A DNA stretch of 39,572 nucleotides from the NCBI GenBank assembly GCA_018304505.1, contig JAGVWA010000019.1, positions 1 through 39,572 on the forward strand, read 5' to 3'. A model generated the notes under the pieces. It made no database searches and was not told the DNA's origin. It worked only from the letters and a program-made list of their open reading frames with translations. The stretch is from Nanobdellati archaeon (GTDB taxonomy: Archaea; B1Sed10-29; JAGVWA01). The translations under genes and the position numbers were made by a program. This document shows, piece by piece, positions 1 to 39,572 of the stretch (the stretch's first letter is position 1; each line of letters starts with the position of its first letter).

Positions 1-943
1 TCGAATTCACCAACCTAAAGTAAGCACTATCATTATCAAGAGTAAGATCAAATACTTCAAAGAGAGTAACCTCCAACAAACCAGAAACATTCGCCCCCGC
101 TACTGGTGTTAAATCCGTCAAATCCCACGTCGGAACAGAATTATCAACCGTAATCGACCTATTCAAATCTGTTGATGAGTTCTCATTGCCGTAAAGGTCA
201 GTTGCATTAAACACTATGTAGTATAGGCCGTCTGTCAGGCCACTCGTTGCTTGGCTACCAAGGTAAGAATAATTTGCTACTGAGCCACCCGTGGGATCAG
301 TAGTGTTTTCCATTTGGGTGTAAGCAGTTAAGTTGTTGCCTGTAGAATTCACTAAACGGAAATATACTGAGTTATTATTCTGATTCACATCTGTGAGTTC
401 AAAAGCAGTGATGTTGAATGTGCCAGAGATATTAGAGTTTACGGGTGTTAAGTCTGTCAGATCCCATGTCGGTAGTGTTGAATCAACTGTGAATGCAGGG
501 CTTATTGTTGTGTTGTATTCTGTGTTGTTGTCAGATGTGTTGATATTGAACTCATAAACGCCATCCGCATCTGCTGTTACGTTAACAGTTATCAAGAAAG
601 TGTTGTTTTGTGTAAGTACATCAGAGACATTAGTGCACACTACATATGCACCGCTTTGATTACAGGTGTAATTCCCATCATTTATGCTTACATTGTATAC
701 CTCAAAATTTGTTGAGTTTGTTGTGATGTTTATCTCCGTTATATTATGATTAGCCCCCGTGGTTATTGGCACTGTTATTTCAACTGTGAAGTTTGTTGAG
801 AGCACAGTGTGGTTCGTTTGATTCAACGTTACTGTACCAATGTCGTGTTGAGATAAACCCAGGATCGCCCAAATAATGACTACTAGTGCTAGGACAATTA
901 TCGCCTTTAGCGAATTTGATTGTAAAGTGCCCCCTCTCTCCAT
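1..943 (-). CDS. Secreted/membrane-anchored surface protein with tandem Ig-like repeats, partial (C-terminus runs off the left edge)
   Basis: My own minus-strand reading is open from ATG at 943 to base 1: MERGGTLQSNSLKAIIVLALVVIIWAILGLSQHDIGTVTLNQTNHTVLSTNFTVEI... The N-terminal TM segment is followed by N-x-S/T-rich beta-type sequence with two copies of a 'PTWDLTDLTPV' unit. Missing from the ORF track because no stop codon falls inside the window. Confidence 0.85.
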   Translation of the reverse strand, partial: MERGGTLQSNSLKAIIVLALVVIIWAILGLSQHDIGTVTLNQTNHTVLSTNFTVEITVPITTGANHNITEINITTNSTNFEVYNVSINDGNYTCNQSGAYVVCTNVSDVLTQNNTFLITVNVTADADGVYEFNINTSDNNTEYNTTISPAFTVDSTLPTWDLTDLTPVNSNISGTFNITAFELTDVNQNNNSVYFRLVNSTGNNLTAYTQMENTTDPTGGSVANYSYLGSQATSGLTDGLYYIVFNATDLYGNENSSTDLNRSITVDNSVPTWDLTDLTPVAGANVSGLLEVTLFEVFDLTLDNDSAYFRLVNS

Positions 944-1172
944 TTAATAACCCAAATTCTTAATTGTTACTATCAACTTGAGAAAATCAGATTTTGTTTG
1001 CATGCATACATTTCTTAACTTTTCCAATATATAAACTAGTCTAAACCACGAATTGGTAGTTACAGATAAGGTATAAACGCGGGGTCCCGAAATTTTTTCA
1101 TAACAGCCAACCGACTTATAATAATACAGTATAATAACACATTTAATATACGACAACGCACACAGGAAAACC

Positions 1173-1742
1173 ATGGGCTTTGATGAGGAAAAGAAAAACG
1201 CGCTTGGAAAACTGAACACTGCGCTGGCTGCAGAGAAAGTCGATGGAGGCATGCTGCCTTTAATCGAAATCATCAACAGCAAGCCAAATTTGTTTACAAG
1301 CAGCTCATGCTATGGCCGCATAGTGATTTTTGATTCTCCAAATAAAACGAAGGAAGACACCGCGTTTGTCGCGAAGTGGCACCGCCAGGTGGGGTTTGAC
1401 GAAGTGAGAAAAACGCTAGACTCGGCAGCCGGTGGCGACTTGTGGTTCCGCATGGAGGGCTTCATTCTGCACATTTCCTGCCGCGACATCGAAACAGCGG
1501 GGCGCGTTTTGGAACTAAAAACAAAACTTGGGCTGAAGCGCGGCGGCATATTTCATGTTTCTGACGATCGCGTTCAGATTGAGTTGGTGAGCACTCTAAA
1601 GATGGACTTGCCTGTAAAACACAATGGCACAATGCTTGTCTCAGATGAGTACCTGAAAACCATTATCAACGAGGCCAATGTGAAAATGCAGCGCAACTCT
1701 GAGGATGTTGAGAAATTGAAAAGCGAACTGGGCAAACTCTAA
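1173..1742 (+). CDS. taw3: tRNA wybutosine-synthesizing protein 3 family (Taw3/TYW3) methyltransferase
   Basis: 189-aa ORF with TYW3-like motifs: 'FTSSSCYGRIVIFD', 'LWFRMEGFILHISCRDIETAGRVLELKTKLGLKRGGIFHVSDDRVQIELVST'. AGGA-type RBS upstream. Confidence 0.9.
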   Translation: MGFDEEKKNALGKLNTALAAEKVDGGMLPLIEIINSKPNLFTSSSCYGRIVIFDSPNKTKEDTAFVAKWHRQVGFDEVRKTLDSAAGGDLWFRMEGFILHISCRDIETAGRVLELKTKLGLKRGGIFHVSDDRVQIELVSTLKMDLPVKHNGTMLVSDEYLKTIINEANVKMQRNSEDVEKLKSELGKL

Positions 1743-1783
1743 CCCGTGTTTCCTAAACTGCCCCCTAACCCTTCTGCTGTTTC

Positions 1784-2815
1784 CTAAACCTTGAATCGCA
1801 GGAAGCCGGCGATGTTTTGGAAGGCCTTGAGTTTCTGCGACGCCTCGTTTTCGTGCGAGATGATCATGACATTTGTTTTCATTTTGCTTGCGAGGCTCAG
1901 TAGTTCCTCAATGGGCTCGCGCTGCTCGAAAAGCAGCGTGTCGAGAAACATGATCTTGCCTGCAGCGCCCATTTCGACTGCTTTTTTCACATCGGTGTAG
2001 CCCCTGACTGTCATTCCAGTGCCGCGCGCAACCTCTTCTATAAACTCCTCGATGACCTTGGTTTCCTCATTAAAACGATAGTCCCTGATGAGTTTTTCCA
2101 GCGCGTCTGTTTTTATTAATTCGAACACCGCCTGCTTTCCTGTGTTGCCCGTCGGCGTAATAATGACCTTGCTAGCGATTTTCGGGTGGTGCTCTTTCAA
2201 GAACTCGTGCAGGTTCTCGCGTTCGAATCCCGGGCCTGCGACAACGAACTGCTCAACCTCTGGTAATGACGAAAGAATTTCCTCGTAATACTTGTTCTTG
2301 AGCTTCTCGTCCTGCTTGTATTGCTTTCCCCCGTACTTATTGTGGATCTCGAGAATTTCATCGACGCCGTACTGGCGAATGAGGAAGAGCTCGGCCAGTT
2401 TTTCGTCTAGAACTAAGACATGGATCTTCGGCTGCTTTGCCGCATCCACGGCCTCTTTTAATCTGTCGCGTTCGTGTGCTTTCCAGCCTAGCGGTTTTTC
2501 AATGTTTATTATGTCGTTGTCCCCGACTTCGATTGTGTGGTGCAGGCCTATCTGTACAAGCTCTAGGGGCTTGCCGTCCTTGATTGTGCCGAGGATCCGG
2601 AGCTTGCCAGAGTCCTTGTGGAACTCTGCTTTCTCAACATCCACGGTAATGAAAACCGGCTTCCTGTCCTTTTTCCCGTACTCTGTAACCAGCACGCGGA
2701 GGGACTGTGCGCTAACCACGTCATTCTTTGTTATGATTTTTTCGAGGTGCCAGAGGTCTTCGAGTATCTGGGTCTTGATTTTGTATGTGTTCTCGAACCT
2801 TGATAAGATCTGCAT
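1784..2815 (-). CDS. pelA: mRNA surveillance protein Pelota / Dom34
   Basis: Pelota-like sequence 'MQILSRFENTYKIKTQILEDLWHLEKIITKNDVV...' through 'ARGTGMTVRGYTDVKKAVEMGAAGKIMFLDTLLF'. The track ORF extends to 3055, but Pelota homology starts at the ATG at 2815, with a TTTAAA-type TATA about 25 nt upstream. Confidence 0.92.
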   Translation of the reverse strand: MQILSRFENTYKIKTQILEDLWHLEKIITKNDVVSAQSLRVLVTEYGKKDRKPVFITVDVEKAEFHKDSGKLRILGTIKDGKPLELVQIGLHHTIEVGDNDIINIEKPLGWKAHERDRLKEAVDAAKQPKIHVLVLDEKLAELFLIRQYGVDEILEIHNKYGGKQYKQDEKLKNKYYEEILSSLPEVEQFVVAGPGFERENLHEFLKEHHPKIASKVIITPTGNTGKQAVFELIKTDALEKLIRDYRFNEETKVIEEFIEEVARGTGMTVRGYTDVKKAVEMGAAGKIMFLDTLLFEQREPIEELLSLASKMKTNVMIISHENEASQKLKAFQNIAGFLRFKV

Positions 2816-2947
2816 TGTAAAGTTAAGTGGCGCTGTGTTTAAAAAAGTCACTTGCCACCTGTGAGTCATGCCCAAGATAGATACCAGTCGTGGTAGTCTT
2901 CCCGTTCTCACCAGATTGATTGAAGGGCAGAAAAAATAGATTGGGGG

Positions 2948-2968
2948 CTGGGCCTTTTTTTGGCCCAG
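2948..2968 (-). terminator. Hairpin terminator candidate downstream of the 518-aa surface protein gene
   Basis: Perfect inverted repeat CTGGGCC-T7-GGCCCAG (2948-2954/2962-2968); on the minus strand it is followed by a T-rich tract (ATCTATTTTTT). Confidence 0.5.
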
Positions 2969-3005
2969 TTCAAAACGGGTTTTTGGTTTTAGTTGTTTTA
3001 CAGCT

Positions 3006-4562
3006 TTACAGCCTTCTTGACACGTCGGTTCTTCTTCGCAGGAATACGACTGCAAGTATCACAATGGCAACAACTGCTGCAACGCCTAGTGTGAAGGTGT
3101 AGTCTGTTGCTGCGCTTGGCGCGATTGCAGTACTTGGCGTTGTTGCTGCACCTGTTGCGTCGCTGCCTGTTGTGTCCTCTGTTGGTATTACTGCTATGAC
3201 GTCCCCAGAGATGGCTGTTGATTGTGACTGGCCAGATGGGGTTGTTTCTTCAGTTGTTTCTGCTGTAGTTGCTGGCGTCACTGCTGGTGTTTTTTCTCCA
3301 ATCGCGAACGTCGAGAAACCTGGCGAGACTGCGCTGAGGTAAACGTTGGTGTCGTCTGAATTCAGGACTGTGGTTGTTAACTCGCTCCACTTGTCAGAGG
3401 CATACCTGTAAAGGGCTACCTTGTCCTGTGTCACTCCATTTTCGGTGAGCCACGCCTTTGTTACCTGGAACTTGAGGGTTGCTTCCTTTACGTCGGTTGT
3501 TGCGAACCCTGCTGGCGTGATTTCGATGTAGCTATATATCTTGCCCGTGCTTACTGGGTCCTGGGCTATTGCAGATGGCTTGGCCTTGAGTTTTGCTACT
3601 GTTAGGTTTGCGCCTGCAGGTATTGCGTTTTCTGCTGTTAATTGAATTTCACTGACACCTACTTTGTCTACTGCAATGGGGGCTATTGTTATTGTTTGCT
3701 TTGCACCCGCAGCTGTTGCTGTTAGTGCATTCTTTACGCTGGTTGCGACATTAGAGGCCCCATCGCCGCCTCCGCCACCGCCTCCACCACCGGTTGTGGT
3801 TGTGGTTGTGGTGGTTGTGCCACCGCTGATGGTGATTGACTGTGTTTGGCTTGTAGAGGTCTTTGATTCGCTATTGTAAGTGTATCCAAATGACACAGAA
3901 GCTGTGCATGTTCCTGACGAACTCGGCACGTCAATGTCCCATGAGACTGTCCTTGATGAGGCGCCTGAAATGTCGCCAGTGCTAACTGCAGCCGTGCTAC
4001 CTGAATTTAATGTGCACGTGCCAAGGCTTAGCGTTGCTGTCCCTGAACTTGCTGTTGCAGTTCCGGTATTTGAAATCGTTGCAGAGACCGTTGCTGTTGA
4101 GGACGCGCTAGCGCTTGACGGCGTTATTGAGTAGCTGAACGTTGGCGCGCTCTGCACTGTCACTGTTTGCGATTCTGTTGATTCAGATCCTACACTTGTG
4201 CCTGAAGCTGTAACGATGAACGTATGCGAGCCTGAACTTGTGGCTGTCAGGGAATAGGTTTTTGAAGTGCTGCCGCTGGCTGCCAGGTTTCCAAAGGACT
4301 GCGTGCTTGTGCCAGACAACCACGTTGTGGAATCACTGGACGCTATGGCTCCTGAGACAGAGTTGATGGTCTGGCTGCCGAGGTTAGTTATTGTTACTGT
4401 AACCGACAGTGTTCCTCCTTCGGAAACTGTTTCAGCGTTGCTTACCTCGATTTGGAATGTGCTTCCAGTGTATATATACGCCAGTGCGGGGTTTACCGCC
4501 AGTAAGGCGAGTGTTGCCAGTGCAATTATGGCTTTTGTCGATATTGATTTTGTTGAATTCAT
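3006..4562 (-). CDS. Secreted surface protein with Ig/CARDB-like N-terminal domains, Thr/Gly linker, PGF-pre-PGF-like domain and C-terminal TM anchor
   Basis: Sec-type signal peptide (MNSTKSISTKAIIALATLALLAVNPALA), poly-Thr/poly-Gly linker, PGF-pre-PGF-like segment ('VGVSEIQLTAENAIPAGANLTVAKL...SPGFSTFAIGEK'), TM and RRR at the C-terminus. Confidence 0.85.
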   Translation of the reverse strand: MNSTKSISTKAIIALATLALLAVNPALAYIYTGSTFQIEVSNAETVSEGGTLSVTVTITNLGSQTINSVSGAIASSDSTTWLSGTSTQSFGNLAASGSTSKTYSLTATSSGSHTFIVTASGTSVGSESTESQTVTVQSAPTFSYSITPSSASASSTATVSATISNTGTATASSGTATLSLGTCTLNSGSTAAVSTGDISGASSRTVSWDIDVPSSSGTCTASVSFGYTYNSESKTSTSQTQSITISGGTTTTTTTTTGGGGGGGGGDGASNVATSVKNALTATAAGAKQTITIAPIAVDKVGVSEIQLTAENAIPAGANLTVAKLKAKPSAIAQDPVSTGKIYSYIEITPAGFATTDVKEATLKFQVTKAWLTENGVTQDKVALYRYASDKWSELTTTVLNSDDTNVYLSAVSPGFSTFAIGEKTPAVTPATTAETTEETTPSGQSQSTAISGDVIAVIPTEDTTGSDATGAATTPSTAIAPSAATDYTFTLGVAAVVAIVILAVVFLRRRTDVSRRL

Positions 4563-4577
4563 TTTTCATCATCTCCG

Positions 4578-7500
4578 TTAAGCTGCCGTTGTCACGTTGA
4601 ACGGCCCAGTTTCTGCACAGTTGCTTCTCGCGTCGCATGCCGTGATGTTGTACCAATACAGCGTGCTTGGCAGTATTGACACATCTGTTACTGTGGTGTT
4701 AAATGACGCTTGGTAGTTGTTACCTACCCAGCCAGAGTTGATCAGGGACGCGTTTAGCGTGTTGCCCAAGCTTGTTGAGTTGCCCCACTTGATTGTTGTT
4801 GTTCCGAGGCTCGTGTCGTCTGTGAAGTTAAAGTACACCCAGAAGCTCGAGTTGCTGTCAGAGCCGTTCTCCAGCAGATTTATTGTTGGCTGTGCGGTGT
4901 CGTTGATGCTTATCGACATCCACGTGTAGAGGTTCGGGAAGTTGTTGGAGTTCACCTTGAACGACAAGGACTGGGTGCCTATTGCTGTTGACGCGTTTTG
5001 GCCCTGCGCGACCGTGAAGTTGAATATTGCCGAGGCTGAGCTGCCTGCAGTCACGTCACCAATGGTTATGGTTAGCGGCGTGTCGTTCACCATGTATCCA
5101 TAGTTCAGCATCCATGAGCTGTCAAACAATGCTGTGACGTTTTCAGCTGTTGGGCTGCCTGCCGGGTTTTCCACTGTCAGGTTCACGAAGAATGCCTGGC
5201 CTATGCCTACGGGGGTCTGGTTTACTTGTATGCTTGTTAAGCGGAGCGTGGCTTCTGCTGTGTTTGCCCATGCCCACCAGTACAGGATTGACTCGTTGGT
5301 GTAGTTCACAGTGCCCATGATGTTGATGCCTCCCGTGGGCCAGCCTGTTGTCGTGGTAATGTTCACAGTGGCTACGCCGTTGCTTGTTGTTCCTACTGTG
5401 GAACTCCAGTTTGATAGTAGCTGCATTCCTTGGCTTGGGCTGTAAGTCTCGAGCCTATACACAGACACATTTCCGACTGCTTGCGCGTCTGTCAGTGGCG
5501 TTGAGTAGTCGCTGCCGAACAGTGTCACGTTTAGCGATATTGTTTCTGTTGATTGGTAGCTTGACTGCATTGGCGATGTTACCCAGGCGCTGCCCCAGAT
5601 GCTGAACCTTGGCAGCTGCACTGAAGTGAAGCTTCCGTTCGACAATTGCAGCTGAACTGTGCCGTTGTATTCTGTCCAACCTGTTACTGGCCAGTACCCG
5701 TTAGGTGCTGCTACCTGCACAACTGCCTCGCCTGTTGCAACATTCGAGTTGGCGTCAATCGGCGTCATTGTTACTTGCGTGCACTGGTTCCAGTCCCACT
5801 GCCCTATTTGGCATTGCCTGTATTCCAACGTGATGTTTCTAACTGTAACGTTTATTCCAGCGCCTGCGGATGTTTTTGCCGACACGTTCAACGACACGTT
5901 CTGGTGCGGCGCAATGCTGCTGTAGTAGCTGCTGTTAGAGTACAGCGTCACTGATATCTGATCATCGTTTGTGATCCTTATCTGTATTGGCCATGATTGT
6001 GACGTCATGTTCTGTGTACCGACTAAAGCTTGGCCTGTTACCCTTACGTCATACGAAGCTGCTGCCAGTGTGGTGTTTATTGTCACTGTTTGTGCTGCTG
6101 CATCGAACACGTATGAAGAGCCGTTGGCGTTGTTGTAGTCGATTCTTGTTCCATCACGCTTTTCCAACCGTACTCGTGTAACCTCTGTGAGGTTGATCTG
6201 CTGCATTCCCATGCCTGGACCGCCTTCGATTTGCGCCATCAATTGTATTGTGATGTTCTCGCCCGGAGAGTACAGTGCTGAAGGGCGTTGCGGCATTGCG
6301 AATAATTCGAAGCTGCTTACCTCAAACCATGCCTCAGCCGTGGTTATTAGGCCGGTTAATGTTTGGTTGGCCCTGAGCTTCATTACGTATTGCCCTGTTG
6401 GTACATTGACTAAGGACACGTTCATCTGAGCCCAGCTCGTGATGTTCACTGGAGTGTATGTGTAGTGCGTTCCCTGTGTCAATGTAGTGCCTGTTTGTTG
6501 GTTTCTTATTGACTCTATTGTTATTGTTATGTTGCCTCCAACTACCTCTCCACCGCCCCTGTTGTAGACTTGCAAGTTCGGCGTTACCGTGTCAGTCGGG
6601 AGGTGCTTGTACTTCTGTGTCCATGAGTAGAAGTCAAATGGCCGGATGCCGAAGAATATCTCAACCCTTCTTGACTGCCCATTTGCTGGGTCTGCCAGTG
6701 TCACATACACGCGGTAGTCTCCCTGTGGCCACGTGAAACCGCTGCCAGGGGATAAAGTTATGTTTGTGTTTGAGCCGTCAAATATTTTTGTTGTTGAATA
6801 ACTTGAGGAGCTGACTGTGCCTGATGATCCGCCTTCTAGCGAATAGTACGTGACATTTACGCTAGACACCGTAAGGTTGATTGGCTGCGTGCCGAATGTT
6901 CCATTGGCCTTATAGGCATTCGCGACTATTGTTATGTTTGAGTTTGGCGAGAATTGGTATGCACTCCAACCGGTTGATGGATCTACAGCCCATGCATATA
7001 CCTCGAAGGCCTTGATGCTGAACCACATGTCTGTGGTGACTGAGTTGCCTGATTCGTCTGTAGCGTTCAGCGTGGCGACATATTCCCCTTCTTCCAGAGA
7101 ACCCGATAATTCTATGGTGAGGTTTCCTTGCCCAGTGGTGTTTCCAACAATCACTGCTGGCGTTGCCGTGTATAAGCTAGCGTTGTTGGCTCCTTTAGAG
7201 AACCCTGACGAGTAGCTGACGCGCCTTAGGCTCGACACTGAAACTGTGACGTTTTCGTTGTACGGTGTTGACATCCAGCCCCCGTCTGCGGAGTAGGCAT
7301 TCAATTGGACAGACATGTTTGATCCGGGCTGGAAGCTCCAGCCGTTGGCCCATGCCCAGAATTGGAAGGCCCTAACGTCGAAGTATCCCCATGCCTGTTC
7401 TACATTTCCAGCAGCGTCCTCGAACTTGGCCATGACGTTGTGGCTTCCTGTTTCCCAGCCGCCGCTCTTTGTTAAGTTCATTGTGCCGTTTCCAGTAGGC

Positions 7501-10500
7501 AGAGCTGTGTTGCTCCAGGTGACATTTGTTACTTGAGATGTTTGGAAAGTGGAGTAGTCCCACTTCATTACCTGCGTTTCAGTTGCTGTAACATTAACGT
7601 AGTCTGATGGCGACAGTGAGACGCCGCCCCACACAGCCCATGGCGCGATTTTTGTTGCTTGCACATTATACGAAATGTCCTCGCTTGGCTTGAATGTCCA
7701 TCTCCAATTCTGTGTTTGCATCTGCACGTAGAATGCCTTGACTTGGAAGAATATGAAGCCCGTGTCGGTGTTTCCTGATGCGTCAGTGACCTTGACTGTT
7801 GCCAAATAGTCACCCGTGTCCCAAGTGCTTGTCGGGACTATGGTTATTGAAGCGTTGCCCGTGCCGCTTGTTGTTGCTGTCTCAGCACTATAGCTGCTTG
7901 CTGCAACGTCTTCTGGCGGGAAGGCCATCTTCTTTATCGAGTCAATCGTTACAGTGGCCCCTGAAAGCGCTGTTCCGTTCGTATATTGTGCCATTACGTC
8001 TATCGGTATTGAGTCGCTCGGCGTGTATGTGAATTTCCAGTTCTGTGGCTGCACCTGCACCCAGAAATTCTTTACCTCAAAAAAGGCACTGCCTGTGTCG
8101 GTTGTTGTTCCTGAGGTTGCGCGGATTGCGAACCTGTGGAATCCGCTGCTCCAGCCGCCTGCTGGCGCTGGCACTACTACGGAGCACTCAGAACTCATGC
8201 CCATACCAGCGCTGGTTGTACAGTTCTGCGGTGTTATTGTGATTTCCTTTGGCGGCCACACGAATTCTCCGGGTTTACCCTCATACAACGCCTTTGTTAC
8301 GTTGACGTTAACGCCGTTGACGCCCATCCAGTTTTCAGGGTCGTACACTGAAACTGTTAGGTTAACGCCGTCGGTGCTGCCTATGAAGTAGCCCCCGTAG
8401 CCGTAGTTGTTGCTCTGTGAGCCGTTTCTCTGGGCCCATCCCCATACCATGTAGTTCCTCACTTCGAAAAATCCAGCTCCTAGATCTTCTCCCCCAGTCT
8501 GGTCTACTGCTTTTAGCTCAACCATATATGGACCGCCGTCCCATTGCGATGAGTGCTGTAACGTGATGCTCGCTGTGCCATCTTGGCCTGTTACTCCACT
8601 AACTGTTGCAGTCACCTTTGACGTTACGTCTTCTAGCGTGTCTGGGTTGAAGATCTTAACAACTGATAATGTGACGCCTTGTACGTTGGATCCTTCTTGG
8701 CCAAAGCCTCCGCCACTCATGAACATTCCGCCGCCTCCAGCGCCCCCTGCACTGGTCGCAGGCGTGCCGCCGCCGAAGCCGCCTGCTGGACCGAAGGCTG
8801 CCATTTCAAAGCCCTTTGTTGTAGCGGTTTTCACTTCTACCTTGAGCTTAACTTGCTGCGTTGGCTTAAATGAGTTGAACCAGAAGTTGCCTCCGTAGCC
8901 TCCACCGCCACCATACATGTTTCCGCCTGTTGTTCCGTCAAGCGATGGGAACGCGAACACGTCGTAGAGTTTCGAGAAGTAGAATGCTTCTGTAGGCACC
9001 ACTTCTGTTGTGTTGCCGTTTGTCACGTTTACTAATACCTCGAGCCTGTATGGGCCTCCCTTGGTGAGGCACGTGTAGGATATGGTCCTGTCGCTAGCGC
9101 TCGTTGTCAGATTTGTGATATTTGAAGTTAGGTCTGTGCTTTCCCTCAAGAGCTTGCTTAATGAGATTGAATTTATAGTTAAGCTTGAGTTTCCGCTAGC
9201 CTCTGCCCTGATCTGGAACCTGCAGGTTTCGCCTGCCTTTTGTATCCGCTTGGTCTTGTTCTGGTCGTCTATTGGAGTTAGGGTTGCGAATGCCGATTGG
9301 ACCCTGAAGTAGTCGGTTGCCTTAGCTATGTTACCTGAATCATTAGCTGTTACCTCAAGCTTGTACTGGCCCGCCGTTGTGGGGGCTGTAAATGTGAGGT
9401 CATACGTACCTGCAACGTGACTCTTGTTTGTGACGTTCAGCACTGCTGTTTTGCCTTTGTAAACCACTGCCGTGATCTGGTTTAATGTTGAAGCTGCCTG
9501 GCCACCGACAATGATCTTGCTCCTATTTGTGGCGTTTATTGCCTCTAGTGTGTAAGTAAACAGCCCTCCGCCAAACATGCCTCCTGTGAGGCCCTTGGTT
9601 TGCGTCTTCCTGTTTAACCTTAGTACTAATGCTTGAACCCTGAATGACACTGTGACTTCCTTTGTCTCATTTTCCCTTGTTGCGCTGATTGTTGCGCCGA
9701 AGTCTCCTGCGACTGTCGGCGTGTAGTTTACCGTGTACACTCCGGTAGTTGATGAATCAGCTGTGAACGTCACTGTGGTGGTGTTTCCTCCCGGAATGAC
9801 TATGGTTCCTGTTACCGTTGCTGACACGCCCGAGCCTGTGCTTAGCGAGCTTGTTTTGGCCCTTAGTGTAACTACAGAGCTTGACGGGAACACGAAGCCC
9901 TCATTGCCATTGGAGTCCCGTGCAGACGCAGTCACGCCAAATGTACCGATCTTGAACGTGGTGCCTGCCTCATATTCGTTAATGAAAACGTTCATTACGC
10001 CAGCGTAGCTGCTAGGCAGCGTGAATGGTGTTAGTGAGACAAGCCCTGCTGAGCCCGTGCTGTTGCTCTGTGAATTGTATGCTGTGCCGTTGGGGTATTT
10101 TGTCACGGCGGTGAATGAGTGGTTTACTGAGTTGCCCTTTGAATCAGATGCGGCAACGCTTATTATCACGTTTTCTCCGGCTGCGTAGTCGTATTTGTCC
10201 GTGTATACATAGAGGTTAGCATATGATACAACGGTTAGGTTGACTGCGTTTGATATCGAATCACTGCCATACGTCGCTGTCGCGTTCACCTGGTATTCTC
10301 CTTCCGTTCCGGGGTTGGTAAACGTCACAGAGAAGCCGCCAGTGCTGTTCGCGGTCGTGTTCGTGGTGGTGCCATTAAACACAACTGACACTGTCGCGTT
10401 ATCCGCCGCGTTTGTTGTATTATCGCTTGTGTTTAGGTAGCCGACAAAACCGACAACTGTAACGTCAGTTGAGGTGTCATATACTGATTGTTCCGACCCT

Positions 10501-10589
10501 GCATAGAAGACCAGTGCGAGGCCTGTTGACATTATTAATGCCAGCGCAACCATGGTTGCTACTAGCGTTTTCGCTAACCTTGTATTCAT
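4578..10589 (-). CDS. Large secreted surface protein (2003 aa) with tandem Ig/macroglobulin-like repeats
   Basis: Signal peptide/TM N-terminus (MNTRLAKTLVATMVALALIMSTGLALVFYAGS). Repeating units such as 'VKNFWVQVQPQNWKFTYTPSDSI', 'VKAFYVQMQTQNWRWTFKPSEDI', 'VRAFQFWAWANGWSFQPGSNM' alternate with 'WDTGDYLATVKVTDASGN'. Very high density of N-x-S/T sequons. Confidence 0.88.
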   Translation of the reverse strand: MNTRLAKTLVATMVALALIMSTGLALVFYAGSEQSVYDTSTDVTVVGFVGYLNTSDNTTNAADNATVSVVFNGTTTNTTANSTGGFSVTFTNPGTEGEYQVNATATYGSDSISNAVNLTVVSYANLYVYTDKYDYAAGENVIISVAASDSKGNSVNHSFTAVTKYPNGTAYNSQSNSTGSAGLVSLTPFTLPSSYAGVMNVFINEYEAGTTFKIGTFGVTASARDSNGNEGFVFPSSSVVTLRAKTSSLSTGSGVSATVTGTIVIPGGNTTTVTFTADSSTTGVYTVNYTPTVAGDFGATISATRENETKEVTVSFRVQALVLRLNRKTQTKGLTGGMFGGGLFTYTLEAINATNRSKIIVGGQAASTLNQITAVVYKGKTAVLNVTNKSHVAGTYDLTFTAPTTAGQYKLEVTANDSGNIAKATDYFRVQSAFATLTPIDDQNKTKRIQKAGETCRFQIRAEASGNSSLTINSISLSKLLRESTDLTSNITNLTTSASDRTISYTCLTKGGPYRLEVLVNVTNGNTTEVVPTEAFYFSKLYDVFAFPSLDGTTGGNMYGGGGGYGGNFWFNSFKPTQQVKLKVEVKTATTKGFEMAAFGPAGGFGGGTPATSAGGAGGGGMFMSGGGFGQEGSNVQGVTLSVVKIFNPDTLEDVTSKVTATVSGVTGQDGTASITLQHSSQWDGGPYMVELKAVDQTGGEDLGAGFFEVRNYMVWGWAQRNGSQSNNYGYGGYFIGSTDGVNLTVSVYDPENWMGVNGVNVNVTKALYEGKPGEFVWPPKEITITPQNCTTSAGMGMSSECSVVVPAPAGGWSSGFHRFAIRATSGTTTDTGSAFFEVKNFWVQVQPQNWKFTYTPSDSIPIDVMAQYTNGTALSGATVTIDSIKKMAFPPEDVAASSYSAETATTSGTGNASITIVPTSTWDTGDYLATVKVTDASGNTDTGFIFFQVKAFYVQMQTQNWRWTFKPSEDISYNVQATKIAPWAVWGGVSLSPSDYVNVTATETQVMKWDYSTFQTSQVTNVTWSNTALPTGNGTMNLTKSGGWETGSHNVMAKFEDAAGNVEQAWGYFDVRAFQFWAWANGWSFQPGSNMSVQLNAYSADGGWMSTPYNENVTVSVSSLRRVSYSSGFSKGANNASLYTATPAVIVGNTTGQGNLTIELSGSLEEGEYVATLNATDESGNSVTTDMWFSIKAFEVYAWAVDPSTGWSAYQFSPNSNITIVANAYKANGTFGTQPINLTVSSVNVTYYSLEGGSSGTVSSSSYSTTKIFDGSNTNITLSPGSGFTWPQGDYRVYVTLADPANGQSRRVEIFFGIRPFDFYSWTQKYKHLPTDTVTPNLQVYNRGGGEVVGGNITITIESIRNQQTGTTLTQGTHYTYTPVNITSWAQMNVSLVNVPTGQYVMKLRANQTLTGLITTAEAWFEVSSFELFAMPQRPSALYSPGENITIQLMAQIEGGPGMGMQQINLTEVTRVRLEKRDGTRIDYNNANGSSYVFDAAAQTVTINTTLAAASYDVRVTGQALVGTQNMTSQSWPIQIRITNDDQISVTLYSNSSYYSSIAPHQNVSLNVSAKTSAGAGINVTVRNITLEYRQCQIGQWDWNQCTQVTMTPIDANSNVATGEAVVQVAAPNGYWPVTGWTEYNGTVQLQLSNGSFTSVQLPRFSIWGSAWVTSPMQSSYQSTETISLNVTLFGSDYSTPLTDAQAVGNVSVYRLETYSPSQGMQLLSNWSSTVGTTSNGVATVNITTTTGWPTGGINIMGTVNYTNESILYWWAWANTAEATLRLTSIQVNQTPVGIGQAFFVNLTVENPAGSPTAENVTALFDSSWMLNYGYMVNDTPLTITIGDVTAGSSASAIFNFTVAQGQNASTAIGTQSLSFKVNSNNFPNLYTWMSISINDTAQPTINLLENGSDSNSSFWVYFNFTDDTSLGTTTIKWGNSTSLGNTLNASLINSGWVGNNYQASFNTTVTDVSILPSTLYWYNITACDARSNCAETGPFNVTTAA

Positions 10590-10736
10590 TTAACTACCCC
10601 CGGATTTTTTATATTTTTTAGTATTATGTTTTTTAGCGGATTGTATTCTGCTTGTTGAGAAATAGTTTCCACTGAGTCCGTTACACTTACAGTTAGAGCT
10701 AACAGATTCATGCATCCTATCTTGGCTGGAATTGTG

Positions 10737-10744
10737 TATATAAA
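10737..10744 (-). promoter_or_regulatory. TATA-box candidate upstream of the 2003-aa protein
   Basis: TTTATATA on the minus strand, about 150 nt upstream of the start at 10589 and 17 nt downstream of the 14-bp palindrome core. Confidence 0.4.
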
Positions 10745-10759
10745 CCATTTGAAACCACT

Positions 10760-10777
10760 AACTAGTTGCAACTAGTT
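10760..10777. promoter_or_regulatory. Palindromic operator candidate
   Basis: Perfect 18-bp palindrome AACTAGTTGCAACTAGTT next to a TATA-like element. Its core matches the 39481-39494 palindrome. Confidence 0.5.
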
Positions 10778-10891
10778 GTTTGGAAGCCACCAGTATATAT
10801 CCCTTGCGGTGCAGCCCCAGCCGCACTATAATATTATATAGAATGCGGCTTTCAGCAACCATGTGCTGAGTATCCAGAGAGGGTATTTAAA

Positions 10892-10925
10892 ACAACCCGG
10901 GTGGGTTTAAACCCCCCGGGGTTTT
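10892..10925 (-). terminator. Hairpin overlapping the apgM stop codon
   Basis: Imperfect inverted repeat centred at 10908/10909 (GGGTTT/AAACCC plus outer arm, three mismatches), followed on the minus strand by TTGTTTTAAATA. Confidence 0.4.
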
Positions 10926-12184
10926 GTTGTCACGGTTTTTCCCACCAGGTGCTGCATCAGTTCCGGGCCTTTCAGGTACAGCGCTGAACGTTGGCATTCC
11001 TTTTCTGAAAAACAGTGCGCTGCGCCCTTGTATTTTGTGCCGTGATATATCATCAAGGGCACCGGGTCTGCGGCATGCGCTTTTAATTCGCAGGGTGTGG
11101 CGTGGTCCGCAGTCACTGCCACAATTGTTTCATGATGGCGTTTTTGCAGCTCTGCCATTAACGGGAACATGAAGTACTTGTCGATGCGTTCAATGCTCTC
11201 GATTTTGCCATTGGTGTCGCCGTCATGGCCGTACAAGTCGGGGGCCTTTAAGTGAATGTACACAACGTCAGAGTCCCCGAGGGCTTGCAGCGTCGCAGCG
11301 AGGCGTTTTTTATATTCCTGCGCGTGTTCGCCGTGCACGTTGATGCCAATGACTCGCATTCCGCTGAGTTTGCCGATGCCTTTTTCGAGCGGCATGTCCG
11401 CAATGATGGTAAATGTCTTGTTGAACTTCTCACTTATGTTGAACAGCCGCGGCTTTTCAGTGCCCGGGTCTCGTAATAGAATGGCGTTTGCCTTTAACAA
11501 GCCTCGCTGCTCGCGCTTTTTGTTCACGGGGTGCTTGTCCAGGGCCCTGTGGACCTTGGCGGTAAACTCATTTACAAGCTGAGCAGAGCGCTGCGCCTTA
11601 GCAATTTCCTGTATGGCGACCGATTGCTGAATCTTCATTTCGTATTTCGGAAGCGCGTGCGGCAGGCCATACTGGATCGCATATGCCGGATCTGTGTTGG
11701 TTATCATTGGCGACAGTTGCTCCTTTAAAACCAGGATGCCGCGATGGGCGGTGGTGGCCCTGAACTCGAACCCCACGTCTAATCGGATTTTGTTGATCGC
11801 GTTTTCAAGTTCCTTCGCCTCGCTGTCTGTCAGTGTCCTTGCCACGCGCCTGTCCACTATATCCTTGCCGTTGCTGGTTGTGGCGAAATTCGCCCTCATG
11901 ACAAGATTCCCGGGCTCGAAATCAATTCCGCTGCCTACTGCTTCCAGCGGCCCGCGGCCTGTGTAAAACTTGCTGGGCGTGTAACCCAGTAAACTCAGTA
12001 CGGCGGCGTCGCTTTCCGGCGCAGTGTTTTCTATAACCTGTACAAGGCCGAGCTCTGCGTGCCTGCTCATCTGATCTAGTGCATGGGTCTTGGCCGTGTC
12101 TAGCGGCGTTCGATTTTTCAATTCCTTTAGCGGCCTGTCGCCCAGGCCATCGATCACTATGAGTATGAGTTTCTTCTGTGTCAT
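10907..12184 (-). CDS. apgM: 2,3-bisphosphoglycerate-independent phosphoglycerate mutase, archaeal type
   Basis: 'KLILIVIDGLGDRPLKELKNRTPLDTAKT', 'APESDAAVLSLLGY', 'YTGRGPLEAVGSGI', 'VYIHLKAPDLYGHDGD', 'AVTADHATPCELKAHAADPVPLMIY': alkaline-phosphatase superfamily metal-site motifs of ApgM. Confidence 0.93.
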   Translation of the reverse strand: MTQKKLILIVIDGLGDRPLKELKNRTPLDTAKTHALDQMSRHAELGLVQVIENTAPESDAAVLSLLGYTPSKFYTGRGPLEAVGSGIDFEPGNLVMRANFATTSNGKDIVDRRVARTLTDSEAKELENAINKIRLDVGFEFRATTAHRGILVLKEQLSPMITNTDPAYAIQYGLPHALPKYEMKIQQSVAIQEIAKAQRSAQLVNEFTAKVHRALDKHPVNKKREQRGLLKANAILLRDPGTEKPRLFNISEKFNKTFTIIADMPLEKGIGKLSGMRVIGINVHGEHAQEYKKRLAATLQALGDSDVVYIHLKAPDLYGHDGDTNGKIESIERIDKYFMFPLMAELQKRHHETIVAVTADHATPCELKAHAADPVPLMIYHGTKYKGAAHCFSEKECQRSALYLKGPELMQHLVGKTVTTKPRGV

Positions 12185-12191
12185 TGTTTAG

Positions 12192-12234
12192 AAGAAAACG
12201 CCGGGGCTTTTTATTGCTATTGATTTTGGCGCGC
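12192..12234. repeat. 43-bp direct repeat, copy 1 (5' leader of apgM)
   Basis: aagaaaacgccggggctttttattgctattgattttggcgcgc, identical to 12811-12853. Confidence 0.97.
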
Positions 12235-12235
12235 T

Positions 12236-12463
12236 TTAGACAACTGCAGATTTTAACACATTTACCCTTGCTATGACAAAGTCCTCTTCAGTTGGTACCC
12301 TCTCTTCAACTTTCAAGGCAGATATGTGCGCTTCGACTGCTTCCTTTACATTTTTTATTGTTTCCTCGATCGTCTCGCCCTGCGAATAACAACCCGGTAA
12401 GGCTGGCACTTCGGCCCAATAACCCCCTTCTTCGGCTCTAAAAACTAATACCGTATACTCCAT
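12236..12463 (-). CDS. hicB: HicB-family antitoxin
   Basis: 'MEYTVLVFRAEEGGYWAEVPALPGCYSQGETIEETIKNVKEAVEAHI': HicB partial-RNase-H-fold motif, immediately downstream of hicA. Confidence 0.92.
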   Translation of the reverse strand: MEYTVLVFRAEEGGYWAEVPALPGCYSQGETIEETIKNVKEAVEAHISALKVEERVPTEEDFVIARVNVLKSAVV

Positions 12464-12467
12464 TTCA

Positions 12468-12695
12468 TCATCTCCGTTTTAACAATCGCTCGAAATCCTC
12501 TTCAGTCAATCCTGCTTTTTTTATTGCAGCTTTAAGCAAGCCAATTTTAAGTTCTTTTGGGCCGGGTATGGTGATAATTTGCCCATTCGGCATCTTAATG
12601 TTAACATGATCACCTTTGCCTCCTCTTTCAACGCCTCCAGCCTTTATAAAAGCTTTTATCGCTTCTTTTCCTTTAATGTTCCTAAGCCAAGGCAA
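12468..12695 (-). CDS. hicA: HicA-family toxin (mRNA interferase), probable TTG start
   Basis: 'NIKGKEAIKAFIKAGGVERGGKGDHVNIKMPNGQIITIPGPKELKIGLLKAAIKKAGLTEEDF': dsRBD-like HicA fold including the 'GDHVNIK' catalytic-His region. Confidence 0.9.
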   Translation of the reverse strand: MPWLRNIKGKEAIKAFIKAGGVERGGKGDHVNIKMPNGQIITIPGPKELKIGLLKAAIKKAGLTEEDFERLLKRR

Positions 12696-12810
12696 TGGAA
12701 ATTCACCTGCTTTATAGTATTTGAGATCTTTATCTAATTCTCTCTATGAATGTATAAATACATTCCCTTTAGTTTACCCCAACTATTTTGGAAAGAGAGC
12801 CTAAGTTGAA

Positions 12811-12853
12811 AAGAAAACGCCGGGGCTTTTTATTGCTATTGATTTTGGCGCGC
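12811..12853. repeat. 43-bp direct repeat, copy 2 (distal side of hicAB)
   Basis: Exact copy of 12192-12234, offset 619 bp. Confidence 0.97.
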
Positions 12854-12865
12854 GTTGTACCGAAC

Positions 12866-13294
12866 TTACTCTATTGATCCCGCGATGCCGCAGATGCTGG
12901 TGCGCTCAATGTTGTTCACTAGCGACCTGTACTTCACAGCGACTTGGCCTGACACGTATTGGTCTGTTTCGCCAAGCCCGGGTATGCTGAAGAATTGCGT
13001 CTGTGACCCTGACGCGAGAACGTCATTTACTGAAATTGTCTGCGGCTCATTGCCTGTGTTGGCTGTAACGTCAACAACTACTATGCCCGCCTGCGCCAGG
13101 TTTGACAGCTTCAAATTCAGTGTCCCAGCCTTGTCGTAGTTCCAATCAACGATTTTGACTGTCTCGTCGCACAGTGAGTTGCCTGCCGGGGGCAGGTAGT
13201 AAGTGAAAAACCAATTGACAGAGAGGATGGCGATGGCTACTGTTATTATTGTGATGCTGGTCCTCTCAGGTAATCCAAATTCTTTTTTACTCAT
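12866..13294 (-). CDS. Small membrane-anchored extracellular protein, unknown function
   Basis: 142 aa with one N-terminal TM (SITIITVAIAILSVNWFFTYYL). Overlaps the upstream ORF by 4 bp (ATGA junction), suggesting translational coupling. Confidence 0.75.
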   Translation of the reverse strand: MSKKEFGLPERTSITIITVAIAILSVNWFFTYYLPPAGNSLCDETVKIVDWNYDKAGTLNLKLSNLAQAGIVVVDVTANTGNEPQTISVNDVLASGSQTQFFSIPGLGETDQYVSGQVAVKYRSLVNNIERTSICGIAGSIE

Positions 13295-14196
13295 AGTACT
13301 TCACATCCACATTCTGTTGTGCCTTCCAGCATTGACACGCTGAGGAAGCTGTTTGAGGTCTGCGGCAGGCTTACCTGCACTTCTCCAATGAGGTTTTCGC
13401 ATGACCCTGCTATGTTTAAGGTCGTGATTTCCGATGGCCCAATTACCTGTACCGGGGCCGAGAACGGCGCCTGGGCAAGGTTGATGGTTGTTAATATCTT
13501 GTTCACGTTGATTGGGCTCGTGGTTCTTGAAGCAATGTTGATGTCAAGGCTCGTGGTTTGCTCTGTAACCTCGTCGGTGTTTATGTTGCAGCTTGTAACA
13601 ATCAATTTGGGTAGCGCGAATTCGAAGCTCCTAACTAAGTCGTTGCTGTCCTCGAGCAGCTCTTCTTGCCCGATTTCATCGAAAACCGCAACATAGGTGC
13701 CCACGTCGTCAGTTACCAGCGTCGATATGACGAAGGTGGAGTTTGTGAGCTGCTCTATGTATGAGTACTGGTTTGACAACTCGTTGAACAGCGTCTCATT
13801 AAGCGTGGTGAACTGCTGCAGCTTTTGAGTTGCCTCGTCTTGCGATGTCACGACGGCTCCTGATTCCTTGACTATCATAAACGTTCTGTTGCTGTTCGTG
13901 GAATCCATACCTGCGATGAATTGAACCCCATTAAGAACCCATGCCTTTGCCTGGAAGCCGGGCACGGTGTCAACCAGCGTTCCGGGGTTCAGTGTTGTGG
14001 GCCTGTAGTCCGCATTGACAATGAGGTTGATGTAGTCGTCAAGCGTTTCTGCCTGGTATATCACCTGGCCTGTTATCGGCGACCTAGTCGTCAATACTGT
14101 TATAATGACTACTACGGTTAGGCCTAGCGCTATGCCTGTTAGGAGGGTTCTCTTGATTACGTCATTGCTTGTGCCTTTCACAGTCATCCTTTTCAC
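13291..14196 (-). CDS. Membrane-anchored extracellular protein, unknown function
   Basis: 301 aa. N-terminal TM followed by 'RSPITGQVIYQ'. Starts 16 nt after the megaprotein stop codon, in the same orientation. Confidence 0.75.
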   Translation of the reverse strand: MKRMTVKGTSNDVIKRTLLTGIALGLTVVVIITVLTTRSPITGQVIYQAETLDDYINLIVNADYRPTTLNPGTLVDTVPGFQAKAWVLNGVQFIAGMDSTNSNRTFMIVKESGAVVTSQDEATQKLQQFTTLNETLFNELSNQYSYIEQLTNSTFVISTLVTDDVGTYVAVFDEIGQEELLEDSNDLVRSFEFALPKLIVTSCNINTDEVTEQTTSLDINIASRTTSPINVNKILTTINLAQAPFSAPVQVIGPSEITTLNIAGSCENLIGEVQVSLPQTSNSFLSVSMLEGTTECGCEVL

Positions 14197-14212
14197 TTGT
14201 CATTCACCTGTC

Positions 14213-17200
14213 TTAGTCGTCGTCATCGTCGTCGTCATCGTCATCGCCGCCTGCTGGTGGCGCTTTCTTGTACTTGCAGAAGCCATTGCTCTTGCACACG
14301 TCGACGTTGTAGCTGAGTCCATCGTCACAGTCTGCGTCTACTGAGCAGAACGGCGCGTCGATCTTGGCCTGTTTCTTGAGCTGCCTGATGATTTCGTGGA
14401 AGTCCTTTAGGAACCTCACGTTGTTGCTTGGGTCTTCGAAGGCCGTGTCGTCATCGTCCTCAACGTGGCACGCCTTCTTGGAGTTGCTCACGTCTTGGTC
14501 TATCAATGTGCTCATTATTATCATGTCGATGCGTTTTACCTGTCGCATGATGTCCTGCAATTGCTGCAAGTAACCGGCGAGCTGTGTCTTGCCCTTCTTG
14601 ATGGCCCTTGCTTCCCTTTCCTCTGCCTTGTGTATAGCCAGTATTGCGCTCTGGCAGTCCTTTTCTGTCTGGTGGCCAGCTGCCCTTAGCGAATCGATGC
14701 TGCCCATTGGCAATTGTACTTGCGATTCCAGGAACTCCTTCTCCATCTTTAGGCCTGCCTTTTCTACCTGCTCTATCTTGTTCCCCATGACCTTGAAGTC
14801 AGAGTGCTCCAGCGGCTTGACGTTGTTTAGGTTTATGGAGTTTGCCAATGCCACGAGGGCCAGTTTCTCTGCCACTAGGCCATTGGTACCGACTATTGTG
14901 ACTGTTGTTGTGTTTTCTGCTGGCTCTACTGGCGGCTCTATCTCGGCTGCGTTGGCTATCAGGTTTATGATGACGTTTTCAAAGTCATCAACGCTTGCCG
15001 TTACGGGCACTGTGGCTGACAGCGTTCCTGTAACCGTAGCGCCTGGGGCTATTGTCGGCAATGGCACTGAGGTGTTGGCGAAGCTTAACAATACCGATAC
15101 CGTGTCAGTGCTTAGTGTAGCAGTGCTGGTGTTGAACGCGCCGGTGTTCCTTACTTGTACTATAATGTTGAACGACTCGCCCGCAGCGTATGTCGAATTG
15201 TCAGTGAGCGGTGGGTGCAATGGAGCGACTGTTGGCGCTACTGTGATTGAGACTATCTCGAGCTGCACCTCGAATGCCACGGTGTATTCTATTGCGAAGC
15301 CCTCAGACACTGAGTCAGCTGAGTTGCCTGATGAGTCGAACACCTCGACTGTTACCGTGTGCGGCCCTAGTGTTGCTGTGTCAAGTAGCGTCAAGAGGCC
15401 GCTGAACGAGAACTCTGGCGAAGCGGGGTAATTGACGATCTGCTGCGTTGTTCCGAGGCTTGTGGTTGTTGTTACTACTGCCGTGTCGATGTCGAAGTTG
15501 TCGGTGAAGGCCCCAGTCAAGTTGAGTTGTGATCCAAAGACCACTGTGAATGTGCCGTTGAGTAGTGTGCTGGTTTCTGCCTGCAGGGCCAAGTCAACGA
15601 TCTCTGGGGCAATTGTGTCTTGCGCTGTTACTGTCGCTCCCTCGATAATGGTGTTGCCTTCGCTGTCGTTTGCAGTCACTGTTATGGCGTAGATGCCGAG
15701 CTCTGTTGTGTTTAATGCACAGGCTGCGCTGAAGGTGTCTTGCGTCCTGAGGTTTACGTCGGGCATTGTGTTGTCTGTGAATGAGCACAGCTGCACTGGG
15801 GCGCCGCCTGATGGTGCAACGTATGAAGCTGTTATTGCGTCTATGTCGTAGTTGTCTGTCACGTCAAGCTGTATGCTGCTTGCAGTGAACACTTCAACTG
15901 TTCCAGGGACTGGCGTTACTGTCACTACTGGCGCGATGCTGTCCCTTACTAGCACTGTGACGTTGACCCTGGCTTCATTTCCTGCTGCGTCTAGTATTAT
16001 GAGTTCTGCGTTGTAAAGGTCAGGGAAGAGTGTCTCGGTAAAGTCACCCTCGAAGTCTGCTTCCTCGCCGCCAGGTACTGTTCTGGAAGCGAACTCTGCC
16101 AATGTTACGATTTCGACTATGGTGCCGTTGCTGTTTGTTATGAAGGCCAAGCCCGTGTTGTTTAGGGCTATGTTGTCAAAGGCCGTGGCGTTGATCCTCG
16201 ATGTGTTGTAAACCTCGACTGGCGACTCTGCCTGCGCTGCCAGGATTTCTGGCGCTGTGGTGTCCTCTCCAAACACTGTCACCTCTGTTTCCACTATTGC
16301 GTCAGTCGTGAAGGTTCCGTCTGTGGCTGTGATTGTTATCTGGTAAGTTCCAGTGTCTGCGGTGCTGCCGATTTCGTCAGTGATGTTGCACTCATACGCC
16401 AAATTGACTGATGAGAAGGCTACTGGGGCTACTGATTGCTGGCACAGGCCGGTGAAGAGCGTGCCGTTGGGGTGCAGTACAGTGGTTTCGACTTGCGTCA
16501 ATTGGTAATTGTCTGAAACGCCTGCAAGTAGCGTAATTGTGTCATTCACAGTGTAGTTTTCAGCTAGCAGTATGCCAACGATTGTCGGCGCTGTTTGGTC
16601 TGCCACTGTGAAGGTTTCTGAAACGCTCACGTATGTTGGAACCGAGCCTTGGAAGCTGGCTTCCTGCGTCAACTTTATGTACCGTGGCGATGCGGGGTTC
16701 TTTATGTTAATGAATTCATTTCCAAAGAGTGTGAAGATGTGTGCCTTGCTGAAGAAGAACTGCACGCCTGCCGGTGTCGAAGTGGTGTTGGCTGCCTTTA
16801 CTCCCGTGAAGCCGATGCCGTTGCAGTTGCTGTTCGTCACATTCGGGAACGTGGAGTTCTTGAAATTCGCAACCAACGAATACGCGCCGCCAGAGAACGG
16901 CCTGCACTCAAACGCAAAGTTATTCGTTGCTGGGTCCACTGTTACGCGGAAGTCGTCCTCGCCGTCGCCGTTCAAGTCAACAATCCTCTGCGTGTCGCTT
17001 GTTGAACTTGGCTCGAAGAACAACAGGTAATTGGGGTTGGTGACTGTTGCCCTGGCTGCGAAGTCCCTGGACGTGGCGTAGAACGCTGGATTCAAGACTG
17101 AGTAGTCGTAGCTTGAATTGAAGGGGCTGTCGCCGCCGTTATAGGCTGAGACTGTCTTGCCTGCCTCGAGCTTAAACGTCAATGGGATTTGCTTGAGGGT

Positions 17201-20200
17201 TATGAATTCAGTTGCTGCTAGTGATTTGATGCCTATGTAATCCTTGTCGAACAGCGAGAATATTTTATTCCTGTTGAAGAAGATCTGTACGCCTGAGCCC
17301 GAGGCTGCCTTTATGCCTGTGAAGCCGATGCCGTTGCAGTTGCTGTTCGTGGCGTTCGGATATGTAGAGTTCTTGAAGTTCGCAATCAGCGAATACGCGC
17401 CGCCACTGAACGGCCTGCACTCAAACGCAAAGTTATTCGTTGCTGGATCTACAGTCAACCTGAAGTCGTCACTGCCGTCGGTGTTTATGTCAACCAACCT
17501 TACTGCGTCGGTGACTGTATTTGGCTGGAAGTAGATTACGTAGTTCTTGCTAGGCAAGCCTATGGTTCCAGCCAAGTTTATTCCAGTGTAACTTGCAGGA
17601 TCAATAATCGTGTAGTCATCTTGCGCCAAGGTGAGTGCCCCCTGTGTACCAGTGAATGTCGTCACTGAGCCTATCCTTAGGTCGAAGCCTTCAACTGGGA
17701 CTTCATCGTCAGTTGCGAACACCCGGGCGGTGTAGGTGCCTAGTTCAGCTGTCTGGGTAAATGGGCACGTGAAGTTCAATTCAGCTGCCTGGAATGCTAC
17801 AGGTCCAACATTGTCCTCGCATTGTTGTGTAAATGCTGTTACTGATGGCGTTATGAATTCGCCATACACCGAAGTGAGCTGATAGTTGTCTGAAACAAAT
17901 GCGGCTTCGTCAAGTGGCTCGTATATGTTTACTGTCTTGTTCAGCGGATTGAGGTTGAGTATTGAAAGTATTGCTGTTGGGTCGTCTCCTGGGAAGTCGA
18001 CTCCCTGTATTACTGGCAGCAGCGTGTCTTGTGCCTGGAATGTGGCGGTGTCAGTTGCTGATTGCCCGGTTTGGTCAACAGTTGTTACTGAGACTAAGTA
18101 TGCCCCTAGTTGAGATGTGTTGCTGAACGTTCCGACAAAGGTTGCCTGCGTGCTGCCTGCTGTGAAAGTCGGCGTTAATGGAATCACGCCTGCTAATGCG
18201 CCATTTGGCGCGAATACTGTAGCGGTTGCAGTGCCGACGGCGAAGTTGTCTGTCACGTTGGCGGTTATTGTCGTGCTGGTGTATATCTGGGTGTCGTCTG
18301 CGTCTATCGATTGTATCACCGGCGGCTGCAGGTCGACTGTGATATTGAAGACTTCGTCTTGTGCTGTTGATGGTGAATTGTCATTGTCAGTGGCAACTGC
18401 CCTCAAGTTGAATACCCCGCCTGTTGGAGGCACTATGATGCTCTTGAGCTTGATGTATGTTGTCGCTGCCTGTGATTTTATGCCAATGAAGTCGTTGCCG
18501 AACAGCAACAGGACCTTGGCCCGGTTCACAAAGAGCTCCATGCCATTGCCAGTTGCGCCCTTGACTCCAGTGAGGCCAACGGTGTTGCAGCTTGAGTCTG
18601 TTCTGGTTGGCCACGTTCCATTCTGGAAACCGGCCACTAGCTCGTATGATCCACCAGAGAGGTTCTTACATTCTATTGCAAAGTCTTGTGTAACAAAGTC
18701 AATAGTTATCCTTAGGTCATCTTGATTGTCTCCGTTCAAATCAATGAGCCTTACCTGATCTGATATCGAGCCCGGCTCGAAGAAGTTAACGTAGTTGTAA
18801 TTCGGAGAAGCTTGCCTTGTGGCGAAGTTCGTTCCTTGGTAGTTTGTCGGGTCAAGCACCGTGTAGTCGTCGCTGCTTACATATCCTGTTGTCAAACCCC
18901 TGCCGTTTCCGCCGTATTCCCTCAACATGAATTCATTAGCGCCTAAGGTAAAGCTTGGGTTCCAGCTGACGCTGTAAACATTGCCAGGCCCGGGTACTGT
19001 GTCTATGCCAATGCTCACAGGAACACCGTTGAATTGGAAGAACTCAACCTTGTTAATGCCTGATCCTGTGTCAGTTGCAACTGCGGTTACTGTGAATGGT
19101 ATGTCATCAGGGCCGAGTACTTGGTTGTTTACTGGGCTTGTCAATGTGACTTCTGGCGCCGTTGTGTCATCGTCTGTAATCAGTGTTGAGACTACACTTG
19201 AGAAGGTTGAGGCCTTGTCACCAGTGTGGTCGTTGTCGTTGTCTGTGACCTTTACTATCCAGTAGATTGTGTCCCCTTCCTTCGCGTCTCCGATGAATGA
19301 ACTCAATAATGTGGCAGTGCCTGAAATTATGTCAAGCTCGCCGTCATTGACCGTGTCTGAAACGCCCGGGTTGTTGAACGCAAAGTACAGCTTGGCTTCT
19401 GAGATGTCAGAGTTGCCTGTGAACTCGTCTGTGAATGAAACCGACACAAGGATATTTAGGTTTGATGCTGACTCATTGACAACTGCCGGCACGCTTAATG
19501 TCGGGCCCTGCGTGTCATCATCGGCTACTGTTAAGTCGGCAAATGCCATGGCTTGCTGCCAGAACGCGTCGCCTGAGAAGTTGGCGAAGATCGCATTACT
19601 GACCGTACCCGGGACCCTGCCTGCCAATGGAGCAGCTGGTGTGCACGCGAAGTCGCCTGTTGATGCGCTTGATGTTGTTGAGCATGTTTCGAGCGCCTCG
19701 AAAATGCTGTTGTAGTTAGTGTCAACGCCCTGCGACACACTGACAGACCTGAATTCGGCGTCGTCTGACTGTATGTTTCCGCTCAGTGCACAGGTTTGTG
19801 TTTCAGTGCATGTCTTGGAGTCGGCTGTTATTATTGTCTGCTCTGGGTCGACATTCAATGTACCGGTAGCCTGTGCTGCGGTGTAGAACGTGTTGGATAG
19901 TAAGTTTACTGTGATGCTGTAAGTGCCCTGTGCCAGTTGTATTGAGGCTGCTGGCTGACACGTGAATAGTCCCGAGACAATGTTTGCGTCGCACGTTTCT
20001 CCCACGCCCTGTAATGTATCGCCGTCAGCATCCACGAATACCCTTGCCTGCGCGGCCTGCGTCGGTGTTGGCCCGTCGTTTTCTTCTGCGCTTCCTGAAA
20101 CTGCCGGCGTTGGGTCACTGAACCTTGCTAGTACTGTATCGAGGCTTAAGAATAGCGTTTCCTTTGCAATCGTCAGCGTAGCGGTGTCGCTTGATGACGT

Positions 20201-23200
20201 GTAATTCGCTGTGCCTGCAAATGACGCGGTAATGGTAGCAGAGCCTGGGGCTTGTGAAACATTGAAACTGCAGCTTGCGAATCCTGCTCCATCAGTTACG
20301 GCGTTGCATGATTGCGTGCCTGCCGTCAGCGTTATTGTTTCGCCAACAACCGCAGGCCCATCGTCTTCCTGCAGCGTTGCCGACAAGAGACATGAATCAC
20401 TAAAGACACAGTTGGCGTCGTTGGCCGTCATTGTAGTGCCTTCCTTGACAACGTTTATTGTCAGTGAATCAGTGTCAGAGGCTTCGAGGTCTGACACGTT
20501 AAGGACTACCGTCTTGCTGCCAGTGCTCGTGTAAGTGTGTGCAACGCCCGTTGATGTTGTTGGCCCGAAGCTTGTGGAGTCGCCGAAGTTCCACGTGTAG
20601 AACAGCGTGTCAAGGTCCGCGTCTGGGCTGTTTGCAGAACTGAAGCCGAGTGAGTCCCCAACTTGCACTGTTACTGCGTCTGATTCTGCCACTGCTACTG
20701 GCGCCGAGTTCAGTATTGTAGTGACTGCTGTTGCTGATGTTCCTTGTGATGGGAATGAGTCGAATGGTGTGGCTGTGCACTGCCAGATCTCGTTCTTCTT
20801 GGTCTCTGCGCTGTTAATCGTGGGTGTTGATTCTGATCTTATGATTTGCGTTCCGTTTGCTAGAGTTTGTTCCCATTCGTATGCGAAGCTTATGGTGTCG
20901 CCAACGTCAAGGTCAGTCGCCGTGGCAACACATGTCAGCGTGTCAGTTGTCCTCGGATCTGCCGGTGTTATTGTCACTGATGTAATAGTTGGCGGTGTAT
21001 TGACGTCAAGCACGTTCACGTTAACATTGCGCGAGGCTTGTTCGTTGCTCGTGTCAGTCACTGCTACTTGTATTGTTTCTGTGCCGATGAATAATGGGTC
21101 GCCCCATACTGTTAATATAGTGCCTGTGATGTTCACGTTGACGTTCGTTGAACCGACTGCGCTGAAGGTCAATGCGTCGTTGTCAACGTCATTCGCAAAT
21201 GGAGCCAAATCAACTGACCTGAAGTTAGTTGTGGTATTGCTTGATTCATTAACATCAATGTCTGGAATGGCCGCCAGGGTTGGTGCGTCGTTGACTGGCG
21301 TTACATTGACTAATACTGACGTTGAGTCTGTGAATTCAGAATCATTGACCGTAAACACTATGGTTCTTATGCCGTTGAAGTCCGCGTCAGGGGTTATTGT
21401 GACTCCATGCGTTGATGCGTTAATGAATACTGACAAGTTGGCAACTGGCGCTGCTGTCCACACCAAAGCCGACAATGGGGTATCTATGTCAGTGACAAAC
21501 CCATCAAGGTCTAAGCCTGTGAACACTGTGTCCTCTGCAAAGGTTATCGGCGGTATTACCTGAGCCTGCGGCGCGTCGTTCGACACCGTGACTGTGACGA
21601 TGATTGTGTCAGTGTCATTCAAGTTCTCAGGGTCCCTGACAACGAATGTTATTGTTTCCTGGCCGTTGAAGTCCTGTGCGGCTGTGAAATTCACCTTGTG
21701 CTGTTGCGCTGCGCTGCCAATGCTTACAAAGATGTTGGTGTTGCCAGAGAAGGTCCAGATTAACTCGGCCTTAGTATTGTCGGCATCTGTTACGAAGTTG
21801 TCAAGCACTAGCGTATCATCGAATGAGTCCTCTGGGAATGACACGTCAGGCAATGCCGGATCAATTACTGGCCCGTCATTTACTGGCGTCACCGTGACGT
21901 TGACGGTTCTAAATACCACAAATTCGCCATCATTGACTGTTACGTTGAATGTGTCTGCGAGGACTCCTTCTGGGTAGAGGAACGAAAGCACGCAGCTTGA
22001 GTAAGGTGATGCACACAGTATTGCTGAACTTATCTGATACACTGAATTGGAAGTGATTGTTAAATCGTCATTATCTGGGTCGCTGACAAACGGGCCTACA
22101 TTCAGGTTGAAGACGACGTCTTCTGTTGCGTTTTGTGACGGTATTGGATCTATCGTTGGCGGGCTGTTGGCGACTCCGATGATGATCGTCATGTTCTCGG
22201 TGTCGTTGCCCCCGTCAGTGTCTATCGCCGTCAGGGTAATTTCGTCTTCGCCTCCACTTACCCCAATTGGCACCGTGATTTTTAGTTGTGTTCCGCTGTT
22301 TGCTGGCAATGAGGTCTCGAAGTCGATTGTCGCGTCAAGCAGCTGTGGCGTCTCTGCTGAATCAGAAGTCACTAAGTTTGCCCTGTACTGGAAGTACCTG
22401 TTGTCGGGCACCACTGCTATCGATTGCGGTGATGTTGAGAATTCGCTGCCAAATGACTCCCCAGAACACACGGCATCATTACAGCTCCTGAACTGCATCG
22501 TCAGGTTTGTGTCAAAGCCGCCGCTCGTGCTTGCCGGGCCTCCAGTAAAGCGGTCTGCTACCTCGGTTCCAGTGAGCGCCCTGTTGTAAACAATAACCTC
22601 ATCCATTAAGCCGTTGTAGTAGTCATGCGTGCCCTTGCCCACTGTCAAAGGTACGGCGTTGTCGAGGTTGAAGCTTGATGCGGTAAATACGTCGCTCGTG
22701 TCAACCAGTGCTCCGTCAATGTACAGTTTCAGTGTGCTGGTGTCTTTCACGCCTACGATGTGGTGCCATGTTCCAGTTGACAATTCAACATCATTAGTCG
22801 CCTCGATTCCCGTTTTGGCTTCATACAAAGCGCCTGCACCATCATTAAGTGCAGCTTGTCGTGTTGATACATACAACTTGCCGTTGTGAACAGTTAGTTT
22901 CGCGGGCCTGATGGCAACAGTGGCGCCTATTGGTGATCCCCGATCGAGCCATGCGCTGTTGGCTTCGTCCCATTCAAGCAGCTTTTTGTTGCTGACAGCT
23001 GCAGCATATAACCTGCCATTGTACACAGCCAAGTCAGCTAGGAGCGTCTCTAAGGGGAATTGCGATGTCCTATTAACCCAAGCGTTGACGCCGTTCCATT
23101 CAAGCAACACGCCTCTGCCCGCGGCATAGAGCTTTCCATTATACACAGCAATTGAGTTTATGGTCTGACCAGCGCCGCCGACAGTGATCTGCGGTGCCCT

Positions 23201-26200
23201 TTCTGTCCATGAGCTGCCTGTCTCGTTCCATTCAAGCAGCTTTCCAGTAGTTACTGTGGCCCCGTAAAGCTTGCCGTTGTATACTGCCAAAGATTCGATT
23301 TGGTCAGTCGTAACGCCTGCTGGCGTTCCTGCCCGCTGTGTCCACACAGAGCCCCCAGTCCATTCGAACAGCCTGGCGTTAGGCCTTGTTGCGCCGAAGA
23401 GTCGCCCGTTAAACGACACCATAGATTCTATTCCCTGCTGAGCGTTGAGATTTGTCGTAACCCGCGGAATCCACGCGTCAACGCCGTTCCATTCAAGCAG
23501 GTGCCCCAAGTTATCAGATCCAGAAGTACCTGCATACAGCTTGTTATTATGCACTGCCATAGAATGCAATTCATTAGCGCCTGTGTAATCCCCTGCTGCC
23601 CTTACCCATGCGCTCCCACTCCATCTAAACAGGCTATTGGCAGCGCCGTTTGTTGCTGTCCCATATAGAGATCCGTTAAAGTCTATTAGTGCTAACATGA
23701 ATGTATCTGAAGCTGAAAACCGATCAGCAACCTTTGTTAGTGTCGTCGACGGCGCATTGTTATCAATGCCGAATTCTATGTTTCGCTTGTTGCTGTGCGA
23801 TGAGCCGTAGTTGTCAAGCACAGTCAAGTGGTATCCTTTCTTTGCAGCTGTGTCGAATTTACTGATGATGTCCCCGATGTTGTCGTCGCCAGCAGCGTCC
23901 GGGTTCACCCATGCTTCCAGTGTGAACGTGCCAGTGCCGAAGTCAAAGTCCGGATCATCGGAGAAGTCAATGTAATCGTCAATGCCGTCGAAGCTCATAG
24001 CGGTGCCGAAACCAAGCTGGGCAGGTGCGCTGTAGGTCGCGCCGTTGTTGACTCCATTATTTGAGTTTCCGGATGAGTCTGTGATAACGCCTGATGCATC
24101 GTCCATGTGCGCGAGCAGAACACCACCGGTAAGGCCTCCACCTGCTGAACTTGGTTCTAGCGCTGTCCACGTTGCTGTGTTCCATGCCGCGGCTGAGCCT
24201 GCGTCTATTACTCGGCTCGTGAATGTACCTGTGGTTTGTCCTGTACTGAGTTGCACTTCACCTGTGGCTGTTGATTCTGTGCTACTGAATGTGCCCTGGT
24301 TGAAATCGCCCTGCGTGGTGTCTGTCGCTGATCCTGGCGTTATTACCTGGCCAGCGTCGAGGAACTCTGCTTCTACTAGGTCCACGTTGGAAACTGTCCA
24401 CAGAACATCTTGAGGCAAGTCTTCTACATCCGTGACGTTCTGCGTCAAGTTGAGCGTTATGTTCTCGCCTTCGCCCAGGAGTATGCTGCCCGGCAAGCCG
24501 ATAATTATTGGGTTGTCGTTCACTGGGGTTACGTTGAAGGTCACGTCGACCTCATCAAATGACGTGCCGTCAGTGACGTTGAACGTCGCTATCCTTGTAC
24601 CGAAGAAATTGGCTTGCGGGGTTACAGTGACTTGGTGCGGCGGCACTGAATTAATTACAATGGTCAGGTTGCCTGGTTGCGTTGACGCCCAAATTAAGCC
24701 TGATGGGGCAGTGTCAACGTCTGTTACAAAATTATCAAGGCTGAGACCAGTGTATACTGTGTCTTCTACAAACGTCTGTAGGGGTATTGCTGAGATTACA
24801 GGGGCATCGTCCACTGATTCTACAATGACATTGAAGCACTGCTGCGCCGATGTTAGGAAACCGTCGTTTACATTGACACACAATTGCGATGAACCTGAGG
24901 CTTCTGCCTGTGCTATTCCAATCTTGAGGCCACCGGTTACTGATTCCTTGCAGTTAGCTGTGCATGATACGCCAAAGACCGCTGAAACAAGAGTCGGGTT
25001 GCTGTTACTTACTAAGGTGTAGAACAGGTCTGTTGAAGCTGTCTCGGCGTCAAACGCAAATTGGCTTAGGAGCAGCGTTACTGGCGTCACTTGATCCTCA
25101 ATGAGATTCTGTGTTGGTATTGTGCCATTGAAGAACGGCGCCGTGTTCGGTATTTCAATTGTAAGTGTTGTGGTTAGGATGTTGTTTGCCTCATCAAGTT
25201 CTTCTACAACATTACCCGAGTCTGCGAATCCGCGGAGGGTGTGGGAGCCATCTAGTTTGCCTGTGGTATCGTACTGCACGGTGTATGCTGTGGAGTCTAT
25301 TGCATTAGTGAATGTTACTGTTCTTTGGTCTATTATTACTGCTGGGGATTCTGTTTGATCTGTTATTGTTACTGTGAATGCTCCTGGGGCTTTGTTGCCG
25401 ATACTTGACACGGTTATTGAGATGTTTGCAAGGTTGCCCCTCTGCACAGGGTTTTGGAGCACCTGTATTGCTGATACTAAGACATCTGGGATTTCTTCGC
25501 ACGCGTCCCCTGCACCTGTGCCATCTTGGAAGCCGTTGCTGTCTGCCTGTGACGGGTTAAAGACATCTGGACAGTTGTCAATTGGGTCTGCTATGCCGTC
25601 GCCATCAGTGTCGTTGAGGGTCCATGAGAGTTCCCAGAAATCCAATGCCGGGGGCAGGTAATCGGTTTCGATGTTCACTGGTATTATCAATTGCGATGTT
25701 GTCGGCGCTGGTTCTGGCACAACCCCTTCGGGTAGGAAGACATTGATGCTGGTTGTAGAGTCAGGGTTTGTGACAGTAACGTAGTTGCTCGTCATAGAAT
25801 CCTTGGCAATAGCCAGTTCTGCTGACCTGCCTGTGTCAGAAACGGCGAATTCTACTTCCAAGCCGCCGCATTCTGCAGAGCCCAGGCCATGGTCTGGCGA
25901 AACGTCGCTGAAAATGAATTCCCCTGTTGCTGTACAGTAGATCCTCTGGCTGCCATACACTATGATTAGTTCTGGGAAGCCGTCAAAGTCAGCATCGATT
26001 TCCCTGTAGCCTTCTTCATCCTGCGCTGCGGGGATTACAAGGCTTACAACATCGACTGCTGTTGGGGCTGACACTGTAACAAAGCCGAAGTTGCCAGTTG
26101 AATCCATGGTGAACTCTATGGCTGAAGACTCACCTATGGGGGATAATGAAAAGTACTCAATTGGCACATTTGCACAGTTAAAGGCCCCTGAAATTTGGGA

Positions 26201-29200
26201 AATGCCGTTGTTGCTGTCAAGGAACTCCTGCCCGGGGTAGAGGCACTGGATTTCCGATTCATTAATTACTCCGGGGAACTCAGTAGATGCTACTGAGGTA
26301 AACAACCTCATGTCAGAGATGCCGTCATTGTCTAGGTCAATGAATCGCTCAGATGGACCCTCACCAGCTTCAAAGTAGACGGCCAGTTTTCCTGTGGATT
26401 CATCAAATGCAGATGCCTCAAACGTGTCGCCCCACTGGGGCCTTTCAAAGTCATTATCAAATATGGCCAAGTAGTCGGACTGCCACTCCCCCCCATATTC
26501 TTGACTGCTGAACCCACCATCAAGCTCCATGGGGGACTCTGATGGTTTTACACCGAACTTGAATGTCCTCTGTATAATAGGTTTAAGTAGCTGTATCCTC
26601 TGAGTAGTATCATTGGAGCCAACAAATATGGAATCCGAATCCCATGTATCGATTTTTATGACGAGCTCAAAGCTCTTAAAGCTCGTGCTGGTGCCTGTCA
26701 ACAGGCTAGAATACTCAATGCCTACCCCTCCACAACCCCTGAAAGCCTGTATGTTCCCTGTAGTTCCGAAGGTACCTGTATGTGACCAGTCATCGCCAGA
26801 CACTAAGCATGATATTGTAGCTGAAACCCTGCCATTACAAATGCCTCCATCACACAAGCCGTCAAGCTTGTAGTAAAGGTCAGGCTTGGCGTCTTCATTG
26901 AAATCGATAAGCCTCTCAACTACGGTGTTTCTTACACGACTGAAGATCCCAATCAGGTCATTGTTTAAGTCTGTTGATGCAACGTCTGTTGTGCCAGATG
27001 CCACGTCCCAGCTTGAAAGGCTTGCTGGCGGCACGGATGCCTTTATATAATCCCCACCAACATACTCATCAAAGTCTGCCACGCCATCAACATTAATTGG
27101 GCCATAGCTGCTTTCTGTGAAAAAATTAAATATTGCGCTAGGGGCCGGCTGGTTGGCGAAGTAAGCAAGGTCTATCTTGTTCGCAGAAGCAGGGTTTGAA
27201 ACCGTTATGGGTGTTGAAAGTTGCCCTGCGACCAAGCCGATTTCTACGCCCTGAGGCCCGTGACTATCGTATATCGTGAAGCCGTTACACTCGTATAGCA
27301 TAGTCATAGTTGAGAAAATTGAGGAAATTGGCATACCACCGTCCCAATAAACAATGTCGCCATATGTGCCACAGCGCAAGATAGCATCTATGTTACCGAA
27401 CCTGTATATCATAACAATTGTAAAGTCTGGCGTGCCGTCAAGGTTTAAGTCATATCTTCTTTCAAGCCTTGAGTTTAGTGTACTAAGGCCCGCCGACCCG
27501 ACAAAGATACCCACCATGTCCTGAGCGTCATCGCTAATCACGAAATCCTCTCCAGGCCAATTTGCTGGGTCAGATACGATGCTGCCAGCAACGTACTCAT
27601 CTGCCCCACCATATTCTGTTTTATTGCCGTCGATTTTTAACAAGTTGTCCTTGTTTGCAACGAAATGCGTGAATGTGCTCTGCAACATCAGGACATTGTA
27701 ATGCTCTAGCTCCTTGTCATCAGGACTCATGAAGTGCAAAGTCGGATAGGAAACGTCCCTTGTTTCTGACGCCAAAGCCAGGGAATTTGTTGCACCTGCT
27801 GGAATGAGTTTTACCTTGTTTGCAGAGCTGTTCGTACCGAGCACAATGAAACCCGTAGTCGGACCCGCTGTTAAGCTGAGCTCAATGTCAGTGCCAAACT
27901 CTGTTGCATATTCCACGCTGACTTGGCCGCAGATAAAGAAGCCGCTGACGTCGTTCGTCACTGATGTTACTAAGTTAAAAGACCCCCCATCTGTGAACTC
28001 AGATCCTGGGACAAGGCATGAGATCTGCGATCTGAGAATGTGATCTGCAGGCAGGGGTGTTGTGGCATAGCTGCTAAAGTACAAGTCAAAGGTGCCGTCG
28101 TTGTTGAAGTCTACTAATCTTTCTGGTGCTGCGTTGTCCTGTATTGAATATCCTAAGCCGATCTTTGAAAACGCTGGGTCATAAACCACGAAGTCAAGCA
28201 TTTCATTTGAGAACCAGTTGCCCTGATCGCTAAGCGGCAGATTGCCGTCAAGGTAGTCATGATCCGGATATGCGGGGTACTCTGTTGGCTCGTTCATCAC
28301 CCCATCAACTAACAGGCTTGTTGCTGTGTTCGAAACTGCAAATTCAAAGGTCTGTGGAGGCTCGGGTGTTGTCAATGCTAGCGGTTGGAATGACCCTTCG
28401 GGAATCAGCCCTATTCTCCTTGTTGATGTTGGCGTTGTCAGGACCACGTATCCAGTTGCCCCGCTTTTCTTCAAGCCCAGCTCTACGTCTTTCACGGCAG
28501 AGGTAGCGTATGTTACTGTAACGCCTTTGCATTCGAAGGAACCCGAAATGTCCACACCTGCAAGCGTTAAGGCAGTAAAGAGCTCCCCAGGCGCCAGGCA
28601 TTGAATTGTCGTCACTGGGTTTTGAGTGTCAATGTTATTAGTAATCCATCGTGCATCCGGCTCTTGATCATTGTCAAGGTCTATTCGCCTCTCATATACT
28701 ACTGTGCCTTCTGTTATTGACGCAAGCCTGATTTCATTGCTCAGCGCGTTGTAGGCCGCCATTGATGCTGAATCATTTCCCTGCCAGTCTGGCCACTCTC
28801 CAAAGGGCAGCGTTGACACAACGTAGTCCCTTTCCGGGAATGGCCCATATTCGGTTTCCGGGTCTATTTCCCCATCAATTGATGAATCCCCAGCACCAGC
28901 GAAAATGGTGTTGAGTATGTGAGCGAGGTAATTTTGTGTTGCGACAGGCGTTAACAGCCTGACAGCGTATGCAGATGCCTCGCTGGCCACGGTAACGTAA
29001 CCGCTTTTGATGAACGTACTATTTAGGCCAACTTCAATTATAGCCCCTGTTTTAGCGACATCCACTGTGGTGCCGGCACACGTGTTGATTCCGCTTGGCA
29101 GCTCGACTGCTCCTAGGGGCTGCGTTGCGCCTGGTGACATGAGCCTGATTTGTTGGCCATTCCAGTTGGTGGCGGTCTGCGTCATGGTTCCCCCTGGCAA

Positions 29201-32200
29201 CGCGGAAGTAGACAAGTTAAATTCTCCCCTGCCACCACTCAGCCGATAGTGCAACGGCACGCTGGCGCCGCCAGATGTCACACATACTGCATCCGCACCA
29301 ATCAATGGCATGTTACCTAGCGTGACAGAGAAACTGCCGGGGCACTCAAATACCACCTTAAGATCACTACCACGTGGCGTAAGGTGTAAGTCATAGGTGC
29401 CGTCATTGTCAAAATCAAAACGCCTGGTTTCAGTAGGCCCGTTACTAAACGCTGTAACATCTGCGTAAACCGCGATGTAGCCTGCAGGGTCGAATGCGGC
29501 AAAGTCCTGCAGCCTGGCGTCTGTTGCGAACGGCAGCAGGGTTTTCGTGTCATTGATGCCTGCCCCCGTGTATTCAGACGTGTCAACTGCGTCAACTGTT
29601 ATTGAAGCACTCGCCAAGTCGTATGTTATAAGTGATACTGATGCGTCGCCTGCTTTGCAGTACGCTGCCGATGCCCCGGAGGTATCGTTTGAGAACAATG
29701 CAAGGTCTTCAATGCCATCGCCATCAAGGTCAATGCGCCGTTGAATCTCGTCCCCTGTTCCTGCCTCTAGTAGTATGCCAATTTTTCCAGACACTGAATC
29801 ATAGCTCGCCCTATCGTCAACACTCTGAGAGGCCCCCCAGTTTTCAATGTCATCATCTGGGATTGTAAGCTCAACGTACGATGCAGCCCCAGGGTCGTAC
29901 TCTGCGCCAGCCGTTTCGTCACCGTCAATGACAAGCTCGCCCTCAACGTCAGTTAATTGGAAATCAAGAACGCCGTCGAGCTCATAAAACAGGATCAATT
30001 GTTCTGTTGTGTTGTCATATACAGCCGTGTCGTTGCCCGGCCAGTTTTCCTGATCTGACACGTTCTGGTCTATGGTTGTTGAGTTCTCTGTGCCGTTGCC
30101 GTCAAGCACCACTGACTCCTGCGTCGCTGTGACAACAACTTGCTCTCCTATGAGGCTAATGTTGATTGACTTTGGCGAGTCAGGGTTCGATACCCGAACT
30201 GCATCGCCTATTGAGAAGCCGAGTGCCTTGAATTCAATAGCCCCACCATCCGTTATATAATTTATGGTGTGACCAGCACACAGTTCCCCATTTGCAAAGC
30301 TCGGGTTGTCTGCGCATGTGATGCTTGCCGATGAGGGTACGGGCAATCCAGTTTGTAGATCTACTTTAAACAGAGAGTCTTGTGAAGTCATTAATAATTG
30401 GCCTACTGGTAGCAATACCTCTTTAAATGCGACTTCAATGCTTGAACTACCAATAGCATATCTTATCGGCACGCCTCGGCATGTGTCTGAAACTGCCCCT
30501 GCTGTGGGGGCAAACGCTACAAATTCTCCTACACAATCAATCTCACTGCTGCTGCCTGCAAACGAGCCTAGTTTCAAATCTGGGACATTGTCTGCGTCAA
30601 GGTCAAAGTTGCGGAAAGCTTGTCCTGTTAGCGCTTTCAGATAAACAGTTATTTCGCCCATGTTGCTTGAATAAGCTGCGTAGTCTGTTGCATCACCCCA
30701 AAATCCAGCTGTTATGTCTGCTGCAGGCAATGTGCTTGTCGACCCTGGCGCTAATTCTGCAACATACTCTGCGTCTGAAGCATCAATCGCTACAGAAGTT
30801 AAACTTGGCAAGGCAAAGCCGAACCTGGCCGCAGGGTATTCTGTCTCGCCTGGCACAACTAATGAAACTGATTCATCAGAAATGACGATATTGTTTACTA
30901 CAACAAATCCCCTCCCAGTAACAGCAATCAAATCAGTAGTGTTTATACTTACCTCTACACCATTGTCTGGTGCTACGACTGCTGTTACCTGAACATCTAA
31001 ACAAGGTTCTGTGCCGCTGTTGATAGCCTGGTCCGTGTCCACAATGGTTGTACCTTGACAGTCTACGATCACTTGACCTTGTGAAGCGTCACTGGTTATC
31101 GCTAATACCTCTACTGGTTCATTTTCAATCGGGTCGAAGAATGAAACGAACCTTGTTTCTTCTTCAATTCCTCGTAGGTAAATTACCATTCGATTATTAA
31201 CTGAATCATATGCTGCGTATTCTTTTGCAGTTCCCCATGGGAAAACCAAAATGTCCTCTGCTGTATAATTGTCTTGCGTTGTGTATTCATTTGCTAATCC
31301 GTCGATTGTTAGCGGTGTTCTGTCATTTAGTACTAAGAAGTTTGTGGGGGCAGCTGTTCCGCCGATGACTACCCGGCTCGTTACTGCCAGGTCGGACACA
31401 AGGTCATTGTTTAAGTCGTAGCCCCTTGTTTGCCTAGACCCCGGGTTTACCTCGAGGAAAAAGTTCAAATAGTTACTAAAGCCAGTGAAGAGCGCGAACT
31501 CTCCATCTTCTATGTTGCCCCAGCTCTCAAAGATGGCCTCGTTGTCCTGTGGAAAGGCCGATTGATACGCATTAAGCTCCGCGGTATATTCTGACGCGTT
31601 GGCATCAAGCAATACCTCATCATCCACTGCCGCGAGTAGGAAGGGGAAGGTTTGCTCTACATCTTCTAATACTTGGGCGGCAGGCAAGCCCATTCTGGCC
31701 ACGACAGAGTGCACCTTTGGCGACACAGAAGGGTTGTTACTATCAAAATTGATCTTGTACTGGAAGTACCTATTCTCTGTCAAGTTCATAAAACCGGGGC
31801 TGCCTGTTAGTTCCTGGGTATAACCTTCGCCGCTACACTGTGGGTCATCACAAGTCCTTACGCCAATGGTAACAACCTTGTTCCTGTCCAGCAGGCCGTC
31901 ATTGAAGCCCTGGAGGCCAGAGCTGTATCGCTCAAGAACTTCTGCTGATGAAAGGGCTCGCGGATGGAGCTTAATCTCGTCCAAAATTCCATCAAAGTAA
32001 TCAACAAATTGACCAGTTGATCCGAGTGCAGTGAGCTGGTTGAGATCGAGACTACCTTGTAAAAATGAATCTGACGTATCAACCAAGACGCCATCGACAT
32101 ACAATTTAAGCTGGGTTGCTTCCCTGACGCCAACAATATGCGCCATACCCGTATTAGTGTATGGGATGTCTTGCATTGCAACGGAACCGGAACCAACTGA

Positions 32201-34774
32201 ATGTAAGGTTCCCCCCGACCCTGTTGCAAGATATATCATTCCATCATAAGCAACTACTGCTGTTGGTGCTGAAGGGAGTTGCCCCCCGATAGGATTAATT
32301 TGAATTCCATCTGTATAAATAAATAGGGGGCTAGTCGTAAAAACTGCGGGTAATGCATACAAATCTCCATTAAAGACCATTAGATTATTAAGTGGTTGAA
32401 GTGAAGTGAATTCAGTTATCCAGGAACTAGAACCATCCCATCGCACAATGCTGGTTAGACCAAGACTATTATCTCTTGCTATTCCATATATCCTGCCTTT
32501 GAAAACAATTATTGATGTTAAGCCAGAAGAACCAACCTGCGACGCCTTTGCAAGCCACTGATTATTTACTTCATCAAATTCAAGCAGCTGGCCAGAACTA
32601 CCCGTAGAAGCATAAAGTTTTCCATTGTATAAAATCATTGAGGTGATTACTTCAGTTCCTGGGAAGCTTGGCAGCGTGTCTGCACGCTTCACCCACTGCG
32701 CGCCAGTTTCATCCCACTCTAATAGTTTGCCTCCGGGTAACGTTCCTCCATAGAGCTTTCCCTTAAACGAAACTAAAGACGTGATTTGCGACTGTGATTC
32801 AAGGCTGCCTGCCCGTTGTACCCACCCAACACCAGCAACGAATTCAAGCAAGTGGCCCACTGATGGGCTTGTGCCTGCGAACAGCCTGCCGTTATGAACA
32901 GCCATGGACCCGATAAGTTGGTCATTCAGGTATGCCGATGCTGCTTCTGTCCAAGCCGTGTCACCCTTGGTCCATTTAAGTAGTCGGCCCCCGTCAGAGG
33001 CTGCCCCTGCATAAATCGACCCATTGAATACAACCATTCTATTTATAGACACAGTATCAAATTTGCTAGCGACTTCTACATGATTTATGAAATAACCATC
33101 ATTGACGCCAAATTGTAATCTCTGTCCACCTTCAGATGCTGAGCCTATAAATCCCAAAGTCACGCCTTCATGCGCAGCAGTGGTCGAGTATGAAGTTAGT
33201 ATATCTCCAGCAGCATCATCATTTGGTAGATTTGGTTTTGCCCATACTTCCAAAGAGAAGGGCTCTGTGCCCATTGCCCAATCGCGCCCGTCACCGAAAT
33301 TCACGACATCATCAATACCATCAAGCAGTACGCCAAAGCCCCCGGCTTTACCAAAAACGCCGTTAGTGCTGCCAGTGGTGACACCATCATTAACGCGCTC
33401 TGAAGAATCGATAACCTGTTCCGTGCCGATGTCCTCGAAGTGCGCCGCCAGCAAGTGATCCCCAGAAACCTGCCAGTGCAGCGAGTTCCAGATTGCAGGT
33501 TCAATTGCGTCATGCACCCTCGATTCATACGTGCCTGTTGTTTGCCCAGAAACTAGCTGCAATTCACCTGTTGGCGTTAGTTCTGTATTTACAAATGTTC
33601 CGTTGAAATCACCAGCTTTCGTGTCAATGCTAAATGATGGGCCAACCAATGTTATGGCATTACTTGATTCCGGGTTATAAACATCTATTGTTCTTGACGT
33701 AAAATTCGAGAGCGGGAAAACAACTTCAAGTGTTGGGTTGGTTGATGGGGTTGCCCCGACAGCATCAATGATGTCTGCTTCACAATTGGCTACAATAAAA
33801 GGCCTCACAGCAGGATTTAGGACAAACCCCCCAGCTCCACCTATGACAATTACTACTGACCCACAAACGATTTCATAATTAGTAGTGCCAGCTGTCCTTA
33901 CAACGCTTAATTTAATTGAGGCATTGCCATCACCATTAAAATCAAGATATCTTACTGTGGCAGGCGCATTATTTATACCTGATAATGAGATGACAAAGTG
34001 CGGTGCAGTCCTTACTGTACCAAGTTCATGTATCCCCGCCCGATCCGTTCCCCTCCAGTTTGCTGGATCAGAAACGCCACTTTGAGTTACATAGTTTGCA
34101 AATGAGCTGAAATCAGCTGCATTTCCATCTTGTTCATCAACAACGAGTTCCCTCGTCAAGGTGTGATTGAAAAGGTTAGTGGTCTGGAACTCGATTTCTT
34201 TATATTCTGATGCTGACGCGAATTCAATGGTTGCGTAGTCGAAGTCCCTGTCTGGGGACGCGAAAACAACATCAGGGTTCGTAAGTGTGGCCCTCAACCT
34301 AACCTGGGTCACGCCGAGGTTGTTTAATTCTGCAACGCTCTGGCCGTTTCGCACGTCAGGAATGAGGACAGTTGTTCCAGTTGAGTCCATGATGTCTACT
34401 ACTACCGTGCCATTGTGAGGAACCCTAGTAATCTTGATTTTGTCCCAGAAGTTGTTTGCTGGAATGTCAATGAAGTCAGACATCACAACGCCCGCAGTAA
34501 CGCCTTGTTGCAGTGTTATGTGCGTCGGCAAATTCGGGTCTGTAACTATCGTGATGTTGCTCGATAAAGCAGAGTCGACCCTTGTTGGGTCTGCAAAGTT
34601 GTCACAGAAGCTGTTTGGATTGGGACAGTCCGGCAGTGGCCCGGTGATGAAACCAGTAAGCGCGAACAACGCCCCTGGGTTTGTCACTGTGAAGTAGCCC
34701 AATACAACAAGTAAGGCGATTACAAGCGTCATTGCTGTTAATTGCGTCTGGGTCTGTCCTTTTGTGCCGATCAT
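14213..34774 (-). CDS. Giant modular surface protein (6853 aa): repeats with a DxDxDG core, two LamG domains with propeller-like inserts, TSP3-like, CARDB, cadherin-like, PKD and Ig domains, helical C-terminus and poly-Asp tail
   Basis: Single uninterrupted ORF with N-terminal TM (MIGTKGQTQTQLTAMTLVIALLVVLGYF). Modules include LamG ('DGIDDYIDFSDDPDFDFGTGTFTLEAWVNP'), TSP3-like ('DTDGDGIADPIDNCPDVFNPSQADSNGFQDGTGAGDACEE'), PKD ('YTWNFGDSTSFGPTTSTGVAHTYTSTGSKTVVLNVSD'), cadherin-like ('NDAPTLAAIPDIDVNES...') and a C-terminal D10. Confidence 0.9.
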   Translation of the reverse strand: MIGTKGQTQTQLTAMTLVIALLVVLGYFTVTNPGALFALTGFITGPLPDCPNPNSFCDNFADPTRVDSALSSNITIVTDPNLPTHITLQQGVTAGVVMSDFIDIPANNFWDKIKITRVPHNGTVVVDIMDSTGTTVLIPDVRNGQSVAELNNLGVTQVRLRATLTNPDVVFASPDRDFDYATIEFASASEYKEIEFQTTNLFNHTLTRELVVDEQDGNAADFSSFANYVTQSGVSDPANWRGTDRAGIHELGTVRTAPHFVISLSGINNAPATVRYLDFNGDGNASIKLSVVRTAGTTNYEIVCGSVVIVIGGAGGFVLNPAVRPFIVANCEADIIDAVGATPSTNPTLEVVFPLSNFTSRTIDVYNPESSNAITLVGPSFSIDTKAGDFNGTFVNTELTPTGELQLVSGQTTGTYESRVHDAIEPAIWNSLHWQVSGDHLLAAHFEDIGTEQVIDSSERVNDGVTTGSTNGVFGKAGGFGVLLDGIDDVVNFGDGRDWAMGTEPFSLEVWAKPNLPNDDAAGDILTSYSTTAAHEGVTLGFIGSASEGGQRLQFGVNDGYFINHVEVASKFDTVSINRMVVFNGSIYAGAASDGGRLLKWTKGDTAWTEAASAYLNDQLIGSMAVHNGRLFAGTSPSVGHLLEFVAGVGWVQRAGSLESQSQITSLVSFKGKLYGGTLPGGKLLEWDETGAQWVKRADTLPSFPGTEVITSMILYNGKLYASTGSSGQLLEFDEVNNQWLAKASQVGSSGLTSIIVFKGRIYGIARDNSLGLTSIVRWDGSSSWITEFTSLQPLNNLMVFNGDLYALPAVFTTSPLFIYTDGIQINPIGGQLPSAPTAVVAYDGMIYLATGSGGTLHSVGSGSVAMQDIPYTNTGMAHIVGVREATQLKLYVDGVLVDTSDSFLQGSLDLNQLTALGSTGQFVDYFDGILDEIKLHPRALSSAEVLERYSSGLQGFNDGLLDRNKVVTIGVRTCDDPQCSGEGYTQELTGSPGFMNLTENRYFQYKINFDSNNPSVSPKVHSVVARMGLPAAQVLEDVEQTFPFLLAAVDDEVLLDANASEYTAELNAYQSAFPQDNEAIFESWGNIEDGEFALFTGFSNYLNFFLEVNPGSRQTRGYDLNNDLVSDLAVTSRVVIGGTAAPTNFLVLNDRTPLTIDGLANEYTTQDNYTAEDILVFPWGTAKEYAAYDSVNNRMVIYLRGIEEETRFVSFFDPIENEPVEVLAITSDASQGQVIVDCQGTTIVDTDQAINSGTEPCLDVQVTAVVAPDNGVEVSINTTDLIAVTGRGFVVVNNIVISDESVSLVVPGETEYPAARFGFALPSLTSVAIDASDAEYVAELAPGSTSTLPAADITAGFWGDATDYAAYSSNMGEITVYLKALTGQAFRNFDLDADNVPDLKLGSFAGSSSEIDCVGEFVAFAPTAGAVSDTCRGVPIRYAIGSSSIEVAFKEVLLPVGQLLMTSQDSLFKVDLQTGLPVPSSASITCADNPSFANGELCAGHTINYITDGGAIEFKALGFSIGDAVRVSNPDSPKSINISLIGEQVVVTATQESVVLDGNGTENSTTIDQNVSDQENWPGNDTAVYDNTTEQLILFYELDGVLDFQLTDVEGELVIDGDETAGAEYDPGAASYVELTIPDDDIENWGASQSVDDRASYDSVSGKIGILLEAGTGDEIQRRIDLDGDGIEDLALFSNDTSGASAAYCKAGDASVSLITYDLASASITVDAVDTSEYTGAGINDTKTLLPFATDARLQDFAAFDPAGYIAVYADVTAFSNGPTETRRFDFDNDGTYDLHLTPRGSDLKVVFECPGSFSVTLGNMPLIGADAVCVTSGGASVPLHYRLSGGRGEFNLSTSALPGGTMTQTATNWNGQQIRLMSPGATQPLGAVELPSGINTCAGTTVDVAKTGAIIEVGLNSTFIKSGYVTVASEASAYAVRLLTPVATQNYLAHILNTIFAGAGDSSIDGEIDPETEYGPFPERDYVVSTLPFGEWPDWQGNDSASMAAYNALSNEIRLASITEGTVVYERRIDLDNDQEPDARWITNNIDTQNPVTTIQCLAPGELFTALTLAGVDISGSFECKGVTVTYATSAVKDVELGLKKSGATGYVVLTTPTSTRRIGLIPEGSFQPLALTTPEPPQTFEFAVSNTATSLLVDGVMNEPTEYPAYPDHDYLDGNLPLSDQGNWFSNEMLDFVVYDPAFSKIGLGYSIQDNAAPERLVDFNNDGTFDLYFSSYATTPLPADHILRSQISCLVPGSEFTDGGSFNLVTSVTNDVSGFFICGQVSVEYATEFGTDIELSLTAGPTTGFIVLGTNSSANKVKLIPAGATNSLALASETRDVSYPTLHFMSPDDKELEHYNVLMLQSTFTHFVANKDNLLKIDGNKTEYGGADEYVAGSIVSDPANWPGEDFVISDDAQDMVGIFVGSAGLSTLNSRLERRYDLNLDGTPDFTIVMIYRFGNIDAILRCGTYGDIVYWDGGMPISSIFSTMTMLYECNGFTIYDSHGPQGVEIGLVAGQLSTPITVSNPASANKIDLAYFANQPAPSAIFNFFTESSYGPINVDGVADFDEYVGGDYIKASVPPASLSSWDVASGTTDVASTDLNNDLIGIFSRVRNTVVERLIDFNEDAKPDLYYKLDGLCDGGICNGRVSATISCLVSGDDWSHTGTFGTTGNIQAFRGCGGVGIEYSSLLTGTSTSFKSFELVIKIDTWDSDSIFVGSNDTTQRIQLLKPIIQRTFKFGVKPSESPMELDGGFSSQEYGGEWQSDYLAIFDNDFERPQWGDTFEASAFDESTGKLAVYFEAGEGPSERFIDLDNDGISDMRLFTSVASTEFPGVINESEIQCLYPGQEFLDSNNGISQISGAFNCANVPIEYFSLSPIGESSAIEFTMDSTGNFGFVTVSAPTAVDVVSLVIPAAQDEEGYREIDADFDGFPELIIVYGSQRIYCTATGEFIFSDVSPDHGLGSAECGGLEVEFAVSDTGRSAELAIAKDSMTSNYVTVTNPDSTTSINVFLPEGVVPEPAPTTSQLIIPVNIETDYLPPALDFWELSWTLNDTDGDGIADPIDNCPDVFNPSQADSNGFQDGTGAGDACEEIPDVLVSAIQVLQNPVQRGNLANISITVSSIGNKAPGAFTVTITDQTESPAVIIDQRTVTFTNAIDSTAYTVQYDTTGKLDGSHTLRGFADSGNVVEELDEANNILTTTLTIEIPNTAPFFNGTIPTQNLIEDQVTPVTLLLSQFAFDAETASTDLFYTLVSNSNPTLVSAVFGVSCTANCKESVTGGLKIGIAQAEASGSSQLCVNVNDGFLTSAQQCFNVIVESVDDAPVISAIPLQTFVEDTVYTGLSLDNFVTDVDTAPSGLIWASTQPGNLTIVINSVPPHQVTVTPQANFFGTRIATFNVTDGTSFDEVDVTFNVTPVNDNPIIIGLPGSILLGEGENITLNLTQNVTDVEDLPQDVLWTVSNVDLVEAEFLDAGQVITPGSATDTTQGDFNQGTFSSTESTATGEVQLSTGQTTGTFTSRVIDAGSAAAWNTATWTALEPSSAGGGLTGGVLLAHMDDASGVITDSSGNSNNGVNNGATYSAPAQLGFGTAMSFDGIDDYIDFSDDPDFDFGTGTFTLEAWVNPDAAGDDNIGDIISKFDTAAKKGYHLTVLDNYGSSHSNKRNIEFGIDNNAPSTTLTKVADRFSASDTFMLALIDFNGSLYGTATNGAANSLFRWSGSAWVRAAGDYTGANELHSMAVHNNKLYAGTSGSDNLGHLLEWNGVDAWIPRVTTNLNAQQGIESMVSFNGRLFGATRPNARLFEWTGGSVWTQRAGTPAGVTTDQIESLAVYNGKLYGATVTTGKLLEWNETGSSWTERAPQITVGGAGQTINSIAVYNGKLYAAGRGVLLEWNGVNAWVNRTSQFPLETLLADLAVYNGRLYAAAVSNKKLLEWDEANSAWLDRGSPIGATVAIRPAKLTVHNGKLYVSTRQAALNDGAGALYEAKTGIEATNDVELSTGTWHHIVGVKDTSTLKLYIDGALVDTSDVFTASSFNLDNAVPLTVGKGTHDYYNGLMDEVIVYNRALTGTEVADRFTGGPASTSGGFDTNLTMQFRSCNDAVCSGESFGSEFSTSPQSIAVVPDNRYFQYRANLVTSDSAETPQLLDATIDFETSLPANSGTQLKITVPIGVSGGEDEITLTAIDTDGGNDTENMTIIIGVANSPPTIDPIPSQNATEDVVFNLNVGPFVSDPDNDDLTITSNSVYQISSAILCASPYSSCVLSFLYPEGVLADTFNVTVNDGEFVVFRTVNVTVTPVNDGPVIDPALPDVSFPEDSFDDTLVLDNFVTDADNTKAELIWTFSGNTNIFVSIGSAAQQHKVNFTAAQDFNGQETITFVVRDPENLNDTDTIIVTVTVSNDAPQAQVIPPITFAEDTVFTGLDLDGFVTDIDTPLSALVWTAAPVANLSVFINASTHGVTITPDADFNGIRTIVFTVNDSEFTDSTSVLVNVTPVNDAPTLAAIPDIDVNESSNTTTNFRSVDLAPFANDVDNDALTFSAVGSTNVNVNITGTILTVWGDPLFIGTETIQVAVTDTSNEQASRNVNVNVLDVNTPPTITSVTITPADPRTTDTLTCVATATDLDVGDTISFAYEWEQTLANGTQIIRSESTPTINSAETKKNEIWQCTATPFDSFPSQGTSATAVTTILNSAPVAVAESDAVTVQVGDSLGFSSANSPDADLDTLFYTWNFGDSTSFGPTTSTGVAHTYTSTGSKTVVLNVSDLEASDTDSLTINVVKEGTTMTANDANCVFSDSCLLSATLQEDDGPAVVGETITLTAGTQSCNAVTDGAGFASCSFNVSQAPGSATITASFAGTANYTSSSDTATLTIAKETLFLSLDTVLARFSDPTPAVSGSAEENDGPTPTQAAQARVFVDADGDTLQGVGETCDANIVSGLFTCQPAASIQLAQGTYSITVNLLSNTFYTAAQATGTLNVDPEQTIITADSKTCTETQTCALSGNIQSDDAEFRSVSVSQGVDTNYNSIFEALETCSTTSSASTGDFACTPAAPLAGRVPGTVSNAIFANFSGDAFWQQAMAFADLTVADDDTQGPTLSVPAVVNESASNLNILVSVSFTDEFTGNSDISEAKLYFAFNNPGVSDTVNDGELDIISGTATLLSSFIGDAKEGDTIYWIVKVTDNDNDHTGDKASTFSSVVSTLITDDDTTAPEVTLTSPVNNQVLGPDDIPFTVTAVATDTGSGINKVEFFQFNGVPVSIGIDTVPGPGNVYSVSWNPSFTLGANEFMLREYGGNGRGLTTGYVSSDDYTVLDPTNYQGTNFATRQASPNYNYVNFFEPGSISDQVRLIDLNGDNQDDLRITIDFVTQDFAIECKNLSGGSYELVAGFQNGTWPTRTDSSCNTVGLTGVKGATGNGMELFVNRAKVLLLFGNDFIGIKSQAATTYIKLKSIIVPPTGGVFNLRAVATDNDNSPSTAQDEVFNITVDLQPPVIQSIDADDTQIYTSTTITANVTDNFAVGTATATVFAPNGALAGVIPLTPTFTAGSTQATFVGTFSNTSQLGAYLVSVTTVDQTGQSATDTATFQAQDTLLPVIQGVDFPGDDPTAILSILNLNPLNKTVNIYEPLDEAAFVSDNYQLTSVYGEFITPSVTAFTQQCEDNVGPVAFQAAELNFTCPFTQTAELGTYTARVFATDDEVPVEGFDLRIGSVTTFTGTQGALTLAQDDYTIIDPASYTGINLAGTIGLPSKNYVIYFQPNTVTDAVRLVDINTDGSDDFRLTVDPATNNFAFECRPFSGGAYSLIANFKNSTYPNATNSNCNGIGFTGIKAASGSGVQIFFNRNKIFSLFDKDYIGIKSLAATEFITLKQIPLTFKLEAGKTVSAYNGGDSPFNSSYDYSVLNPAFYATSRDFAARATVTNPNYLLFFEPSSTSDTQRIVDLNGDGEDDFRVTVDPATNNFAFECRPFSGGAYSLVANFKNSTFPNVTNSNCNGIGFTGVKAANTTSTPAGVQFFFSKAHIFTLFGNEFINIKNPASPRYIKLTQEASFQGSVPTYVSVSETFTVADQTAPTIVGILLAENYTVNDTITLLAGVSDNYQLTQVETTVLHPNGTLFTGLCQQSVAPVAFSSVNLAYECNITDEIGSTADTGTYQITITATDGTFTTDAIVETEVTVFGEDTTAPEILAAQAESPVEVYNTSRINATAFDNIALNNTGLAFITNSNGTIVEIVTLAEFASRTVPGGEEADFEGDFTETLFPDLYNAELIILDAAGNEARVNVTVLVRDSIAPVVTVTPVPGTVEVFTASSIQLDVTDNYDIDAITASYVAPSGGAPVQLCSFTDNTMPDVNLRTQDTFSAACALNTTELGIYAITVTANDSEGNTIIEGATVTAQDTIAPEIVDLALQAETSTLLNGTFTVVFGSQLNLTGAFTDNFDIDTAVVTTTTSLGTTQQIVNYPASPEFSFSGLLTLLDTATLGPHTVTVEVFDSSGNSADSVSEGFAIEYTVAFEVQLEIVSITVAPTVAPLHPPLTDNSTYAAGESFNIIVQVRNTGAFNTSTATLSTDTVSVLLSFANTSVPLPTIAPGATVTGTLSATVPVTASVDDFENVIINLIANAAEIEPPVEPAENTTTVTIVGTNGLVAEKLALVALANSINLNNVKPLEHSDFKVMGNKIEQVEKAGLKMEKEFLESQVQLPMGSIDSLRAAGHQTEKDCQSAILAIHKAEEREARAIKKGKTQLAGYLQQLQDIMRQVKRIDMIIMSTLIDQDVSNSKKACHVEDDDDTAFEDPSNNVRFLKDFHEIIRQLKKQAKIDAPFCSVDADCDDGLSYNVDVCKSNGFCKYKKAPPAGGDDDDDDDDDD
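14216..14245 (-). repeat. GAC/GAT trinucleotide run encoding a terminal Asp10
   Basis: gtcgtcgtcatcgtcgtcgtcatcgtcatc directly before the stop codon (tta at 14213). Confidence 0.95.
16808..16945 (-). repeat. Nearly identical internal DNA repeat, copy A, within the megaprotein gene
   Basis: Matches 17320-17457 with few differences, including the shared stretch cggcctgcactcaaacgcaaagttattcgttgctgg. Confidence 0.85.
17320..17457 (-). repeat. Nearly identical internal DNA repeat, copy B, within the megaprotein gene
   Basis: See copy A; encodes 'DPATNNFAFECRPFSGGAYSLIANFKNSTYPNATNSNCNGIGFTGIKA'. Confidence 0.85.
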
Positions 34775-34816
34775 GGTTTTGCCCCATTGTTATTATTCAT
34801 GGTAAATCAACATGCC

Positions 34817-34824
34817 TATTTAAA
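34817..34824 (-). promoter_or_regulatory. TATA-box candidate for the megaprotein gene
   Basis: TTTAAATA on the minus strand about 45 nt upstream of ATG 34774; a similar TTTAAATAG occurs upstream of the 39177 start. Confidence 0.45.
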
Positions 34825-34829
34825 GTTAT

Positions 34830-37800
34830 TTATGGTAAGTTTATCACGGTCTCGATTAAGTTGCTTACGCCGATTGTGGCGTTGTGTGTTAATGACTCGC
34901 GGGTGATGAATGCCTCGATGTCGTTGTTCACGTTCACCTTCAACACCACCCCTCTTTCAAGTGCCAGCCTGCCGCATGATTCCGCGATGCCGAACGCCAT
35001 TGTCCGGTTTGCTTGTGACAGGCAGATTGCCTGCGCTGACAGCACGCTGGTGGTCAGCTGCATGTCGCCGAAGCCGTCATTGTCAAGGTCAATGTACCTT
35101 GTCTGCTCGCTGGTTGTGCCCCTTCCAAGGAATATCACTGTCTCGCTCGTAGAGAATCGCTGTACAGCCCTGTTAATTCCAGGATATGGACCGAAGTCTG
35201 CGGGCAAACGCCGGCTTGCTGAGCAGGAATTGGGTTCCGCCTTGTTTTCTTGGCCCGCTTGGTGAGCTTGCTAGTAGCGATTTCGAGACCCGCACAGGCT
35301 CAATAGAGTCCTGTATCGATATTTCGAATGTGAAGAACGATGGCGATGCAGTAAAGGCGTTTACGGGTTTTCCTTTGCACGTGACGTTTGCCCCATTGGG
35401 CAGCGGCGTCCTTATTATCGTGAGGCCGTCGTCTGTGAGGCAGTTCATGCCGTTGTTTACTGAAAGCTCGATGTCTGCCAATGCGTCGTTGTCAATGTCA
35501 ATGAAGCGCGCTGTCTGTGATGACGACGAATAGTCCCAGAACAGGAAGACCTTGTCCACTAGGAGTGAGAATGCGGCCAGGTTTGTGCCGTCGAACGCCG
35601 ACTCTGTGTCGTTTACTGTATAAGTGTCAAACGCCGGGCTGTATTCAATGCCCTGCCCGTCAGCAACTAGGTTTGCGCGCACCTTTAAGTCGAATGGTAT
35701 ATCAACTCCCGCGAACTCCTGTGGAACGAGGTTTATGAAACCCGTAGCCAGCCCGCCCTTGACAGAGACGAAGTTGCTGCCTATTACTTGGAGGTCGCTG
35801 AAGAAGATTTCAATGGTAGCTTCTGGGTTGGCGGGTGTAACTACGGTTGAAACCCTGACGCCATTGCATGATGCTCCAGTGTAAGGCGCGCCGTTGCAGA
35901 GGAAGTTTATCGAGGAACCTGTTGAAACCATTTCGAAATCAATTGCGCCATTTTGGTCAAGGTCTATTGAACGCTTGTCATCCCCAAAGCCAATGGCGGC
36001 ACTCCAGAAAATGAAGATGTTGTTTGTTGTCGAGTCCTGCGCTGCGAAGTTGGTTCCAAAGTAGTTAGCTGGGTCCTTGTCCGTGTAAACGTCATCTGGT
36101 GCTATGAATTGCGCTTGGCCTCCAAACAAGCTCAATGAGGGGGCCTTTCTTAGAACGTGCGTAAACTCAGGAACAGGGCCTGCTGGTGCTGTTGATAGCT
36201 TAACCTTGTTTGCCGATGCCGGGTTACTCATTATGACAAAGTCCTGCGGCAACTGGCTTTTTGCAATGCCTACTTCCAAGGCACCCGGCGGCGTCGCGGT
36301 AGTTATTGCTACGCCGGCGCACGTTCCTGAGCCGAATATCTGCGTGCTTGTCGGTAAGCACGTTACCGTACTCATTACGGGATCAACACGCAACTCAAGC
36401 TCCGGCGTGCCGTCGTTGTTTAAATCGATGCGCCGTATCACGATTGAAGTGGGCGCCAGGGCGATTCCAATGGTGTCGCCTGTTGAGTAGAATGCTGCGA
36501 AGTCAGTGCCGAACCACTTTAGCGGATCTGGGATTATGGCCCCAACAGTGTAATCATCACTGGGCTCATATTCAATAAGTGAGCCATCAATTGTCACTAC
36601 CTTCGTTGCCAAGTTGAAGTCAAAGGTGGCTCCTGGCTCTGGAGCTGACAAGAGGTTGATTATGTTTGAAGATGAAGGTGTCGTGATAGCAACGTAATTT
36701 GAATTGAAAACGCCAGTAAGCTGGTCTATGGACAGGGCCAGTTCTACTCTGTTGCCGCTGACTGAGTAGCCAAAGCTCATGCCGCCACAACCCGCGAAGC
36801 TTGTTACTTGACTAGAGCCTGTGAATATGATCATTGATTCCGGTATGCAGAAAACCTCAGCATCACTGAAGGGGATAGATTTGATCCTTAGTTCAGGCGT
36901 GCCATCGTGATTGAAATCGATGTTCCGCTCTGAAGTACTTGGCCCTGACTCCAGATACACCTGTATCGCGTCTTCCAATGAGTTCAGCGCTGCAAGGTCT
37001 GTACCATCCCATGACGGCGCGTCCGGGGCTACTGATGCGTAATCATCAGAACTCAGGGCGTATCCATTTGTCGTGGCGTCTAGCGCAACTGGCCTTGTAA
37101 AGAGGCTGAAGTTGAACTCGTTTCCAGTTGGTGCCGGCCCGCCTGTGGGTTCGATCAGGTGCACTGCGTTCTGTGACACAGCTGCATCTGCGGATACCGT
37201 GATGCCGTTTGGCAGGAAGGCTGTGTCAAACGCAACTTCAACTGCGCCACCTGATTTTGCAAACATTATGCTAGTACCTGAACAGCTGTCAGGCGATGAG
37301 AACATGATTCTACCCGAGTCAGGTTCACACTTTAACGTGATATCAAATGGAATGGCTGCGCCGTCTCCTGTTAATTCAATAGAAACTACAACTGTATCTG
37401 GCGTACCACCGTAATTTATTTTCCTGAACCTGTCGTTCGGGTTGCCGCTGTAGTACAGCGCTATATCATCATTAGGGAAGTCAAATGCCGCATAGTCCTG
37501 CGACAGCCACGCGGCGGCGTCTGGTAATACCAATGTGTAATCATCTGATGCCGTATATTCTGTCGTGGCCGCATCGAGCGTTACAACCCTCGCGGCAAGC
37601 GTGTGGTTTAGCACTACTTGGCCAGGGGCTGCTCCGGGCCTGATAAGCTTTACCTTGTTGCTCGATGAGGGATTTGAAACCAAGATGAAGCTTCCTGGCA
37701 GCGTTACTGAAGTTAATTTCATTTCAATGATGTTGCTGTTCTGCTGGAAAAATACCTGGACGCCGGCGCATGAGTCTCCAGACATGCTGAAGCCAGGCGA

Positions 37801-39177
37801 TGCTGGGCAGCTAACTGAAGAGGAGCCTATAGAATCTGAAAAGAGTGATAAGTCATCTGCGTTATCGTTGTTGAAATCGACGCCCCTCATTTTAGCCCCA
37901 TCAACGGACTGGAAGAACATGAATACGTCTCCAGATGTGGCGTCTGACGCTGCGAACTCCTCGTGTCCAGGTGTAACTCCCGCCCAATCCATTGCGTCTG
38001 GCACAACTGTATAATACCGGTCGCCCGCATCATAGTCCCCTGGTGTGGCATCAAGGGATAGTGATTTTTCCACAAGCGTGAAATCGAATGTCGCCCCTGG
38101 GGCCCCAGCGCCACTTGCCTGCAATGTCAAAATCTCCGCAGATGATGGTGTCGAAAGTTTTACAAAGTCGAATGGCAACGTTGCCCTGTCAAGGAACACC
38201 TCAACTGATGCCCCTGCTAGCGAATATCTAACTATTGTACCCGCACATGGGTTCCCTGAAATAAAAAATGTATCCGATGGGCATGAGACCTGCCCCCCAA
38301 ATGTGAAATCCGAGATTATAGCAAAATCATAAGTTCCATCATTGTTGAAATCAACCCGCCTCTCGACAGTCGATGCGCCGCCATTGATGAACATCATTAT
38401 GTCCCCGGTCGCGGTGCCCTCTGCTGCAAAGTCAATGCCACCCGTCCATCCTACAAAATCAGATGCGGCCTGCGTGAAAGTGTCATCTGGAGAGAGGTAT
38501 TCTGATGACAATCCGTCTAGTGCCCCTGTTCTCATGTTCAGGTTGAACGTGCTAGTACCACCGCCGGCTGCTGCTGTTTTTAATTGTATCCTGTCATTGC
38601 TAGGGTCAGCCGGGTTTGTCACTGTTACGAAATCCGCGCCATACGCGCTCTGGATACTTGCCCGATCTATTAGTACTTCGACGCCGCTTGAGATCTGCAT
38701 TTCTACTGTCACACCGCCACAAGTATTGGTGCCTGGAGTCAATACGGTTATTAAAGCGCCGTCTTCGCACCGTGCCTCTGTAATAAATGATGCTGTGTCC
38801 TGCACAAGTCTTAGCTTGGTGCTTGAGCTTGCGCCGAATTCAACAATGCGCACATCCGAACCGGGTGATGAAAGGAAAATCGCGACCTTGTTGCTCGCCG
38901 GAACATTGGCCGCCCTGTCAGTAGCCGTCCACGCTGCGGGGTTTGACACACTGGCTGCATAATTGTCTTGAGGCTGGTATTCAAAAGGTGATCCATCAAG
39001 GCTTACTGGCCTGTCATTAAGCGTGAATACTATCGGGGTCTGGAAAAAAATGCTGGTGAAGAAACCGCTGAGCGGATTCGGGGATGTTCCGAAAAGCAGT
39101 GACGCGATGATGATTACTGATAAAACAGCTGTTGCCGCCACAATAATTGGTTGTGCTTGCCCTTTTTTTCCAGTCAT
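34830..39177 (-). CDS. Large surface protein of about nine tandem DxDxDG repeats, apparently split by a frameshift near 35195-35215 (track ORFs 35173..39177 and 34830..35207)
   Basis: N-terminal TM (MTGKKGQAQPIIVAATAVLSVIIIASLLF) then eight repeats in frame 1. A ninth repeat core ('TRYIDLDNDGFGDMQLTTS...ICL...ESCGRLALERGVVLKVNVNNDIEAFI') lies in the +1 frame immediately downstream. Confidence 0.75.
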
Positions 39178-39236
39178 TCCGCGCGTCTCCGTTTTGTCTC
39201 CATTAGTGAGTACTTACATTCTTTGCTCGAGCAATC

Positions 39237-39244
39237 TATTTAAA
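39237..39244 (-). promoter_or_regulatory. TATA-box candidate for the repeat protein starting at 39177
   Basis: TTTAAATA on the minus strand about 60 nt upstream of ATG 39177. GGAG-type RBS elements (GGAGACAAAACGGAGACG) lie between. Confidence 0.45.
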
Positions 39245-39287
39245 ACTACTTAGGCAAAACAGAATGAGTATATAAACGTTTTGCCGG

Positions 39288-39458
39288 CTAGATTATTTCA
39301 AATTCTGCAGGCCCGCTAACTGGGGAGTAAGCAGAAATCGATTTTTCGTTGTATGGGTACGCGATAATGAAACGAATTTTGGCTGGCTTCACAGCATTGC
39401 CCGCGCAACTGACACGCCGTGTGCTCTTTTTTATCAACACGCAGTCTTGCTCAATCAT
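39288..39458 (-). CDS. Possible small protein (56 aa), unknown function
   Basis: My reading: MIEQDCVLIKKSTRRVSCAGNAVKPAKIRFIIAYPYNEKSISAYSPVSGPAEFEII*. ATG at 39458 with GGGTGA RBS-like sequence upstream. Below the length cutoff of the supplied track. Confidence 0.4.
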   Translation of the reverse strand: MIEQDCVLIKKSTRRVSCAGNAVKPAKIRFIIAYPYNEKSISAYSPVSGPAEFEII

Positions 39459-39480
39459 TACTCACCCAACCAAGTTTAAA

Positions 39481-39494
39481 CTGGTTGCAACCAG
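39481..39494. promoter_or_regulatory. Palindromic operator candidate, second site
   Basis: Perfect 14-bp palindrome CTGGTTGCAACCAG, 16-18 nt upstream of the AT-rich TATTTATTCT. Confidence 0.5.
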
Positions 39495-39540
39495 CGAATG
39501 TTGCAAAATCTATTTATTCTAGTTTGAGCAAAATAAAAGC

Positions 39541-39572
39541 ATGGATAACAAAATATTCGACGAAACGAACAG
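39541..39572 (+). CDS. Start of a plus-strand gene truncated by the right edge (MDNKIFDETN...)
   Basis: ATG at 39541 with open frame to the window end and a TATTTATT element at 39511-39518, spacing typical of leaderless archaeal mRNA. Confidence 0.5.
   Translation, partial: MDNKIFDETN

Follow-up and report, generated by a model that had tools for sequence, protein, structure and literature searches.

A hicAB toxin-antitoxin cassette enclosed by a 43-bp direct repeat in a Diapherotrites archaeon and its probable insertion with target duplication

Known modes of insertion of small gene units

The pdif modules of Acinetobacter plasmids and the gene cassettes of integrons are small gene modules, often toxin-antitoxin (TA) pairs, that are inserted as units. 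Casposons and tyrosine-integrase elements at tRNA 3' ends leave a direct repeat upon insertion at the 3' end of a gene. TA pairs are also known to act as stabilizers of elements. The description that best fits the locus presented here is "insertion with long target duplication", reported for restriction-modification (R-M) genes and here for TA cassettes. According to the papers that cite the original work (Nobusato 2000; Furuta 2010, cited in PMC3874152 and PMC3031569), R-M systems have been inserted with a long, variable target duplication on the order of 100 bp and without a linked mobile element.

As far as these citing accounts go, the resemblance extends to a unit of predicted addiction type, the lack of a linked mobile element, a long duplication of variable length, and inference by genome comparison. 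The differences from the R-M insertions as recounted there are in cargo, here type II TA pairs and an ATPase, and in hosts, here mostly DPANN archaea. The duplications described here span 20 to 99 bp, different cassettes are stacked in arrays on one repeat, and the unit often ends at a stop codon. Insertion sequences, in contrast, generate short duplications of fixed length. Whereas pdif modules and integron cassettes depend on a conserved recombination site and on Xer or IntI, the repeats here differ at every locus; they are locus-specific host sequence with no attC-like conserved site. Unlike casposons and tyrosine-integrase elements, the cases in this study show no common ends or site, and no tyrosine integrase was found in the genome. 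Our search of the open-access literature returned no description of long-target-duplication insertion for TA pairs, and an earlier description is possible; a large survey of TA systems says nothing about direct repeats or duplicated targets (PMC2701414). The HicAB family itself is already known, and what is notable here is the mode of insertion.

The hicAB locus upstream of apgM

The analyzed stretch of DNA (the window, 39,572 nucleotides) belongs to a genome of the phylum Diapherotrites, which contains AUK230; the hicA of a relative (genome G009) has 100% identity to an entry for Candidatus Diapherotrites archaeon AUK230. Two identical copies of a 43-bp direct repeat, AAGAAAACGCCGGGGCTTTTTATTGCTATTGATTTTGGCGCGC, are located at positions 12192 to 12234 (copy 1) and 12811 to 12853 (copy 2), at the offset of 619 bp given in the original prediction. 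Weak similarity reaches past the 43 bp, to 52 bp at 94%. Between the copies lies a 576-bp core on the minus strand (12235 to 12810) comprising a TA operon with its own promoter region and nothing else. Its GC content is 39.8%, whereas that of apgM is 53.3% and that of the upstream side 49.5%, in agreement with the earlier description of an AT-richer segment holding hicA and hicB alone. Transposase genes are absent from this core, and inverted repeats of at least 12 nt were not found between positions 11500 and 13600; the gene content is thus consistent with the proposal that no transposase was carried in.

Both genes are encoded on the minus strand. The toxin gene hicA (12468 to 12695; 75 amino acids, TTG start) matches PF07927 with an E value of 1.9e-12, and its product retains the conserved His of the G-x-H motif, the G and H columns being invariant in the alignment. 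The antitoxin gene hicB (12236 to 12463; 75 amino acids) starts 4 nt downstream of hicA and matches PF15919 (8.1e-11) and PF21748 (2.6e-8). The PF07927 and PF15919 matches both exceed the cutoff. Judged by these profiles, the pair is a HicAB type II toxin-antitoxin system in which a HicA-fold toxin adjoins HicB. It shares with the family the arrangement of HicA (PF07927) and a HicB-like protein (PF15919) in one operon, but its HicB is short, with 75 amino acids that match only the first half of a 123-position profile. A perfect 18-bp palindrome, GAATGTATTTATACATTC, covers a TATA-like box ahead of hicA (12748 to 12765, minus strand) and is a candidate operator/promoter that may travel with the cassette. 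Because the hicB stop codon is 1 nt from copy 1 and the palindrome with its TATA-like box precedes hicA, the insert has the appearance of a whole unit running from promoter to stop codon.

On one side, the cassette is flanked by apgM (10907 to 12184, minus strand), the host gene with the apparently duplicated promoter, which encodes a 2,3-bisphosphoglycerate-independent phosphoglycerate mutase (PF10143, 1.9e-41; PF01676, 6.4e-31). Copy 1 contains a TATA-like sequence, AATAAAAAG, centered approximately 27 nt ahead of the apgM ATG, and its assignment to the core-promoter position of this gene, as initially proposed, appears reasonable. Copy 2, on the side away from apgM, starts 12 nt past the stop codon of the upstream host open reading frame (ORF) (12866 to 13294, minus strand), whose 142-amino-acid product has no Pfam match. 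Removing the insert together with one copy would leave a gap of approximately 62 bp between the upstream gene and apgM, 43 bp of which is the duplicated part. Elsewhere in the window, two giant minus-strand ORFs of 6,853 (14213 to 34774) and 2,003 amino acids (4578 to 10589) probably encode surface proteins; they contain internal repeats, for example, at 16790 to 17446.

A repeat pair of this kind could also arise by chance, from a dispersed repeat, or as an assembly artifact, the genome being a draft of 21 contigs. The 43-mer was searched for in the whole genome (917,116 bases, up to three mismatches allowed). Only two copies were found, both at this locus, and the reversed pattern used as a control gave no match. 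Further genomic copies had been named in advance as an observation that could refute the insertion, and a dispersed repeat is ruled out by this result. The exact 43-mer is located mid-contig, and a like structure is present in many independent genomes, so that an explanation of this type is extremely improbable. With the 43-mer unique to the locus and the pattern recurring at others, there is support for the view that hicAB was inserted and the apgM promoter duplicated in the process; that the two copies are 100% identical is consistent with the suggestion that this was recent. The window locus would have been empty before this event. The nearest genomes compared belong to the same order; no close relatives of apgM were found among the contigs of the compared genomes, 60 genomes yielded no informative DNA relatives of the locus, and no viral carriers of the window hicA were found.

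Recurrence of bracketed cassettes in this and other genomes

Six HicA loci are present in the genome, and four of them are bracketed by direct repeats with a score of at least 17 within 700 bp. Since only 0.87% of 200,000 random sites are bracketed in this manner, the binomial probability of this outcome is 8.6e-8. One of the two loci that are unbracketed at this strict threshold (L020, 7567) has a weaker 24-nt copy of 83% identity. The repeats differ from locus to locus, and all of them are host sequence. At L021, a 25-bp repeat derives from the upstream region of a secretion-ATPase gene, and at L019, the repeat is the 3' end of leuS, present in three copies. At L022 (4138 to 6359), the 3' end of an intron-containing tRNA gene (intron length, 143 nt) is present four times, and the copies are separated by three different two-gene TA-like cassettes; the hicA of this locus is broken by a stop codon. 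At L020 (6296 to 7232), exact 99-bp repeats carrying a gene 3' end enclose a two-gene unit (80 and 234 amino acids, no family match), a candidate for a new addiction-type pair. A third, weaker copy follows the next hicBA, bringing the locus to three copies. Separately, a HicB-like ORF at L019 (758 to 1039), without a Pfam match and without hicA, lies beside a complete hicBA, with which it has promoter-proximal sequence in common; it is possibly a decaying earlier cassette.

The use of one repeat by different TA cassettes, with four copies around three cassettes at L022 and three copies each at L019 and L020, is what would be expected from Campbell-type homologous integration. Small TA circles with one copy of the local sequence would pop out when the repeats recombine, and a single crossover would return them to the corresponding site in other cells. 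The first insertion would have occurred otherwise, and the arrays would represent cassette exchange. The geometry is the same as that of a single-crossover product. However, repeats of 20 to 40 bp are short for homologous recombination, the repeat boundaries at L022 vary from cassette to cassette, and the first arrival at a new site of unrelated sequence is left unexplained. We regard this route as unlikely.

A repeat-first scan was applied to stretches totaling 444 kb, about half of the genome, for pairs 250 to 2,500 bp apart. Long direct-repeat pairs were rare, and most of those away from hicAB, not all of which were inspected, appeared to be inside paralogous or repetitive coding sequence. 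The scan revealed two more cassettes with noncoding brackets: a 51-bp repeat around a RelE-like TA pair, a homolog of the third L022 cassette (L058), and a 50-bp repeat around an AAA_14-DUF4143 ATPase gene, the genome's only DUF4143 gene (L059, 69 to 1561). ATPase genes of this type (PADLOC candidate PDC-S01) are also bracketed in several Diapherotrites (L059, L156, L167, L173, and L178), with repeats of 29 to 58 bp.

For other genomes, a locus was counted only when the repeat flanked the whole TA operon. By this rule, HicA loci were bracketed in 3 of 16 cases from other Diapherotrites, 8 of 62 from a second DPANN-like phylum, and 4 of 19 from a mixed set, and none of the 16 Alba control loci was bracketed. 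Seven of the 8 cases in the second phylum are clean (L212 is doubtful), as are three of the 4 in the mixed set. Looser rules gave 17/64 for HicA, 1/26 for Alba, and 9/26 for DUF4143. Clean cases include a 66-bp repeat in a deltaproteobacterium (L101) and a 43-bp repeat in a Patescibacterium (L102). The brackets of L112 and L116 are palindromic elements which may be dispersed repeats, and L068, L076, L181, and similar loci were set aside because of their resemblance to tandem TA copies or coding copies. At L030 of genome G012 (1120 to 2333), a Fic/Doc-like gene and a small ORF come after hicBA, with related short repeats of terminator- or promoter-like appearance in between; this is possibly a further stacked array.

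Duplication length varied between events from 20 to 99 bp, with a median of 40 (n = 26). The gap between stop codon and repeat at the 3' side had a median of 5.5 nt and was 6 nt or less in 10 of 18 cases. At the 5' side, the median gap of 84 nt leaves room for a promoter. TA families were recognized by profile in most cassettes, and the addictive nature of the cargo is predicted. Inspection of 22 cases by eye revealed no common ends, and no gene for a Cas1-family integrase was found within the cassettes. One motif, CTGGTTTAAAC, occurs in three of the repeats and was considered as a recombination site. This was rejected because it is also present in other upstream regions, and it was taken as a promoter element. 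The motif recurs upstream at L020 (6142), L021 (3902), L022 (8041), L050 (14067), and L062 (14257), often with GTTGCAAAA and a TATA-like box after it, and may be a promoter element of this archaeon.

The tRNA 3' end at L022 and the gene 3' ends in several other repeats are reminiscent of attachment sites, and a site-specific integrase or similar enzyme acting in trans could have used them as such, as at tRNA 3' ends. However, the repeats of different loci have no common sequence or attachment core, and some of them correspond not to 3' ends but to promoters or to the 5' ends of genes (L021, L025, and, as judged from the position of copy 1, the window locus). Furthermore, the genome, which is approximately 93% complete, has no match to the tyrosine recombinase profile PF00589, whereas all 14 control genomes do. 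Site-specific integration is therefore quite improbable. Most archaeal chromosomes encode XerA (PMC8371274); by the same profile and at the same completeness, this genome apparently does not.

Gene ends duplicated in other genomes include those of PCNA (L218) and leuC (L111). The L205 repeat covers the junction at which two convergent genes, glyA and one for an EamA transporter, abut with their 3' ends, both of which are left intact; the glyA neighbor differs in G088. Often a duplication includes a promoter or the end of a gene, which keeps the targeted gene intact. At L191 in genome G078, the 43-bp repeat is the 3' end of a DUF424 gene, and the order is DUF424, hicBA, 43-bp copy, and a YafQ/ParE-type pair, beyond which no third copy was seen. 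In all four same-genus relatives, DUF424 is joined directly to the next host gene. This is a direct demonstration of an empty site for this class of event, in another DPANN phylum, and it pertains to L191 rather than to the window locus.

It also bears on whether a larger mobile element might have integrated with duplication of its target or attachment site and then shed everything but the loss-resistant TA pair. Such pairs stabilize elements (PMC2654758), and the repeats survive at both ends. However, in the L191 comparison only TA genes were inserted, and the cassettes consistently consist of promoter plus genes with intact repeats, which would require precise trimming each time. We consider reduction of a larger element very unlikely.

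Proposed insertion mechanism and its significance

We propose that hicAB is a self-contained mobile cassette that was probably inserted upstream of apgM with a 43-bp target duplication, by capture at a long break followed by fill-in. The unit, from its own promoter to its stop codon and with neither transposase nor conserved ends, would enter the gap of approximately 62 bp upstream of apgM. There, two nicks set far apart, or a long staggered break to the same effect, would open the target, and host repair would join the cassette between the broken ends. Filling in of the long single strands would create the direct repeat, and the 43 bp of duplicated target would keep the apgM promoter intact. 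A long staggered break with capture and fill-in fits the data because the duplications vary in length, the cassettes have no common ends, and a tyrosine recombinase was not detected. Recipient cells would retain the cassette because loss of a TA pair is presumably costly. Long duplications would make insertions survivable in a gene-dense genome, since they restore the promoter or gene end that the insertion disrupts. Repeated insertion at one place, or homologous recombination between the repeats, would then build stacked TA arrays.

Random break repair predicts neither the reuse of a site, as at L022, L019, and L020, nor a 3' boundary so close to the stop codon, and both features hint that the process may be more specific. 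As random capture does not explain them, there is room for recombination between repeats or for a specific enzyme. A dedicated, as yet unrecognized machinery acting in trans in archaea and bacteria is conceivable, and we put it forward only tentatively. It would insert promoter-to-stop operons with duplications of 20 to 100 bp at gene ends and promoters, stacking TA and ATPase cassettes into integron-like arrays without a conserved site.

The loci described here bear on the question of how small TA pairs can pass from genome to genome in the absence of transposases. They offer a recognizable scar in the form of a long, host-derived direct repeat close against the stop codon, with many examples in both domains. 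They also give a concrete prediction, since precise empty sites can be checked for in any well-sampled species. The pattern suggests how compact genomes may tolerate insertions, with the duplicated piece restoring a gene end or promoter. Since it recurs around unrelated TA pairs, both at further loci of this genome and among other archaea and bacteria, it looks like one general route by which such genes move.
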